Part shown: piece after piece, positions 1 to 64,000 of the stretch
Position numbering within the stretch: position 1 is the first letter of the stretch
How the letters are laid out: the number at the start of each line of letters is the position of its first letter
Assembly: GCF_000014005.1 (NCBI RefSeq)
Contig: NC_008009.1
Span: 3,534,001-3,598,000, forward strand
DNA: 64,000 bases
From: Candidatus Koribacter versatilis Ellin345
GTDB taxonomy: Bacteria; Acidobacteriota; Terriglobia; Terriglobales; Acidobacteriaceae
Reading direction: 5' to 3'
Translations under genes and position numbers: made by a program
The notes under the pieces: generated by a model
What the model was told of the DNA's origin: nothing
Seen by the model: only the letters and a program-made list of their open reading frames with translations
Databases searched by the model: none

Positions 1-1
1 C

Positions 2-496
2 GAGCTCTCGAAAGGGATGATTACCCAATTGCACCTGTCGGTCGTGATGGCGATTAACGCGAAATTGCTGGTGCTGGACGAGCCGACATTGGGACTCGAC
101 ATCCTGTTTCGAAAACAGTTTTACGAATCGCTGCTCAACGACTACTTCGATGGAAGCCGCACGATCATCGTGACGACCCACCAGGTGGAAGAGATTGAGA
201 ACATTCTTACCGATGTGATCTTCATGGACCGCGGACGGCTGGTCTTCAATCGAAGCCTTGACGAGATCGAATCGCGTTACGTGGAGCTTACGGCCAAGCC
301 GGAAAACGTGGTTGCCGCCAGGGCGCTGAGACCGGTGTATGAGCGATCGTCCCTTGGTCGCACGGTTCTGCTGTTCGATGGGGTGGATCGGGCACAACTT
401 GCCGGATGGGGTTCGACACGGACGCCGAACCTGGCAGACCTTTTCGTCGCCATCATGGACAGTTCGCAAACCGGGGCACGGGGAGGCCTGCAATGA
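2..496 (+). CDS. ABC transporter ATP-binding protein, C-terminal part (cut by window edge)
   Basis: This is the tail of an ABC-type ATPase whose 5' end lies left of the window. The visible reading frame opens with the ABC signature (residues LSKGM, from nt 5). It is followed by Walker B and the D-loop (LLVLDEPTLGLD, nt 65-100) and the H-loop histidine in TTHQ (around nt 179). The last 80 or so residues are the usual poorly conserved tail of drug/antibiotic-type exporters. The stop overlaps the start of the next gene by 4 nt (ATGA at 493-496), so the two are co-translated. The protein is expected to energise the downstream ABC-2 permease at the cytoplasmic face. The substrate cannot be read from the sequence. 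Walker A is outside the window. Confidence 0.93.
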   Translation, partial: ELSKGMITQLHLSVVMAINAKLLVLDEPTLGLDILFRKQFYESLLNDYFDGSRTIIVTTHQVEEIENILTDVIFMDRGRLVFNRSLDEIESRYVELTAKPENVVAARALRPVYERSSLGRTVLLFDGVDRAQLAGWGSTRTPNLADLFVAIMDSSQTGARGGLQ

Positions 497-1419
497 ACGC
501 TTCTTCGAACTTGATGATGGAGTCTCAAGTCACCACAACGAGCCCGCCCGCGGCGCAGATATCGGCGATGCGTCGGTTCGTATGGTGCGTGCGACGCGAA
601 CTTTGGGAGAACCGTTCCATCTATCTTGCGCCGCTCGCGATCGGCGGGGTGGTGCTGACTGGTTTTGCGATTTCGTTGTTGCGGTTGCCAGATAAAGTCC
701 GGGCTCTCTCGGCCGGCGACCCGATGAGACTGCGCGCCGTAGTCGAACAGCCGTTCCTGTTCGCTGCGCTGATCCTGATGATGGTCGATATGGTGGTCGC
801 GGCGTTTTATTGTCTCGATGCACTGTACGGGGAGCGGCGAGATCGCAGCATCCTGTTCTGGAAATCGCTGCCGGTCTCTGACCTGATGACTGTGCTCGCG
901 AAGGCGAGCATCCCGATCCTGGTGCTCCCGTTGGTGAGCTTCGCGGTCACGGTAGCAACGCAGATCATCATGCTGATTGTGGGCAGCGTGGTATTTGCCG
1001 CACATGGGATGAGTGCCTCGGTGCTGTGGACGCACGTACCAGTACTGCAGACCGCAGGCATTCACTTCTATCACCTGGTGGTGTACCACGGCTTGTGGTA
1101 TGCGCCATTCTATGGCTGGCTGTTATTGGTATCGGCGTGGTCGAAGCGAACACCGCTGCTGTGGGCCGTGTTACCAGCGGTCGCGGTCGTGGTAATCGAG
1201 AAGATTGCCTTCAACACATCGTATTTTGGCGGGCTACTGTTGCAACGTCTTGGAGGATCATCGCAAAGTGGCGGCGGCAACGGCATGACCATGGACATGC
1301 TTACACCGCACCACGCCGGTCAATTCCTGGTCAGCCCGGGGCTTTGGTTTGGGTTCGTACTTACGGCTGGGTTCCTGCTCGCCGCTGCGCGCCTGCGTCG
1401 CTGGCGTGGAGCCGTGTAA
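493..1419 (+). CDS. ABC-2 type transporter permease
   Basis: A 308-residue membrane protein, starting at the ATG that overlaps the ATPase stop. After a hydrophilic N-terminus of about 40 residues comes a first membrane segment (YLAPLAIGGVVLTGFAISLL), a soluble loop, and then about five further hydrophobic segments ending near the C-terminus (GLWFGFVLTAGFLLAAARL). The topology and the RRELWENR-type amphipathic start are typical of ABC-2 permeases of exporter systems. With the preceding ATPase it should form a half-transporter-based exporter. An in-frame upstream ATG at 406 exists but would lie deep within the ATPase gene, so 493 is preferred. The substrate is unknown. Confidence 0.9.
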   Translation: MNASSNLMMESQVTTTSPPAAQISAMRRFVWCVRRELWENRSIYLAPLAIGGVVLTGFAISLLRLPDKVRALSAGDPMRLRAVVEQPFLFAALILMMVDMVVAAFYCLDALYGERRDRSILFWKSLPVSDLMTVLAKASIPILVLPLVSFAVTVATQIIMLIVGSVVFAAHGMSASVLWTHVPVLQTAGIHFYHLVVYHGLWYAPFYGWLLLVSAWSKRTPLLWAVLPAVAVVVIEKIAFNTSYFGGLLLQRLGGSSQSGGGNGMTMDMLTPHHAGQFLVSPGLWFGFVLTAGFLLAAARLRRWRGAV

Positions 1420-1423
1420 TTGC

Positions 1424-1460
1424 GGGCTCACTATCACGTGCCGGCAAGAGCCCACGTTTT
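1424..1460. terminator. Possible terminator between convergent genes
   Basis: A 6-bp inverted repeat (GGGCTC at 1424-1429, GAGCCC at 1448-1453) with an 18-nt loop is followed by ACGTTTT. It sits between the ABC permease stop and the convergent GAF gene stop. The stem is short, so this is only a candidate. Confidence 0.3.
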
Positions 1461-2424
1461 ATTGCGAGGGGGACAGTGAAGCTTCGGGACGTTTGCGCAT
1501 CAGCACCTTGCTGCCCTGGTCTGCATATTCGACCGTATCCATTAATTTGTTGATGAGGAAAACGCCGCGGCCGCTGCCGCGGAACAAGCCTTCGCCCTCC
1601 AAAGGGTTCGGCACGGCTTTGACGTCGAACCCGGGGCCCGGGTCCTTGATCACTACGACCAATTCACCGGAGTCGTCGAAGGTGACGCAGCACTGCACGT
1701 GCTTGCTGCGATCGTTGTTGCAACCATAGCGGATGGCGTTGATGAGGGCCTCGTCGAGCGCGAGTTGAACGTCGGCGATTTCGCTTTGCGTCCATCGTTT
1801 GTTATTGAGGAGTTCTACGACCCCGGCGCTGATTTTCTTCATGTCTTCGGGATCGGCGGGGATCACGATGTTCATCTGGCAGGTGGAGCAATAGGGGATC
1901 ATCGCGCTGAGGTTCTCGATGCCTTCGAGCGCGACCCGAAGTTCCTCGAGATTGCGGCGCAGTTCGAGCTGGGCCGCGACCTGGCGTTCCAACGCTGTGA
2001 GCGCATTCTTTTGTTCAGGCGTCAGGGTGCGTGGGACGTAGTCGATTACACAGAGAGTTCCCAGGGCATAACCATCGCGAGAAGCAAGAGGAGCTCCAGC
2101 ATAAAAACGGATGTGAGGCTCACCTTTCACGACAGGATTGTCGCGGAAGCGAGGATCGAGGGTGGCATCGGGCACGGTGAAGACGCCCTTTTGCTCGATG
2201 GCGTGCGAGCAGAAAGAGATACTGCGCGCGGTCTCCTGTACGTCGATGCCGATGCGGGACTTGAACCACTGGCGATCTTCGTCTACCAGGGTGATGAGCG
2301 CTATGGGAGTTTCGCAGATGTGGGAGGCGATGAGGGCGAGATCGTCGAATGCCTGCTCGGGCTGGGTGTCGAGGATTTTGTACTGACGCAGCGCTTTCAG
2401 CCGTTCGGATTCGTTGCTGGGCAC
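1459..2424 (-). CDS. GAF domain protein with anti-sigma-factor-type ATPase domain
   Basis: A 321-residue cytoplasmic protein. Residues about 10-165 form a GAF sensor domain, including the stretch around SICSHAIEQKGVFTVPDATLDPRF that is typical of GAF domains preceding output modules. A short linker with a CxxC pair (PYCSTC) follows. Residues about 200-315 are a HATPase_c domain of the RsbW/SpoIIAB kind: N-box LALDEALINAIRYG, G1 DPGPGFD, G2 GRGVFLINKL. It has no phospho-acceptor histidine domain. The likely role is a GAF-sensed serine kinase or anti-sigma factor, though no anti-anti-sigma partner is adjacent. The start is GTG at 2424, because AAGGAGG lies 4 nt upstream in the transcript. A longer ATG start at 2463 lacks such a site. 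Confidence 0.85.
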   Translation of the reverse strand: MPSNESERLKALRQYKILDTQPEQAFDDLALIASHICETPIALITLVDEDRQWFKSRIGIDVQETARSISFCSHAIEQKGVFTVPDATLDPRFRDNPVVKGEPHIRFYAGAPLASRDGYALGTLCVIDYVPRTLTPEQKNALTALERQVAAQLELRRNLEELRVALEGIENLSAMIPYCSTCQMNIVIPADPEDMKKISAGVVELLNNKRWTQSEIADVQLALDEALINAIRYGCNNDRSKHVQCCVTFDDSGELVVVIKDPGPGFDVKAVPNPLEGEGLFRGSGRGVFLINKLMDTVEYADQGSKVLMRKRPEASLSPSQ

Positions 2425-2500
2425 GATTCCTCCTTGCACATGCGAGTGAGCAATATACCGCAACTCCCTTTACGGATGGCGACGTTTCGGCGAAGATGCC

Positions 2501-3307
2501 ATGGCCGTAAATTTCGATACAACGCCGATGACCGCACGAACGACACTCGCCGCCGAACTCCTTGCTGAATTTTTGGGGACGCTGGTCCTGATTCTGTTTG
2601 GGACTGGCGTCGTCGCCATGGTGCAGCTGTTCCCTTCTGCACACCCCGGAGAAACCATTAACGGCGGCTATACCAACATTACGATCGGCTGGGGGCTGGC
2701 GGTCACGATGGGGATGTACATCGCGGCGCGGGTTTCCGGCGCGCACTTGAACCCGGCGGTGACGCTGGCGCTGGCAGTGTTCCGCGGATTTCCCTGGCGC
2801 AAGGTAGTTCCCTACTCTCTGGTGCAAACGGCGGGAGCGTTCGTAGCCGCGGCGATCGTCTACCTGAACTATCTGCCGGCATTTCACAAAGTCGATCCGG
2901 GGCTGGCGCGCACGGCGGGCGTGTTCACTACGTTTCCGGCGTTCGGAGAGATTCCCTTGGCGGGGTTCCTGGATCAATTGATCGGCACAGCGTTGCTGCT
3001 GCTGATGATCTTTGCGATCACCGATGAGCGGAACATGCCGCCGCAATCTAACCTGACGCCGCTGATGATCGGGCTCGTGGTGGTGGCGATTGGCATGAGC
3101 TTTGGAGCGATGCACGGGTATGCGATCAATCCGGCGCGCGACTTTGGACCGCGGCTGTTCACAGTAGTCGCGGGATTCCGGCAGAACGGAATTACCGATG
3201 GAAGCAGGGTGTGGTGGATTCCGATTGTCGCGCCGCTGCTTGGCGGGGTGATTGGGGCTGCGATTTACGATTTCGGTGTCAGGCCGTTTCTACCTTCCTC
3301 GAAATAA
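2501..3307 (+). CDS. glpF: Glycerol uptake facilitator / aquaglyceroporin
   Basis: A 268-residue MIP-family channel in the inner membrane. Both half-helix NPA motifs are present: HLNPAV at residues 83-88 and [10 protein letters not shown] from about 209. The aspartate directly after the second NPAR (D214) is the residue that separates glycerol facilitators from pure water channels, so glycerol passage is expected. Six hydrophobic segments are visible. The gene lies 14 nt before the glycerol kinase start, so import and phosphorylation are coupled. No glpD or glpR is in the window. The start could also be the ATG at 2528. The region upstream is shared with the divergent GAF gene. Confidence 0.95.
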
Positions 3308-3321
3308 TTTCGGAGGTGCGT

Positions 3322-4812
3322 TTGCCATACATCCTTGCTCTCGACCAGGGGACCACGAGTTCGCGCGCCATTGTGTTCGATCAGGATGGAGTGGTGCGTT
3401 CGGTGGCGCAGCGCGAGTTCACGCAGATCTTTCCGCAAGCAGGATGGGTGGAGCACGACCCGGAAGAAATTTGGGCGTCGCAGATCAGCGTGGCAGTGGA
3501 GGCGCTGAGCCGGGCGGAACTTCGCTCGCGTCACGTGGCGGCGATCGCCATTACTAACCAGCGCGAGACTGCCGTGGTGTGGGACCGCGAAACCGGGAGG
3601 CCCGTTTATAACGCGATTGTTTGGCAGGACCGGCGGACGGCCGGATTCTGCGATCAGCTGAAAGCCGCGGGGCACGAGGAGTTTGTGCAGCAACGCACTG
3701 GGCTGCTCATTGACTCTTACTTTTCGGGGAGCAAGGTACGGTGGATTCTCGACAACGTTCCGCAAGCAAGAAGCCTGGCGGAGCGCGGACGGCTGGCGTT
3801 CGGCACCGTAGACAGCTGGCTGATCTGGAAGCTGACGAGCGGGAAGCTACACATCACCGACGTGAGCAATGCTTCGCGAACGATGCTGTTTAACATTCAC
3901 ACCTGCCAATGGGACGAGGAACTGCTGAGGCTGCTGGAGATTCCGGCATCGATGCTGCCGGAGGTGCGGTCGTCGAGCGAAGTGTATGGGACGGTGCAGA
4001 CGAGCCTGGGGCTGGAATCGATTCCGATTGCGGGGATTGCGGGCGATCAGCAGGCATCATTGTTTGGACAGAGATGCACTTCCCCGGGGATGGCGAAGAA
4101 CACGTACGGGACCGGCTGCTTCATGCTGCAGAACACGGGCGAACGCGCGGTGCCGACGTCGAACCGGCTGGTGACGACCGTGGCGTGGAAGATTGGCGAC
4201 GTTGTGGAGTATGCGCTTGAGGGCAGCGTGTTCATCGGCGGCGCGGTAGTGCAGTGGCTGCGCGATGGATTGCGGCTGGTGCGGAGTTCTGGCGAATTCC
4301 AGGAGCTGGCGAATTCCGTGAAGGACAATGGTGGCGTTTACGTGGTGCCGGCGTTTGTCGGACTCGGTGCGCCGCACTGGGACCAGTATGCGCGGGGCGG
4401 GATTTTCGGAATTACGCGCGGGACAACCGACGGACATGTCGCGCGCGCGGCGCTGGAGAGTATTGCGTACCAGGTGGCCGACCTGTTGGACGCGATGCAG
4501 CGCGATACCGGTGTGCCACTGCCGGAGCTTCGCGTGGATGGTGGAGCGGCAGCGAACGAGACGCTGTTGCAGTTCCAGGCGGACATTATGGGGGTGCCGG
4601 TGGTTCGGCCGTCGGTGACGGAAACGACCGCGCTGGGTGCGGCTTTTCTCGCGGGCATCGCGGTGGGATTGTGGAGCGATCCTCAGGTCATCGCGAAGAT
4701 GCCAGTGGAACAAAAACGGTTCGAGCCTCGCATGGGGAGTGCGGAAGCGCTGGCGCTGCGACACCAGTGGGAGAAGGCGCTGTCGAGGGTTAAGGGATGG
4801 GAAGAAGCGTAG
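3322..4812 (+). CDS. glpK: Glycerol kinase
   Basis: A 496-residue FGGY-family kinase that converts glycerol plus ATP to sn-glycerol 3-phosphate. The N-terminal phosphate-binding loop is [13 protein letters not shown]. The substrate-binding stretch [10 protein letters not shown] and the ATPase motif [17 protein letters not shown]-like segment near residue 410 are in place, and the length matches the E. coli enzyme (about 500). The start is TTG at 3322, preceded by CGGAGG at 3311-3316. Upstream in-frame ATG codons would run into glpF. The gene is in an operon with glpF. Confidence 0.96.
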
Positions 4813-4852
4813 GAGCTTGAGGAGTTCGTGTTCTCACGTCTCGTAATCCCAC

Positions 4853-4871
4853 GTCTCGAAAAACGCGAGAC
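4853..4871. terminator. Small hairpin between glpK and the pilin gene
   Basis: GTCTCG (4853-4858) pairs with CGAGAC (4866-4871) in the gap between convergent genes. A second copy of CACGTCTCG lies just upstream. There is no clear T-tract on either strand, so a terminator role is weakly supported. Confidence 0.25.
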
Positions 4872-4906
4872 ATGGGGCACCCGACGTTTCTGGCGCGGCA
4901 TGCTTT

Positions 4907-5398
4907 CTATTGCAGCGCGTTGTCGTTCGAGGTTGCTGAGCCGGTTTGGTTGTAGCGAATGACTCCGGTTTCGTCGCTGTAGAATCCGCGCTGACCGGTG
5001 GAACCGACCGTGATTGGGCTCGCGGCAATGGAGTAGAGCGACTGCGGAGTGGCGGCGGCGGCGCCGCTGAGGACGAACGTGTAACCGCTCTTAGTGCCAG
5101 CACCGAGAACGTTGTCGATGAGACAGGCGCGCGTGGAAGTCGCGCGGCGGCTACCGGTATCGCAGATACGCGTGGGGCCCGCAAGGTTTGTGAGGGTCAG
5201 GGTGAAACCGACGTCGGGATAGGCGGAGGAGTAAGTCATTTCCGCGGTGTTGATGGTGCGGAGTGAGCCGACGGCCGATGCTTCGTTCGCCGCCATGCGG
5301 GACCGCAACAAATTTGGGATTGCGATCGCGGCGATGATCAGGATGATCGCCACCACAATCAGCAGTTCAATTAGCGAGAAACCTTTTTCTGCCGCCAT
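4907..5398 (-). CDS. Type IV pilin-like prepilin (class III signal peptide)
   Basis: A 163-residue prepilin. The leader is six residues long, MAAEKG, with cleavage and N-methylation expected between G6 and F7. The mature start FSLIELL carries the canonical Glu5, followed by a hydrophobic helix (IVVAIILIIAAIAIPNLL) and the RMAANEASAVGSLRTINTAEMTY stretch common to acidobacterial and deltaproteobacterial PilA-like proteins. Two cysteines in the globular part (CDTG and ACLID) could form a disulfide. No pilus assembly genes are adjacent, so it is an orphan pilin or pseudopilin exported by machinery encoded elsewhere. Confidence 0.9.
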   Translation of the reverse strand: MAAEKGFSLIELLIVVAIILIIAAIAIPNLLRSRMAANEASAVGSLRTINTAEMTYSSAYPDVGFTLTLTNLAGPTRICDTGSRRATSTRACLIDNVLGAGTKSGYTFVLSGAAAATPQSLYSIAASPITVGSTGQRGFYSDETGVIRYNQTGSATSNDNALQ

Positions 5399-5534
5399 CT
5401 CGAATTCACCTTGCGAATTCTGGGGAGATAAGCGGGACTGTCTACGAACTGCGGGAACGTTAGCCCAGTGGCACGGAAGTGGGAAGATGACGGAAGTAAT
5501 GTCAGGGGCATTCCTGTTGGACTTGGCGGAACAG

Positions 5535-5573
5535 CAGATCCTTCTCGCTGCGCTCCTCAGGATGACAGGAGAG
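5535..5573. repeat. Intergenic repeat, family A, copy 1 (degenerate)
   Basis: The stretch contains GATCCTT, CTGCGCTCC and TCAGGATGACAGGAG. It shares its flanks with the copies near 8.33, 8.46 and 11.82 kb. It lies in the gap 5399-5791, which holds no credible gene. Confidence 0.6.
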
Positions 5574-5612
5574 GGCGGTGTGAGGGATGGAGTAGTGCGG
5601 GCTGGTTGCGCA

Positions 5613-5787
5613 GCAGGGGCTAAAGCCCCGTTTCAAAAGGCGATTTTCGGAGCGACTGAAGTCGTGCCCTGATACAAACTCGCCTCGATACGAGTTTTTC
5701 AGCAGTCTGTGAGGTCGTGCCCCGATACAAAACCTTTCGAAACGAGTTTTCCCAGCAGTCTATGAAGTCGTGCCCTGATACGAGGCG
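5613..5787. repeat. Intergenic repeat, family B, with three ~53-bp tandem units
   Basis: The element opens with the hairpin GGGGCTAAAGCCCC (5616-5629). Three tandem copies of a ~53-bp unit follow, marked by GAAGTCGTGCCCTGATAC at 5658, 5711 (GAGGTCGTGCCCCGATAC) and 5764, spaced exactly 53 bp apart. The first unit contains CGAC-TGAA-GTCG and a second hairpin AAACTCG/CGAGTTT (5676-5697) followed by T residues. The GGGGCTAAAGCCCC start and the CCTGATACAA end recur at 11655-11719. Together with family A this fills the gap between the pilin and histidine kinase genes. Confidence 0.75.
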
Positions 5788-5791
5788 CGAA

Positions 5792-7549
5792 CTACGAAAC
5801 GGCGCTGGTTTTGTTGCTGCGGGCGGGCATGAACAGGAGTTGCTTGCGCGGGAGGATGAAGGAGAAGACGGCGCCGTGGTTGAGTTCGCTTTCGGCGCGG
5901 ATTTCGCCGCCGTGGGCGCGGACGATGTGTTTGGCGATGGCGAGGCCGAGGCCGGTGCCGCCGGATTGCACGGAGCGCGCTTTGTCGACCCGGTAGAAGC
6001 GTTCGAAGAGACGCGCCAAGTGCTCTGAGGGAATGCCGGGGCCGAAGTCGCGGATGTAGAAGAGGACGCGGTCTTCGACGTCGCGGGAGCCGAGGAGAAT
6101 TTTGCCGCCGGTGCCGCCGTACTTCACGGCGTTGTCGAGCAGATTGCTGAAGACCTGGCGAAGGGCGTCGCGGTCGACTTCGACTTCGCCTTGCGCGGTG
6201 TTCATCACCGAGAGCTCGATGCCCGCGCCGCGATGGTGGTCCTGGAAATTTAATTCCGCTTCCGCAAGGAGCTCGCCGGGAGTGACGGCGTGGAACTCCA
6301 TGCGCTGTTCCCCGCTTTCGACGCGGGCGAGAGTGAGGAGATCTTCGGTGAGCCGGTACATGCGCTGGGCGTTGCGGCGGATGATCTCCACGAATTCGCG
6401 GGCCGGATCATCTTCGCGGAAGGCCTCGCTCAAAGTTTCGGCATAGCCCTGGATGGAAGTCAGCGGCGTGCGCAATTCGTGCGAAACGTTGGCGATGAAG
6501 TCGCGGCGAGTCTTTTCAACGCGCTCGGTTTCGGTGAGGTCGTGGAGAACCGCCACTGCGCCGCCGCCGGGCATAGGCGCGGTGGTCGCAGTGAAGGTGC
6601 GTCCGGGCAGAAGAGTGCTCACGCGGGTCGAGGTGACACGGCGGCTCTCGAGTGCCTCCTGCACGCCGCGGAGGAACTCGGGGTCGCGGACGGTCTCGAT
6701 GATCTTGCCATTGCGTCGAATACCGGTGGGCAGCATGCGTTCCATGCGCTGATTCGCCCACATCAGGCGGCCATCGTTGGAGACGGCGATGACGGCTTCC
6801 TGCATGGAGTTGAGCAGGGCTTCGAGTTCCTGGCGACTGCTTTCAACTTGCGCGAATACTTCCTGCAACTGGCGAGCGGTCTTGTCGAGCGCGGTGGCGA
6901 CCTTGCCGATTTCGTCGGTGGAATCTTCAGCGATTCGCGCCGAGAGATCTCCGGCGGCGATGCGATCAGCGAAGTAGACGATGGCCTTGAGGCGTCGGCT
7001 GATGTTTTGGGTGGCAAATGATGCGAGCAGGAGCGCAAGCGCGGCGGCGAGCAGCGAACTCAGCAGCAGGGTGTGGCGAACTTGTCCGGTAATGGCATCG
7101 AGCGCGGAGAGCGGATAAGCGAGACGAACGGCGCCACCGGGAATGGGGGCTGCGGTGTAGAGAAAGTTGATGCCGAGAGTATGGCTACGGCGCGTGTTGG
7201 TGCCGATGTTGCCATGCAATGCGGCGACGAACTCAGGCCGCGTGGCGTGGTTCTCCATGTCGGCGGGGTTGGCGTCGGAGTCGGCCAGAACGAGGCCGTC
7301 GGAGGTGATGACGGTGGCACGAGCGTTGGCGGCCTTGGAGACTACGCGGGCGATCGACGGCAAGTCGGCATTGCGTTCAGCCTGGACGCGCAGCGCGAAG
7401 AGCTGCACTTTTTCGCGCAGCGAGGATTCGATTTCAGTTTGAAGAGAGTTGACCCAAGCGCGACGGATGGCAATATCGAGGGTCAGGGTGCAGGCGGCGA
7501 TAACGACGAGATAAGCAAAAAAGAGTTTGAGGAAAATCCTTCCTCTCAC
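5792..7549 (-). CDS. PhoR-type sensor histidine kinase
   Basis: A 585-residue membrane kinase. It has an N-terminal membrane segment (residues about 8-27), an extracytoplasmic sensor region to about 150, a second membrane segment (about 165-185), HAMP, a PAS domain (about 250-340), HisKA with the H-box FIANVSHELRTPL and HATPase_c with NLLDNAVKYG, DFGPGIP and GGTGLGLAIAKHI. The PAS-HisKA arrangement is that of PhoR. It starts with GTG overlapping the response regulator stop (GTGA), so the two are translationally coupled. No pst or phoU genes are nearby, so phosphate sensing is plausible but not shown by context. Confidence 0.93.
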   Translation of the reverse strand: MRGRIFLKLFFAYLVVIAACTLTLDIAIRRAWVNSLQTEIESSLREKVQLFALRVQAERNADLPSIARVVSKAANARATVITSDGLVLADSDANPADMENHATRPEFVAALHGNIGTNTRRSHTLGINFLYTAAPIPGGAVRLAYPLSALDAITGQVRHTLLLSSLLAAALALLLASFATQNISRRLKAIVYFADRIAAGDLSARIAEDSTDEIGKVATALDKTARQLQEVFAQVESSRQELEALLNSMQEAVIAVSNDGRLMWANQRMERMLPTGIRRNGKIIETVRDPEFLRGVQEALESRRVTSTRVSTLLPGRTFTATTAPMPGGGAVAVLHDLTETERVEKTRRDFIANVSHELRTPLTSIQGYAETLSEAFREDDPAREFVEIIRRNAQRMYRLTEDLLTLARVESGEQRMEFHAVTPGELLAEAELNFQDHHRGAGIELSVMNTAQGEVEVDRDALRQVFSNLLDNAVKYGGTGGKILLGSRDVEDRVLFYIRDFGPGIPSEHLARLFERFYRVDKARSVQSGGTGLGLAIAKHIVRAHGGEIRAESELNHGAVFSFILPRKQLLFMPARSNKTSAVS

Positions 7550-8238
7550 TTCGGTACCTCGAACCGATAGCCGGCCCCGCGCACCGTCTTCAAATAGCGG
7601 GGATCCTCGGGATTCTCCTCAATCTTCTCACGAATCCTTCGGACGTAAACGTCCACCGAACGCGGGGTGACGTAGTGGGTTTCGCGCCAGACGGCATCAA
7701 GGAGCTGGTCGCGGGTGAAGACGCGGCCGGGATGGCGCGCGAGGTACTCGAGCAGGCGGAATTCCGTGGCAGTGGTCGTAACCAGATTGCCACGAACCGT
7801 GAGCGTCATAGCGCCGTTATCAATGACGATGTCGCCGGCGGTAACGACGGCGGGCGGCAGTGGGCGCTCGAAGCGGCGAAGCACGGCCTTGATGCGGGCG
7901 ATGAGCTCGCGCGGGCTGAAGGGCTTAGCGATGTAGTCGTCGGCACCGAGATCGAGGCCGGCGATTTTATCGGCTTCCGATGTTTTGGCGGTGAGGAAGA
8001 TCACGGGAGTCATGGCAATGCTGCGGCTGTGGCGGATCTGGCGGCAGATTTCGAGGCCGTCCGCGCCGGGGACCATGATGTCCAGGAGAAAGAGATTAGG
8101 AGGCGTTTTTTCCGACTCGGGGATTACGCCGTTTCCCGTGAGAAATGTGCGAACTGCGAACCCTGCGCCTTCCAGGTGATAGCGCACCAGCCGAGCAATA
8201 TCGGCATCATCTTCGACGACAAAGACCGTTTGTTTCAC
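7546..8238 (-). CDS. OmpR/PhoB-family response regulator
   Basis: A 230-residue regulator. The receiver domain covers residues about 1-120, with the acidic pair in VEDDADI, phospho-acceptor Asp in LFLLDIMVPG, Thr in FLTAKT and Lys in YIAKPFSP. The winged-helix DNA-binding domain is C-terminal, with EFRLLEYLARHPGRVFTRDQLLDAVW and the recognition region RSVDVYVRRIREKI. It is the first gene of the pair with the PhoR-type kinase. The kinase should phosphorylate it, and it should then bind direct repeats in target promoters. No such repeats were identified in its own upstream region. Confidence 0.94.
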   Translation of the reverse strand: MKQTVFVVEDDADIARLVRYHLEGAGFAVRTFLTGNGVIPESEKTPPNLFLLDIMVPGADGLEICRQIRHSRSIAMTPVIFLTAKTSEADKIAGLDLGADDYIAKPFSPRELIARIKAVLRRFERPLPPAVVTAGDIVIDNGAMTLTVRGNLVTTTATEFRLLEYLARHPGRVFTRDQLLDAVWRETHYVTPRSVDVYVRRIREKIEENPEDPRYLKTVRGAGYRFEVPK

Positions 8239-8332
8239 GAGCTAATTGTAAACAAGAGGAGGCGGATTGCAGCCGTTTGAAAGCAGGGATTCATGGAGTT
8301 TTAACTTTGGATTGGGGGAAATGGCAGAACGC

Positions 8333-8372
8333 AGATCCTTCGTCGCTTCGCTCCTCAGGATGACAGGAGAGA
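8333..8372. repeat. Intergenic repeat, family A, copy 2
   Basis: CAGATCCTTCGTCGCTTCGC followed by TCCTCAGGATGACAGGAGAG. Same flanks as the copies at 5.54, 8.46 and 11.82 kb. The gap 8239-8541 between the response regulator and the FAD dehydrogenase holds this copy and the next, and no gene. Confidence 0.65.
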
Positions 8373-8460
8373 GTAGTGATTGTACGGGCAGGGGTGTGGA
8401 CTGGCCGCTCGGGGAACTTCTCCACGCGCATAACCCATGAGAGGGGTGACGGGATAGGGG

Positions 8461-8505
8461 TCCTTCGACTGCGCACGCTGCGCGTGCTCCGCTCAGGATG
8501 ACAGA
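8461..8505. repeat. Intergenic repeat, family A, copy 3 (intact hairpin core)
   Basis: The left flank is TCCTTCGACTGC and the right flank is TCCGCTCAGGATGACAG. Between them is a 6-bp stem GCACGC (8473-8478) / GCGTGC (8482-8487) with a 3-nt loop. The flanks match copy 4 at 11823-11877, but the stem sequence is different. Confidence 0.7.
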
Positions 8506-8541
8506 GGTTGTTAATCAACTCTCCACAATCAACGCTCCACC

Positions 8542-11500
8542 CTAATCACGGAGGTTGCGCCAGAGGAGGTAGGCGCCGAGGAGGGTGCCGGCGAGGACGG
8601 CGGCGGATTTCAGCATGGAGGTGCGGACGGCGCGTTGACGGGCTTCGACGATTCGGGACTCGGGGGGATCGCCGATTTCGCCTTCCGGGCCTTGATGGTA
8701 GGCCATGTGGAGGAGTTCCGCGGGGTGGAGGGCTTGGCGATCAGTTTGCTGCGCGATCTGTTCTCGGCAACTGAAGCCCTCGGCGACGATGATGGTGTCG
8801 CGGGAGGCAGAACGGACCTTGGGAAGAAGTTCGTGTTCGCCAACAGCGATGGAGACGTCGTACTTCTCGCCGGCTTCGAAGCCGAACGCACCGGCCATCC
8901 CACAGCAGCCGTTGTTGGGGAGTTCGTAATCCACGCCGAGGCGGTCGAAGAGCTTGTGTTCGCTCTCGACGCCAACGATGGCTTTGTGATGACAGTGCGC
9001 GTGCGCGAAGACCTTGCGATGGAGAGTGGGCAGCGGAAGCTTGTGCGCGTACTTCTCGAGGAAGTCACTGAGGAGGTAGGTTTGATCTTTTAGGCGCTGG
9101 GCTCGGGGACCGTCAGGAAAGAAATTGACTAACTCATCGCGGAAAACGGAGGCGCAGCTTGGCTCGAGGAAGACGATGGGAATGCCGGCGTCGATTTCGG
9201 CGGCGAGGGTGGTCATGGTTTTGACGAGTTGGAGCTTGGCCTGCGCGAGGAAGCCGTGGTCGTAGAGGGGGCGGCCGCAGCACATGTCGGCTTGCGGGAC
9301 GATGACCTGGAAGCCGGTGGACTCGAGGACTTCGAGCGCGGCGACGGCGGTGTCGGGATAGAAATGGTTGTTGAAGGTGTCGGGCCAGAGGAGAACTTTG
9401 GGGGCATCAAGGTTGCGCGATTGGTGGTCGCGGACGAGTTGCTGGAAGGTCTTCGGCGCGAAGGCGGGAATGCTCCGCTGCTGCGGGATGCCGGCGATGA
9501 GCTTCGCGATCGAACTCAGGCCGGGAGTTTGGGTGGCGAGATTCACGAGGCCGGGAGCGAGTGAGGCGAGACGTGCCCAATCGTGAATGAAGCCGAAGGC
9601 ATAGGCCTGGCGCGGGCGGAGGCGGTGTTCGTAGTAGTGGGAGAGGAATTCCGCTTTGTAGGTGGCGACGTCGACGTTGACGGGGCAGTCGCTTTTACAG
9701 CCTTTGCAGGAGAGGCAGAGGTCGAGCGACTCTTTAACTTCTTCGCTCTGCCAGCCGTCGCGAATGATTTCGCCCTGCATCATTTCGAAGAGCAGGTGGG
9801 CGCGGCCGCGGGTGGAGTGCTGCTCTTCCCCGGTGACACGATAGCTTGGGCACATCACTTTGTTTTCGTGGCGACGGCACTCGCCGACACCGACGCAGCG
9901 GAGTGAGGCGCGGGCGAAACTGCCGCCATCGGCGGCGAAAGTGAAGTGGGTGGACGGCTCCCAGGGATGGTAGTGGGGACCGAGACGTAGGTTGTCGTCG
10001 AGACGATTGGGAAGTACGACCTTGCCGGGATTCATCTTCCACTGCGGGTCCCAGATTTGTTTGAACTTGCGGAAGGCTTCGATGAGTTCGGGGCCGTACA
10101 TCTTCGGCAGGAGCTCGGCACGGGATTGACCGTCGCCGTGTTCGCCGGAGAGTGAGCCTCCGAAGCTGACGACGAGGTCGGCGGCTTCTTCGACGAAGGC
10201 GCGATAGGTGGCGACGCCGGATTCGGTTTCGAGATCGAAGTTGATACGCGTGTGCAGGCAGCCCTGGCCGAAGTGCCCATAGAGAGTACCGGTGTAATGG
10301 AACTTGTCGAGAAGCGATTGGAACCGGCGAAGATATTCGCCCATGCGCGCGGGGGGAACGGCGGCATCTTCCCAACCTTCCCAGAGTTGGGGCTCGCCGG
10401 GAACAAAGGCGGTGGCGCCGAGACTGGATTCGCGGATTTCCCAAACGGTTTTTTGTTCAGCGGCGTGCTGGTAGAGGCGCGCTTTGGCACGCGAACCAAC
10501 GTGGGCGAGGAGGGCGCTGGCCTGCTGCGCGGCTTCACTGGCGGAGTCGGCGCCGAATTCGATGATGAGGAAGCCGCTGCCCTCGGGAAGGAGGTCGAGG
10601 TTGAGATGGCGCAGGTGCTTGCGGCGGATGGCGGTGATTAGCTTGCCGTCGATGGCTTCGAGCGCGATGGGGTTGAAGTGCAGGAGTTCAGGGACGTCGT
10701 CGGCCGCGGCGAAGATGTTTTCGTAGCCAAGAACGACGAGGGCTCGGTGCTCGGGGTTATGAATGAGGCGGAGCTTGGCTTCGAGCACGGTGACAAGCGT
10801 GGATTCGGAGCCGACGAGGGCGCGCGCGATGTGGAAATTGTTTTCGGGGAGAAGGTCGTCGAGGTTGTAGCCGGAGACGCGGCGCGGGATCTTGGGATAC
10901 TTGGCGCGGATGAGGTCGGCGTATTGGTCGCCAATGGCTTGCATCGACCGATAGATTTCGGCGCGGCGATCGTTGGCGGCTAGGATTTGATCGAGTTGCT
11001 CACGGGACGTTGGGCCAACGGTGAGCTCGAGGCCGTCGTAGGTGAGGACGCGGAGTTCATGAACGTTGTCGCCGGTCTTGCCGGCCATGACCGAATGCAT
11101 GCCGCAGGAATTGTTGCCGATCATGCCGCCGAGAGTGCAGCGGCTGTGAGTAGCGGGATCGGGACCGAAGGTGAGGCCAACTTTGGTTGCAGCATTTCGC
11201 AACTGATCGAGAACGACACCGGGCTGCACGCGGGTGTACTTCCCTTCCCGGTTGATCTCGAGAATCTGGTTCATGTACTTCGAGAAGTCGAGGACGACGG
11301 CGACGTTGCAGCATTGGCCGGCGAGGCTGGTGCCGCCACCACGGGCGAGGACGGGAGCGCCGAATTCGCGGCAGGCAGCTAGAGTGGCGCGGACGTCGTC
11401 GTCGGATTTCGGGAGGACGACACCGATGGGGATCTGGCGGTAGTTAGAGGCGTCGGTGGCGTAGAGGGCGCGGCTGCTGGTGTCGAAGCGGACTTCGCCG

Positions 11501-11583
11501 GCGAGGGTGGAGCGGAGGCGGTGTTCGAGACGGGAGGCGTCGACATCGGATGCGATGATGGAGACGAGGTGGTCCGTGGACAT
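8542..11583 (-). CDS. FAD-linked oxidase / Fe-S (CCG-domain) dehydrogenase of the YdiJ type with C-terminal membrane anchor
   Basis: A 1013-residue fusion. The N-terminal part is a VAO-type FAD-binding domain (GGGTSLAGQ at residues 82-90), followed by an FAD-oxidase C-terminal domain to about 540. Two ferredoxin-like cysteine sets follow (CVGVGECRR...CPSY near 561-579; CLSCKGCKSDCP near 619-632). Two CCG cysteine-rich motifs come next (CCGRPLYDHG near 763, NNGCCGMAG near 887). This order corresponds to GlcD fused to GlcF, as in E. coli YdiJ (D-2-hydroxyglutarate dehydrogenase, similar length). It probably oxidises a D-2-hydroxyacid and passes electrons to quinone. The last 20 residues (AAVLAGTLLGAYLLW) look like a membrane anchor, which would keep it near the quinone pool. 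The substrate is not determined. Confidence 0.9.
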   Translation of the reverse strand: MSTDHLVSIIASDVDASRLEHRLRSTLAGEVRFDTSSRALYATDASNYRQIPIGVVLPKSDDDVRATLAACREFGAPVLARGGGTSLAGQCCNVAVVLDFSKYMNQILEINREGKYTRVQPGVVLDQLRNAATKVGLTFGPDPATHSRCTLGGMIGNNSCGMHSVMAGKTGDNVHELRVLTYDGLELTVGPTSREQLDQILAANDRRAEIYRSMQAIGDQYADLIRAKYPKIPRRVSGYNLDDLLPENNFHIARALVGSESTLVTVLEAKLRLIHNPEHRALVVLGYENIFAAADDVPELLHFNPIALEAIDGKLITAIRRKHLRHLNLDLLPEGSGFLIIEFGADSASEAAQQASALLAHVGSRAKARLYQHAAEQKTVWEIRESSLGATAFVPGEPQLWEGWEDAAVPPARMGEYLRRFQSLLDKFHYTGTLYGHFGQGCLHTRINFDLETESGVATYRAFVEEAADLVVSFGGSLSGEHGDGQSRAELLPKMYGPELIEAFRKFKQIWDPQWKMNPGKVVLPNRLDDNLRLGPHYHPWEPSTHFTFAADGGSFARASLRCVGVGECRRHENKVMCPSYRVTGEEQHSTRGRAHLLFEMMQGEIIRDGWQSEEVKESLDLCLSCKGCKSDCPVNVDVATYKAEFLSHYYEHRLRPRQAYAFGFIHDWARLASLAPGLVNLATQTPGLSSIAKLIAGIPQQRSIPAFAPKTFQQLVRDHQSRNLDAPKVLLWPDTFNNHFYPDTAVAALEVLESTGFQVIVPQADMCCGRPLYDHGFLAQAKLQLVKTMTTLAAEIDAGIPIVFLEPSCASVFRDELVNFFPDGPRAQRLKDQTYLLSDFLEKYAHKLPLPTLHRKVFAHAHCHHKAIVGVESEHKLFDRLGVDYELPNNGCCGMAGAFGFEAGEKYDVSIAVGEHELLPKVRSASRDTIIVAEGFSCREQIAQQTDRQALHPAELLHMAYHQGPEGEIGDPPESRIVEARQRAVRTSMLKSAAVLAGTLLGAYLLWRNLRD

Positions 11584-11648
11584 GAGGCTCCTGGCAACAG
11601 GAGATGATAACGCGGGGGTGGGCGTGGGGCGGTGACGGTTTGTTGGGG

Positions 11649-11721
11649 GATGCAGGGGCTAAAGCCCCGAAAGTTTTAAGGAAGAGGATCGGCATCGCTG
11701 AAGCGATGCCCTGATACAAGG
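11649..11721. repeat. Intergenic repeat, family B, copy 2
   Basis: It starts with GGGGCTAAAGCCCC (11655-11668). It ends with an 8-bp stem GGCATCGC (11691-11698) / GCGATGCC (11703-11710) around a TGAA loop, then CTGATACAA. The same start, TGAA loop and end occur near 5.6-5.7 kb with a different stem. Confidence 0.7.
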
Positions 11722-11752
11722 CGAGTGCGACGTGCGCGAATAACGCGGGAGC

Positions 11753-11817
11753 GATGTCACGAGGAGATGTCACGAGGAGATGTCACGAGGAGATCTCACG
11801 AGGAGATCTCACGAGGA
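11753..11817. repeat. Five tandem copies of a 13-bp unit
   Basis: The unit GATGTCACGAGGA occurs three times (11753, 11766, 11779). The variant GATCTCACGAGGA occurs twice (11792, 11805). There are no spacers. The array lies in the 317-bp gap 11584-11900 between the dehydrogenase start and the zinc-ribbon gene end, together with repeat copies of families A and B. No gene is seen there. Confidence 0.9.
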
Positions 11818-11822
11818 CAGGA

Positions 11823-11880
11823 GTCCTTCGACTGCGAATCCGGATTGGGATCCGGATTCTCCGCTCAGGATGACAGAAGG
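11823..11880. repeat. Intergenic repeat, family A, copy 4 (10-bp hairpin core)
   Basis: The flanks TCCTTCGACTGC and TCCGCTCAGGATGACAG enclose GAATCCGGAT (11836-11845) / ATCCGGATTC (11850-11859), a perfect 10-bp stem with loop TGGG. Same flanks as copy 3, unrelated stem. Confidence 0.7.
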
Positions 11881-11900
11881 AACAACCCTAATTTCGGTGG

Positions 11901-12572
11901 TTATTTGACTTCGATTTTCAGGCCGGAGACTTTGACGATTTCGATTTTGGTTTCGCCACCCATGTCTTCGGCGTTGACGGTGAGGGTGCCGCCTTTGTCG
12001 TCGCTTACGAGGCTGAACTTGTTGCCGTCCAAGGAGGACATGGCGCTGGAGTAGCGCGACTTGTAGAAGTCCGCGACTTTCTGGACGGAGTCGCCGGTGG
12101 TGAGTTTGATGCTGGCGGTGGTCATGTTGCCGAACTGGGCTTCGGAGCTGTCGCCGGATTGCGACGCACCGGGATACATATCGACACCGATTTTGCGAGC
12201 GAGGTCGCGGGCGGTGCTTTTGTTGGTGGATGCTTTGAAGCCGCCGAAATCCACAGAATTGGAGTTGCCGTCGTGCATCATGCGAGCGCGTTCGACGCGG
12301 CTCTTGATGCGGTGGGCGACGAAGACCATCGAGCCAATGCTGAGGATGAAGATCACGACCAGCACGCCACCGACGATCAGAAGAATTTTGCCGATGTTGC
12401 TACCGCCCGAGGAAGGAGGTTGCGGGGTGTAGGCCTGGATCGGAGGTACCGCAGCAGGTGCGGCGGATGTGGCGGCGGGAGCGGTGCCGGCCGGGGTGAC
12501 GCTCTTACCGCACTTCGTACAGAAGTGCGAGGTTGCATCCATCGTGGAACCGCAATTCGTACAGAAAGCCAT
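11901..12572 (-). CDS. Zinc-ribbon membrane protein of unknown function
   Basis: A 223-residue protein. The N-terminus is a zinc ribbon with two CxxC pairs (C4/C7 and C18/C21; FCTNCGS, FCTKCGK). An Ala/Pro-rich linker and one membrane segment (about residues 60-85, IGKILLIVGGVLVVIFILSIGSM) follow. The outer domain of about 135 residues has no recognised family; it resembles small beta-rich 'SVQKVADFYKSRY' sensor-like domains seen in Acidobacteria. By topology the ribbon would be cytoplasmic and the larger domain extracytoplasmic. It is a single-gene unit between two repeat-containing gaps. No function can be assigned. Confidence 0.85.
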   Translation of the reverse strand: MAFCTNCGSTMDATSHFCTKCGKSVTPAGTAPAATSAAPAAVPPIQAYTPQPPSSGGSNIGKILLIVGGVLVVIFILSIGSMVFVAHRIKSRVERARMMHDGNSNSVDFGGFKASTNKSTARDLARKIGVDMYPGASQSGDSSEAQFGNMTTASIKLTTGDSVQKVADFYKSRYSSAMSSLDGNKFSLVSDDKGGTLTVNAEDMGGETKIEIVKVSGLKIEVK

Positions 12573-12677
12573 GTATGAGCCTCAGGGATAAGAAGCGCGC
12601 CCATAGGGGCATTCAGCGGCTTCTTGCGATTGGCGAAAGTATAGCGCGAAAAGAGCGCGAGGCATTGGGCAAAACGG

Positions 12678-12705
12678 AAAGAGGAGCCGACTGGGGCTCC
12701 TCTTT
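12678..12705. terminator. Rho-independent terminator of the ACIII/caa3 operon
   Basis: A perfect 11-bp stem, AAAGAGGAGCC (12678-12688) / GGCTCCTCTTT (12695-12705), with a 6-nt loop. It sits 20 nt past the last oxidase gene stop. The minus-strand product runs on into CCGTTTTGCC after the stem, so it can work for the operon. Confidence 0.8.
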
Positions 12706-12724
12706 TGGACAAAATGTTGTGGGG

Positions 12725-13042
12725 TTAGCGGCTGGGGTAGGCCATCCAGGCACGCGAGAGGTAGTCGGTTAGGGTCAGGCCGAGCAGGAGGAAGAGGAAG
12801 AACAGCGTGCTCAGGATGACGATCTGGGTGAGGCGAGTGCTGTACTTGATGTGCATGAAAAACAGGATGACCGTAGTCGCCTTCGCGGTAGCGATGACGA
12901 GCGCGATCACTGGGTTCATGATGCCGAAGTTAATCGTGGCCGCAAACACAGTGAGCGCGGTCATCACCATGAGGAACAGGAAGATGCCGACGTAAAGCTT
13001 CGGCGAGACGATGTGGTTGTGGGTTTCTTCCGTATGGGCCAT
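12725..13042 (-). CDS. Cytochrome c oxidase subunit IV (prokaryotic type)
   Basis: A 105-residue protein with three hydrophobic segments (YVGIFLFLMVMTALTVFAA, IALVIATAKATTVILFFMHIKYS, VILSTLFFLFLLLGLTLTDY). The FFMHIKYS box is typical of CyoD/CtaF-like small oxidase subunits. It is the last gene of the oxidase operon, 5 nt after the subunit III stop. The start is ATG at 13042 (MAHTEETHNH); longer starts would run into subunit III. It probably stabilises the heme-copper oxidase and has no cofactor ligands. Confidence 0.9.
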   Translation of the reverse strand: MAHTEETHNHIVSPKLYVGIFLFLMVMTALTVFAATINFGIMNPVIALVIATAKATTVILFFMHIKYSTRLTQIVILSTLFFLFLLLGLTLTDYLSRAWMAYPSR

Positions 13043-13047
13043 GGCGC

Positions 13048-13737
13048 TTATCCTGTGTGCTTGTGGCTGATCAAGTAGAGCAGCGGGAATAAATAGATCC
13101 AGACAATATCGACGAAGTGCCAATACAGTCCGACGTTCTCGACCGGCGAGAAGTAGTTCTCGTTAAATTTGCCTTTATACGCAGCCACGATCAACCAGAT
13201 CAACAATCCAGCGCCGATGATCATGTGGGTAGCGTGCATGCCGGTCATCGCGAAATAGAGGGCGAAGTAGAGCGAGGTATGCGGCACGTCGTGCCAGCCC
13301 TTATCTACTCCGTTCTTATCGAGGCCGGAGAAGTACTTACCGGGGAGTTCGTGGTTCTCCCAGTGGTCGTGGTATTCGACGGCCTTGATACCGAGGAACA
13401 CACAGCCGAGGACCAAGGTCAGGATGAGGAAGAGGATGATGAGGTTGCGCTTCCCTACCTGCGCCGAGTGCACGGCCATGGCCATGGTGAGCGAGGAGAA
13501 GATGAGCACGGCGGTGTTGATGGCGCCGAGCGTGATGTCCATGCGCTGGCTGCCATCCACCCAGGATTGGTAGTAAGACAGGCGATAGATCAGGTACGCG
13601 CAGAACATGCCACCGAAGAACATGATTTCGGTGATCAGGAAAATCCACATACCGAATGTGGCAGTTTCCTTCTGCTGCTCCATGTCGCGAAAGTGATGTT
13701 GCAGCTCGCTGGCTACAACGGCCTGGTCGCTAGACAA
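13048..13737 (-). CDS. ctaE: Cytochrome c oxidase subunit III
   Basis: A 229-residue subunit III of an aa3/caa3 oxidase with about five to seven membrane segments. The family stretches [30 protein letters not shown] and [24 protein letters not shown] are clear. A TTG at 13737, just inside the subunit I stop, is the best start because AGGAGG lies upstream. An ATG start at 13791 would overlap subunit I by 62 nt. Subunit III binds no metal and supports proton uptake and stability. Confidence 0.93.
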
Positions 13738-15364
13738 CGGGGACCTCCTCCTGGGGCTGGTTCTCGTAATCGTAGGCTTCCCAGGTGACAACAGGTGTCT
13801 TATCGAAGTTGTGGGCGGGTGGCGGCGATTGCGTCATCCACTCCAAACCAACGGCGTTGTACGGATTGTTGGGTGCGATCTGCCCATACTTCAGCGACCA
13901 CAGGAAATAGAAGAGCGGGAACAGATATCCCACGGCGAGCACCGAAGCGCCGGCGGTGGAGAGCACGTTCAGAACCTGGAATTCAGGGGCGTAGGCGTGA
14001 TAGCGACGCGGCATGCCCATGTATCCGAGAACGAATTGCGGGAAGAAGGTGAGGTTGAAGCCGACGAAGACGAGCAGCGCCGAGAGCTTTGCCCAGGCTT
14101 CGGGATACATGCGGCCGGTCATCTTGGGCCACCAGAAGTGGAGTCCGCCGAGATAACCCATGATGGCACCGCCGACCATGATGTAGTGGAAGTGCGCGAT
14201 CACGAAGTAAGTGTCGTGGACGTGGATGTCGACGCCGAGGTTGGCGAGGAACAAGCCGGTGAGTCCGCCGATGGTGAACAGTCCAATGAACCCGAAGGCG
14301 TAGAGCATCGGGGTCTCGAAGCTGATGGAGCCTTTGAACATCGTAGCCGTCCAGTTGAAGACCTTTACGGCGGACGGGATGGCGACGAGGTAGCTCAGAA
14401 GCGAGAAAACCAGAGCAGCGTACACCGAGATTCCGGCGACGAACATGTGGTGCGCCCACACGAGGAAGCCGAGGACGGCGATGCCGATCGAGGAGAGCGC
14501 AACGAATTCATATCCGAAGATGCGCTTACGCGTGAAGCAGGGCACGATCTCGGAGATCACCGCCATCGAAGGCAGAATCATGATGTAGACGGCGGGATGC
14601 GAATAGAACCAGAAGAGGTGCTGGAAGAGCACCGGGTCTCCGCCAAGCTGCGGGTTGAAGATGCCGATGTGGAAGGCGCGCTCGAGAGCGGCGAGCACCA
14701 GGGTGATAGCAACAACCGGCGTACCGAGGACCATGATCAGGCTGGCGGCATAATGCGACCAGATGAAGAGTGGCAGGCGGCTCCAGGTCATACCGGGAGC
14801 GCGCATGCGGTGGATGGTCACGATGATATTCAGTCCAGTGAAGATGGACGAGAACCCGGCGACGAAGACGCCGAGGGCAACCGGGATCACGTTAGTATTG
14901 ACGTACTCGGTGCTGAGCGGAGTGTAGAAGGTCCAGCCGGTGTCAACGCCGCCCATGAACATGGCGACGAGCGCCATGGTTCCGCCAATGATGTAGAGAT
15001 ACCAGCTCAGCAGGTTGATGCGCGGGAAGGCCAAGTCCTTGGCGCCGACCATGAGGGGCACGAGGAAATTGCCGAGCGTCGCAGGGATGGACGGGATCAG
15101 GAAGAAGAACACCATGATGATGCCATGCATCGAGAAGAGCTTGTTGTAGGTGTCGGCTTCGACCAAGTCGCCCGCGGGGGTCAGCAGCTCAAGACGGATG
15201 AGCATGGCGAAGAACCCGCCAATTGCGAAGAACACGGTGATCGAGATCAAGTAGAGGATCGCGATGCGCTTGTGGTCCTTCGTCAAGAGCCATGACTTCA
15301 GACCGTACCCTGCATTGAGGTAGGTCTCTTTTTCCACGGACTGATTGATTGCTGTTGTTGCCAT
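13730..15364 (-). CDS. ctaD: Cytochrome c oxidase subunit I
   Basis: A 544-residue heme-copper oxidase core with about twelve membrane helices. The low-spin heme histidine is in [10 protein letters not shown]. The CuB/Tyr region is [22 protein letters not shown] (His and the cross-linked Tyr). The HH pair is WAHHMFVAG, and the heme a3/a ligands are in [16 protein letters not shown]. The GSxxF/VYIMILP features place it with type A oxidases. It is the site of O2 reduction and proton pumping. The gene follows subunit II by 16 nt. Confidence 0.97.
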
Positions 15365-15380
15365 TGTTTGTCCTTAGCCC

Positions 15381-16370
15381 TTACTGCTGGGTCGCGTTGT
15401 TCGGCACAACGGGACGGTTCGTTACAGGTGCGCTATTGGGGTTCGGTCCGGCGAGCGACTTCACGTACTCCACCAGCGCGATAAGTTGTTCTTCACTGAG
15501 TTGTCCCTGGAAAGTCGGCATGATCGGCTTGAAGCCGCTGACGACTTTTGCCCCGGGATTCAGGATTGATTCGCGAACGTAATTTTCATCGGCTACGACG
15601 GTGCGGCCGTCATCAAGCAGCACGGGCTTACCGAAGACACCGGTAAGGTTCGGGCCGCGGCCCTGGGTATCCGAACGGTGGCAGGTGGCGCAACCGTACT
15701 GTTGGAACAGCTTCTGTCCGGTGCCGGAGAGCGAGCCTTCCGCACCGCCACCGCTGAGCCATGCCTCGTATTCATCCGGCTCCATGACGATGACTTCGCC
15801 AATCATGCCGGAGTGCTGGGTGCCGCAATACTGTGCGCAAAAGAGATGGTAGGTACCGGCCTTGGTCGGATGGAACCAGACCACGCTGTAGCGCCCGGGC
15901 AGAACATCGGCCTTGACGCGGAACGCGGGGACGAAGAAGTCGTGGATGACGTCCTGCGAGGACATGATCATCTTGACGTCGCGGCCCATGGGAACGTGGA
16001 GGGTATTGATTTCGCGGACACCTTCGACGTGCTGGAACTTCCACATCCACTGCTTGCCGACGGCGTAAATCTCCATGGCATCGCGCGGGGGGCGGCTTTC
16101 GATGAAGAAGATGCTTGCGCCCCAGACGAACATCACCATGGCGATGGCGAGGGGGATCAATGTCCAAGTCAGTTCGAGAGGAACGGAGCCCTCGATCTGT
16201 TCGGCGTGCGGATGCTTTTCTTTGCGGTACTTAACGGCGAAGAAGACAACGACGAACGCGATCAGCAGTGAAAAGAACACTGTGACAGCACACAGGAAGA
16301 AGAAAAGAATATCTACCTGCGGCGCGATCTTCGAGGCTTGCGCCGGAAATAATGGAAGCTGTTCCCACAT
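15381..16370 (-). CDS. ctaC: Cytochrome c oxidase subunit II with fused cytochrome c (caa3 type)
   Basis: A 329-residue protein. Two N-terminal membrane helices (about residues 21-47 and 70-92) are followed by the cupredoxin CuA domain with ligands H143, C178, C182, H186 and M189 (CAQYCGTQHSGM). A C-terminal class I cytochrome c domain follows, with heme motif CATCH (C227, C230, H231) and a distal Met in the IMPTF stretch. The fused cytochrome makes this a caa3 oxidase. It can receive electrons from the monoheme ActE or directly from the ACIII complex encoded upstream. Confidence 0.96.
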   Translation of the reverse strand: MWEQLPLFPAQASKIAPQVDILFFFLCAVTVFFSLLIAFVVVFFAVKYRKEKHPHAEQIEGSVPLELTWTLIPLAIAMVMFVWGASIFFIESRPPRDAMEIYAVGKQWMWKFQHVEGVREINTLHVPMGRDVKMIMSSQDVIHDFFVPAFRVKADVLPGRYSVVWFHPTKAGTYHLFCAQYCGTQHSGMIGEVIVMEPDEYEAWLSGGGAEGSLSGTGQKLFQQYGCATCHRSDTQGRGPNLTGVFGKPVLLDDGRTVVADENYVRESILNPGAKVVSGFKPIMPTFQGQLSEEQLIALVEYVKSLAGPNPNSAPVTNRPVVPNNATQQ

Positions 16371-16375
16371 ATCGC

Positions 16376-17248
16376 TCAGGCCTGTCCTGTCTCATGGCGG
16401 CCAGCGTGCGAGTCACGGCGAACCATCAGCACGATAAAGCCCCCTAATAGCAAAACGGTTGCGGCGCCGAAGATGCGCAACAAATTCGCAACAACAGCGC
16501 CGTATTTTCCGGTGTGTGGATCGTAGTGGTAGCAATACAGAACCACTTTGTCCACGAGGTTTCCAATCTTGTCCTGCGACGCCTCGACGAGGCCGAGACG
16601 CAAATCCTTGGGTGCGTATTCGATTCCGTAGTAGTACTGCGCGAGCTTGCCCTGCGGGGTCACGATCATGATGCCGGCAGCGTGAATGAACTGCTGCATC
16701 TTGGGATCCCAGCGGTACTTCCAACCCACGACATTCGCGAGCTTGGCGACATCCTTCGGATCGTTCACGGTGAGGAAGTGCCAGCCATCTTCGGCCCCGG
16801 GCCGGTTGTATTCCTTCAGGAAGCTGGCCTTCTTCTCTTTCGCGAGTTCAGGCGTATCGCGCGGATCGATGCTGACGGTGATGACTTCAAACTGATTGCC
16901 CGCACTGAACGTCATGGTCTGTAGAGCGCTGTTGAGCCCTTGCAGGACCTCGCTGCACAGCATGGGGCACTGGTAATAGACCATCGTGAGGATGACGGGG
17001 CGGCCCTTCTTGAAGTAGTCGCCGAGTTTCACGATGTTGCCGTTCTCGTCCTTGAATTGAAGGTCGAGAGGAATCTGCGTGTCGAGGTGCTGGTCGATAC
17101 CGATGTCCTTGAGGCTGGCAGGATCGACTTGCGATGCGGGGCCCGAATTTTGTTTCTCCATGAACGCCGCAGGCGGCTGGGCAATCGCCGCGCTCACTGC
17201 GAGCAGCGGGAGGGCCATCCATGCGAGAAATTTGTTGCTACGCTTCAC
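16376..17248 (-). CDS. SCO1/SenC-family copper chaperone
   Basis: A 290-residue protein with an N-terminal signal/anchor (MALPLLAVSAAIA) and a thioredoxin-like SCO domain. The copper ligands are present: C94 and C98 in YYQCPMLC and H189 in QFIHAAG. Unusually, a C-terminal hydrophobic helix (LRIFGAATVLLLGGFIVLMV) gives a tail anchor. The protein is expected to deliver copper to the CuA site of the caa3 oxidase whose subunit II starts 5 nt downstream. It starts with GTG. Confidence 0.93.
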   Translation of the reverse strand: MKRSNKFLAWMALPLLAVSAAIAQPPAAFMEKQNSGPASQVDPASLKDIGIDQHLDTQIPLDLQFKDENGNIVKLGDYFKKGRPVILTMVYYQCPMLCSEVLQGLNSALQTMTFSAGNQFEVITVSIDPRDTPELAKEKKASFLKEYNRPGAEDGWHFLTVNDPKDVAKLANVVGWKYRWDPKMQQFIHAAGIMIVTPQGKLAQYYYGIEYAPKDLRLGLVEASQDKIGNLVDKVVLYCYHYDPHTGKYGAVVANLLRIFGAATVLLLGGFIVLMVRRDSHAGRHETGQA

Positions 17249-17286
17249 TCTTGTTTCCGTTTCTCTCCGCCGAAGCGGATGTTGCT

Positions 17287-17823
17287 CTACTGCACGCCCG
17301 GTGAACCGGCAGCGGGCTTCGCGCCTGCGGCTGGCTTGGGAGCGGTTTGCTTATCGGTGTTGGCGGTCGCGGTGGGCTGCTGACCGGCTTGGCGGGTGGG
17401 CAGGCCACGCTGCGCTACGAGCGCCATCGCGTCATTGATGTTGAGGTGGATGGTGCCGTCGGCGCCCTGATACGGATGAGCTGCGTAGAGGTGCTTGTCT
17501 TCTTCTTCCTTAAACTTGCTCATGTCCGCGGTGTCATCGGTCTGGAGACGAGGCTCAGGGAAGCTGACGACGCTCTGCGGACCGGCATTGGTCAGCGGAG
17601 GGGCTTCAGTTCCGGTGACCATCGTCGCCATGGGGTTCGGGTTCTGATCGTAGGGCACGACTTTCTGTGCGCCGACGAACATTCCCCAGATCACCAGGTG
17701 CGATACGACGCCGGCGATGCCGACACCGGCAAGAAAGATGACGATGCCACGAACGCTCAGGTCCGACTTGTCGAACCCGACGTCGGTGTTCACCGCGGGA
17801 TGCGAATGATTATTAGTGTCCAT
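17287..17823 (-). CDS. Small single-span membrane protein of the ACIII/caa3 operon
   Basis: A 178-residue protein with one membrane helix (about residues 27-52, GIVIFLAGVGIAGVVSHLVIWGMFVG). The periplasmic part contains PEPRLQ, an acidic EEEDKHLY segment, GTIHLNINDAMALVAQRGLPTR and an Ala/Pro-rich tail. From memory, short proteins with PRLQ...EE..L..Y...GT..IPI..AM.LV..RGLP recur next to SCO and cytochrome oxidase genes in other bacteria; no search was done. It overlaps the actF stop by 11 nt. The function is unknown. A structural or assembly role between ACIII and the oxidase is inferred from position. Confidence 0.85.
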   Translation of the reverse strand: MDTNNHSHPAVNTDVGFDKSDLSVRGIVIFLAGVGIAGVVSHLVIWGMFVGAQKVVPYDQNPNPMATMVTGTEAPPLTNAGPQSVVSFPEPRLQTDDTADMSKFKEEEDKHLYAAHPYQGADGTIHLNINDAMALVAQRGLPTRQAGQQPTATANTDKQTAPKPAAGAKPAAGSPGVQ

Positions 17824-19009
17824 GTTCGCTCATGCTCAACAACAGCGGCATTTGCGGGTCGTACGCCGGGGCTAGCGGCGCCTTGCGCAAGTTAAAGAAG
17901 AAGAACGCAAGCCAGAGTCCGCCGATACCTATGACTGACGCGGCGACGGCAAGGAGAACCTGGAGTTCCGGGAATGCACCCGCTTGCTCCGGATGCGGTG
18001 CGTCGAAGTTCGGCGCGATGTACCAGAAAAGGTCCACCACTCGCATAAAGATCATGAACACCGCTAGCATCCAAAGCCTGTTCAGGCTTCGCTTGAACTC
18101 TTGCGACAGCATGATGCCGAACGGAACGAAGAAGTGGAACATGACGATGAAGATCGCGACCGGCGCCCAAGCCCCGCGGATGCGATGCAGGTACCACTGG
18201 ATTTCTTCCGGCAGGTTCGCGGACCAGGTGATGAGGAACTGCGAGTAGGAAAAGTATGCCCACAACAGCGTAAAGGCCATCATCAGCTTACCGATGTCGT
18301 GAACCTGGGTGCGGGTGACGATCGTGCGATAGGGCTCGTACTTGCTCACCAGCCACAGCATGATAATCACGAAGGCTAAGGCCGAGAGACCCTGGCCAGC
18401 GAGATAGAGCAGACCATAGATGGTGGATACCCAACCGTGCGTAAGGGACATGACCCAATCCACCGCCGCGAAGGTGATGGTGAAGACGTAGAGGATCAGG
18501 CCCGGTGCGGAGATCGCCTGCAGCTTTCCGGAGAGCGATGGCGCTGGACCTTCATCGTAGCGACGGCCCCATCCGCTGACGGTGTAAGAGAGGGCCGTCC
18601 AGATGACGAAGTAGATGGCGGCGCGAATGTAGAACCAGGGGAAATTCAGCCACCAGGTCTGGTGATCAACCCACGGATAGAAGCTGGGTGCGGCAATGGC
18701 GAATGGGATAAAGATGATCGCCATCAACGGGAAGCCTTTTGCGGCAGCCTCGAGGAAGCGGCGCGAAACCAAGCCCCAAAGTCCGCCAGTGACGTACTGC
18801 AGCATCAGCAGAGCCATGCAGCCGAGGCTGAGGCCCAGCCAGAGCATGAAACCGACGAGATAGCCGCGCATGAAGGCCTGGTGCCAAAACACGCCGATCA
18901 CTGCAAGCGCAATCGCGCCGATGACGCCGATGATGACCGAGTTCCTTTGCCAACCGGCAGCGGCGGCAGGAACGGTGTAATCGAACTCTCTCACGTGCGT
19001 GTCGCTCAC
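17813..19009 (-). CDS. actF: Alternative complex III subunit F (quinol:electron acceptor oxidoreductase, NrfD-like membrane protein)
   Basis: A 398-residue polytopic protein with about ten hydrophobic segments. It belongs to the ActC/ActF pair of NrfD-like subunits of alternative complex III. Recognisable stretches are [64 protein letters not shown] and [17 protein letters not shown]. The start is the GTG at 19009 overlapping the actE stop (GTGA). The longer frame to 19375 would lie across actE. It contributes to quinol handling in the membrane. Confidence 0.9.
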
Positions 19010-19674
19010 TTGGTTTCGCCTCCCTTTACTTGTTTCGGAGGCTCTGTTGCTCCGGATCCCGGCGTGTTGGTGGCGGGGACGGTTGAAGTCAGTTGGCTCT
19101 CGGGTACGACTTGCATGCCAGCAGGAACGTCGGCCTGCTGCGCATTCTGGCTTAATTGCAAAGCCCGGATGTAGGCCGAGATTGCCCAGCGATCCGCGAC
19201 TGGGATCTGCGTAGCGTAGTCGGGCATGGCGCCGAAGCCGTTGGTCATGACGTCGAAGAAGTGTCCGATGGGCGCCTTGCGGAGACGATCGGTGTGATAC
19301 GACGGCGGACGGCGCAGGCCACGCTGGACGATCATTCCGTTGCCGTCGCCGAGTTCGGAGTGGCAGGGCGAACAATAGATGTTGTAGCGCTGCTGGCCGC
19401 GGGCAAGAACGTCGGCGGTGACCGGGAACGGCATCACATCGCCTTCCTGGGTGCCGATTTTGCCGGTATAGAAATAGGTGTCTTCCTTCAACTGGCCGCG
19501 CGCGACGGTGCCCTCAACCATCGGGCGAGCGCTGCGCTTATCAGCGAAGAAGTCGCTCATTCGCAAAGGAATGAACTTGGGCTGGTCGTGCATGTCCTGA
19601 CGGCAACCGGCGAGGATCAAGCCGGAGATGCCGAGGAGCGCGGCCGCGGTGATGCGAGTCAATCGAGTTCCCAT
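19006..19674 (-). CDS. actE: Alternative complex III subunit E, monoheme cytochrome c lipoprotein
   Basis: A 222-residue lipoprotein. The signal peptide ends with a lipobox LAGC (Cys24), and the class I cytochrome c fold has CSPCH at residues 101-105 and a probable distal Met in GAMPDY. The C-terminal tail is Pro/Thr-rich. In ACIII this subunit passes electrons from the pentaheme subunit toward the oxidase. It lies between actD (28 nt) and actF (overlap). Confidence 0.92.
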
Positions 19675-19702
19675 TGTTTTCGGGGTGGAAGTGCTCCGCG
19701 TA

Positions 19703-20248
19703 TTAATGGGGCACCTCCGTGATGAATTCCGGCTTGAGGTCGGCGAGGAACTGTTCGGACCGAATGCGGTCGAACATGGGATCCGCGGCCTCGAGGCAGA
19801 GGAAGAACTTGTCGCGGCTTGCGGCGGCGAAGCGGTCCACGTTGAAGACCGGGTGATACGGCATAGGCAGACCGTTCAAGGCGAGCATGCCGAAGACACC
19901 AGAAAGCGACGCGAAGAGAATCGTGAGTTCGAAGCACGGGATGACGAACGCGGGCCATGAATTATACGGACGGCCAGCGACGACGACAGGGTAGCTGATG
20001 GCCGAGCACCAATATTGCAGCGCGAAGGCCGAGAGCCCACCCATGATTCCGCCGATCAGCACGATGAGCGGAACGCGGGTCTTAGGGAAACCGATAGCGT
20101 CAGAAAGCTCTTCGTTCGGGAACGGAGAGTAGGCGTCCATTTGGCGATAGCCGGCGGCGTAGGCTTTTTTCGCGGCGTTGAGCAGCGAGCCGATGTCGTC
20201 GAACTCAGCCATGAGGCCGTAGATGGGAGTAGCGGGCGCGTGTTCCAT
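19703..20248 (-). CDS. actD: Alternative complex III subunit D (DUF3341)
   Basis: A 181-residue membrane protein with a soluble N-terminus ([35 protein letters not shown]) and two hydrophobic segments. This is the DUF3341 family, which is subunit D of ACIII. The start ATG overlaps the actC stop. It binds no cofactor and is thought to contact the membrane subunits. Confidence 0.93.
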
Positions 20249-21654
20249 TACGCCTTCACCTCCACCGCGTGCGGCTCAGATTCGGGCAGCAGCGCTTTGA
20301 TTTCGAAAATAGTGATCATCGGCAGCACGCGGATGAACAACACGAACGCGAAGAGGAAGAAGCCGAGCGTACCGAGGTAGGTCGCCCAGTCCCAACGGGT
20401 TGGGGTGTACATGCCCCACGAGGAGGGCAGGAAGTCGCGGTGCAAGCTGGTGACGACGATGATGAAGCGTTCCAGCCACATGCCGATGAGGATGTCCATT
20501 GAGATGACGAACTGCCAAAACGGGCTCTTACGAACCTTCGGGATCCACAGGACTTGCGGGATGAGAATGTTACAGGCGATCAACGCCCAATATCCCGGAG
20601 CGTACGGCCCGCGCCAACGAGTCCACACAATGGCGCGCTCGTAGATATTCGTCCCGTAGAACGCCATGAAGATTTCCATGAAGTAGCCGTAAGCCACAAT
20701 GAGGCCGGTGGCGAGCATGATCTTGGCGGCATTCTCGAGGTGGCGCGAGGTGATCATGTCGCTCACGCCGTAGTAGTGACGGATCGGAATCGCCAGAACG
20801 AGAACCATGGCGAAGCCGGAGTAGATGGCGCCTGCGACGAAGTATGGCGGGAAGATCGTGGTGTGCCATCCGGGCAATTGCGCGACGGCGAAGTCGAAGG
20901 ACACGACCGTATGCACGGAGAGGACGAGGGGCGTGGCGAGGCCGGCGAGGAGCAGGTACACCGACTGATAACGCTTCCAGTGCCGGGCGGAGCCGCGCCA
21001 TCCCATGGCGAGCAAGCCGTAAATCGTCCGTGCGTAGGGATTTTTCGCGCTATCGCGGAGGGTGGCGATGTCGGGGATGAGGCCGACGAACCAGAAAATC
21101 GCGGAGACGGTGGCGTAAGTAGAGACCGCGAAGACGTCCCATACGAGCGGGCTGCGGAACTGCGGCCACACCCCCATGGAGTTGGGATACGGGAACAACC
21201 AGTAGGCCAACCAAGGGCGACCGACGTGGAAGAGCGGGAACATGCCGGCGCAGGCCACGGCGAAGAGCGTCATGGCTTCGGCGAAACGGTTGATGGAGTT
21301 ACGCCAAGTCTGCTTGAGGAGCAGCAGGATGGCAGAGATCAGCGTGCCCGCGTGGCCGATACCGACCCACCACACGAAGTTGATGATCGCGAAGCCCCAT
21401 GCCACCGGAACGTTGATGCCCCAGATGCCGACACCGCGCAGGAACAACCAGGTGACGGCCATGAGGAGCAGGTTGACGAAGACGAAGCCGATGAAGGCAG
21501 CGCCCGTCCAGCCCAGCCCCAGCGGGCGACGGAGCACGATCGCGGAGATCTTGTCCGAAACCGTGCCGAAGTCGTGTCCGGGGGCAAGTACTGGTGGTTC
21601 GCCCGGCTCAAGGACGTCTTGTAAGACTGTTTTCTCGTCTGGACCTTGATGCAT
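20248..21654 (-). CDS. actC: Alternative complex III subunit C (NrfD/PsrC-like quinol-binding membrane protein)
   Basis: A 468-residue protein with about ten membrane helices. Family stretches include WVGIGHAGTLISAILLLLKQTWRNSINRFAEAMT, HVGRPWLAYWLFPYP and LPGWHTTIFPPYFVAGAIYSGFAMVL. These match the NrfD-like ActC subunit, which carries the quinol-binding site facing the periplasm. It is followed immediately by actD and preceded by actB (2-nt gap). Confidence 0.95.
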   Translation of the reverse strand: MHQGPDEKTVLQDVLEPGEPPVLAPGHDFGTVSDKISAIVLRRPLGLGWTGAAFIGFVFVNLLLMAVTWLFLRGVGIWGINVPVAWGFAIINFVWWVGIGHAGTLISAILLLLKQTWRNSINRFAEAMTLFAVACAGMFPLFHVGRPWLAYWLFPYPNSMGVWPQFRSPLVWDVFAVSTYATVSAIFWFVGLIPDIATLRDSAKNPYARTIYGLLAMGWRGSARHWKRYQSVYLLLAGLATPLVLSVHTVVSFDFAVAQLPGWHTTIFPPYFVAGAIYSGFAMVLVLAIPIRHYYGVSDMITSRHLENAAKIMLATGLIVAYGYFMEIFMAFYGTNIYERAIVWTRWRGPYAPGYWALIACNILIPQVLWIPKVRKSPFWQFVISMDILIGMWLERFIIVVTSLHRDFLPSSWGMYTPTRWDWATYLGTLGFFLFAFVLFIRVLPMITIFEIKALLPESEPHAVEVKA

Positions 21655-21656
21655 CG

Positions 21657-24704
<3,048 letters not shown>

Positions 24705-24708
24705 GTTC

Positions 24709-25425
24709 CTAGCGATGACAGGTGCTGCAGCTCGTAATGTCTTTCACAGACCGCAGGTGGTAGCGAGTTTTCAATTCGTTGCCAAGTGCGCTTTGTTCGG
24801 TGAATTTGACAGCGCCTTGACCATTTGCGGCCGGCAGTTCGACCGGACGTTCTGAGGTCGGCTGCTCGTAGCGCATGTTGAATACCTGGTCGCGCGGCCG
24901 GAGGTACTTTTCCGGAGCGCGGTGGCAATCGAGGCACCACTCCATCTGCAGCGAGGCCTGGTTGTACATCAGGGGCATGCGATCAACCGGACCGTGGCAG
25001 GTGTTGCAGCCGACGCCCTTGTTGATGTGAATGCTGTGATCGAAATACACGTAGTCGGGGAGATCATTGGCACGCGACCAGACCAGCGACTTGCCGGACC
25101 GGAAGCTTTCGCGCACCGGTTCAAGCAGCGGCGCGTTGGTCCAGATCTGCGAGTGGCAATTCATACAGGTCTTGGTCGGGGGGATGCCGGCATATCCGGA
25201 GATTTCCACGGAGGTGTGGCAATAGCGGCAATCTAGCCCGAGACCGCCGACGTGGTGCTGATGGCTGAAGGGCACCGGTTGCATGTGAGCAACGCCCGCA
25301 TACGTGACATAGGGCGAGCGCTGCAACTCAAGTGCAGCCCAAAGAAGTCCGCTCACTAAAATGATGGCGGCCAGAATCGAGATACGTGCGATTGAATTCG
25401 TACTTCTGTGAAAAATCTGAGCCAT
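24709..25425 (-). CDS. actA: Alternative complex III subunit A, pentaheme cytochrome c
   Basis: A 238-residue protein with an N-terminal membrane anchor (residues about 12-31). It carries five CxxCH heme sites: C66-H70, C87-H91, C140-H144, C164-H168 and C233-H237. The count and length match ActA. It is the first gene of a twelve-gene minus-strand unit that ends with oxidase subunit IV. The ATG is at 25425. A perfect CRP/FNR-type dyad lies about 119 bp upstream. Confidence 0.96.
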   Translation of the reverse strand: MAQIFHRSTNSIARISILAAIILVSGLLWAALELQRSPYVTYAGVAHMQPVPFSHQHHVGGLGLDCRYCHTSVEISGYAGIPPTKTCMNCHSQIWTNAPLLEPVRESFRSGKSLVWSRANDLPDYVYFDHSIHINKGVGCNTCHGPVDRMPLMYNQASLQMEWCLDCHRAPEKYLRPRDQVFNMRYEQPTSERPVELPAANGQGAVKFTEQSALGNELKTRYHLRSVKDITSCSTCHR

Positions 25426-25536
25426 TTACCGAGCTTCCCGTTTAAGTCCGGGTTGAACACGAGTATGGAAGGCCTCGACGACTGGCTACCCGTGTAGGGT
25501 TAACGACAAAATGCAAAGGTGGACAAGCACAGAGTC

Positions 25537-25552
25537 TGTGACGCACGTCACA
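25537..25552. promoter_or_regulatory. CRP/FNR-type dyad upstream of the ACIII/caa3 operon
   Basis: TGTGACGCACGTCACA is a perfect inverted repeat and a full match to TGTGA-N6-TCACA. Its centre is about 119 bp before the actA start. The rest of the 284-bp gap (25426-25709) holds no convincing gene; the 78-codon frame at 25442-25678 is rejected. Confidence 0.6.
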
Positions 25553-25643
25553 TGAACCCGTGATTATAACAACAAGGGTGGGCGAGATGAAAAGAGGGTT
25601 CTGCGATTTTGTTGCGGAAAACAATTTGTGATTAGCGAAGAAG

Positions 25644-25676
25644 CAAAAAAAAGCGCATCTCATTTGCGAGATGCGC
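25644..25676 (-). terminator. Rho-independent terminator of the transglutaminase/TPR gene
   Basis: A 9-bp stem GCGCATCTC (25653-25661) / GAGATGCGC (25668-25676). On the minus strand it is followed by a run of T (A-tract 25644-25652 on the plus strand). It lies 34 nt past the stop at 25710. Confidence 0.88.
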
Positions 25677-25709
25677 ACTGATCTTGCTTCGAGTTCTGCG
25701 AATTGATGG

Positions 25710-28700
25710 TTAATTCGCGGGTTTGGTGTCGCTCATTGACGCTGCGGTGGGCACATCAACGGTGCTCTCGCGATCTTCGGCGCCATACAGCAACACGCTG
25801 CAGTCCTTCCCTGCTTCGCAACTGACGAGCACGCGACGGAAGATGCGGTACTCCCCTGACGGCAGAGTGATGGGGTAGCTCATCGCCATAAGCGCTTTGG
25901 CCGCGGGCTTGAGCGAGTCGGCGCCAGACTTCCACTGCGCATCTGACGCTTGTTTGGAAGCGGTAAAAGTCAGTACGAATTCGGCTTTACCGGTCCAACC
26001 AGCGTTGTTGAGCTTGAGGAATCGTTCAGCGTCGAGCTTGACCTTGGCTTCTTTGATCTTCGCCTCGACGTCGGCATCCTTGATCGAAGCGAGGGTGATC
26101 AGCTTCTCACGATAGCGAGGCGCAGGACGATCGCCAGCGAGGGCCATGGCGTAGTACTCGGCGGCTGCCTTCTTGTCGTTACGCTTCTCGGCGAAGATCG
26201 CGAGGTGCTCCGCGACTTCGGAGTGCGGGTCCTGATCGAAAGCGGCGTGGATGAATTCTTCGGCTTCTTTCTGTTTGCCCTGTTTGTAGTAGACCCAGCC
26301 GAGGGTGTCCCAGGCAGCGGCGAGGCTGGCGGTCATTTGCGGGCCAGCTTTGAGGGCCTGCTCCGCGGGCAGGTTGCGCAGGTAGGACTGCGTGGTACTG
26401 ACGGAACTCTGCGCGTACTGCTCGGCCTTGTCGAGTTTGACGTCTTTGTCGGCGAGCGCGTAGGCGATGTCGTTCCACGTCATGGGATTGTTGGCGTCGA
26501 GCTTGACGGATTCTTCGAAGGCGGTGATCGCCTTCTCGGTCTGACCAGTGTTGAGATACGCGTTGCCCAGCATGTAGCGAGCGACCGACGACTGCGGAAG
26601 GATCGATACGGCGCGCTCGAGTTCAGGCACGGCGGCCTTGTAGTCTTCACGAATGATGTCGACCTGACCGATGCCGAGGTGCGCAGTCTTGTCGAGCGGA
26701 TTGATTTCGGCCTGCTTCTTGAAGGCCGCGAGAGCGTCGTCGTACTTGTACTGCGTCATGTAGACCTGCGCCAGACCGGTGTTGGCGAGGTCGTCGTAGG
26801 GATTCACCTCAAGCTGCTTCTTGTAGTACTCGATGGCTTTGTTGAGGTCGCCGGCGTTGTAGTAGGTCTCGGCGAGGGCGTCCCATCCGTACTTGTGCTC
26901 AGGCTCGAGGACGAGCGCGCGCTGCAGAAGCTCGATGGCGTTCTGATAATTTTCGGCGCGAACGGCGGCCTGCGCGGCGTCGAAAAGGTCGTCGGCCTTG
27001 GCGTCTTTTTCGGCGCCGGCGACGCTGGCGTCGGTGCGGGTGAGGGTGAGCGCTTGCCCGTGATCGGAGTTCACCGCGAGGCGGTAGGCGTGGTAATCAC
27101 CGAAACGTTTGATCGGCACTTCACGCTGCATGATGTGCAGGTATCGTTCGGCGACGAATGTGGACTTGTCCTGCGTGTAGTTCGAGGAGTACTCGCTGTA
27201 ATCGCGCTTGACGCTCATGGAGGCAGGCAGGCGGAGGGTGTACTTCTCCGGCAGGTCAACTTTCATGATGACGCGATACTCGCCGGGAGATCCGCCGAGC
27301 GGGAGCGGTTCGGTGTCAGGGCCGGGATCCGACGGCTCTTCGGAGAGATTCATGGAGCCGAACGGAACGCCGAGGGTGCCGGTCTTGTCTTTCCACTCGA
27401 TCGCGTTCTGGACTTTGACGTTGCACTCCATGCTGAACGGCTTCACGGTGTCGGCGGGATCGGAGACCTTGACGTCGCTGACGTCGCCGGGGACGCCGAG
27501 GACGCGCGAGATGTTCTCCATCAATTTCTGATAGTTTGCCTGGCCGTAGTTGCGGAAGACGCTACGAAGCTGGAGCTCGCTGTCGCCGCGCGAGATGATC
27601 TGCAGGTGGAGGTCAGCGGTGCCGAGCTCGTTGATCTTGCCGGCGACGTTGATGGTCTCAAGGCTGGTGAATGGCGGATCGGCGGGCGTTTCCACGACGT
27701 GCGGCTGGCCATCCACGGGAACGAGCAGGGCTTTCTTTTTGCGGATGTTCCAGGTGAGGAGGCGGAAGGGTGCGACCTCCGTCGTGCTGTCCATCCAGAA
27801 TTCTTTATCGCCGGCTTTGACTTCGGTGATGACGTGGTTGAAGGAGGCTGGGGTCGGGAAGTCATCCTGGAGCTTGACGAAGGTGTGGATGAGGACGTTC
27901 GCGGGCTTATAGCCGGATGCGATCAGTAGCGATGAGAGAAGCGTCGCCTTGTCTTTGCAGTCGCCGTACTTGTCCTGCATGGTGACGGAGGCAGCACGGG
28001 GTTGGAAGCGTCCGACGCCGAGCGAGAGGCTCACGTAGCGATAGCCGGTGGCGACGTAGCGATAGAGAGCAGCGATCTTGTCTTCGTCGGTAGTGAGGCC
28101 CTTGGTCAGCTCCGCGGCTTTGGCTTTGATTTCAGGCGTGGGCGCAACGCGATCACGCTGGAGGTCCTGGTACCACTTGCCGATTTGCTCCCAACTGTTG
28201 AAGGTGGTGAGTTGGACGTCGGCAAATTCCTGCGGCTTCTTCCCCTTTTTCTTTTCGCGCTTCTGCTTCTCTTCTTCGTCCTCGACCTTCAGGTTTGAGC
28301 GCTTCCAGGAATATATGGTGCGATCGCCCTCGGTACGCGTGGAGGTAGGTTCGAAGCCCGGGAGAGATTTGAGCTTGGCGTTGGCCTTGACGGGAACATC
28401 GAACTCGATCTGTTCGTCGAGGATGATGTAGTTCTTCATGAAGGTGTGCTCGGTGAAGAACTCATTCGGCGTAGCGGGCTTCGTGATTTTGCGAATGCGC
28501 TGGTACTCAAGGATGTCGCCGACCTGGAGCGAAGAAACGGTCAGGTGCTTCTCACGATAGTCAGTGTAGACCGGGGCTTCACGTTCAACGGAACTGGTCA
28601 TATCGCGAACGGAATCGGGCGGTGTGTCGATGACTTTGCCGTCGGGCTTGCGGACGCGCGCATAGGCGATCTGCATCTCGTCGCTGTCGGAGTTGTAGCC

Positions 28701-29000
28701 GAAGACGAGCTGGCCCCACGCCTTCACGCCGGCATCGCTTTGAATCTTGACGCGCAGCGTGGTGGTTTCCTGGCCGGTGCCGTCGGTCTCAAAGCGCCAT
28801 TTGTCTTCAAACTTCTCGTAAACATAGGCCTGCTTGGCGTAATCGGCGTCGTCGGATCTATCGACCTTCGGCGGAGTGACGTTCGGGCCGGTAGGCGCCG
28901 GCGGAGCAGGCTTCTGGTCTTGCGCGAGAGCAAAGGAAGCGACCGAGAGTATTGACGAAAGAAGCGTGATGCCAAAGAGCCGAACAGAAGAAATGCGCAT
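25710..29000 (-). CDS. Secreted DUF3857 / transglutaminase-like / TPR protein
   Basis: A 1096-residue exported protein with a signal peptide ending near AQDQ (residue 26). Residues about 60-300 are the DUF3857 beta-sandwich. Residues about 300-410 are a transglutaminase-like fold with a complete triad: C348 (KYGDCKDKA), H389 (FNHVI) and D404 (WMDST). A beta-rich DUF2569-like region follows, then about seven tetratricopeptide repeats (residues about 690-960, for example NAGDLNKAIEYYKKQLEVNPYDD). It should act in the periplasm on proteins or peptides and scaffold them with TPRs. It is common in Bacteroidetes and Acidobacteria. The exact substrate is unknown. Confidence 0.9.
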   Translation of the reverse strand: MRISSVRLFGITLLSSILSVASFALAQDQKPAPPAPTGPNVTPPKVDRSDDADYAKQAYVYEKFEDKWRFETDGTGQETTTLRVKIQSDAGVKAWGQLVFGYNSDSDEMQIAYARVRKPDGKVIDTPPDSVRDMTSSVEREAPVYTDYREKHLTVSSLQVGDILEYQRIRKITKPATPNEFFTEHTFMKNYIILDEQIEFDVPVKANAKLKSLPGFEPTSTRTEGDRTIYSWKRSNLKVEDEEEKQKREKKKGKKPQEFADVQLTTFNSWEQIGKWYQDLQRDRVAPTPEIKAKAAELTKGLTTDEDKIAALYRYVATGYRYVSLSLGVGRFQPRAASVTMQDKYGDCKDKATLLSSLLIASGYKPANVLIHTFVKLQDDFPTPASFNHVITEVKAGDKEFWMDSTTEVAPFRLLTWNIRKKKALLVPVDGQPHVVETPADPPFTSLETINVAGKINELGTADLHLQIISRGDSELQLRSVFRNYGQANYQKLMENISRVLGVPGDVSDVKVSDPADTVKPFSMECNVKVQNAIEWKDKTGTLGVPFGSMNLSEEPSDPGPDTEPLPLGGSPGEYRVIMKVDLPEKYTLRLPASMSVKRDYSEYSSNYTQDKSTFVAERYLHIMQREVPIKRFGDYHAYRLAVNSDHGQALTLTRTDASVAGAEKDAKADDLFDAAQAAVRAENYQNAIELLQRALVLEPEHKYGWDALAETYYNAGDLNKAIEYYKKQLEVNPYDDLANTGLAQVYMTQYKYDDALAAFKKQAEINPLDKTAHLGIGQVDIIREDYKAAVPELERAVSILPQSSVARYMLGNAYLNTGQTEKAITAFEESVKLDANNPMTWNDIAYALADKDVKLDKAEQYAQSSVSTTQSYLRNLPAEQALKAGPQMTASLAAAWDTLGWVYYKQGKQKEAEEFIHAAFDQDPHSEVAEHLAIFAEKRNDKKAAAEYYAMALAGDRPAPRYREKLITLASIKDADVEAKIKEAKVKLDAERFLKLNNAGWTGKAEFVLTFTASKQASDAQWKSGADSLKPAAKALMAMSYPITLPSGEYRIFRRVLVSCEAGKDCSVLLYGAEDRESTVDVPTAASMSDTKPAN

Positions 29001-29043
29001 GATGCCCGATTGTCCTTGTAAGTAGCTGGTGCTTGCAATGATA

Positions 29044-29067
29044 AACGCCGCGGCGGACCGCGGCGTT
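29044..29067. terminator. Hairpin between acyl-CoA synthetase and TPR genes
   Basis: A 10-bp GC-rich stem AACGCCGCGG (29044-29053) / CCGCGGCGTT (29058-29067), loop CGGA, 18 nt past the synthetase stop. The T-tract is weak on the minus strand, so it may slow rather than stop transcription. Confidence 0.55.
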
Positions 29068-29084
29068 ATCTGGATTACTTAGAT

Positions 29085-31823
29085 TTACAGCGCAAGTTCG
29101 GCGTGGATGGTGTTGTCTTCCACCTCGGACTTGAGTTCGAAGCCAAGTTTCTTACAGATGGCGCGCATTTCGTGGTTCTCGGCCAGCATATTGGAGCTGA
29201 CTACCGCGATCTTTTCGTCGCGGGCCACTTGCAGCATGCGGCGATAAAGCTCGCTGCCGAGGCCAAGGTGCTGCGCGCCGTCACGGACGAGCGCCGCAAG
29301 TTCAGCTTCGTTGCGGCCGTGCAGCTTGCTGAGGCGGCCGACAGCGAGGATTTCGGCGTCGCCGTTCTCCGGCTTGCGGACGACGACGAGCGGCATTTCG
29401 CGATCGTAGTCTGCGAAGCATATGCGCGTGAGACGCTCGTGCGCGGTACGTTGCGAAAGCTTCAGCGGCTGGAAGTAGCGGAGATAAACAGTACGTTCGG
29501 AGAGAGCCTGGTGGAACTGGATCATCGTGGGCTCATCTTCGGGACGAATGGGGCGAATCATCACCTCTTCCCCGTTCTTCATCTTCCACTTCGCAACGTA
29601 CTTCGTCGGATAGGCGCGGATGGCGGTCTTCGGCAGGTCCTCAGCTTTCACTTCAGGGCCGTGCACGACGACGCGGGCATCGAGCGCGAGGAGGCGATCG
29701 GGTGATGCGAGCAGCGGGTTGATATCGAGTTCCTTAATCCAAGGCTGTTCGGCAATCAATTCGCTGAAGCGGACCATAAGATTTTCGAGAGCGGCCATGT
29801 CCACGGATTTGCGTCCGCGGACACCCTTGAGCGCGGTGTAGATCTTGGTTTGATCCATCATGCGGCGCGCGAGCGTGGAGTTCAGCGGCGGTATCGCAAG
29901 GGCGCGGTCTTTGAAGACTTCGACCAACTGTCCGCCGGTCCCAAAGAGCAGCACGGGGCCGAACTGTGGATCGAGGCTGCTGCCGATAATGAGCTCATAG
30001 CCATCGAGCTTGGCCATGGGTTGAACGGTGACGCCCTGGAAGTGCTCGGCGCCTTTCTTTTCAGTGACGGCGGTCCTGATGTCGTTGAAGGCCTTACGTA
30101 CGGCTGCGGCGTCGCGGAGATTGAGCACAACGCCACCGACGTCGGTCTTGTGGGTGATCGTCAGGGAGTAGAGCTTGAGGACGATGGGGTAGCCCATCTT
30201 GTCGGCGTGAGCTACGGCTTCTTCTTCCGTGGCTGCGACTTCGGTGGGTACCGTCGGAATGCCGTACATCTCGAGCAGTTTCTTGGACTCGTACTCGGTA
30301 AGGATGGTTCGGCCGGTCTGGCGAATATCGTTGATGAGCTTCTCGGCGCGGGCGCGATCGCCTTCCTTTTCGCTGCCGGGAGCGGTTGGCGTCTCGTAGA
30401 TGCCCTTCAGGTTGTAGGAGTATTGCCACATGTAATTGAAGGCGCGGCAGGCGGAGTCGGGATAGGCAAAGGTCGGGATCTTGGCCTGGTCGAGGATTTT
30501 TTCGCCGGCAGCCACTTCCACGCCGCCCATCCAGCTGGCGAGTACCGGCTTGCCGAGCGACTGGCCATAGGGCTTGAGCTGCTCGGCGATTTGCGTGGGA
30601 TTAGTCATACCCTGCGGGGTCATGACGACGAGCATGCCGTCGATGCTCGGATCTTTGGCGGCGATCTGCAACGACTTCGCGTAACGCTCGGGCTCGGCGT
30701 CGCCGAGGATGTCGACGGGATTGTTATGGCTCCAGTGCGGCGGGAGGAGTTCGTCGAAGGCCTTCATGGTTTCTTCGGAGAGCTCGGCGAGTGCGCCACC
30801 ACCCTGGATCAGAGCATCCGTGGCAAGCACGCCTGGGCCGCCGGCGTTGGTGACGATGCAGAGACGATTTCCCTGCGGGCGCGGCTGTTTCGCGAGGACG
30901 TCCGTCATATAGAAGACGTCGGCGATGGTGTTGACACGAAGCACGCCGACGCGGCGGAAGGCGGCGTCGAGAACTTCGTCGCTACCGGTCAGGGAGCCGG
31001 TGTGCGAAGCAGCGGCCTTGGCGGCGGCTGCGGTGCGTCCGGCCTTGATGACGATGATCGGTTTAGTTAGGGAGACTTCGCGGGCGGCGGAGAGGAAGGA
31101 ACGGGCGTTACCGATCGATTCCATGTAGATAACGATCGCGTGGGTGCGGGGGTCGTTGCCGAGGTAGCTGATGAGATCGCCCCAGTCCACGTCGAGCATG
31201 GATCCGATGCTCACGAATGAACTGAAGCCGACGTTCTCTTTCAAACTCCAGTCGAGGACGGCGGTGCAGAGCGCGCCGCTCTGGCTGATGAAGGCCACGT
31301 TGCCGGGCCGGGCGATGGTGTTGGCGAAGGTCGCGTTCAGGCCTTTGATCGGGTTCATCACGCCGAGGCAGTTCGGGCCGATAATGCGCATCTTGCCCCG
31401 GATGATCCGCGAGATTTCGTGCTCAAGTTGCTTGCCGTGTTCGCCGAATTCTTTAAAGCCAGCGGAAATCACGATGCCTGCGGTGACGCCATTGTCCACC
31501 GCTTCCTGGATGATGCCGGGTACGCTGTCGGCGGGAGTGGTGACGACGACGAGCTCCGGACGCTCAGGGAGGTCGGCGATGCTTTTGTAAGCGCGAACAC
31601 CCAGAATGTTGTTGCGCTTGGGATTGACGGGATACAAGGTGCCGCCGAACGGGCTGCTCAAGATGTTCCACAAGACGGAGCGTCCGACGCTGCCAACGCG
31701 CTCGGTCGCGCCGATCACGGCGACGGATTGCGGAGAGAAGATGGAATCCAGCGGATGCCCGACTGCACGAAGGACGTCATGTGCCGGATCGGCTTTTGTA
31801 CCTGCTTTACTGCCTGCGCTCAT
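29085..31823 (-). CDS. ADP-forming acyl-CoA synthetase fused to GNAT acetyltransferase (Pat/PatZ-like)
   Basis: A 912-residue fusion. It has a CoA-binding Rossmann domain (residues about 30-130, [16 protein letters not shown]), a ligase-CoA domain with the swinging-His region ([12 protein letters not shown]) and an ATP-grasp domain (about 500-720). A C-terminal GNAT domain (about 745-905) has [18 protein letters not shown] as its acetyl-CoA loop. This order is that of PatZ/YfiQ/Pka lysine acetyltransferases, in which the synthetase half can be non-catalytic and sense acetyl-CoA. Here His and the ATP-grasp look preserved, so both activities are possible. A CRP-type dyad lies about 96 bp upstream. 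E. coli patZ is CRP controlled, which fits. Confidence 0.92.
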
Positions 31824-31911
31824 AAAAAGTGCCTCTGCTTAAGTATTAGGTATGAAGAGATAGTGTAGTTTTGAGCTCTCTGCAGTGTCTCTCCGAATGG
31901 TCACGCCCGCC

Positions 31912-31927
31912 AGTGATGCCTGTCACA
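31912..31927. promoter_or_regulatory. CRP/FNR-type dyad between acyl-CoA synthetase and metallophosphoesterase genes
   Basis: AGTGATGCCTGTCACA matches TGTGA-N6-TCACA at nine of ten fixed positions. Its centre is about 96 bp before the synthetase start and 57 bp before the divergent phosphoesterase start, so either or both could be controlled. Confidence 0.45.
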
Positions 31928-31976
31928 AAGGTGGCTGAAGGCGCCTGAGTATGCGTGTTTTAATAATGAAAGGCGC

Positions 31977-32918
31977 ATGAAAATACGACTCGTATTGTTA
32001 ACAGTCTTTCTCTGCAGCAGTTTTGTCTCATTCGGCGCGGACCAACCTGCAGCCCTGAATTTCGATCCGGGCCCACTGCCGTTTAAGTTTGTGGCGTATG
32101 GCGACATGCGGATGACCGATCCGCATAACCATGGCGACACCGATCCAGACCGTCGCAAAGCGATTATTGAGGCGATCGCCAAACAGAACCCGAAGTTCGT
32201 TCTGATCGGTGGCGACCTTGTGCTGAATGGCAGCAACGGGGCCGACTGGTCGGAGTACGACAAAGAAATGACGCCAATCGCGGACGCACATGCGGCAGTG
32301 TATCCGGCAATTGGGAACCACGAGATGCATGGCGATGCAAACACCGCCTTGGCGAACTACTTCAAGCGCTTCCCTTACCTGAACAGCAGCCGGTTTTACA
32401 CGGTGAAGGCCGGAAACGTGTTGATCATCACGCTCGACAGCGAGTTGGGCGAGTTGAAGTCGCCGCAGCGCGAGTGGCTGGAGAGGGTGCTGACCAAGGG
32501 AATTCCGGCGGATGTGGAGTTTGTCATATTCGACCTGCATCATCCGCCGTACACACATTTCGGCATGGCGAGCTATGGCCATGAAGCGCGCCACGAAGAG
32601 AAGGCAATGGCGGCATATTTGGAAGAGCGGCAAAGGAAAACGCGAGCGCGTTTTCTCGTGATCGCGGGACACAACCACAACTACGAGCGCTACCTCCACG
32701 GCGATGTGATGTACATCGTGAGCGGAGGGGGTGGCGCGCAACCCTATATGCCGCATCGTCTGCCGACAGATTTCTACCAGGGCACTGGACCGACCTATCA
32801 CTACTGCCTGATCACGATGGAACCAGGGAAGCTGAACTTCGAGATGTACAAGCTGACGGGCGATCCCGGCAAGTTTGGGTGGGAGAAGGGCGACAATTTC
32901 GCGCTCACCTACAAGTAA
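31977..32918 (+). CDS. Secreted calcineurin-like metallophosphoesterase
   Basis: A 313-residue protein with a signal peptide (IRLVLLTVFLCSSFVSFGA). The two-metal site motifs are in order: YGDMR, GGDLV, GNHEMHGD, a later FDLHHPPY and GHNHNYER. These correspond to the purple-acid-phosphatase/metallophosphoesterase signature (D-x-R/H, GD, GNHE, H, GHxH-type). It should hydrolyse a phosphoester in the periplasm or outside. It is followed within a few bases by a VWFA gene, suggesting co-transcription. Confidence 0.92.
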   Translation: MKIRLVLLTVFLCSSFVSFGADQPAALNFDPGPLPFKFVAYGDMRMTDPHNHGDTDPDRRKAIIEAIAKQNPKFVLIGGDLVLNGSNGADWSEYDKEMTPIADAHAAVYPAIGNHEMHGDANTALANYFKRFPYLNSSRFYTVKAGNVLIITLDSELGELKSPQREWLERVLTKGIPADVEFVIFDLHHPPYTHFGMASYGHEARHEEKAMAAYLEERQRKTRARFLVIAGHNHNYERYLHGDVMYIVSGGGGAQPYMPHRLPTDFYQGTGPTYHYCLITMEPGKLNFEMYKLTGDPGKFGWEKGDNFALTYK

Positions 32919-32922
32919 TCGA

Positions 32923-33948
32923 ATGAGTCCATTAAAAATGCGTTCCAGGGTCATCGCAGTGTCGCTGGCGTTCGTGTGCGTTGTTGCCACCGGGGCGCAG
33001 GAGCCGGTGTTTCGCGCGCAATCGAACGTGGTGATTGTGCCGACGCTGGTGCGCGATGCTGAGCGCAATGCTGTCTATGGACTGGCGGAGAAAGACTTCA
33101 TCATTGAAGACGATGGGGTGCCGCAGACGGTGCACCTGGATGAAGCGTCAGAAGAGCAGCCGGTCTCGATTGTCGTAGTTCTGCAGCTTGGACGCCGCGC
33201 CGATTACGAGTTGCCGCGCGTCAAAGGATTGCGTTCCATGCTGTCGCCGCTGATGGATGCGGGACACGCCCGGGTCGCGATGGTGACTTTCGATCAGGAT
33301 GCAACGCTTTTCCAGGACTTCACGAGTGATTCCAACGTTTTCGAAAAACGGCTCGGCCAGTTGGAACCGGGAAACGGCGGAGCCGCGATTGTGGATGCGG
33401 TGCACTTCGGCGTGAAGTTGCTGAATGCGACGCCTAAAAATAGCCAGCGCGTGCTTCTGCTGATCGGCGAGACGCGCGACCACGGCAGCACGAAGAAGCC
33501 TGAGGACCTGCTACGCGAATTGGGAACGAGCAACATCGTGATCTACGCGCTCACGTTCTCGCCGTCGAAGTCGAATGTGCTCGACACGCTGCGGGGGACA
33601 AACAATCCCGACCTGCATCCGGAGCAGAGCGAAGTGCACGAGGGTCCGGACCTGCTGGCGCCGCTGATACTGGCGGCCGAAGGCATGCGCAAGAACGCAG
33701 CGAAGACGATTACGGCAATGACCGGAGGAGAGTACACGCAGTTCGCGACGAGCAAGAACTTCGACCGCGATATGAACGCGTTCTCGAACCACCTGTACTC
33801 GCGTTACGTGTTGAGCTTCGCGCCAAGCAAGCCGCATCCGGGGTTGCATCACCTGACCGTGAGACTGAGAGACCCCGGTAAAGCCGCTGTGTTAGCGAGG
33901 GAGAGTTACTGGGCGGAAGGCGCGACCAGCGGAAATCCCCAACCTTAG
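32923..33948 (+). CDS. Acidobacterial-type VWFA-related secreted protein
   Basis: A 341-residue exported protein. The ATG at 32923 (MSPLKMRSR) is 5 nt after the phosphoesterase stop, and a second start at 32938 would also give a signal peptide ending near GAQEP. The N-terminal part has the 'V..PTLVRD..R..VYGL...DF.I.DDGVPQTV' motif that opens acidobacterial VWFA-related proteins. A von Willebrand A domain follows (about 100-300), but its MIDAS sequence is atypical (QLGRRAD in place of DxSxS). The role is unknown. Many copies per genome are usual in this phylum. Confidence 0.85.
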   Translation: MSPLKMRSRVIAVSLAFVCVVATGAQEPVFRAQSNVVIVPTLVRDAERNAVYGLAEKDFIIEDDGVPQTVHLDEASEEQPVSIVVVLQLGRRADYELPRVKGLRSMLSPLMDAGHARVAMVTFDQDATLFQDFTSDSNVFEKRLGQLEPGNGGAAIVDAVHFGVKLLNATPKNSQRVLLLIGETRDHGSTKKPEDLLRELGTSNIVIYALTFSPSKSNVLDTLRGTNNPDLHPEQSEVHEGPDLLAPLILAAEGMRKNAAKTITAMTGGEYTQFATSKNFDRDMNAFSNHLYSRYVLSFAPSKPHPGLHHLTVRLRDPGKAAVLARESYWAEGATSGNPQP

Positions 33949-34026
33949 AGCGTTCCAGCTCTGACGACCAAACTCGTTTTGAATGCCTCGCATCCCACAA
34001 GGAAATCCCCACGAGGCGACAAGCAA

Positions 34027-34797
34027 ATGGACAACCGGAACTCCCGAACTCAAGCTGATGGCTTCAACTCGCGCCTGCGGCGGATCGAGCCCTGGGCCTC
34101 GATCGTCGGAGGCGGCGCTTTAACCGCATTCGGCATCAGCCGCAAATCATTGGCCGGGGCTACGATGGCGGCAGCCGGCGGCTACCTCATTTATCGCGCT
34201 GCAACCAATGGAAGACGTGCGTCGCAGAACGTGCACGTGCAACGCTCCTTCACCATCATGAAACCTGTGGCAGAGGTGTACGCGTACTGGCGCAATTTCC
34301 AGAACCTGCCAAACATCATGACGCACCTCGAGAACGTGGAGGTCCGAGATGACCGGCGTTCGCATTGGACAGCGCTAGGACCGATGGGACTGAAGTTCGA
34401 GTGGGACGCAGAGATCATTGATGAACGCGAGAATGAATTCATCGTGTGGCGATCCGTGGAAGGTGCAGATATTGAGAACCGCGGATCGGTGCAATTCTTT
34501 TCCGTCCTGAACGGGGAGGGCACGGAGATTTCGGCTGCGATTGACTATGCGCCGCCAGCCGGAATTCTCGGCGCGAAGTTTGCCCAGCTATTCGGACGCA
34601 ATCCGGAGCAACAGGTGCGCGAGGACCTGAGGGCCTTCAAGGCGCTGATGGAAGCCGGGGAAATTCCAACCATCGAAGGCCAGCCGCATGGGAAGCGCTC
34701 CGCGTTCGTGAAAGCTGCGCGGGTAGCGTACCCGGGACATAAGCGCTCCGCGACGAACGTGAAAGCGATCCGACAGCCCGCAGAACAGCTGGCATAG
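34027..34797 (+). CDS. SRPBCC (polyketide cyclase/dehydrase) protein with N-terminal membrane segment
   Basis: A 256-residue protein. A hydrophobic N-terminal stretch ([31 protein letters not shown]) resembles the DUF2892 segment. An SRPBCC/START-like lipid-binding fold follows ([35 protein letters not shown] ... VEWR-type core). Two tail segments with [11 protein letters not shown] and GHKRSAT are basic. The downstream alcohol dehydrogenase begins 19 nt later. A similar SRPBCC-dehydrogenase pair is common in other bacteria. Start choice: MDNRNSR at 34027; an ATG at 33979 is possible. The role is unknown. Confidence 0.85.
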
Positions 34798-34816
34798 CCA
34801 CTTCAGGAGAGATGAG

Positions 34817-36013
34817 ATGAAAGCAGTTTGCTGGAATGGACGTCATGACATGCGGGTCGAGACGGTGGACGACCCGAAGATTTTGAACCCTCGCGATTGC
34901 ATCATTAAAGTTACGCGCACCGCGATTTGCGGCTCGGACTTGCACCTTTACAACGGCCTTATCCCAACGATGGAAGCGGGCGATATTGTGGGGCATGAGT
35001 TCATGGGCGAAGTGGTGGAGATTGGGCCGCAGGTGAAGAAGCTGAAAGTTGGAGACCGTGTGGTGATTCCCTTCACCATCGCCTGCGGCAATTGTTTCTT
35101 TTGCCGACAGCAGCTTTGGTCGTCGTGCGATAACACCAATCCGAATGCGTACATTGCAGAAGCGCTGATGGGATATTCGCCGTCGGGATTGTTCGGTTAT
35201 TCGCACATGACTGGCGGCTACGCAGGCGGCCAGGCGCAGTACGTGCGCGTACCATTCGCAGATATCGGGCCATTGAAGATCGAAAGTGATCTGACGGATG
35301 ATCAAGTGCTGTTCTTGTCCGATGTCTTCCCTACTGGATACATGGCCGCGGAGAACTGCGACATCCAACCCGGCAAAGGACAAACGGTGGCGGTGTGGGG
35401 CTGCGGTCCGGTGGGACTGTTTGCGATCAAGAGCGCGTTTTTGCTGGGCGCAGAACAGGTGATCGCGATCGATCGCTTCCCGGAGCGTCTGTACCTGGCG
35501 GAACAGGCCGGAGCAGAGACACTGAACTACTCGGAGATTCCTGACCTGATCGAAGTTCTGAAGGAACTGACTGGCGGTCGCGGACCTGATGCCTGCATTG
35601 ATGCTGTCGGCATGGAGGCCCATGGCGTTTCGATCGACGCCCTCGCCGATGAGGTGAAGCAGGTGATGAAGGTCGAGACAGATCGTCCGCTGGCACTGCG
35701 GCAGGCGATCCAAGCGTGCCGGAAGGGCGGAGTCGTTTCCGTTCCCGGCGTCTACGGTGGTTTCGTGGATAAGATTCCGATGGGTGCGTTCATGAACAAG
35801 GCGCTGACCATGAAGACCGGCCAGACACACATGATGAAGTACATGAAGCCGCTGCTCGAACACATCGAGAAGGGCGATATTGACCCCAGTTTCATCATTT
35901 CGCATCGGGTCACGATTGATCAGGTACCAGAGATGTACGACGTGTGGCTTAAGAAACAGGACCATGTGACGAAGATCGTGATCGACCCGTGGGCGGAAAA
36001 TATCGCGGCGTAA
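34817..36013 (+). CDS. Zinc-dependent alcohol dehydrogenase (glutathione-independent formaldehyde dehydrogenase-like)
   Basis: A 398-residue medium-chain dehydrogenase. The catalytic zinc site includes the Cys in TAICGSDLH and the GHEFMGEV histidine/glutamate pair. The structural zinc loop is [15 protein letters not shown] (four Cys). The Rossmann fold is [18 protein letters not shown] with ID at the end of beta-2. The insertion that follows ([32 protein letters not shown]) is the pattern of glutathione-independent formaldehyde dehydrogenases and threonine-dehydrogenase-like enzymes. GAGATG lies just ahead of the start. The substrate is not certain. It is coupled to the SRPBCC gene. Confidence 0.92.
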
Positions 36014-36029
36014 CTGACCCAGCAGAACG

Positions 36030-36077
36030 CGCCCCGGCGCGGCCATGAATCGTGGTCGCAGTCGGGGCGTTTCCTTT
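36030..36077 (+). terminator. Possible terminator after the alcohol dehydrogenase
   Basis: CGCCCCG (36030-36036) pairs with CGGGGCG (36063-36069), followed by TTTCCTTTT. The 26-nt loop has some internal pairing. Confidence 0.55.
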
Positions 36078-36181
36078 TACAAACCGGTTAGAGACCGGCG
36101 GAACTGCGAAATCACGAAATGCTACAATAGGGCTTCTTCCGGAAAACACCCGAAGTCTCAAGGAAACAAGGTCTTACGCCG

Positions 36182-37234
36182 TTGACTCAAGCCGACATGG
36201 ATACCAAGCCCGTTACGTACGCCGACGCCGGCGTTGATATTGAAAAAGCCAACCGCACCAAGCAGCGCATTAAGTATTTGGCGCACAAGACGTTCACCAA
36301 GAGCGTCCTGAGCGAGATTGGCGGCTTTGGCGGCCTTTTCCAGATCGATAAAAAGAAGTACCTGGACCCGGTGCTCGTTTCGAGCGTGGACGGCGTAGGC
36401 ACGAAGCTGAAAATCGCATTCGAAATGAACCTTCACCACACGATTGGTGCGGACCTGGTCAACCATTGCGTGAACGACATCGCGGTGCAGGGCGCGGCGC
36501 CGATGTTCTTCATGGACTACCTGGCAACCGGCAAACTGGATCCGGACATTGCGGAGAGGATCGTTACCGGGCTCGCGGATGCTTGCAAGCACAATGGCTG
36601 CGCGCTGATCGGCGGCGAGACGGCCGAGATGCCGGGCTTCTATCCCGACGGCGAATACGATCTCGCTGGATTCATCGTGGGAGTGGTCGAACGCGATAAG
36701 GTCATCACTGGCAAAGAGGTTGTGCCGGGAGATGTGCTGGTCGGGCTGCCGTCGAATGGGCTGCATACGAACGGATATTCGCTCGCCCGGAAACTGCTCT
36801 TCTCCATCGCCGGATACTCGCCCGAAACGTATGTAAATGCGATTAAAGGCAAGGTCGGCAACGAGCTGATGAAGACGCACAAGAGCTACTGGCCTGCGGT
36901 CCGTCGGCTGGTGGAGGCGGAGTGCGTAAGCGCGATGGCACACATTACAGGCGGCGGCATTACCGAGAACCTGCCGCGCGTGCTGCCCAAGGGCACGGGC
37001 GCGGTGGTGGAACTGGGATCGTGGCCGGTGCTGCCGATCTTTACCCACATGCAGCAGCTCGGGAATATCAGCCAGGACGAGATGCTCCGCACCTTCAACA
37101 TGGGTATCGGGATGGTGCTGGTGATTCCGGCGAAGAAGTTCAAGAAGGTACAGACAGTGCTGGAGCGCGCTGGGGAGAAGGGCTATACGATCGGGCGCAT
37201 TGTGAAGGGCGACCGAAAAGTCAGCTACTCGTAA
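36182..37234 (+). CDS. purM: Phosphoribosylformylglycinamidine cyclo-ligase
   Basis: A 350-residue enzyme, AIR synthetase, for the fifth step of purine synthesis. Motifs seen: YADAGVDIEKANR at the N-terminus, GGFGGLFQID, SSVDGVGTKLKIAF, VNDIAVQGAAPMFFMDYLATG, GGETAEMPGFY and THITGGG-like AHITGGGITENLPRVLP. The length matches. The start is TTG at 36182 or the ATG at 36197; the latter is also plausible. TACAAT at 36123-36128 could be its -10 box, but no good -35 was found. It is followed by a strong terminator, so purN is a separate unit. Confidence 0.95.
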   Translation: MTQADMDTKPVTYADAGVDIEKANRTKQRIKYLAHKTFTKSVLSEIGGFGGLFQIDKKKYLDPVLVSSVDGVGTKLKIAFEMNLHHTIGADLVNHCVNDIAVQGAAPMFFMDYLATGKLDPDIAERIVTGLADACKHNGCALIGGETAEMPGFYPDGEYDLAGFIVGVVERDKVITGKEVVPGDVLVGLPSNGLHTNGYSLARKLLFSIAGYSPETYVNAIKGKVGNELMKTHKSYWPAVRRLVEAECVSAMAHITGGGITENLPRVLPKGTGAVVELGSWPVLPIFTHMQQLGNISQDEMLRTFNMGIGMVLVIPAKKFKKVQTVLERAGEKGYTIGRIVKGDRKVSYS

Positions 37235-37263
37235 TTGAGTCCCGAAGGCACGCAAGAAAATAG

Positions 37264-37286
37264 CCCACCTCGTAAGAGGTGGGTTT
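37264..37286 (+). terminator. Rho-independent terminator of purM
   Basis: An 8-bp stem CCCACCTC (37264-37271) / GAGGTGGG (37276-37283), loop GTAA, then TTT. It is 29 nt past the purM stop and 12 nt short of the convergent gene's stop codon. Confidence 0.8.
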
Positions 37287-37298
37287 CGTGTGTGTGGC

Positions 37299-37901
37299 CT
37301 ACACGAGCCCGCCTCTGCGGACAGTATGCGCTTTCAGCTCAGTTCCCCTTGTAAGGAAATGGTTCACGATCCAACCTGCAACGAGAATGCCCACAGCTAG
37401 GATTTCAGCCCGAAATTGCACGAGAGAGTGTCTTGTACCCACGAAGACCGCAAACAAGAATGTGTTCGCGAATAAGACTGCGGTAACGCGTCGAACCGCA
37501 TTTAGAGGCTGCTTTTGGATTGCAAGTGAGATGACTCCCGCTGCGAGGGCAAAAAAGATGCCCTGAACTGACTCTGCGCGGGAAATCCGAACGGTAGGGT
37601 TCATATAAACATGCTCACTCAAAAGGGTTCCGAGATAAGGAATAACGCAGGCGAAGGCTGCAACTGGCAGGATTCTCGCCCACCGATCGACGGTCCAGAT
37701 GAGAACCCCGAGCGCGGCTAAGAATGCGAGCCAAGGCAAAAAAGGATAGTTCGCGAATAGTGTTGCGGATTTCGCTTGCGCCGTGAAGCTTTCGAAACCG
37801 ATTAAGAGCCCAAATAACACGAAGATCGGCAAGAAGCTGCCCTTCCGCTCGACAGAATTCGCTTGGGTTGGACGGTGTTGAAGGTCCACTCTCACGCTCA
37901 C
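37299..37901 (-). CDS. Membrane protein of unknown function, inverted between purM and purN
   Basis: A 200-residue protein with about six hydrophobic segments (FLPIFVLFGLLIGF, FLPWLAFLAALGVLIWTV, ILPVAAFACVIPYLG, GIFFALAAGVISLAIQ, VTAVLFANTFLFAVF, ILAVGILVAGWIVNHFL). No family was recognised. Base composition is visibly lower in G+C than the neighbours (near half), and the gene runs opposite to purM and purN. The reading frame is intact. It may have been acquired or may be a rapidly evolving lineage gene. The start is uncertain: an upstream GTG/ATG choice overlaps the purN leader. Confidence 0.7.
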   Translation of the reverse strand: MSVRVDLQHRPTQANSVERKGSFLPIFVLFGLLIGFESFTAQAKSATLFANYPFLPWLAFLAALGVLIWTVDRWARILPVAAFACVIPYLGTLLSEHVYMNPTVRISRAESVQGIFFALAAGVISLAIQKQPLNAVRRVTAVLFANTFLFAVFVGTRHSLVQFRAEILAVGILVAGWIVNHFLTRGTELKAHTVRRGGLV

Positions 37902-37952
37902 GTCCTCATCCCGAAGAGCTTGTCAGGATTTTGTCCCATTTACAATAACCGC

Positions 37953-38558
37953 GTGAAGAACCTCGGCATCCTGCTCTCTGGGCGCGGCTCCAATTTCGAA
38001 GCTATTGCGGACAATGTTGCCGCCGGAAAAATCCCGGCACAGATTTCCGTCGTCATCTCCAACCGCGCCGATGCGGGGGGAATTGAGTCGGCGAAGCGAC
38101 GCGGCTTGAATGCGCTGGTCATTCCGTCAAAGGGCGTCCCTCGCGAAGAACACGATCGGCGAGTTGTAAAGGCGCTGCAGGACCATGGCGTTGATCTCAT
38201 CTGTCTGGCCGGGTATATGCGGCTGCTGTCGCCGTGGTTCGTACAGCAGTTTCCGCGACGCATCCTGAATATTCATCCTTCGCTGCTGCCCGCGTTCCCC
38301 GGACTCGAGGCATCCAAGCAGGCGTTCGACTACGGCGTGAAGGTCAGCGGGTGCACGGTGCACTTTGTGGATGAGCACCTCGACCACGGCGACATCATCG
38401 TGCAGAAAGTCGTACCGGTGCTGGATAACGATGACGATCACACGCTGGCGGCGCGCATTTTGGAGCAGGAGCACATTGCGTATAGCGAGGCGGTGCGCAT
38501 CGTGCTTTCAGACAGCTTCAAGGTTGTGGGAAGGCGCGTAGTCGCCACCGCGCAATAG
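37953..38558 (+). CDS. purN: Phosphoribosylglycinamide formyltransferase
   Basis: A 201-residue GAR transformylase using 10-formyl-THF. The N-terminal GRGSNFEAI phosphate loop is present, as are the catalytic HPSLLPAFPG (Asn-His region NIHPSLLP) and the DHGDIIVQKVVPV formate-binding part with the catalytic aspartate. The GTG at 37953 gives the usual N-terminus (KNLGILLSGRGSN). A longer frame from 37863 would start inside the neighbouring inverted gene. Confidence 0.95.
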   Translation: MKNLGILLSGRGSNFEAIADNVAAGKIPAQISVVISNRADAGGIESAKRRGLNALVIPSKGVPREEHDRRVVKALQDHGVDLICLAGYMRLLSPWFVQQFPRRILNIHPSLLPAFPGLEASKQAFDYGVKVSGCTVHFVDEHLDHGDIIVQKVVPVLDNDDDHTLAARILEQEHIAYSEAVRIVLSDSFKVVGRRVVATAQ

Positions 38559-38614
38559 CCGGTTGAATCCAATTCAGGCCCGATTGAATCGAAGTCCAAA
38601 CGAGGTAATCGCGA

Positions 38615-39550
38615 TTGGCACGTGTCTTCGACCCACAAAAAGAGTCCCAGGACCTAGGATTCGGCACCGTACTTTCAAAGCAGCAACAGCTTCGCCTGCT
38701 GAACCGAGACGGATCGTTCAACGTTAAGCGATTTCCGCCGACACTCTGGGAAAAACTCGGCAGCTATCACTCGCTGGTGACGATGAGCTGGCCGCGGTTT
38801 TTCCTGCTGATCGGGATCGCATACTTCGCGATCAACGTTCCATTCGCGTTGGCCTATTACTTCGCCGGACCCGCGGCCCTGTCGGGCGATCAATCGTTGC
38901 ATGGATTCCTGCGCTGCTTCTTCTTCAGCATTGATACGTTTGCGACGATCGGCTACGGCAACATTACGCCGGCAACACTGCTCACGAACTTTTTGGTAAC
39001 AATCGAGGCGATCTTCGGACTGCTCAGCGTTGGATTGGTAGCCGGCCTCGTGTATGCGCGATTTGCGCGCCCTACGGCGAAGATTGCGTATAGCAAGAAT
39101 GCAGTCATCGCTCCTTATCGCGGGCTTACCGGCTTCATGTTCCGACTGGTCAATGCGCGTCAGAATGAGTTGATCGAGGTAAACGCCAAGGTCATACTTA
39201 GTCGCTTTGAAGATCGCGATGGCCGCCGTCAGCGTGTGTTTCACAACCTGGAATTGGAGCGGGCGATTGTTATTTTCTTTCCGCTGAGTTGGACGGTCGT
39301 GCATCCGATTGATGAACAAAGTCCCCTGTGGGGCTGGACCGACGCGAAGCTGCGCGAAGCGGAGTCAGAGTTTCTCATCCTGTTGACGGCGACCGACGAG
39401 GTCTTCGCTACGATCGTTCACAGCCGCACCTCCTACTCTGCTAGCGAGGTGATTTGGGATGCCCGGTTCTCCAACATGTTTGTCGAAGAGAAGGGCGAGC
39501 TCAGCTTCGATCCGGAGAAATTGGACGCGGTTGAGAAACTGCGCAGCTAG
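38615..39550 (+). CDS. Inward-rectifier potassium channel (KirBac type)
   Basis: A 311-residue channel. The N-terminal slide helix region is followed by TM1 (FFLLIGIAYFAINVPFALAYYFA), a pore helix, the selectivity filter TIGYG (T111-G115) and TM2 (LVTIEAIFGLLSVGLVAGLVYARFARP). A C-terminal immunoglobulin-like cytoplasmic domain (FRLVNARQNELIEVNAKVIL ... WTVVHPIDEQSPLWGW) is the Kir family domain. It is expected to pass K+ inward and may be gated by ligands at the cytoplasmic domain. The start is TTG at 38615, with GAGG 11 nt before. Confidence 0.92.
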   Translation: MARVFDPQKESQDLGFGTVLSKQQQLRLLNRDGSFNVKRFPPTLWEKLGSYHSLVTMSWPRFFLLIGIAYFAINVPFALAYYFAGPAALSGDQSLHGFLRCFFFSIDTFATIGYGNITPATLLTNFLVTIEAIFGLLSVGLVAGLVYARFARPTAKIAYSKNAVIAPYRGLTGFMFRLVNARQNELIEVNAKVILSRFEDRDGRRQRVFHNLELERAIVIFFPLSWTVVHPIDEQSPLWGWTDAKLREAESEFLILLTATDEVFATIVHSRTSYSASEVIWDARFSNMFVEEKGELSFDPEKLDAVEKLRS

Positions 39551-39554
39551 CTGA

Positions 39555-42500
39555 CTACTGCAGTTGGCGCTTCTGCAGCACGGCACGCACTTTGCGAAGC
39601 AGGCTGTCGCTAGTGAACGGCTTTTGCAGGAACTCTGCGCTTTCGGTCAGCACGCCGTGGCGGACGATGGCGTCGTCGGTGTATCCCGACATGTAGATGA
39701 CCTTCAGTGAGGGCATCTGGATGCGCAGGCGCTCGGAGAGTTCGCGACCGCTCATGCCGACCAGAACCACGTCACTTAGCAGCATGTCGATTTTCTGCGT
39801 AGATTCGCGCACGATCTCCAGCGCTTCTTCGCCACTGGTCGCTTCAAGCACGTGATAACCCTGGCGGCTGAGAATTCCACGCACCAACTTGCGGACGCCT
39901 TCTTCGTCTTCTACCAACAGCACGGTTTCGCTTCCGCGATCGTTCGCGGGAATCGGCCCTGCGGCGTTGCTGGTGTCGCGAACTGTGTCCATGCGCGGGA
40001 GATAGACCTTGAAGGTCGAACCGATGCCGACTTCGCTGTACACAGAGATGTAACCATCGCTCTGCTTCACAATGCCGTACGCCGTAGAGAGACCAAGGCC
40101 AGTTCCCTTGCCCTGCTCTTTGGTTGTGAAGAACGGTTCGAAGACGCGGGCTTTGGTCGCCTCGTCCATACCGGCGCCCGAGTCGGTCATGGCGATCATG
40201 ACGTAGGGACCGGGTTTGGCGCTGATGATGTCGCGGCTCCAATTTTCGGTGAGCTCTACGTTCGTGGTTTCGATTGTCAGGCGCCCGCCCATTGGCATGG
40301 CGTCGCGCGCATTGACGGCGAGGTTCATCAAGACTTGCTCGATCTGACTTGGGTCGGCTTTCACGTGGCCGATTTCGGGATCGAGTACGGTCTGGAGATC
40401 GATATCTTCGCCGAGCAGGCGCCGCAAGAGGTTGTGCATGTTCTGCACGATCGTGTTCAGATTAAGAACTTTCGGCGCGAGTACCTGTTGGCGGCTGAAC
40501 GCGAGCAACTGGCGGGTCAGCGAGCCGGCGCGATCGCTTGCCTTCATGATCTCTTCGAGTTCCGCTCGGCGAACGTCACCCGGCGGCAGGTCGCTGAGCA
40601 GAATCTCGGTGTATCCGCGAATGACGGTCAAAAGATTATTGAAGTCGTGCGCGACGCCGCCAGCCAAGCGTCCGACAGCTTCCATTTTCTGCGATTGCCG
40701 CAGTTGCTGCTCGAGCATCCGGCGCTCGGTGACGTCCTCGACAATGCCCTCGACATAGCCGGCCTCGCCGGCTTCATCACTGACTAGACGGCCGCTCAAG
40801 CGCACGGTAATGGATTTGCCATCCTTGCGCTTCCACTTCACCTCAACGCCTTCCCAGCGCTTCAGGCTCATGAATTCAGCGACGAAGTTTTCGCGGTCTG
40901 AGGAATCGAGGTAAACGTCCCTTGCGATGTTCAGCGAGAGCATCTCGTCTTCTGTCTGGTATCCGAGCATTGCGATGAGTGCCGGGTTGACTGCGATGAA
41001 GTGGCCGTCCACCGTCGAACGATAAATGCCGTAGACAGCGCTTTGCACCAGAGAGCGGTAGCGTTGTTCTGAAGAGCGTAGTTGATCTTCGCTGCGCTTG
41101 TGCTCGATGGCAGCGGCTACGTGCTGCGAGACGAAGGTGAGAATGTCTTTTTCGGTCTGACGGTAGCGAATGTTCTCACGATAGGTCTGCACGACAAGCA
41201 CGCCGATGACTTTGTCACTGATGATCAGCGGGACGCCAAGCCAGTCGAGAGACGGTGCGCCGATGGCTTCGACTTCGCCACGTGCGATCAGGTCCTCGAA
41301 CACCGCTGGAGTAGCGAGCAGCGGCTGGCCAGTACGCAGAACGTATTCCGTGAGACCTTTCCCTAACGTCTTCTTTTCTGGACGTTCGTCCTCTTCGTCC
41401 ACGAAATAGGGGAAGCTCAGCATCTCGCTCTTATCGTCAAAGAGCGCGATATAGAAATTCTCGGCATGCATCAGGCCGGCGACGACGCGGTGAATGAAAC
41501 GGTAGAACTCGTCGAGATCGCGCGCTTCGCTGGTCTCTTCTGCGATGCGGTACAGAGCCGACTGAAGCTGCTCGGCTTTTTTGCGTTGGGTAATGTCCAC
41601 CGCCGTGGCGACAATGGCGGCACGGCGTTCGAATTCAATGCGGTTCGAACTGAAGTCGAGCCACCGTTCTTCGTTGGAGCGAGTCGTGATTTTGAACTCG
41701 AAGCGGGTAGGTTCTGCCGAGCCGTTGAGCTGTTGTAGAAGGCGCTGTCGCGTCCAGTTGCGCGATTCGGGATCTACGAGCGACCACGCATCTTCCATAG
41801 CGAGCAACTCGCGGCGCGAGTATCCGAAAATGGCTTCTGTAGCGGCATTCACATAAAGGAAGCGCGCGCCGTCGTAGATGAAGATCGCCTGGACGGCGGT
41901 TTCCGCAAGTCCGCGAAACTTATTTTCGCTCTCGCGGACCGCTTCCTGGTTGCGGCGGTGTTCGACGGCGTTCGCAATCTGCTGCGATACGAAGGTGAGA
42001 ATCTCCTTCTCGTGTTCTCCGTACCGCACGTTTTCGCGGTAGGACTGCACCACCAGGGTCCCGAAAGTGTGGTCGCCCTTTTTAAGTGGAACTCCCATCC
42101 AGTCGAGAGAGGGCGATCCTGCGCGCTCCAGATCTCCGCGACGAACGAGTTCTTCTAACGAGTCCGGTGTAGCGAGGAGCGCCTTCCCCATACGAAGCAC
42201 GTACTCAGTAAGGCCTTTACCAAACCGGTGCGGCGGGAACGGCGGGTCCTTCTCATCCACGAAATACGGGAAGCTGACCATATCCGTTACGGGATCGTGC
42301 AGAGCGATGTAGCAATTCTTGGCGTACATCAACTCCTGCAGAATGCTGTGGATCGCCTTGTAGAGTTCCTGGAGATCAAGAGCGGAGTTGGCCTTGTCGG
42401 CGATCCGGTAGAGCGCGGACTGGAGGCGCTCCATCTGCTTCTGTTGCGTAATTTCGCGGTAAATACTGTAGAGACCGAGGCGGCCGTCTTCCGTCGTAAT

Positions 42501-42851
42501 CGGCCGCACAAGGACGGAAACCTCAAGAGTGGTGCCGTCTTTGCGCTTGCGAGTTGCCTCCAGGCTGAGGGTCTCGCCGGCCAAGGCTCGCTCGAAAAAG
42601 GCGTAGTCGGTAGCGGTGGAGCCTTCCTCGCAAAGAAGTCTTCGAATATCAACGCCGACGACTTCATCGGCCTGGTAGCCGAAGGTTCTTGTGAACTCAA
42701 GGTTTACGCGCTCAATCGTGAGGTCGGAGTGGAGGATCGCGATCGCTTCGGGAGAGTTCTCGAAAAACGTGCGAAGGCGCTCGTCGCCAAGGGAGGTCTC
42801 GGCAGCCCCATTTGCGACTAAGCTCTGCCGGAAATCCTTATGATCCGCCAT
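39555..42851 (-). CDS. Hybrid histidine kinase with duplicated PAS-GAF input (PAS-GAF-PAS-GAF-PAS-HisKA-HATPase-REC)
   Basis: A 1098-residue soluble hybrid kinase. Residues about 25-140 are PAS and 140-305 GAF. The pair is repeated at about 310-430 and 435-600, then comes a third PAS (605-725), HisKA (H-box [17 protein letters not shown]), HATPase_c ([24 protein letters not shown]) and a C-terminal receiver with Asp in DMLLSDVVL. The two PAS-GAF halves share [17 protein letters not shown] and PSLDWxGVPL, so they are an internal duplication. The start ATG at 42851 is preferred; a longer frame to 42983 has no better ribosome site. No partner response regulator is adjacent. Confidence 0.93.
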
Positions 42852-42998
42852 GTTCTCTGTAGACGAGGAGTTGTCAGCGCTAGTACGCACAATACGCCGG
42901 AACGCCAATCGGTTGCAAACAATTGGCAGGTTGCAAAACGGTACAAGAGTCACTTGACAGAGGTGACCCACTAGTAACGGCAAACACGTCCTTTTGCC

Positions 42999-44051
42999 CT
43001 AAGGGTGGATCGCCGCTTCGGCGTGCCCGATAAGCTCCATGTACGTCTCTTGTGAAACGTTTGGGCGCCAATGTCCGGTGGCTTTTCCGTATAGCACCGC
43101 GCCGAAAAAGAAGGCGGCGATGAGCGCTGCTATGGCAACGGGTTTCAGCGTTCTGCGGTGCGGCAGCGTGAAGGCCAAAGCGCCCTCCGCCGGGCAAACT
43201 GCAACACACTCCATGCAGGCAGTGCATTCAGGAGAACGGATGGTTACAAGCTGATCCACGGGCAAAAGCGAGGGGCAGGCTTTGCTGCACTTTCCACAAT
43301 CAATGCAGGGATCGGGAAAGCGCTCGATTTTGCTCGGACTTGCGAGCGCGACGACTCCCATCAACGCTCCATAAGGGCAGAGATAGCGGCACCAGAAGTT
43401 CTGAATGAAAAGCGATAACGCTACAAGCACAACGAGCACAGCTGCGGCAGTCTGGCCGAGATGACGGAAGAAGTTCAGCATCTGGACGTCGGCCACCGCG
43501 CCATAGGGTCCGCTCAGAAATTGCTCGATTGCTCCGGCTGACATGGTTCCCACTGCAAAAAGGAAGAAGCTCATGAGCAAGTACTTAAGGCCACGAAGTG
43601 GGATATCGAGCCCGCGCGGCAATGCGACACTGCGGCCAATCAGCTTGCGACCGAGCTTCCAGAGCCACTCGGAAATTGTGCCGACCGGGCAAAGCCAGCT
43701 ACAGAACGACTTCTTCAAGAGCAATGAAATGCCGAGAAATGCGCTTAGCAGGAGCATTCCGGCGACCAACGCTTTCGGCATGTGGCCTGTAATCAGGAAA
43801 TACTTGAGGTTCATCAGGCTGGCGATCGGGAGCCAGCCCTCGACTCCGGCTGGGCGGGAGAACTTGGTGGTTGCGCCACCGGTTTCGCAGTAGCGAACGA
43901 AGCCGTAGAACTGGAACCCAATCCAGAGGTTCAGCGCGAAGAAGCTGTATTGCACCGCACGGCGGACCAACTGCGAGTGGTCCTTGCCGACACGACGGAC
44001 GAGCTTCTTCTTCGCTGACGGGGGAATCGGAAATTGGGCCTGAGCTGCCAT
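42999..44051 (-). CDS. NapH/CcoG-like membrane polyferredoxin
   Basis: A 350-residue membrane Fe-S protein. Membrane segments alternate with cysteine motifs: CSWLCPVG (about 130), CRYLCPYG (about 240), then two classical ferredoxin sets CIDCGKCSKACP and CTACMECVAVCP near 265-305. A last helix and a short periplasmic tail follow. This is the pattern of NapH, NosR or CcoG-like electron-transfer proteins that take electrons from quinol. No nitrate or nitrous oxide reductase is adjacent, so the partner is open. A CRP/FNR-type dyad overlaps the region 34-49 bp upstream. Confidence 0.9.
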   Translation of the reverse strand: MAAQAQFPIPPSAKKKLVRRVGKDHSQLVRRAVQYSFFALNLWIGFQFYGFVRYCETGGATTKFSRPAGVEGWLPIASLMNLKYFLITGHMPKALVAGMLLLSAFLGISLLLKKSFCSWLCPVGTISEWLWKLGRKLIGRSVALPRGLDIPLRGLKYLLMSFFLFAVGTMSAGAIEQFLSGPYGAVADVQMLNFFRHLGQTAAAVLVVLVALSLFIQNFWCRYLCPYGALMGVVALASPSKIERFPDPCIDCGKCSKACPSLLPVDQLVTIRSPECTACMECVAVCPAEGALAFTLPHRRTLKPVAIAALIAAFFFGAVLYGKATGHWRPNVSQETYMELIGHAEAAIHP

Positions 44052-44084
44052 GGCTCGAGGCTACGGGCCTCGCAACGAGTCCCC

Positions 44085-44100
44085 TATGACATCGGTCACA
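44085..44100. promoter_or_regulatory. CRP/FNR-type dyad upstream of the polyferredoxin
   Basis: TATGACATCGGTCACA matches TGTGA-N6-TCACA at nine of ten fixed positions. Its centre is about 41 bp before the polyferredoxin ATG (44051). Confidence 0.45.
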
Positions 44101-44136
44101 TTTCAGCGCGAGAGTCCACGTTTGTGGAACATGCCG

Positions 44137-45525
44137 CTACTCTTCGGAAGGAATGTCGAAATTGACCAGTTCGGCTCGAAAGAACTTGGTACGAACCGCT
44201 CCGTAAGCAATTCCCACCACCATCCAAACGGCACCCAGCAGTAATGCCTTGTGGGTCAAGTTCAGCCAGATCGCAAGGCAGATCACGAAACCAAGCGCCG
44301 AAGGAAGGAAATGCACAACGAAGCGCTTCAAGAATGGCTCGGCAGTGTCCCGAAGGAAGTAGTGGGTCAATGCCGCGAGGTTCACACCCATGAACGCCAG
44401 CAACGCACCGAAGTTAAGCAGTTCGGCACCGCGGTCGTAGTTCATCAGGAACGCGCCGACAAGCGCGATGCCGCCCACCAACAGAACATTGTTGGCCGGG
44501 ATACGCGTCTTAGGGTGAATGGCCCCGAAAAATTTCTTGGGTAATGCTTCGCTTCGACCCATGCCATAAAGCAGGCGTGCGGCCCCAAGTTGTGCGCCCA
44601 TGCCAGAACCGATCGTCGCAATCAGCAGGGTGATGCCAATCGCGTTTGCCAGCTTCGCCCCACCCGCAATCGCGGCCACGTGCGCGAACGCCGTGATCTC
44701 CTCGGACGCTTCGAAATGCCAGTCATAGCGGAGAAGTTGTGCCCCGTAGACCTCGGCTGCTGCCAGGGCGCCGGTGATAACGCATACCAGCACCGTCGCA
44801 AGGAAGATGTTGCGACGCGGGTTCTCCACCTCTTCCGATAGAGTCGAAATTCCGTCGAACCCGATATACGTGAGCACCGCAAGTGAGGTGCCATGGAAGA
44901 CGGTCTTCACCGAAAACGTGTCAGGGTTAAAAAATGGATGGGTGAAATATCCCGAAGGATAAGACCCAAGGTGAAAAATGTAGCGCACCGTGGCGACGAA
45001 GAACGCCGCGATCACCACCGCCATGATCGCGCACAGGATCTGATTGATCCGCGCCGAAGTTTGAATGCCGCGCAGGTTCAGCCCGGTAAACAGGATGGCG
45101 AAAAAAAACGTCCATAACACCCATCCCAGCGGGATGCCGGGGATCATGTCAGCCATCGTGTGCGCGCACCAAATGGTACAGATCAGCGGGTTGAGCATGT
45201 AGTCCATGGTCATGCTCCAGCCCGTCACATAACCCAATGCCGGATGCAATTCGCGGCCTACGTAGGTGTACGCCGAACCCGCGCTGGGGTACACGCGCGC
45301 CATGCGCCCGTAACTCATGGCGGTGAAGACCATCGCGATCATCGCAATGAGAATCGAGGTGACGACATGCCCTTTACCGCCGTTGCTGAAAACGCCGAAC
45401 GCCGGCATGGGAGCGGTCGGCTGGATGACGATAATTCCGTAAAGGATCAGGTCCCAAAGTCCTAACGACCGTTTGAGCGTGTTTGCCTGCGGATTCGTAG
45501 CGGTGACTGCGCGGGATTCTTCCAC
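44137..45525 (-). CDS. APC-family amino acid/polyamine permease (PuuP-like)
   Basis: A 462-residue transporter with about twelve hydrophobic segments. The APC family stretch near TM1 (SLGLWDLILYGIIVIQPTAPMPAFG) and the following SYGRMARVYPSAGSAYTYVGRELHPALGYVTGWSMTMDYML are like the putrescine importer PuuP. Substrate specificity is inferred and uncertain. The start is GTG at 45525 with AGGACT upstream; an ATG start at 45567 gives a 14-residue longer protein with no better site. No catabolic genes are adjacent. Confidence 0.88.
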   Translation of the reverse strand: MEESRAVTATNPQANTLKRSLGLWDLILYGIIVIQPTAPMPAFGVFSNGGKGHVVTSILIAMIAMVFTAMSYGRMARVYPSAGSAYTYVGRELHPALGYVTGWSMTMDYMLNPLICTIWCAHTMADMIPGIPLGWVLWTFFFAILFTGLNLRGIQTSARINQILCAIMAVVIAAFFVATVRYIFHLGSYPSGYFTHPFFNPDTFSVKTVFHGTSLAVLTYIGFDGISTLSEEVENPRRNIFLATVLVCVITGALAAAEVYGAQLLRYDWHFEASEEITAFAHVAAIAGGAKLANAIGITLLIATIGSGMGAQLGAARLLYGMGRSEALPKKFFGAIHPKTRIPANNVLLVGGIALVGAFLMNYDRGAELLNFGALLAFMGVNLAALTHYFLRDTAEPFLKRFVVHFLPSALGFVICLAIWLNLTHKALLLGAVWMVVGIAYGAVRTKFFRAELVNFDIPSEE

Positions 45526-45611
45526 AATATGAGTCCTATGGCGTCCGAGTATACAGAACGAACTCACTCTAGCATTGAAACGTTTTAAACAAAAGAAGAG
45601 ATGGAGGGCGA

Positions 45612-46970
45612 TTACTCTTCTGCACTTCCGCCTTCGATCTTGAACTGTTTCAGCTTCTGGTAGAGCGTGCTCTTTGGAATATCAAGTCGCTTGGCGGCTT
45701 CGACAACTTTTCCGCCGCTCTGCTGGAGCGTCCACTCGATATATTTGCGCTCGAGCTGTTCGAGGGTCAGGCTGCCTTCGGTCGTCCAGCCCTCGAAACC
45801 TTCCGCTTGCGGCTCGAACATGAGATCGCGGCGAGAGAGTTCCCGCGAGCCGCTCAGGAGCACGGCTCGTTCGATCACGTTCTTCAGTTCGCGGATGTTC
45901 CCCGGCCACGCATAACGCTGCATGGCATCCATGGCGTCTCCTTTCAAGGTGAAACCTGACTTGCCGAGTTCCGCGGTCGAGGTCTGCAAGAGTTTTTCGG
46001 CAAGAACCGGGATGTCTTCCGTGCGTTCGCGCAACGGGGGGACATTCAGTGGAATGGTGCTGATGCGGAAGTAAAGATCGCTGCGGAACTTCCTCTCGCG
46101 GACAAGAGCGGAAAGCTCCTGGTGCGTCGCAGCGAGAAGACGCACATCCACTTTGCGATCGCGAACATCGCCGAGACGCCGAAACTGCTTGTCTTCCAAA
46201 ACCTTCAAGAGCTTAGGTTGGATCTGCGGATCGACATCGCCGATCTCGTCGAGGAAAACAGTGCCGCGGTGCGCGACCTCGAAGAGTCCGGTCTTATTCG
46301 CGATGGCGCCGGTGAACGCGCCTTTCTCGTGGCCGAATAATTCGGTCTCGAGAAGCTCGCGCGAAAGACCGGCGCAGTTCAGGTCAACGAAGGCTTCATC
46401 GGAACGACGCGAGTTGGCGTGAATCCAGCGCGCGAGGAGCGTTTTGCCTGCGCCCGTCTCGCCTTGAATCAGCACCGGGGTATCTACTTCGAGCAGGCGT
46501 CGAGCTTGCTCTTCGAGTTTTCGAATTTGCGCACTTGATCCAAGAAAGGGATCGACGGCTTCCCTCTCCTGTCGCGGTCGTCCCGCGAGCTGCTTCTGGC
46601 GATCGCGTCGGGCTTCAATCGCCCTCTGGATGACGACGGTAAGGGCGGCCAGTTCGACTGGCTTGGTGAGGAACTGATCCGCGCCCGCTTTAATCGCGCC
46701 CACCGCGAGATCGATACTTCCGAATGCGGTCAGGATGATCAGCGGCACGAACGGATCGCTGCGTTTGAACTCGGGCAAAAGATCGAGCGCCGTACCGTCC
46801 GGCAAGTGGTAGTCGAGGACAGCAGCAGTTGGATGGGTGTCGGCAAAGACGCGGCGCGCCTGATCGCAAGTGGCCGCCTCAACTACATCGAAGCCACGGG
46901 CAGTGAGGTACTCGCGCACTGCGAGCCTCAGCGCCTCCTGGTCTTCTACCAAAAGCACCCTGTCGGGCAA
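45612..46970 (-). CDS. NtrC-family sigma-54-dependent response regulator
   Basis: A 452-residue activator. It has a receiver (residues 1-120, Asp in AVLDYHLPDG, Lys in FLTKPVEL) and a AAA+ domain: Walker A GETGAGKT, GAFTGA loop, Walker B GTVFLDEIGD and the R-finger region. A C-terminal Fis-type helix-turn-helix follows (VVEAAKRLDIPKSTLYQKLKQF). GAFTGA contacts sigma-54, so target promoters should be -24/-12 type. The TTG start at 46970 has AAGGGG upstream. It follows the hybrid kinase by 20 nt, its likely partner. Confidence 0.95.
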   Translation of the reverse strand: MPDRVLLVEDQEALRLAVREYLTARGFDVVEAATCDQARRVFADTHPTAAVLDYHLPDGTALDLLPEFKRSDPFVPLIILTAFGSIDLAVGAIKAGADQFLTKPVELAALTVVIQRAIEARRDRQKQLAGRPRQEREAVDPFLGSSAQIRKLEEQARRLLEVDTPVLIQGETGAGKTLLARWIHANSRRSDEAFVDLNCAGLSRELLETELFGHEKGAFTGAIANKTGLFEVAHRGTVFLDEIGDVDPQIQPKLLKVLEDKQFRRLGDVRDRKVDVRLLAATHQELSALVRERKFRSDLYFRISTIPLNVPPLRERTEDIPVLAEKLLQTSTAELGKSGFTLKGDAMDAMQRYAWPGNIRELKNVIERAVLLSGSRELSRRDLMFEPQAEGFEGWTTEGSLTLEQLERKYIEWTLQQSGGKVVEAAKRLDIPKSTLYQKLKQFKIEGGSAEE

Positions 46971-46990
46971 AGCATCCCCTTGTCTGACGA

Positions 46991-48559
46991 TTATGTTGGT
47001 CCGCTGCCGCTACTGCGAGACTCTTCGCCGAGAACTTCACGAATCTTAGCGGAGAGTGCATCCATGCGGAAGGGCTTCCTTAGAAATGCGCTCGAGGAAT
47101 CTATCTCCCCATTCACCATAACGGTCTCGTCGTCGTATCCCGACATGTACATGACCTTAGTCTCGGGATGGATTTTAACTAGTTCCTGCGCCAGAACCCT
47201 GCCGCTGATTCCGGGCATAACGAGATCGGTGATCAATACATCAATGCGTTCGGCGAACTTGGAAGCCATACTCAGCGCTTCCGTGCCGTCGCGGGCGGTC
47301 ATGATTTTGTAGCCGCGGGTCTCCAGGAAATCGCCGGCAGCCGCGCGTAGCGCCTCTTCGTCCTCAACCAGCAATACGACGGCGGGACGGGTCTCTGGAA
47401 TGAACGACGCACGCCTGCCGAGTTGCTCTTCTTTACCCTGGACGGCGCGCGGGAAGTACATCTTGAAACGCGATCCATGTCCTTCTTCGCTATCTACCCA
47501 AATGAAACCACCACTTTGCTTGACGATGCCATAGACAGCGGCGAGCCCCAAACCAGTCCCCTTCCCCATTGCCTTGGTGCTGAAGAACGGTTCGAAGAGG
47601 TGAGAGAGAACGTCGCGGCTCATGCCATTCCCTGTATCTTCGACGGACATCATCACGAATTCACCCGGCGGAGGCGATCCCGGCAGGCGCGAGTAGGACC
47701 CGTCGAAGTCCACGTTAGCAGTTCGGACCGTAAACCTTCCGCCTTCGGGCATGACGTCTCGGGCGTTCACCGCGAGATGCATCATGATCTGTTCGATCTG
47801 ACCGCGGTCGGCATAGACGCTGCCGAGGTTTTCCCTCAGGTCGAGCTTTACTTCCACGTTTTCACCGAGCACCCGCCCAAGCAGCTTCGACATCTCGCGA
47901 AGCAAAATATTGAAGTCCTGGAACTGAGGATCGAGTACCTGCTTGCGGCTGAATGCAAGAAGCTGGCGGGTGAGGCTGGCCGCACGAGCCGAAGCCTTCA
48001 AGACCTCTTGTGCCTTTTTCCGTAGCGGATCGAAGTCCGCCATGGAATCGAGCATCAACTCGGTATAGCTGGTGATGACCATCAACAGATTGTTGAAGTC
48101 GTGGGCGACGCCGCCGGCCAGGCGTCCGATCGCCTCCATCTTCGAAGCATTGCGAATCTGTTCGTCCAGATTGCGCCGGTGAGTGAAGTCGCGAACCAGG
48201 ATGAGATGCCGACCCGGAACAAAATTCGCGACGGCGGTGAATTCGATATACCGCTTCTGTCCGTCGGGTCGAAGCACCGCGATCTCCGCTCGGATGGTCC
48301 CGGATTGCTTTGCCTTTTCCCAAAGAACTTGCGCGTCGCTGGGATGTTCAACGAAAGTCCCGACGCGCTCGCCGATGAGTTCCTTCCGCGTGCGGCCGAC
48401 GATTTCGCAGGCCGCTGCATTGACGTCAATGTAACGGGCATCGTCGTCGGCAATCAGGATGCCGTCGAGCGAGTTGTGAAATACCGCCTCATACAATGAC
48501 GGATCGATGCTCCCGGCGCTCGGAGGTACCGTGTCACGAGTTGGTCTGGATTCGGCCAT
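46991..48559 (-). CDS. PAS hybrid histidine kinase with C-terminal receiver
   Basis: A 522-residue soluble kinase. It has an N-terminal PAS (residues about 15-125, [35 protein letters not shown]), HisKA ([17 protein letters not shown]), HATPase_c ([33 protein letters not shown]) and a receiver (about 400-515, phospho-Asp in [10 protein letters not shown]). With the downstream NtrC-type regulator it forms a phosphorelay. The start is ATG at 48559 (MAESRP); a TTG at 48622 would add 21 residues and lacks a ribosome site. Confidence 0.94.
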
Positions 48560-48694
48560 AGGTCCGTCCGTCCGTGCGGACGGGCTGCAACATTCCTTGA
48601 GAGTATCGAACGGGGTGGTCAATTAGGCAAGAAATTGAGTGTCGCTGCGAACGGGCTGCTCCCACCGCGGATACGCATCGGTCTGCGCGCCGCT

Positions 48695-49522
48695 TTAGAG
48701 TTGCCGCCCGGGAAAGAGTTCCGGGCCCGTAGCAAGATGCACCGGAGCAACCACGGGAGCGGTGGTCTCCTGGTGAAAGAGACGACAGATCCAATTCACA
48801 AATTCATCGCGTCCGTGCAGGAACTGCTCGATGCGGCATCCAGCCTGCCCGGTTTTGTCGGCCCAAACCACAGTGGCGCTCACGGCGACAGTCCCGGTGT
48901 GGTCGGGCAATTCGAACGAGCATTGCAGGGTTCCCGATGTGAGTGGCGTTTCTTCGCAAAATATTCCAACACCCTGCTCACTCACGTTACTCACCGTGGC
49001 GGAGTACTGGCGCCCTTCCGTCGTAATGGTCGCCGGAAGACGCACTGGATGGCGGTAGTAGCGGCGGCGGCCCAGCATCATTAATCCGACAGCGAGATGC
49101 AATGTGCGCCGTACCCGATCAGTGCTCAAGGGATAAACCAGTTCGAAGTTTGCACCGAGATTAAAGACGGTCTGAAGGTTGATGTCCTCGTCGTGGATAT
49201 CAATCGCAATCGCACCGCGACTGGACGGCGACTGTCGTAAGGCGCGCAGAATGCTGTCAGTGCTCTCGTCGTGCTCCACGATCAGTCCGTCGTAGCGATG
49301 ACAAAAGAGTAAGCGCTCGACTTCCTGAGGGTCCGCACAGAGGTGCAAATTGATGTCCATCGTTTCTGCAGCGCGACGGATCACCGACAACGTCTCAGCT
49401 CTCAGCGGAACGAACAGAACTTCCAGCACAACCCCAGCCATACACAACCCCGAAAACAAAGTGGACACACCCGTCCCAGTCAATTCATTTGCAGCCGGAG
49501 TGCCATTTCGATTTAGCTCCAA
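48695..49522 (-). CDS. PilZ-domain protein with degenerate receiver-like N-terminus
   Basis: A 275-residue protein. Residues about 30-150 look like a receiver-like domain (VLFVPLRAETLSVIRRAAE ... GLIVEHDESTDSILRALR ... GAIAIDIHDED), but the canonical phospho-Asp and Lys are not clear. The C-terminal part (about 155-250) is PilZ: RRYYRHPVRLP (the RxxxR c-di-GMP motif) and NVSEQGVGIF. It should bind c-di-GMP. The start is ATG at 49522 or, with 27 fewer residues, ATG at 49441. Downstream partners are unknown. Confidence 0.85.
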   Translation of the reverse strand: MELNRNGTPAANELTGTGVSTLFSGLCMAGVVLEVLFVPLRAETLSVIRRAAETMDINLHLCADPQEVERLLFCHRYDGLIVEHDESTDSILRALRQSPSSRGAIAIDIHDEDINLQTVFNLGANFELVYPLSTDRVRRTLHLAVGLMMLGRRRYYRHPVRLPATITTEGRQYSATVSNVSEQGVGIFCEETPLTSGTLQCSFELPDHTGTVAVSATVVWADKTGQAGCRIEQFLHGRDEFVNWICRLFHQETTAPVVAPVHLATGPELFPGRQL

Positions 49523-49541
49523 CCGGCTGTGAAATCAGCTG

Positions 49542-49578
49542 CTTATCCGGCAGGATAAGGATTCCCTAAGGAGGGAAT
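49542..49578. promoter_or_regulatory. Twin inverted repeats upstream of the PilZ gene
   Basis: CTTATCC-GGCA-GGATAAG (49542-49559) is followed at once by ATTCCCT-AAGG-AGGGAAT (49561-49578). Each is a perfect 7-bp inverted repeat with a 4-nt loop. They lie in the 262-bp gap between divergent PilZ and LolA-like genes. The role (operator, RNA hairpin or chance) is open. Confidence 0.4.
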
Positions 49579-49784
49579 GTCCCGCTCTCAGACAGAGCTT
49601 CCGATTTCTGAACTTTTCCCACTTTCTATCCGTAGTAGTCTTAGAAATCACTTCGGAGCCGCGGCGCACTCGAGAACTCGCTTCAGCGACAATTACGTTT
49701 GACACGCACCCGGCACCGAAATATGTTGCAGTTCGATTTCCATCACCGTATTCACCGCTGCACCTTGCGCTCAGAGGAGATCCG

Positions 49785-50609
49785 ATGCTACGCAGAGTAG
49801 CTTTTGCAATGTTAGCCCTGGTTTGTGCTGCTCCAGTTGTGCATGCACAGACTGCTGATGAAATCATCGCCAAGAATATTGAAGCCCACGGCGGCGCCGC
49901 CAAGATGAAGGCCATTAAAACCATGAAGGCCACCGGCAAGATCGAGATTGGTCCCGGTATGCAGGCTCCGATGACCGCCACGCAGCAACGCCCAGACATG
50001 ATCCGGAACGAGTTCACCTTCCAGGGCATGACGGGTGTGCAGGCCTACGACGGCAAGGAAGCATGGCAGATCATGCCGTTCATGGGAAAGAAAGATCCCG
50101 ACCTTATGTCCGCCGATGAACGTGACGACATGGCCGACAGCGCCGACCTTGATGGCCCGCTGATGGACTACGCCGCGAAGGGCAATAAGGTCGAATACCT
50201 TGGCAAAGATAAGCTCGAGGGCACCGACGTCTACAAGCTGAAAGTCACGCTGAAGGACGGCTCGATCCAGACCTGGTACATCGACACCGATTCGAACCTC
50301 GAGGTCCGTGTGGACAGCGAGCGCATGGTTCGTGGTACGCCGCACAAGAACACGCGCGTGATCGGCGACTACAAAGAGGTTGAAGGGCTACCGGTCCCGT
50401 TCTCGATGGAAATGAGCGACGCCGATCATCCAGACCAGAAGATGAAGCTCACGCTTGAGAAGGTGGAATACAACGTGCCGGTGGACGCCTCAATCTTCAA
50501 GATGCCTCCGAAGACCGCTACCACCACGAAGGGCGCCGACACCGCAGAGCCGAAGCCGGCAGACAAGAAGCCGGACGAAGCTCCGAAATCCGAAACACCG
50601 AAAAATTAA
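49785..50609 (+). CDS. Secreted LolA-like (outer-membrane lipoprotein sorting-like) protein
   Basis: A 274-residue exported protein. The signal peptide is MLRRVAFAMLALVCAAPVVHA. The body has the beta-barrel half-fold of LolA/LppX/LolB-like proteins (ADEIIAKNIEAHGGAAKMKAIKTMKATGKI ... TWYIDTDSNLEVRVDSERM). A Pro/Lys-rich tail of about 35 residues (ADTAEPKPADKKPDEAPK) is likely disordered. Ribosome site AGAGGAG. A lipoprotein- or lipid-carrying function is suggested by fold but not shown. Confidence 0.82.
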   Translation: MLRRVAFAMLALVCAAPVVHAQTADEIIAKNIEAHGGAAKMKAIKTMKATGKIEIGPGMQAPMTATQQRPDMIRNEFTFQGMTGVQAYDGKEAWQIMPFMGKKDPDLMSADERDDMADSADLDGPLMDYAAKGNKVEYLGKDKLEGTDVYKLKVTLKDGSIQTWYIDTDSNLEVRVDSERMVRGTPHKNTRVIGDYKEVEGLPVPFSMEMSDADHPDQKMKLTLEKVEYNVPVDASIFKMPPKTATTTKGADTAEPKPADKKPDEAPKSETPKN

Positions 50610-50619
50610 CTTCCCGACA

Positions 50620-50645
50620 GGAGCGGCCACGAGCCGCTCCTTTTT
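50620..50645 (+). terminator. Rho-independent terminator of the LolA-like gene
   Basis: An 8-bp stem GGAGCGGC (50620-50627) / GCCGCTCC (50633-50640), loop CACGA, then TTTTT (50641-50645). It begins 11 nt past the LolA-like stop. Confidence 0.9.
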
Positions 50646-50683
50646 CTTTCCAGATAAAAATTCATAGTGAGCGAGGACCTTTG

Positions 50684-53600
50684 ATGTTTAGCCTCAATAG
50701 GCGTTTCATCGTGTTGCCCGCTGTACTACTTTCCCTAGTTGCTGCCGGGTGGTCGCAGGCCGCCCCTGCTGCAACAACTCAAACTCAAATTGACAACGAC
50801 ACCTTCGCAGGCTACACCGCGCGCTCCATCGGCCCGGCCGTCATGGGCGGCCGTGTCTCAGCGTTGGCCGCGATTCCCGGCAAACGCCTGACGATCTTTG
50901 TCGGCGGTGCCGCTGGTGGAATCTTCAAATCGGAAGATGGTGGCGTCACGTTCAAGCCGATCTTCGACAAAATGAACAGTCCGTCCATCGGCGCGATTGC
51001 GATTGATCCACAAAATTCGAAAGTGATGTGGGTCGGCACCGGCGAAAGCTGGATGCGCAACAGCGTCTCGGTCGGCGATGGCGTGTACAAGTCCACCGAT
51101 GGCGGAGAAAACTGGACCAACGTTGGCCTGAAAGACAGCGAGCACATCTCGCGCGTACTCATTCACCCCAAGGACGGCAACACCGTTTATGTCTGCGCTC
51201 TTGGTCATGCGTGGAACGACAACACCGAACGTGGTTTGTACAAGACCGCTGATGGTGGCAAGACCTGGATGAATATCCTGAAGGCCGATCAGCGGACTGG
51301 ATGCGGCGATGTCGCGTTCGATGCCACCGACCCCAACACGCTTTACGCTTCGCTCTGGCCGTACCGGCGGTATCCCTACAGCTTTAATTCCGGTGGTTCG
51401 ACCGGCGGCATCTTTAAGAGCACCGACGGCGGCGCGAACTGGAAGAAACTGACCAACGGATTGCCGGAAGGCGATCTCGGACGTATCGCCATCGCAACCA
51501 CTCCAGCAAAACCGGGTCGCGTTTGGGCAGTCGTCGAAGCGAAAAAGACGGCCCTCTATCGCTCTGATGATGGCGGAGCAACGTGGACGTACCAGAACGA
51601 CAGCTTCAACATCGTGGGACGCCCGTTCTATTTCTCATTGCTCGTCTCCGATCCGAACGATGGCGATCGCATCTATAAGCCGGGTTTCGGACTGACGGTG
51701 AGCGATGATGGCGGTCGCAGCTTCTCCGGCATCGGTAGCGAAGGGGCGGGAGGCGGTGTTCACGGCGACTATCACGCGCTGTGGGTGAACCCAAACAACT
51801 CCGACCATCTCATCACCTGCTCAGACGGAGGCTGCTATGAGAGCCTCGACCGCGGTGCGCACTGGCGCTTCCTGAACTCCTTCCCGATCGGCCAGTACTA
51901 CCACGTGAGCGCCGATATGGCTGAACCATACAACGTGTACGGCGGCCTGCAGGACAACGGAACGTGGATGGGCCCGAACACCGATTCCGACGGCGTCTTC
52001 AACCGTCATTGGAAGAACATCGGTTATGGCGACGGCTTCTGGTCGTTTGCCGATCCAACCGACAACGACCTGATCTACAGCGAGTACCAGGGCGGACGCA
52101 TGTTACGCGTGCGCCGTACTACCGGCGAAATCAAGGAAGTTTATCCGCTGCCAAAGGCCGGTGATCCCGACTATCGTTGCAACTGGAACACGCCGATCCA
52201 CGTGGGTGCTGCTTCGAAGGCGCTTTACATCGGCTGCCAGTTCCTCTTCCGCTCGCGCGATCATGGCGATTCGTGGGAGAAGATCTCGCCTGATCTCACA
52301 ACCAACAATCCGGAATGGCTGAAGCAGTCGGAGTCCGGCGGCCTGACCGTGGACAACTCCGACGCTGAAAAGTACGAAACCATCTTCACGATCTCCGAGT
52401 CGCCGAAGAACCCCCAGATTGTGTGGGCGGGAACCGACGACGGAAACGTGCAGGTCACTCAGAACGGCGGCAAGAGTTGGACCAACGTCGCCAAGAACAT
52501 TCCTGGACTACCGCCGAACACATGGGTCTCGACGATCGAAGCCGGTCACTTCGACCCCGGCACCGCCTACGCAACCTTTGACGGTCACGCCAAGGGCGAC
52601 ATGAAGACCTACGTCTATAAGACGACGGACTTCGGCAAGACGTGGACGCAGCTCAACAGTCCCGAGTTCAAGCTCTACGCGCACGTGGTCCGTGAAGACC
52701 TCGTGAATCCGAAGCTGTTGTGGGTGGGCACGGAGAACGGACTGTACATCAGCATTGACGGCGGCGCGAATTGGGCCGAGTTCAACGGCAAAATTCCCCG
52801 CGTGCCGGTGCGCGATGTGTTCATCCACCCGCGCAACAACGATGTGGTCATCGCCACCCACGGTCGTTCGTTGTACGTGATTGACGATGTCACACCGATC
52901 CGCGCGCTGACGACCGACATCCTCAACAAAGACATTGCGATTTTGCCGTCACGCCCTTCGGTGCTGCCGCTTCCCTCGGAAGAACAGCGCGCGGAAGGCG
53001 ATGCCGACTATCGCGGCGTTCCAGTCACGAGTTCGGCCATCGTCACCTATTACCAAAAGAAGCGCCACATCTTCGGCGAACTGAAGGTGGAGCTGTTCGA
53101 TTCCACCGGCAAGCTCGTCGGAACTTCGGCGGGTGACAAACGTCGCGGTGTGGTTCGCGTCGAACTGCCGCTGCGCCTGCCACCAGCGAAAGTGCCACCT
53201 GCAGCAACGCTGGTGGAACAACCGTTCGCTTTCTTCGGGCCGGCGTATCCGGAAGGCACTTACAAGGTGCAGGTCACCAAGGGTAAGGAAGTACTGACCT
53301 CGACGATCAAGGTGGTCACCGATCCGCGAGCCAAGAGCACACCTCAGGACCGAGCCCTTCAGCGCCAGACTGCTCTGAAGCTCTACGGCATGAGGGAACG
53401 GCTGGCGTACCTGGTGGCTGCGATGACCAACGTCCGCGATCAAGCAAAAGACCGCGCTTCGAAGGCCTCGGATGCTGCTCTCAAACAGCAACTTAGCGAC
53501 CTGCAAAAGAAAGTGGAGGACTTCCGCAGTTCGTTGCTCGCCGTGAAAGAAGGCGGCGCAATCACCGGTGAACGCAAGCTTAACGAGTACATCGGTGAAC

Positions 53601-53809
53601 TTTACGGCGGCGTCAATGGCTACGAAGGCAAGCCGACACAGCAGCAGATCGACCGCATGAACGCGTTGAATACTGAGTTGGAGACCGTCGCGAAGAAGTT
53701 CGACGCGATGAACTCGAGCGACGTAAACACGGTGAATTCGGCCCTGCAGAAGGCGAGTTTGCAATCGCTGACAACACTGTCAGAAGCCGACTGGCGTAAG
53801 CAGCAGTAG
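50684..53809 (+). CDS. Large secreted BNR/sortilin-type beta-propeller protein
   Basis: A 1041-residue exported protein with a signal peptide (RFIVLPAVLLSLVAAGWSQA). From residue 30 to about 730 it is a series of BNR/Asp-box type repeats (SEDGGVTF, STDGGENWTN, TADGGKTW, STDGGANWKK, SDDGGATW, SDDGGRSF, NGGKSWTN, SIDGGANW), as in VPS10/sortilin and WD40/YVTN-BNR proteins. The last 250 residues form a separate region with helical, coiled-coil-like segments (AALKQQLSDLQKKVEDFRSSLL). No glycosidase active-site residues were identified. ATG 50684 follows GAGGACC. Confidence 0.88.
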   Translation: MFSLNRRFIVLPAVLLSLVAAGWSQAAPAATTQTQIDNDTFAGYTARSIGPAVMGGRVSALAAIPGKRLTIFVGGAAGGIFKSEDGGVTFKPIFDKMNSPSIGAIAIDPQNSKVMWVGTGESWMRNSVSVGDGVYKSTDGGENWTNVGLKDSEHISRVLIHPKDGNTVYVCALGHAWNDNTERGLYKTADGGKTWMNILKADQRTGCGDVAFDATDPNTLYASLWPYRRYPYSFNSGGSTGGIFKSTDGGANWKKLTNGLPEGDLGRIAIATTPAKPGRVWAVVEAKKTALYRSDDGGATWTYQNDSFNIVGRPFYFSLLVSDPNDGDRIYKPGFGLTVSDDGGRSFSGIGSEGAGGGVHGDYHALWVNPNNSDHLITCSDGGCYESLDRGAHWRFLNSFPIGQYYHVSADMAEPYNVYGGLQDNGTWMGPNTDSDGVFNRHWKNIGYGDGFWSFADPTDNDLIYSEYQGGRMLRVRRTTGEIKEVYPLPKAGDPDYRCNWNTPIHVGAASKALYIGCQFLFRSRDHGDSWEKISPDLTTNNPEWLKQSESGGLTVDNSDAEKYETIFTISESPKNPQIVWAGTDDGNVQVTQNGGKSWTNVAKNIPGLPPNTWVSTIEAGHFDPGTAYATFDGHAKGDMKTYVYKTTDFGKTWTQLNSPEFKLYAHVVREDLVNPKLLWVGTENGLYISIDGGANWAEFNGKIPRVPVRDVFIHPRNNDVVIATHGRSLYVIDDVTPIRALTTDILNKDIAILPSRPSVLPLPSEEQRAEGDADYRGVPVTSSAIVTYYQKKRHIFGELKVELFDSTGKLVGTSAGDKRRGVVRVELPLRLPPAKVPPAATLVEQPFAFFGPAYPEGTYKVQVTKGKEVLTSTIKVVTDPRAKSTPQDRALQRQTALKLYGMRERLAYLVAAMTNVRDQAKDRASKASDAALKQQLSDLQKKVEDFRSSLLAVKEGGAITGERKLNEYIGELYGGVNGYEGKPTQQQIDRMNALNTELETVAKKFDAMNSSDVNTVNSALQKASLQSLTTLSEADWRKQQ

Positions 53810-53835
53810 ATCGTTACATGCCCTGGAACACAAAA

Positions 53836-53871
53836 GCCCCATCGCCTTCCCAAGCGATGGGGCAAGTTTTT
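53836..53871. terminator. Bidirectional terminator between propeller gene and epimerase
   Basis: A 10-bp stem GCCCCATCGC (53836-53845) / GCGATGGGGC (53854-53863) with an 8-nt loop, TTTTT on the plus side (53867-53871) and AAAA on the other (53832-53835). It serves both convergent genes. Confidence 0.9.
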
Positions 53872-53889
53872 AGAACGATCAGGAGGGTC

Positions 53890-54378
53890 TTATACAGGCT
53901 CTTCAACGATCTCGATCAGGAATCCAAACGGCGCACTGTCGAGAGATTTTGGGTGAACGAAGAAAACGGTGGTTCCGCGTGAACCTTTTCGCGGAGCTTT
54001 ATCGATGATGTGGAAACCTTGTGCGGTCATCGCATCGAACGATTCTCGCGCGTTACGCACGCGGAAGGCGACGTGGGCGAACCCGCCGCGGCCACCATTC
54101 TTCTCGATAAGTTTCTGTACCGGCGAGCTTGCGTTCAACGGCTCGAGCAATTGGATCAAGTTCGGCCCATCGCCAATCCGTAACAATACTTCCCTGACCT
54201 GATCGCCACCGAGTACGTCTTCGCGATGAACCTCCGTGAAGCCGAGCATCTTGTAAGCGGCCACCTGCCCTTCGAGATCGCCTTGCTTCACTGCGATGGC
54301 AACGTGGTCCACGAATTGAATACCCGGAATGTTGGCGAGTTCGTCCTTCAACGGACTTGCAGCAGCTACTGTCTCCAT
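53890..54378 (-). CDS. mce: Methylmalonyl-CoA epimerase
   Basis: A 162-residue glyoxalase-fold (VOC) enzyme that interconverts (R)- and (S)-methylmalonyl-CoA. Metal ligands are in DHVAIAV, the second-strand LIQLLEPL region and the FLIEIVEE strand; the stretch GRGGFAHVAFRV contains a histidine of the metal site. It is the last gene of the transcarboxylase operon and follows the biotin carrier by 28 nt. It supplies the stereoisomer for the mutase, which is not encoded in this window. Confidence 0.92.
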   Translation of the reverse strand: METVAAASPLKDELANIPGIQFVDHVAIAVKQGDLEGQVAAYKMLGFTEVHREDVLGGDQVREVLLRIGDGPNLIQLLEPLNASSPVQKLIEKNGGRGGFAHVAFRVRNARESFDAMTAQGFHIIDKAPRKGSRGTTVFFVHPKSLDSAPFGFLIEIVEEPV

Positions 54379-54406
54379 CTACTTCTCCTCTTCCTTTGAC
54401 TGCGCG

Positions 54407-54814
54407 CTATTCGAACTCCACCAGCACTTGGTTTACCGTCACGCCGTCGCCGGGCCGAATGAAAATGTCCTTCACTTTCCCCGATACGGGCGCGGTGACA
54501 TTGGTCTCCATCTTCATCGCTTCGAGAACGAGGAGGAGATCGTTGGCCTGTAGTTGCTGGCCGATCTGGGCGTTGATCTTGATCACAATGCCGGCGATCG
54601 GGCTGCGACAGACCTTTGCTTCATTCACCCCCGCAACCGGCCCGCGAGCACCGTTGGCAACTGGAGTTGCCGCTGCCGGCGCGGAGGGCAACGCGGCCGA
54701 ACTGCTTTGCGGATGTGGGGGAATGTAGCCGCCCAACGAGCGGCCATGATCTTCGTCCTGAACCTCTACGTCTACCTCGTATGCTTTTCCGTCTACCGTA
54801 ATGTTGAGCTTCAC
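54407..54814 (-). CDS. Biotin carboxyl carrier protein (transcarboxylase 1.3S-like)
   Basis: A 135-residue biotinyl protein. The C-terminal domain has the biotinylation motif EAMKMET with K101. An N-terminal part (MKLNITVDGKAYEVDVEV) and an Ala/Pro-rich linker are as in the 1.3S subunit of methylmalonyl-CoA carboxyltransferase. It should carry carboxyl groups between the 5S and 12S subunits encoded upstream in the same operon. Confidence 0.93.
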   Translation of the reverse strand: MKLNITVDGKAYEVDVEVQDEDHGRSLGGYIPPHPQSSSAALPSAPAAATPVANGARGPVAGVNEAKVCRSPIAGIVIKINAQIGQQLQANDLLLVLEAMKMETNVTAPVSGKVKDIFIRPGDGVTVNQVLVEFE

Positions 54815-54869
54815 AAGGGGCTCCCAATTTCTTGAAACGCGGCGGACTCGCGCCCACCGCGCTCAGTTC

Positions 54870-55268
54870 TTATGAGTTGCGCAGGTTGTGCGAGGCCTGG
54901 ATGAAGACGCGACCCTGCTGCGCCCATGGACTCTGGCCTTCGTGCATGTAACGGGCTGAACGAATGCGCGCCGACTTTCCGACGAATGCCGCTACCGCCG
55001 CCGCAATTACCAGCATGATTTCTTCTGGAATCGCTGCCGGCTTCGGAGGCGCAGGTTCGGCCGTCGCCGTAGGCTTCGACGCGTTGACGTTTACCGGCGG
55101 TGGAGGCACGGGCTCAGCTTTCGCTGTGATTGACCGCTGCACTGCCTTGAGTTGTTCGGCGAGTTCCGTCTGACGCGCGCGGAGCTCGTCCATCTGCATC
55201 TCAAGCGCCTGCCGCAGCGCGTCCATCTGGCCCGCAATGTCCGCAATTTCGATTTGAGCGTTTCTCAT
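54870..55268 (-). CDS. Small transcarboxylase-operon protein with coiled coil
   Basis: A 132-residue protein. The N-terminus is a coiled coil (residues about 5-45, ADIAGQMDALRQALEMQMDELRARQTELAEQLKAVQ), followed by a Pro/Ala linker, an EEIMLVIAAAVAAFVGKSARIRSAR helix and a tail with SPWAQQGR, FIQASHNLR. From memory, short proteins next to carboxyltransferase genes of propionibacterial transcarboxylase have an AAVAA(Y/F)LG helix and end in W..(E/Q)GR...Q.H..R; no alignment was run. It may help assemble 12S with other subunits. It lies between 12S and the biotin carrier. Confidence 0.8.
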   Translation of the reverse strand: MRNAQIEIADIAGQMDALRQALEMQMDELRARQTELAEQLKAVQRSITAKAEPVPPPPVNVNASKPTATAEPAPPKPAAIPEEIMLVIAAAVAAFVGKSARIRSARYMHEGQSPWAQQGRVFIQASHNLRNS

Positions 55269-55291
55269 TTTTTCACTCCAATCTCCGCGGT

Positions 55292-56890
55292 CTAGAGGGG
55301 CATCAGGCCGTGCTTTTTTGGTGGACGCAGTTCGCGCTTCGCATGCAACGCGTCCAGCGCCATCGCCAAGTAGCGGCGGGTTTCGGCGGGCTCAATAATG
55401 TCGTCAACCAGGCGGCGGGCAGCCGAGACGTACGGCGTCGCAAACGCGCTGCGGTATTTCTCGATCAGCTCCTTGCGCTTCGCGGCTTTGTCTTCGGCTT
55501 CGTTGATCTCCTTGCGGAAGACAATCTCCGCCGCACCCTCGGCGCCCATCACAGCAATTTCGGCAGTCGGCCATGCAATCACGCGATCGGCGCCGAGATC
55601 GCGGCTGCACATCGCGAGATACGCGCCGCCATAGGCCTTGCGGAGCACCACCGTGATTTTCGGGACCGTCGCCGCTGAGTAAGCGAAGAGCATCTTCGCG
55701 CCGTGGCGGATGATGCCGCCATACTCCTGCGCCACGCCAGGGAGGAAGCCTGGAACGTCCGCGAGGGTGAGTAGTGGGATGTTGAACGCGTTGCAGAAAC
55801 GGATGAAGCGCGCCGCCTTGTCGCTCGCGTTGATGTCGAGCACGCCTGCCATCACGCACGGCTGATTGGCAATTACGCCCACGGTGCAGCCGGCAATGCG
55901 CGCCAGCCCGATCACGATGTTCTGCGCGTAGCCCGATTGGATTTCCAGCAAATCGCCGCGGTCCACGAGCTGCGCGATCACATTACGCACGTCGTAGGCC
56001 TGCTTCGGATCGTCCGGAATGATCTTGTTCACTGCCGGATCGGACTCGAGGTTACCGTCGAAGTCGAGCCGCGGCGGGTCTTCCAGGTTATTCGACGGCA
56101 GGAAGCTCAGAATGCGTCGCGTGATGTAGATGGCGTCTTCGTCGTTCTCGGCCACGAAGTGCACGTTGCCTGACTGCGTCATGTGCGCGGCCGCGCCACC
56201 AAGTTGGTCGGGGGTGACCACTTCGCCCGTGACCTGTTTGATCACCGATGGGCCGGTGATGAACATCTGCGCCTGCTTGGTCTGGATAATGAAATCGGTG
56301 AGCGCCGGGCTATAAACCGCACCACCCGCGCACGGCCCGCAGATCAGCGAGATCTGCGGCACGGTGCCGGAGAGCATCACGTTGTTGTAGAAGATGCGAC
56401 CATAGCCGGCCAGCGCGTCGATGCCTTCCTGGATCCGAGCCCCGCCCGAATCGTTCACGATGACGAAGGGCGAACCGGTCTTTAGCGACAGGTTCATCAT
56501 CTCCACGATCTTGTCAGCATGCACTTCGCCGACGGCCCCACCGAGCGCGGTGAAGTCCTGGCTCGCGAGGTGCACGAGACGGCCATCAATCGTGGCGACG
56601 CCGGTAACCACGCCATCGGCGGGGATGTCTTTCTTCGCCATCCCGAACAATGAGGCGCGATGCTTGGCGAACATGCCAATTTCCTGGAACGAATCAGGAT
56701 CAGCGAGGCGGGCGATGCGTTCGCGGGCGGTGAGCTTGCCAGCTTCATGTTGTTTGGCGATCTTGTCTTCGCCGCCGCCCAGTTTGACCTGGACGCGCAT
56801 GGTCTCGAGCTCCTGGATCTTCTGCTCGATTCCCGTGGGCTTGGTTTCCACTTTCACTTCGGGCTTCTCTGGTGCTGCTACGGGTGCCAT
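55292..56890 (-). CDS. Methylmalonyl-CoA carboxyltransferase 12S subunit (acyl-CoA carboxylase beta-type)
   Basis: A 532-residue carboxyltransferase of the crotonase superfamily with two ClpP-like halves. Oxyanion-type stretches GGARIQEGIDALAGYGRIFYNN and the C-terminal GGIIRHGAKMLFAYS and GGAYLAMCSRDLGAD are family hallmarks. It transfers a carboxyl group between methylmalonyl-CoA and biotin. The ATG at 56890 has GGAG 7 nt before; a GTG at 56902 is also possible. Sequence alone cannot exclude a propionyl-CoA carboxylase role, but no biotin carboxylase is in the operon and the 5S gene is next to it. Confidence 0.94.
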   Translation of the reverse strand: MAPVAAPEKPEVKVETKPTGIEQKIQELETMRVQVKLGGGEDKIAKQHEAGKLTARERIARLADPDSFQEIGMFAKHRASLFGMAKKDIPADGVVTGVATIDGRLVHLASQDFTALGGAVGEVHADKIVEMMNLSLKTGSPFVIVNDSGGARIQEGIDALAGYGRIFYNNVMLSGTVPQISLICGPCAGGAVYSPALTDFIIQTKQAQMFITGPSVIKQVTGEVVTPDQLGGAAAHMTQSGNVHFVAENDEDAIYITRRILSFLPSNNLEDPPRLDFDGNLESDPAVNKIIPDDPKQAYDVRNVIAQLVDRGDLLEIQSGYAQNIVIGLARIAGCTVGVIANQPCVMAGVLDINASDKAARFIRFCNAFNIPLLTLADVPGFLPGVAQEYGGIIRHGAKMLFAYSAATVPKITVVLRKAYGGAYLAMCSRDLGADRVIAWPTAEIAVMGAEGAAEIVFRKEINEAEDKAAKRKELIEKYRSAFATPYVSAARRLVDDIIEPAETRRYLAMALDALHAKRELRPPKKHGLMPL

Positions 56891-56976
56891 TCGGCTCTCC
56901 ACTCTTTATGCGGTGGCGCGATGGTCAGGATCGCGCCACCTTCTGGGCAGACCGCCGGTTCGCGGCCTGCGAGAAT

Positions 56977-58488
56977 TTATTTCGCGGCGGGCGCTACCAC
57001 GACCGCGTGCGACTTGCCGTCCATGGTGATCACGTAATTCACTGCGCCAGGCATTTCGTTTGCGGGCTTCGATGGCGTTGCTGCCGGAGGCACGGGACTC
57101 GTCTGTTTCGCCGGGTCTTTACCCAGGTTCTTGGGGCCTTGCGCACGCGTCCCGAAGAACTTCGGTGCCACCTGCGGGAACATGGCAAACGTCAGCACGT
57201 CTTCATCGCTGCCGTTGCAGCCCTTCAGTGCCAGAGCATCGGTGCGCAGCTTCTCCCACTCCGGTTGCAGCAGCTCCGCCGGACGACACGTGATCGCTTT
57301 CTTCTTGGCGTGCTGCTCTGCCTTCGCCAGGACTTCGGGCTCCTTCGGCCCAAGGGTGGAACCGTAGTAGCCGAGCATCAGGTCGGCGAACTCGCCGGTC
57401 ATCACCTTGTATTTGCCCATGATCACGTTGAAGACGGCCTGCGTGCCCACGATCTGGCTCGATGGCGTCACCAGCGGCGGGAAGCCGGAGTCCTTGCGGA
57501 CGTTCGGAACCTCCAGCAGCACTTCCTGCAGTTTGTCGCCGGCGCCCTGCCCTTTGAGCTGGCTCTCCATGTTGGAGATCATCCCGCCGGGAATCTGGCT
57601 CTTGAAAATTTCGGTTTCCACGCCGGTGATATCGCTGAGGAATTCCTTGTAGCGCGGACGAATCTTTTCGAAGTAGCGGCGGGCTTTGAGGATTCTCGCC
57701 ATGTCGAGCTTGGTCTCGAAACCGGTGCCTTCCAGCATCTCGACGAAGCTCTCGGTGGGATTGTGGCCCGGGCCGAGACACATCGCGCTGATCGCCGTGT
57801 CTACCATGTCGCAGCCGGCTTCCACGGCCTTCATTAGCGAGACCAGCGTCACGCCGGTGGTGGCGTGGCAGTGCACGTGGACCAGCATGTCGTCGCCGCA
57901 CGCTTCCTTAATGCCCTTCACCAGGTCGTACGCCGGTTGAGGCTTCAGCAGGCCAGCCATGTCTTTAATGCAAATCGAGTCGCAGCCCATTTCCTTGAGC
58001 TGCTTTGCCATTTCGACGAACGCCGTGATGGTGTGCACCGGGCTGATGGTGTAGCTGATCGTCCCCTGCGCGTGCTTGCCGGTCTTCTTCACAGCCTTGA
58101 TCGACGTCTGCAGGTTGCGGATGTCGTTCAACGCGTCGAACACCCGGAAGACATCCATGCCGTTCTCGGCGGCCTTGGCGACGAACCGCTCGACTACCGA
58201 ATCTTCATAGTGTCGGTAGCCGAGCAGGTTCTGTCCGCGGAGAAGCATTTGCAATTTCGTCTTGGGCAGGAGCTTCTTAAATTGCCGCAACCGTTCCCAG
58301 GGATCTTCGTTGAGGAAGCGAATGCAGGAGTCGAAGGTGGCTCCGCCCCAACACTCCAGCGACCAGTAGCCGGCGTTGTCGAGGTCCTCGCAGGCGGGAA
58401 CCATGTCTTCCATCGCCATGCGGGTGGCCATCAAACTTTGGTGAGCATCTCGGAGGATGAGGTCGGTGACTTCAATAATTCGTCCCAT
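56977..58488 (-). CDS. Methylmalonyl-CoA carboxyltransferase 5S subunit (pyruvate carboxyltransferase domain)
   Basis: A 503-residue TIM-barrel enzyme with HMGL-like and PYC_OADA parts. Strong 5S identity: RDAHQSLMATRMAMEDM, LECWGGATFDSCIRFLNEDPWERLR, LLRGQNLLGYRHY, IKDMAGLLKPQPAYD (carbamylated Lys region), HVHCHATTGVT (metal His pair) and FKSQIPGGMISNMESQL. The C-terminal tail GAVNYVITMDGK looks like the short beta strand of 5S. It moves the carboxyl group between biotin and pyruvate/oxaloacetate. It is the first gene of the operon, starting at the ATG at 58488. A longer frame to 58539 adds an unconserved N-terminus. Confidence 0.95.
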   Translation of the reverse strand: MGRIIEVTDLILRDAHQSLMATRMAMEDMVPACEDLDNAGYWSLECWGGATFDSCIRFLNEDPWERLRQFKKLLPKTKLQMLLRGQNLLGYRHYEDSVVERFVAKAAENGMDVFRVFDALNDIRNLQTSIKAVKKTGKHAQGTISYTISPVHTITAFVEMAKQLKEMGCDSICIKDMAGLLKPQPAYDLVKGIKEACGDDMLVHVHCHATTGVTLVSLMKAVEAGCDMVDTAISAMCLGPGHNPTESFVEMLEGTGFETKLDMARILKARRYFEKIRPRYKEFLSDITGVETEIFKSQIPGGMISNMESQLKGQGAGDKLQEVLLEVPNVRKDSGFPPLVTPSSQIVGTQAVFNVIMGKYKVMTGEFADLMLGYYGSTLGPKEPEVLAKAEQHAKKKAITCRPAELLQPEWEKLRTDALALKGCNGSDEDVLTFAMFPQVAPKFFGTRAQGPKNLGKDPAKQTSPVPPAATPSKPANEMPGAVNYVITMDGKSHAVVVAPAAK

Positions 58489-58564
58489 AAATGCAGTTCC
58501 AATCTCCGGCGGATCGAGCGTTGCGCCGTCACAACCCATTCAACGCTTGTGACAAGAATGGGGC

Positions 58565-58580
58565 TGTGAGGCTTATCACA
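58565..58580. promoter_or_regulatory. CRP/FNR-type dyad upstream of the transcarboxylase operon
   Basis: TGTGAGGCTTATCACA is a perfect match to TGTGA-N6-TCACA. Its centre is about 84 bp before the 5S start. TTGAAT on the minus strand (58543-58538) sits where a -10 box would be for a site at -41.5. Two extra TGTGA half-sites (58548, 58587) flank it. Confidence 0.6.
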
Positions 58581-58683
58581 AATATCTGTGACTTCTTGCC
58601 TGAACCCGCTACCGAGAGTGTTATCGGCAGATTTCGTGCCGAATATCTAGTTTTAAATGAGAAGTTTCTAAGGAAGGACCAAA

Positions 58684-59520
58684 TCAGGCCCACATCTCCT
58701 GAATCTGTTCCGGGGTGTAGCCTTTTTTCCGCAGCTCACGAAGACTGAGCGCGTCTGTACGCTTCGCCAAGCGCTCTCCGGAGGCATCCCGGAGCAGCGG
58801 ACAGTGATAGAACCGCGGCACCGCGCGACCTAACGCATTGAAAAGCAATATCTGCCGCGCCGTCGAAACCAGCAGATCTTCGCCACGAACCACCTCGGTT
58901 ACCTGCATATCACAATCGTCTGTGACAACCGCAAGCTGATACGCGGGAACGTCGTCGCGCCGCCACAGCACGAAGTCGCCAAAATCCTTCCCCGCGACAT
59001 AACTTCGCTCGCCGAGATTGGCATCCACGAAACGAATGGTCTCGCCGTCAGGCACGCGGAACCGCCAGTTCACGGCCGCTGGATCGATCGTTTCGAAGGT
59101 TGCTCCCGGCGCGGGCCGGCACTTCCCCGGATACACCGGCTCCTCGTCGCCTTCATTCGGCGCCTGGGCGCTCAGTGCCAGGTCCTTCCGCGAACACGTG
59201 CACGGATACACGAATCCCCGCTCCACCAGCAATCGCCAATCGCGCAAATAGAACTCGCGCCGCTTACTCTGTTCATACGGCTCATGCGGGCCGCCGACAT
59301 CTGGCCCCTCCTGCCACACGATCCCAAGCCAGCGTAGGTCTTCAATCATCGCGCTCGCATACTCCGGCTTCGAGCGTTGGGGATCGAGGTCTTCATTGCG
59401 AAAGATCAAAGTGCCGTTGCATTGAAGGGAGCGCTGGTAGGCCGTCCAGAAGGTTCGCGCGTGGCCAAGATGAAGATAGCCGGTGGGAGAAGGCGCGATG
59501 CGGCCGCGATAGGAACTCAC
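58684..59520 (-). CDS. gluQ: Glutamyl-Q tRNA(Asp) synthetase
   Basis: A 278-residue class I synthetase paralog that lacks the anticodon-binding domain of GluRS. It has the HIGH-type HLGH (residues 17-20), a zinc site with CTC and YPGKC, and the KMSKS-type region ERLAKR near residue 250. It transfers glutamate to queuosine at position 34 of tRNA(Asp). The gene lies 21 nt downstream of feoA in the same direction. Confidence 0.92.
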   Translation of the reverse strand: MSSYRGRIAPSPTGYLHLGHARTFWTAYQRSLQCNGTLIFRNEDLDPQRSKPEYASAMIEDLRWLGIVWQEGPDVGGPHEPYEQSKRREFYLRDWRLLVERGFVYPCTCSRKDLALSAQAPNEGDEEPVYPGKCRPAPGATFETIDPAAVNWRFRVPDGETIRFVDANLGERSYVAGKDFGDFVLWRRDDVPAYQLAVVTDDCDMQVTEVVRGEDLLVSTARQILLFNALGRAVPRFYHCPLLRDASGERLAKRTDALSLRELRKKGYTPEQIQEMWA

Positions 59521-59542
59521 GACAAGATGTTAAACGAGAACG

Positions 59543-59851
59543 CTAGACCACCCTGACCCTGATCCTTTTGGCCACGCCGCGTGCGATTGCCACGGCGCTG
59601 CCGCCGATCTCCAGCAAGATCGGCCCGCCCATCGGCGCGATCGCGCGTACGTGGGCGCGTTCCTCTTCGCGGATGCCCAATTGCCCGAGCATCTTCACGT
59701 GTTCCACGTCATTGGGCAATGCAACGATCTCGATCTCGGTATGGTTCGGCACTCGGTCGAGCGAGACGCCGGGTTTTCGGGCTGCGGCTTTAGCTGCCAT
59801 CAAGTCCCAAGATAATGGTTCGATGAGGATTCCCACTGTGTTCTCCGTCAC
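59543..59851 (-). CDS. feoA: FeoA-like protein
   Basis: A 102-residue small SH3-like protein (GVSLDRVPNHTEIEIVALPNDVEHVKMLGQLGIREEERAHVRAIAPMGGPILLEIGGSAVAIARGVAKRIRVRVV). It matches FeoA, with an extra N-terminal segment of about 25 residues. It lies 6 nt downstream of feoB; most feo operons have the reverse order. The start is GTG at 59851 or ATG at 59800; the shorter form is nearer to normal FeoA length. It is thought to modulate FeoB activity. Confidence 0.88.
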   Translation of the reverse strand: MTENTVGILIEPLSWDLMAAKAAARKPGVSLDRVPNHTEIEIVALPNDVEHVKMLGQLGIREEERAHVRAIAPMGGPILLEIGGSAVAIARGVAKRIRVRVV

Positions 59852-59857
59852 AATGCA

Positions 59858-61765
59858 CTATGGCAACGCTACCGCCACCAGCCGCGCGATCACGCACACG
59901 AGCACGGCCAGGGCAAACGTATAAGCCATCGCATAAGTGGTTAACTTCTTGCCGACCTCTTTCGCCAAGGCCGCAACCGTTGAGAGGCAAGGCATATAGA
60001 ACGTTATAAAGAGCGTATAACCCACAATCTGCGCCGTCGTCATAACGGTGTTCACATGCGACGTCCCAAGCGCCTGCGCCAGCATGATCAACGTGAGTTC
60101 TTTGCGCAGTAGACCGAAGATTAATGTCGTCCCGACCGCGAAGGGCAACCCGAGCAACTTCGTCAGTGGCGAAAGAGCGAGATTGATGGCGTGGTCCCAA
60201 CCGAAGTAATTTGCCAGGGCCAACACCACGCTGCCACCAATCAGTAACGGCCAGCAGAGGGTGATGAACTCGCGCAGGCGAAGCCAGACTTTGCTCAGCA
60301 GGATGCTCAAGCGCGGCCACTGGTAGCGCGGAACTTCCAGCACCATGCCCGGTGAAACTTCCGGCCATATCTTGCGCATCATCCATCCGGAGCCGACAAC
60401 GATCGCGATATTCAATACGAAGATGGCCAGCGCCCACCATGGGCCGAGATAGAACGCCACCAAAGCGAAGATGACATTGGATCGCGCCGAACATGGCACC
60501 AGGATCGCCAGTACGCTCGCAATAAACCGGTCTCGTCGCGACGGCAAAATCCGCGCCGCCATGCAGGCAGGCACGCTGCATCCATAGCCGAGAATCAGCG
60601 GCAGCATCGAGGTCCCATGCAGCCCGATGCGATGCAACAGCCCATCCATCAGGTATGCCACGCGCGGCAGGTATCCAATATCTTCAAGAACTGCCAACCC
60701 AAACAGGAATGGAATCAAGTAGGGCAGTACGATCGCAGCCCCTCCGACCAGGCCGTCCCATGCACTTTTGAATAGGGTGAAGCGCAGTGTTTGCTGGTTC
60801 ATGCCGTGACTCAGCCTGTCGAAACCGATAGCAAGCTTCGCCTGCAGAAAATCTTCGATGTGCGAGCCGATGCCAAAGACAATCCAGAAGAATCCGATCA
60901 GCAACCCGAACAAAACGAGGTAGCCCCACACCGGGTGGGTGACGACGGAATCGAGCTTATTGCGAATATCGGATTGCGGCTTGCCAACTGTGGCAACCTG
61001 CTCGAACACTCGCAAGCTCACGTCGTGGCGTTCGCCCATCACGATAGCGTCGCCGGTGCGGCCGCGTTTGCGTTCCAGCGCCGCCTTCAGCTTCAGTGCT
61101 TGGGCGGAAATCTCCGGCGCCCGTAGCGAATAGCAGAAGCCGGTTTCGAGATAACGAATGGCGCGAAACTTGTTCGGATATGGGCTATCGTCTTCGGCGT
61201 CGCGAATCATAAACTCGATCCGGTTCACGACCGACGCAACATCTTTGTCCCATGCCAGCGCCTCCGAATCGGCGGGCGCAATCCGTATCGTGTCTTTAAT
61301 GGCCGCGAAGAGCTTGTCGAACCCTTCACCCCGGCGGGCCACGGTCTTCACCACCGGAATCCCGAGTAATTCGCTCAATTTCGCGCTATCGATGGTGATG
61401 CCCTTACGTACGGCGTCGTCCGCCATGTTCAGGCAGACCACCATGGGAATCCCCAACTCGCGCAGTTCCAGCGTGAGTTCAAGACTGCGGCAGAGCAACG
61501 ATGCGTCCACCACATTGATGATGAGGTCAATCTTGTGGTCGAGAAGATATTCACCCGCGATGGATTCCGCGCGGTTGGAGCCAGTCAGCGTATAAGTGCC
61601 TGGCAGGTCCACCAGTTCCGCAACGAATCCGTTGAGTCGGATGTTGCCGGTGGTGACCTTGACCGAACTGCCGGGGAAATTCGCCGTTTCCGAACGGTAA
61701 CCCGCTACGTAGTTGAGGATTGTGCTCTTGCCGCAATTCGGTTGGCCTGCCAGGGCGATACGCAT
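59858..61765 (-). CDS. feoB: Ferrous iron transporter FeoB
   Basis: A 635-residue Fe(II) permease. The N-terminal G-protein domain has G1 GQPNCGKST (7-15), G3 DLPGTY (53-58), G4 NMAD (113-116) and a guanine-dissociation-inhibitor-like spacer. The remainder is a polytopic domain with two GATE-like regions (YLIPFLFGLAVLEDIGYLPRVAYLMD, LHGTSMLPLILGYGCSVPAC) and the nucleoside-recognition core. It imports Fe2+ under low oxygen or acid conditions. Its upstream region has a CRP/FNR-type dyad and a hexamer repeat. Confidence 0.96.
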   Translation of the reverse strand: MRIALAGQPNCGKSTILNYVAGYRSETANFPGSSVKVTTGNIRLNGFVAELVDLPGTYTLTGSNRAESIAGEYLLDHKIDLIINVVDASLLCRSLELTLELRELGIPMVVCLNMADDAVRKGITIDSAKLSELLGIPVVKTVARRGEGFDKLFAAIKDTIRIAPADSEALAWDKDVASVVNRIEFMIRDAEDDSPYPNKFRAIRYLETGFCYSLRAPEISAQALKLKAALERKRGRTGDAIVMGERHDVSLRVFEQVATVGKPQSDIRNKLDSVVTHPVWGYLVLFGLLIGFFWIVFGIGSHIEDFLQAKLAIGFDRLSHGMNQQTLRFTLFKSAWDGLVGGAAIVLPYLIPFLFGLAVLEDIGYLPRVAYLMDGLLHRIGLHGTSMLPLILGYGCSVPACMAARILPSRRDRFIASVLAILVPCSARSNVIFALVAFYLGPWWALAIFVLNIAIVVGSGWMMRKIWPEVSPGMVLEVPRYQWPRLSILLSKVWLRLREFITLCWPLLIGGSVVLALANYFGWDHAINLALSPLTKLLGLPFAVGTTLIFGLLRKELTLIMLAQALGTSHVNTVMTTAQIVGYTLFITFYMPCLSTVAALAKEVGKKLTTYAMAYTFALAVLVCVIARLVAVALP

Positions 61766-61810
61766 GAGTTCTATACCAAACTCAGGCTACGCGGGCCCTG
61801 ACACAGGGGA

Positions 61811-61826
61811 TGTGACATAGGTCACT
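61811..61826. promoter_or_regulatory. CRP/FNR-type dyad upstream of feoB
   Basis: TGTGACATAGGTCACT matches TGTGA-N6-TCACA at nine of ten fixed positions. Its centre is about 53 bp before the feoB start. It lies in the 207-bp gap (61766-61972) between divergent feoB and the Rsm22-type gene. Confidence 0.5.
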
Positions 61827-61845
61827 CTGAGCTGTGTTTCTTGAA

Positions 61846-61880
61846 CATTGTTTTCATTTTCAATTTCATCTCCATTTTGG
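61846..61880. promoter_or_regulatory. AT-rich hexamer repeat upstream of feoB (possible Fur-like site)
   Basis: TTTTCA occurs twice in direct succession, followed by ATTTCA and TCTCCA (61851-61874). On the other strand this reads TGAAAT-TGAAAA-TGAAAA. Hexamer repeats of this kind resemble Fur-box organisation (NATWAT repeats), but the match to the classical GATAAT is poor. Confidence 0.3.
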
Positions 61881-61972
61881 AACCGTTGTCCACCACAGGG
61901 CTGCAGAAACACAGAGTTTTTGCGAAACAGGTTTCAGTGACTCCGTGCCTCTGCGGTGAATAAGATGTATTC

Positions 61973-62929
61973 GTGCGAATTCCAGATGAGTTGAAGCGCG
62001 CGATTGACGACCAGGCGGCCGGTATTCCGGGAATCACTCGCGCCGCTGCCGATGTCAGCGCAGCATATCGAAAGGGCGAGTTCGATTCCGCTCCGTTGAA
62101 GACGGCTACGCATCGACTTGCGTATCTGCAGGTTCGGATGCCCGCGACCTACGCGGCCTGCCGACACGTCTTCCAGAAAACGCAGGAGAAGATGCCAGGC
62201 TTCGCTCCGGAATCACTGCTCGATCTCGGCGCGGGACCGGGCACAGCTTGCTGGGCAGCAGTGGAACTCTTCCCTTCTATCCAGAAGGTCGCGCTGGTGG
62301 AACGCGATCTCGAACTGTTACGTATGGGGAAATCGCTCGCGCAAAGTTGTGAGCCTCTGAAGAACGCCAACTGGCTCTCCGCCGACATTCGCGCCTTCAC
62401 GCCCGATGCGCACGATCTCGTCGTCATTTCTTATACTCTCGGCGAACTCAAGGCCGCTGAAGCGCAGCGTCTCGTTCGCGCCGCATGGAAAGTTGCGAAG
62501 TTGCTTATCCTGATCGAGCCCGGCACACCCAAAGCGTTCGCCCGAATGGCCGACCTCCGCAAACAGCTCATTGCAGACGGCGCCACGATGGCCGCTCCCT
62601 GCCCGCACGAACGCGAATGTCCGCTTCTCGTTCGCGGCGATTGGTGCCACTTCTCCGAACGGCTCGAACGTACTGCGGAACATCGCCGCATCAAGGGGGG
62701 CTCGCTCGGCTATGAAGATGAGAAGTTTTGCTACCTCTCAGCCACGCGATTGCCGCTCGCAGACCGTCGCGGCCGAATCGTGCGCCATCCGCGGATTCAT
62801 TCCGGCTTCGTGCAATTGGAAGTCTGCGCGCCGGACGACCTGAAAAAGATCACGGTCACGAAGTCGCTGAAAGAGACCTACCGCTCCGCCCGCAAAGCCG
62901 AGTGGGGCGACCAGTGGTCGTCTAGCTGA
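61973..62929 (+). CDS. Rsm22-family methyltransferase-like protein
   Basis: A 318-residue SAM-dependent methyltransferase fold: LLDLGAGPGTACWAA (motif I), VALVERDLEL (motif II acidic) and VVISYTLGELKA. The C-terminal part has a cysteine set (CPHERECPLLVRGDWC, four Cys) of the Rsm22 family, thought to hold an Fe-S cluster or zinc. Mitochondrial relatives are linked to small-subunit ribosome assembly. It starts with GTG at 61973. The stop overlaps the end of the convergent aminotransferase by 8 nt. The bacterial function is not known. Confidence 0.88.
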   Translation: MRIPDELKRAIDDQAAGIPGITRAAADVSAAYRKGEFDSAPLKTATHRLAYLQVRMPATYAACRHVFQKTQEKMPGFAPESLLDLGAGPGTACWAAVELFPSIQKVALVERDLELLRMGKSLAQSCEPLKNANWLSADIRAFTPDAHDLVVISYTLGELKAAEAQRLVRAAWKVAKLLILIEPGTPKAFARMADLRKQLIADGATMAAPCPHERECPLLVRGDWCHFSERLERTAEHRRIKGGSLGYEDEKFCYLSATRLPLADRRGRIVRHPRIHSGFVQLEVCAPDDLKKITVTKSLKETYRSARKAEWGDQWSSS

Positions 62930-63980
62930 ATAGCGTCGCGTTCGAGTGCCGCACTGGCGCGTAGCTCGACGATTGCGGCTGTCGCATTACATCCTCGAAA
63001 GCGCTCCGAAACCGCACCATCTCTTGCGGCGTGCCCACGGTAACGCGGACATGTGTCTGCCATATCGGCCAGGCGCGTCCGATCAGGATTCCCTTACCTG
63101 CCATGCCGGCGATCACCGTCTGCGTCGGACGCTTCGCATCGAGCATGAAGTGGTTCGCCTGCGATGGCACATATGCGAATCCCTTCGAAGTCAGCCAGTC
63201 AAAGGTCTCCTGCCGCGCATCGGCGTTGATCGTCTTCCGCTTCGCAACCAGCGACGCATCTTTCAAGCTTGCGATCCCTGCCTGCGTCGCGGTCACCGGA
63301 CACATTGTCCATCCACCTTGTTCGCGCACTTTTTTGAGCAGGTCGGGACGCGCTACAGCCGCACCTAACCGCGCTCCGGCCATTCCATAAAGCTTGCTGA
63401 AGGTGCGCAGCACCACGATGTCTTTGTCCGCTGCTGCAAGGTCGAGGCAAGGCGTCGCATCGGAAAAGTGGATGTAGGCTTCATCGAGCACTACGATCGA
63501 GCCCTTGGGCTTGTTCGCGAGCAGCCACTCGACATCCGCTCGGCTCGTCACCGACCCAGTGGGATTGTTCGGCGACGCGACATAGTACACTCCGGCATTC
63601 GGCGAAGCCGCCACCATCGCCCGCACATCGTGCGAGTAGTCTTTCGCGAGCGGCACTTTCAAGACCTTCACGCCCATGGCATCTGCTGTCCGCGCCGCAG
63701 CTTCATAGCCGGGGTCCGCAATCACGAGTGGTTTCTCTGCATTACAGAATGCCGAAACACAGTACGAAAGCGGTTGGCTCGATCCTGAGTATGGATCTAC
63801 GTACTCCGTTTTCAGTCCACCCTGGGATGCAAACAAACTCACGAACTCCTCCGCGTACTCGTCGTGATAGCGTCCGCTCTCCGCAATCGCTGTGGTCATC
63901 GCGGCGCGCGCCGCCTCGCACGGACCTAACGGATTCTCATTCGCATTCAGAAACACGGCGATGGGACCAACGGCTTTCAT
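62922..63980 (-). CDS. HisC-type PLP-dependent aminotransferase, 5' end uncertain (window edge)
   Basis: A 352-residue class I/II aminotransferase of the histidinol-phosphate type. The N-terminus has the family motif NANENPLGPC, then YVASPNNPTGSV, VLDEAYIHFSD and the Schiff-base lysine in RTFSKLYGMAGARLG. The frame stays open past the ATG at 63980 to the window end, with FAQRRS before the ATG. That looks like the end of a signal peptide, so the true start may lie beyond 64000, and a Tat/Sec-exported variant is possible. Its role in histidine synthesis or in another amine reaction is open. It overlaps the Rsm22 stop by 8 nt. Confidence 0.88.
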   Translation of the reverse strand: MKAVGPIAVFLNANENPLGPCEAARAAMTTAIAESGRYHDEYAEEFVSLFASQGGLKTEYVDPYSGSSQPLSYCVSAFCNAEKPLVIADPGYEAAARTADAMGVKVLKVPLAKDYSHDVRAMVAASPNAGVYYVASPNNPTGSVTSRADVEWLLANKPKGSIVVLDEAYIHFSDATPCLDLAAADKDIVVLRTFSKLYGMAGARLGAAVARPDLLKKVREQGGWTMCPVTATQAGIASLKDASLVAKRKTINADARQETFDWLTSKGFAYVPSQANHFMLDAKRPTQTVIAGMAGKGILIGRAWPIWQTHVRVTVGTPQEMVRFRSAFEDVMRQPQSSSYAPVRHSNATLFS

Positions 63981-64000
63981 GCTCCGTCGTTGCGCGAACG

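Follow-up and report, generated by a model that had tools for sequence, protein, structure and literature searches.

Two intergenic loci in the 64,000-nucleotide stretch of Candidatus Koribacter versatilis Ellin345 DNA analysed here (hereafter the window) are in all likelihood dispersed copies of a REP-like element that is non-autonomous and has a RAYT-type single-strand DNA HUH transposase as its cognate enzyme. Both belong to a genome-wide family with a defined anatomy, a mostly intergenic position and a second hairpin whose arms vary and yet match, and members of this family frame a RAYT gene in Ellin345 and in many relatives. The cutting and movement of the element we infer from these observations. 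Accordingly, the element is very probably a known kind of mobile repeat and not a new RNA machine.

Each locus holds a full copy of one element of ~66 bp on the forward strand, at window positions 5614-5677 and 11653-11719, matched by the covariance model R1 at 67.0 bits (E 1.8e-18) and 76.4 bits (E 2.3e-21), respectively, although both copies are themselves members of the alignment, A2, on which R1 is built. The element reads, in order, as a hairpin H1 (CAGGGGCTRAAGCCC), a near-random spacer of 20-25 nt, a hairpin H2 (GGCAnnnnTRAAnnnnTGCC) and a tail, CTGATACAA. The first-pass annotation had claimed the same layout at both loci, and this was borne out by exact matches to H1 and to the 13-mer tail at each. 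H1, of the form GGGGC-TAAA-GCCCC, is present as GGGGCTAAAGCCCC at 5616-5629 and 11655-11668, and a search of the window for GGGGCTRAAGCCCC with at most one mismatch returned these two H1 sites alone (0.03 expected). The 13-mer TGCCCTGATACAA is exact at 5665-5677 and 11707-11719 and recurs with one mismatch at 5718 and 5771; at up to two mismatches the window holds five matches against 0.95 expected, the fifth of which (32772) is unrelated. H2 of the second copy (11691-11710) has a perfect 8-bp stem, GGCATCGC/GCGATGCC, around a TGAA loop, and is followed by the conserved tail at 11711-11719; nowhere else in the window does a perfect stem of at least 5 bp enclose TGAA (or TTCA).

Hairpins with a TGAA loop and different stems had been described at the two loci. 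That description holds for the 8-bp stem of the second locus, but the CGAC/GTCG stem of the first is not a separate 4-bp design: alignment to the model places it within an H2 at 5649-5668, whose 8-bp stem GGAGCGAC/GTCGTGCC is worn on its 5' arm, with one non-pair and one G.T. The ~53-bp tandem units reported at the first locus are also real, in that TRF finds a period of 53 with 2.4 copies over 5657-5781, within a tail-side array at 5657-5783 that carries the 13-mer tails at 5665, 5718 and 5771. However, units 2 and 3 lack the 5' arm of H2, so that, of the three units originally counted, unit 1 alone is able to fold into a hairpin with the TGAA loop. Folded as single-stranded DNA, the whole element of the second locus is clearly more stable than its shuffles (z -3.8 for one strand and -4.2 for the other), whereas the first locus is not clearly so (z -0.8 and -0.45).

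The family extends far beyond the window. Exact 13-mer tails number 102 in the Ellin345 genome against none in the reversed control, and the covariance-model search that the first-pass annotation had recommended yields at least 137 R1 matches, a lower bound resting on 150 scored candidates of 3403. Across the order, 130 of 150 sampled genomes carry R1 matches. Of 87 complete copies in Ellin345, 86 lie outside called genes, as judged by a simple custom caller that itself missed the RAYT gene. H1 is preceded by CAG, with a further G ahead of it in 61 of 76 copies (i.e., GCAG), and the 3' side of H2 is CTGA (TCAG on the opposite strand). Tail columns are 98.6% pairwise identical over 77 copies, while aligned spacers reach only 38.5% identity against 28.5% expected and are thus too near random for recent whole-element copying to be visible. 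Two copies with an identical 65-bp sequence entered A2 once, and A2 retains two copies that frame the RAYT gene.

The constancy of the loop above matched but varying stems, which had first suggested a structured element, is confirmed genome-wide, the arms matching far beyond shuffled controls. Among tails with an upstream H1, H2 stems are perfect in 74 of 90 against a shuffled mean of 21, a count for which copies were selected by tail alone in Ellin345 and by tail and loop in relatives. Alignment cells with two-sided changes number 112 against 43, a value reached in none of 500 shuffles. Two of the five covariation measures are not clearly above the shuffle control, namely the number of stem pairs that show two-sided changes (5 against 3.5, barely above it, with 22 of 500 shuffles attaining as many) and the number of further pair types (10 against 10.2, with 364 of 500 doing so), because few stem types have been copied many times. 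The figure of 95.6% paired positions in A2 is inflated, since its members were chosen beforehand to have H1, at least six of eight H2 pairs and a loop with AA as its last two bases. Among H2 stems with one non-Watson-Crick pair, A.C/C.A outnumbers G.T/T.G in relatives (37 rows to 6, or 24 to 6 by locus and type), but in Ellin345 the ratio is 2 to 7; choosing the folded strand from this asymmetry was dropped, as the two sets lean in opposite ways. The absence of other copies or of compensatory changes had been named as grounds for abandoning the original idea; many copies were found, and two-sided changes exceed those in shuffles.

Matched arms might also arise through quasi-palindrome template-switch repair, with neither a factor that recognises the structure nor selection, and we consider this unlikely. 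The varying pairs are few and lie in the inner stem within one genome, and inner stem bases change as blocks between stem types and not pair by pair, as such repair would have it; yet stem variation leaves the loop and tail unchanged, and RAYT genes of other genera have this loop in their flanks too. Template-switch repair and recognition by a RAYT are compatible, and both can be true.

The original observation is confirmed, and indeed was understated, but its interpretation is only partly supported: the stems are matched, while the structured RNA that was implied is not upheld. Neither locus has an Rfam match at gathering score, the sole such match in the window being RF01687 at 37238-37283, and the framing of a RAYT gene by copies points to single-stranded DNA. 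It is accordingly very improbable that the copies form a family of small non-coding RNA genes, notwithstanding RNA folding scores of z -3.3 and -3.9 at the second locus (weaker at the first, z -2.05 and -1.2). Aligned copies share no flanking sequence beyond positions -1 and +3, and hence no common promoter close by.

The RAYT gene lies near 1.9 Mb of the genome, at about 1900203-1900718, and is framed by divergent copies at 1900185-1900252 (minus strand) and 1900722-1900789 (plus strand). Its product scores 108 bits against the NCBIfam NF047646 cut-off of 80, and by sequence its best solved relative is the TnpA_REP chain 4er8. Residues H66, H68 and Y126, invariant over 22 aligned relatives, are the predicted catalytic residues (the HUH motif and the catalytic Tyr) by virtue of family membership. 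RAYT relatives from other genera have the same hairpin and tail around them, but the stem sequences differ, both sides not being seen at every locus; alignment A1 omits RAYT loci interrupted by a stop (L069, L076, L078) and, from L062-L091, those cut by contig ends or partially matched (L065, L088-L091). Of the 26 genomes that possess a close RAYT (Ellin345 included), 16 have at least three exact 13-mers, against 7 of the 124 others. The median number of R1 matches, with no more than 34 counted per genome, is 30.5 in the 122 genomes with any RAYT match and 1 in the 28 without. In both comparisons, eight genomes counted beyond the matches listed, and taken as the remainder of the sample, fall among those lacking a listed RAYT match, and related genomes are non-independent points. 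Moreover, the genomic tail base goes with the tail base at the genome's own RAYT (16 and 6 genomes compared), each genome being represented by its best-matching locus, and, of the 30 loci, 2 with a GACAC tail and 6 with no readable tail being left out.

The element is thus a short palindrome in many copies, mostly between genes, with a cognate RAYT gene framed by copies, as in REPs. Its feet are GCAG and TCAG, and not the 5' GTAG (GT[AG]G) foot, which makes it REP-like and not a GTAG REP. A REPIN, i.e., two inverted REP copies with a spacer, was ruled out: the H1 and H2 stems differ, their loop sense is equal, and only the CAGGG...CCCTG ends are inverted.

Copies might instead be kept by selection as host cis-acting RNA or DNA elements (a 3'-end mRNA stabiliser, an attenuator or a protein site), the RAYT being their origin only, a reading that we think unlikely. 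Conservation of H1, H2 and tail beside near-random spacers would suit such a role, as would the distribution of copies beyond the RAYT cluster: convergent gaps hold 24 and divergent gaps 7, against 35 and 33 available (gaps of at least 60 nt in the same pieces; p 0.016), and where the genes on either side are co-directional 30 copies lie on the strand opposite to them and 14 on theirs (p 0.023). Ordinary REPs, however, reportedly also prefer unidirectional and convergent gaps. Copies also persist without the enzyme, as 7 of the 28 RAYT-less genomes have at least ten R1 matches and the congener G164 has 75, with its close RAYT present as a fragment only, a point that also tells against the RAYT reading. 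Against a host function, none of 30 copies examined in the congener was found to share site and orientation with an Ellin345 copy. At the first window locus the congener's sequence after the kinase differs and lacks the element, so that this site allows no comparison. One comparison skipped loci that were too short (5 of 28 in relatives, 2 of 30 in G164). Further against it, of the locus-specific tail-side arrays borne by 40 of 76 copies, second units mostly keep less than the whole of H2 (29 of 36); array and orientation counts exclude the RAYT cluster (11 complete copies, 1899872-1901554). Under the preferred reading as a RAYT repeat, the copies at both window loci need have no function for neighbouring genes. 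No clear replication-strand bias is seen (14 plus and 16 minus in the first half, 28 plus and 18 minus in the second, with dnaA at 408). Neighbouring copies are co-oriented beyond expectation, in 24 runs against 38.6 (z -3.4).

As a mechanism for the RAYT repeat, we propose that the enzyme would read hairpins in single-stranded DNA by their loop, TRAA on one strand and TTYA on the other, and by the foot (GCAG before H1, CTGATAC after H2), but not by stem sequence, so that stem sequences would be free to drift provided that the two arms change together. The enzyme would nick near the tail and paste copies into intergenic gaps, and local tail-side arrays may grow when the tail is nicked again and again or when slippage occurs there.

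Known systems offer several points of comparison, drawn here from the available portions of each paper. The repeats that flank Koribacter versatilis ORF1552, a RAYT-like gene (TIRYT), recur in the genome (PMC3733652, 2013), and our element is probably this TIR family, likewise combining an acidobacterial RAYT-like gene, inverted-repeat framing and genomic recurrence. ORF numbers 1552, 2776 and 3477 fit three of the four Ellin345 Y1 genes in order and spacing (0.573 against 0.584), but the GGGGWSAS motif of some TIRs does not fit GGGGCTRA here, and the portion available describes no two-hairpin anatomy, matched arms, order-wide spread or tail-side arrays. REPINs and their RAYTs (PMC3116915, 2011) share conserved ends, a less conserved spacer, compensatory changes, RAYTs in the genome and tandem clusters that include flanks; unlike REPINs, H1 and H2 are different hairpins of the same loop sense with only the CAGGG...CCCTG ends in common. 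REPtron group 3 of Stenotrophomonas maltophilia (PMC8266576, 2021) has a resembling 8-bp perfect palindrome with a short loop, in which a loop base is needed for cutting and cutting falls at a CT dinucleotide, and the DHVH, WQ and YIAKNP motifs of our RAYT resemble the list for subclass 2.5; that system has a GTAG foot and a 3-nt loop, whereas the element here has a GCAG/TCAG foot and a 4-nt TRAA loop. Class 3 TnpA_Y1 genes of Planctomycetes, Acidobacteria and Proteobacteria (PMC6006769, 2018) are similarly flanked by atypical hairpins whose copy number can be high, but this class was ruled out by its Y----Q motif, in place of which the RAYT here has YIAKNP.

A further role for H1 can be put forward tentatively. 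Of 71 distinct RAYT loci, 49 have a hairpin whose end lies 3-14 nt ahead of the ATG, and with H1 looped out the spacing from a Shine-Dalgarno-like site to the AUG is 4-8 nt in 29 of 38 loci. H1, lying between the two in the RAYT mRNA, might possibly switch the translation of its own transposase, with folding bringing the site and the AUG to working distance and bound RAYT limiting its own synthesis. That REP hairpins may lower RAYT translation is suggested in the portion of PMC3733652 available, in which the terms Shine, ribosome, start codon and initiation are absent, and our literature search, based on listings apart from the four papers discussed above, found no prior report of a REP hairpin ahead of a RAYT start codon. 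If true, one element would serve as both substrate and regulator throughout a bacterial order.

What began as a hunch over two loci is now a RAYT repeat family that has been defined, can be searched for with a model and extends over most of the sampled order, and it illustrates that covarying intergenic hairpins need not be RNA. Stems that nature has kept matched beneath an unchanging loop and tail could serve directly to ask what a RAYT recognises, while the tail-side arrays give a testable hint on how copies grow, and the start-codon hairpin of the RAYT one on how the enzyme may be quieted.

The two loci of the window (contig positions 3534001-3598000) carry copies of an element of about 66 bp, composed of a first hairpin (H1), a spacer, a second hairpin (H2) and a tail, that recurs throughout the genome of Candidatus Koribacter versatilis Ellin345 (one contig of 5,650,368 bp). 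The 13-mer TGCCCTGATACAA has 58 + 44 occurrences there and none when read backwards, and a covariance model built from 77 genomic copies finds at least 137 matches at E up to 0.001, a lower bound reflecting the 150 of 3403 candidates scored. Within the window, the model recovers two complete plus-strand copies, at 5614-5677 (copy 1) and 11653-11719 (copy 2), together with one marginal match (E 0.036) that is the opposite strand of the second H2. The consensus of the 77 copies reads CAGGGGCTRAAGCCC, a spacer of some 20-25 nt, TTCGGCAnnnnTRAAnnnnTGCC and then the tail CTGATACAA; G usually precedes it, and the next three bases are usually A, S (G or C) and C. Pairwise identity among these copies is 94% in H1, 81% in H2 and 98.6% in the tail, while the aligned spacer stands at 38.5% vs the 28.5% expected from base composition.

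According to a simple hexamer gene caller, each window copy lies between two minus-strand genes. Copy 1 is flanked by a pilin-like gene (4907-5398) and a sensor kinase gene whose 3' end faces it (5792-7549), both named from their translations, and copy 2 by genes at 8542-11583 and 11901-12542. With the same caller, 86 of 87 complete copies are intergenic, a figure that is approximate because the caller missed the gene for the REP-associated tyrosine transposase (RAYT), whose 3' end overlaps a copy. Beginning 34 nt past the tail of copy 2 is a 13-bp tandem unit, GATGTCACGAGGA, present in five copies with 98% matches (11753-11817). The window also holds an Acido-Lenti-1 RNA (RF01687; 37238-37283, minus strand; 57.7 bits vs a gathering score of 37), the sole Rfam match in the window at the gathering threshold.

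The first-pass annotation had taken a constant loop on a varying stem as the mark of a structured element, and this rule is borne out by matched arms far above shuffled controls, both in this genome and in others. Tails were collected with up to one mismatch from 337 kb of K. versatilis sequence, with no hairpin required, and 3' arms were reassigned among copies 1000 times as a control. A perfect 8-bp stem precedes 86 of 208 tails vs a shuffled mean of 15 (maximum 27), and 74 of the 90 tails with H1 upstream vs 21 (maximum 32); counting only distinct arm pairs with H1, 8 of 21 are perfect vs 1.2 (maximum 5). At loci from other genomes, 206 tails have a YNAA loop; the stem is perfect at 129 of them vs 18.5 shuffled, and in 20 of 59 distinct arm pairs vs 1.2. 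In the alignment of the 77 copies, 112 cells carry two-sided changes vs 43 shuffled (reached in 0/500 shuffles); the covariation score reaches 0.270 vs 0.087 shuffled and at most 0.062 with partners slid. Since a few stem types recur many times in this alignment, pairs with two-sided changes (5 vs 3.5, reached in 22/500 shuffles) and further pair types (10 vs 10.2, reached in 364/500) lie near the control. The commonest H2 stems are GGCAGCGC, GGCACGAC, GGCATCGC and GGCACGGC, and of the loops at 105 tails with at least 7 pairs, 79 read TGAA and 20 TAAA. The separate stem design proposed for the first locus does not hold: the H2 of copy 1 is the same stem in worn form.

The genome carries four genes for Y1 transposases. 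The best of them (query match 1900224-1900718, minus strand) is a RAYT by NCBIfam, and among solved structures TnpA_REP (4er8) is nearest to it in sequence. It sits within a cluster of eleven complete copies and is framed by a divergent pair at 1900185-1900252 (minus) and 1900722-1900789 (plus). The RAYT frame (1900203-1900718) continues through the downstream H1 and takes its stop TGA from the H2 loop, so that the gene occupies the gap between the two elements framing it and extends into them. Two sampled genomes (G089 and G098) show divergent 13-mer pairs, four per genome among the matches listed (e.g., G098:C95:97774 and 97897), spaced mostly 121-169 bp with one at 26 bp, the pattern expected of elements placed back to back with no RAYT in the middle.

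The order was sampled with 150 genomes. This RAYT protein has a match at E up to 0.001 in 122 of them, and the covariance model has matches in 130, with scoring limited to 34 candidates in each genome; the outer family f2 has almost none, with one and three matches in 2 of its 14 genomes. On the same per-genome limit, median matches are 30.5 in the 122 genomes with a RAYT match vs 1 in the 28 without, and within family f1 alone 31 (117 genomes) vs 4 (19). Of the 26 genomes that have a close RAYT (a best E of 1e-40 or lower; K. versatilis included), 16 contain at least three exact 13-mers, vs 7 of the remaining 124. Tails likewise follow the enzyme: GTTAC makes up 17 of 35 exact tails where GTTAC flanks the RAYT (6 genomes, 5 with any exact tail) vs 13 of 336 where GATAC does (16 genomes, 15 with any), at p 0.003, although p-values across the order overstate the evidence because the sampled genomes are related.

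Copies survive in genomes without the enzyme. Seven of the 28 genomes lacking a RAYT match still have at least 10 model matches. The sole congener in the sample (G164; 340 contigs, 93% complete) has 75, with a close RAYT only as a fragment (query residues 16-63, 60% identity) and longer matches that are 26-31% identical. Of these 75 congener copies 30 were compared, and none shares both site and orientation with a K. versatilis copy in the stretches covered, those around listed 13-mer copies. Three have gene flanks matching these stretches: at L260 a K. versatilis copy occupies the same gap in a different position and orientation, and at L239 and L248 several hundred bases separate the matched gene from a K. 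versatilis copy. Movement was not observed directly in this comparison of 30 copies.

The element works like a REP. As a GTAG REP it is rejected by the foot rule, and as a REPIN because H1 and H2 are not two equal REPs. The closest mechanistic model, in the available text of PMC8266576, is the group 3 RAYTs, which need a loop base and make their cut at a CT close to an 8-bp palindrome; the element likewise has CT directly after H2. It is probably the repeat family flanking K. versatilis ORF1552 in PMC3733652, since the spacing of the ORF numbers there (1552, 2776 and 3477; 0.573) matches that of the Y1 genes at 1.90, 3.29 and 4.10 Mb (0.584), which probably makes genome and family the same. 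Were the printed ORF1552 TIR identical to the element, its existence would already be known; the available text of PMC3733652 describes no anatomy for it.

Outside the RAYT cluster, at least one further tail (up to 2 mismatches, in steps no longer than 112 nt) follows on the tail side in 40 of 76 copies, vs 9 of 76 with one within 112 nt upstream. Thirty-six copies have a second downstream tail (up to 1 mismatch) with no H1 of its own, and 29 of these second units share less than 20 nt left of the tail, i.e., less than a whole H2. Steps vary by locus from 11 to 102 bp, the longest array being 14 tails at ~19-bp steps after one element (1277373-1277700). Among single copies, relatives have a further tail downstream in 5 of 23 and upstream in 0 of 23, and the congener leans weakly the same way (5/28 vs 2/28). 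Nicking or slippage anchored at the tail could produce such arrays. The window's 53-bp array unit resembles units at several other K. versatilis loci and in the congener, and the composite probably spread as one piece for that reason; for Pseudomonas, the available text of PMC3116915 describes tandem clusters of REPINs together with their flanks. At one RAYT locus (L082, genome G022), seven consecutive tails in a 19-bp array adjoin the gene on its outward side.

Among 71 distinct RAYT loci matched from residue 1 onwards (within L062-L163), 49 have a hairpin with a TTYA-type or similar loop ending 3-14 nt before the ATG, exactly 5 nt in 26; by eye it is H1, except at L141 and L142, whose hairpin resembles H2. 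The H1 pattern precedes the start at 53 loci, and AGGA, GGAG or GAGG stands just 5' of the hairpin at 31 of these vs 16 of 121 elements away from a RAYT (three sets: 8/74, 2/21 and 6/26). Twenty of the 31 belong to one protein cluster, and by cluster the count is 7/20 (p 0.02); the K. versatilis RAYT is among the 22 loci without the motif. A looser, uncontrolled score places a Shine-Dalgarno-like site at 42 of 53 loci, 38 of them upstream of H1, and looping out H1 would leave a spacing of 4-8 nt at 29 of these 38. In some clades a Shine-Dalgarno-like site lies on the far side of the start-codon hairpin. We regard this arrangement at the RAYT start, hairpin and site alike, as a lead rather than a result.

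The element is real, structured, widespread, of a known kind and ordinary as a system, and two of its details are worth attention: the tail-side arrays and the hairpin at the RAYT start.
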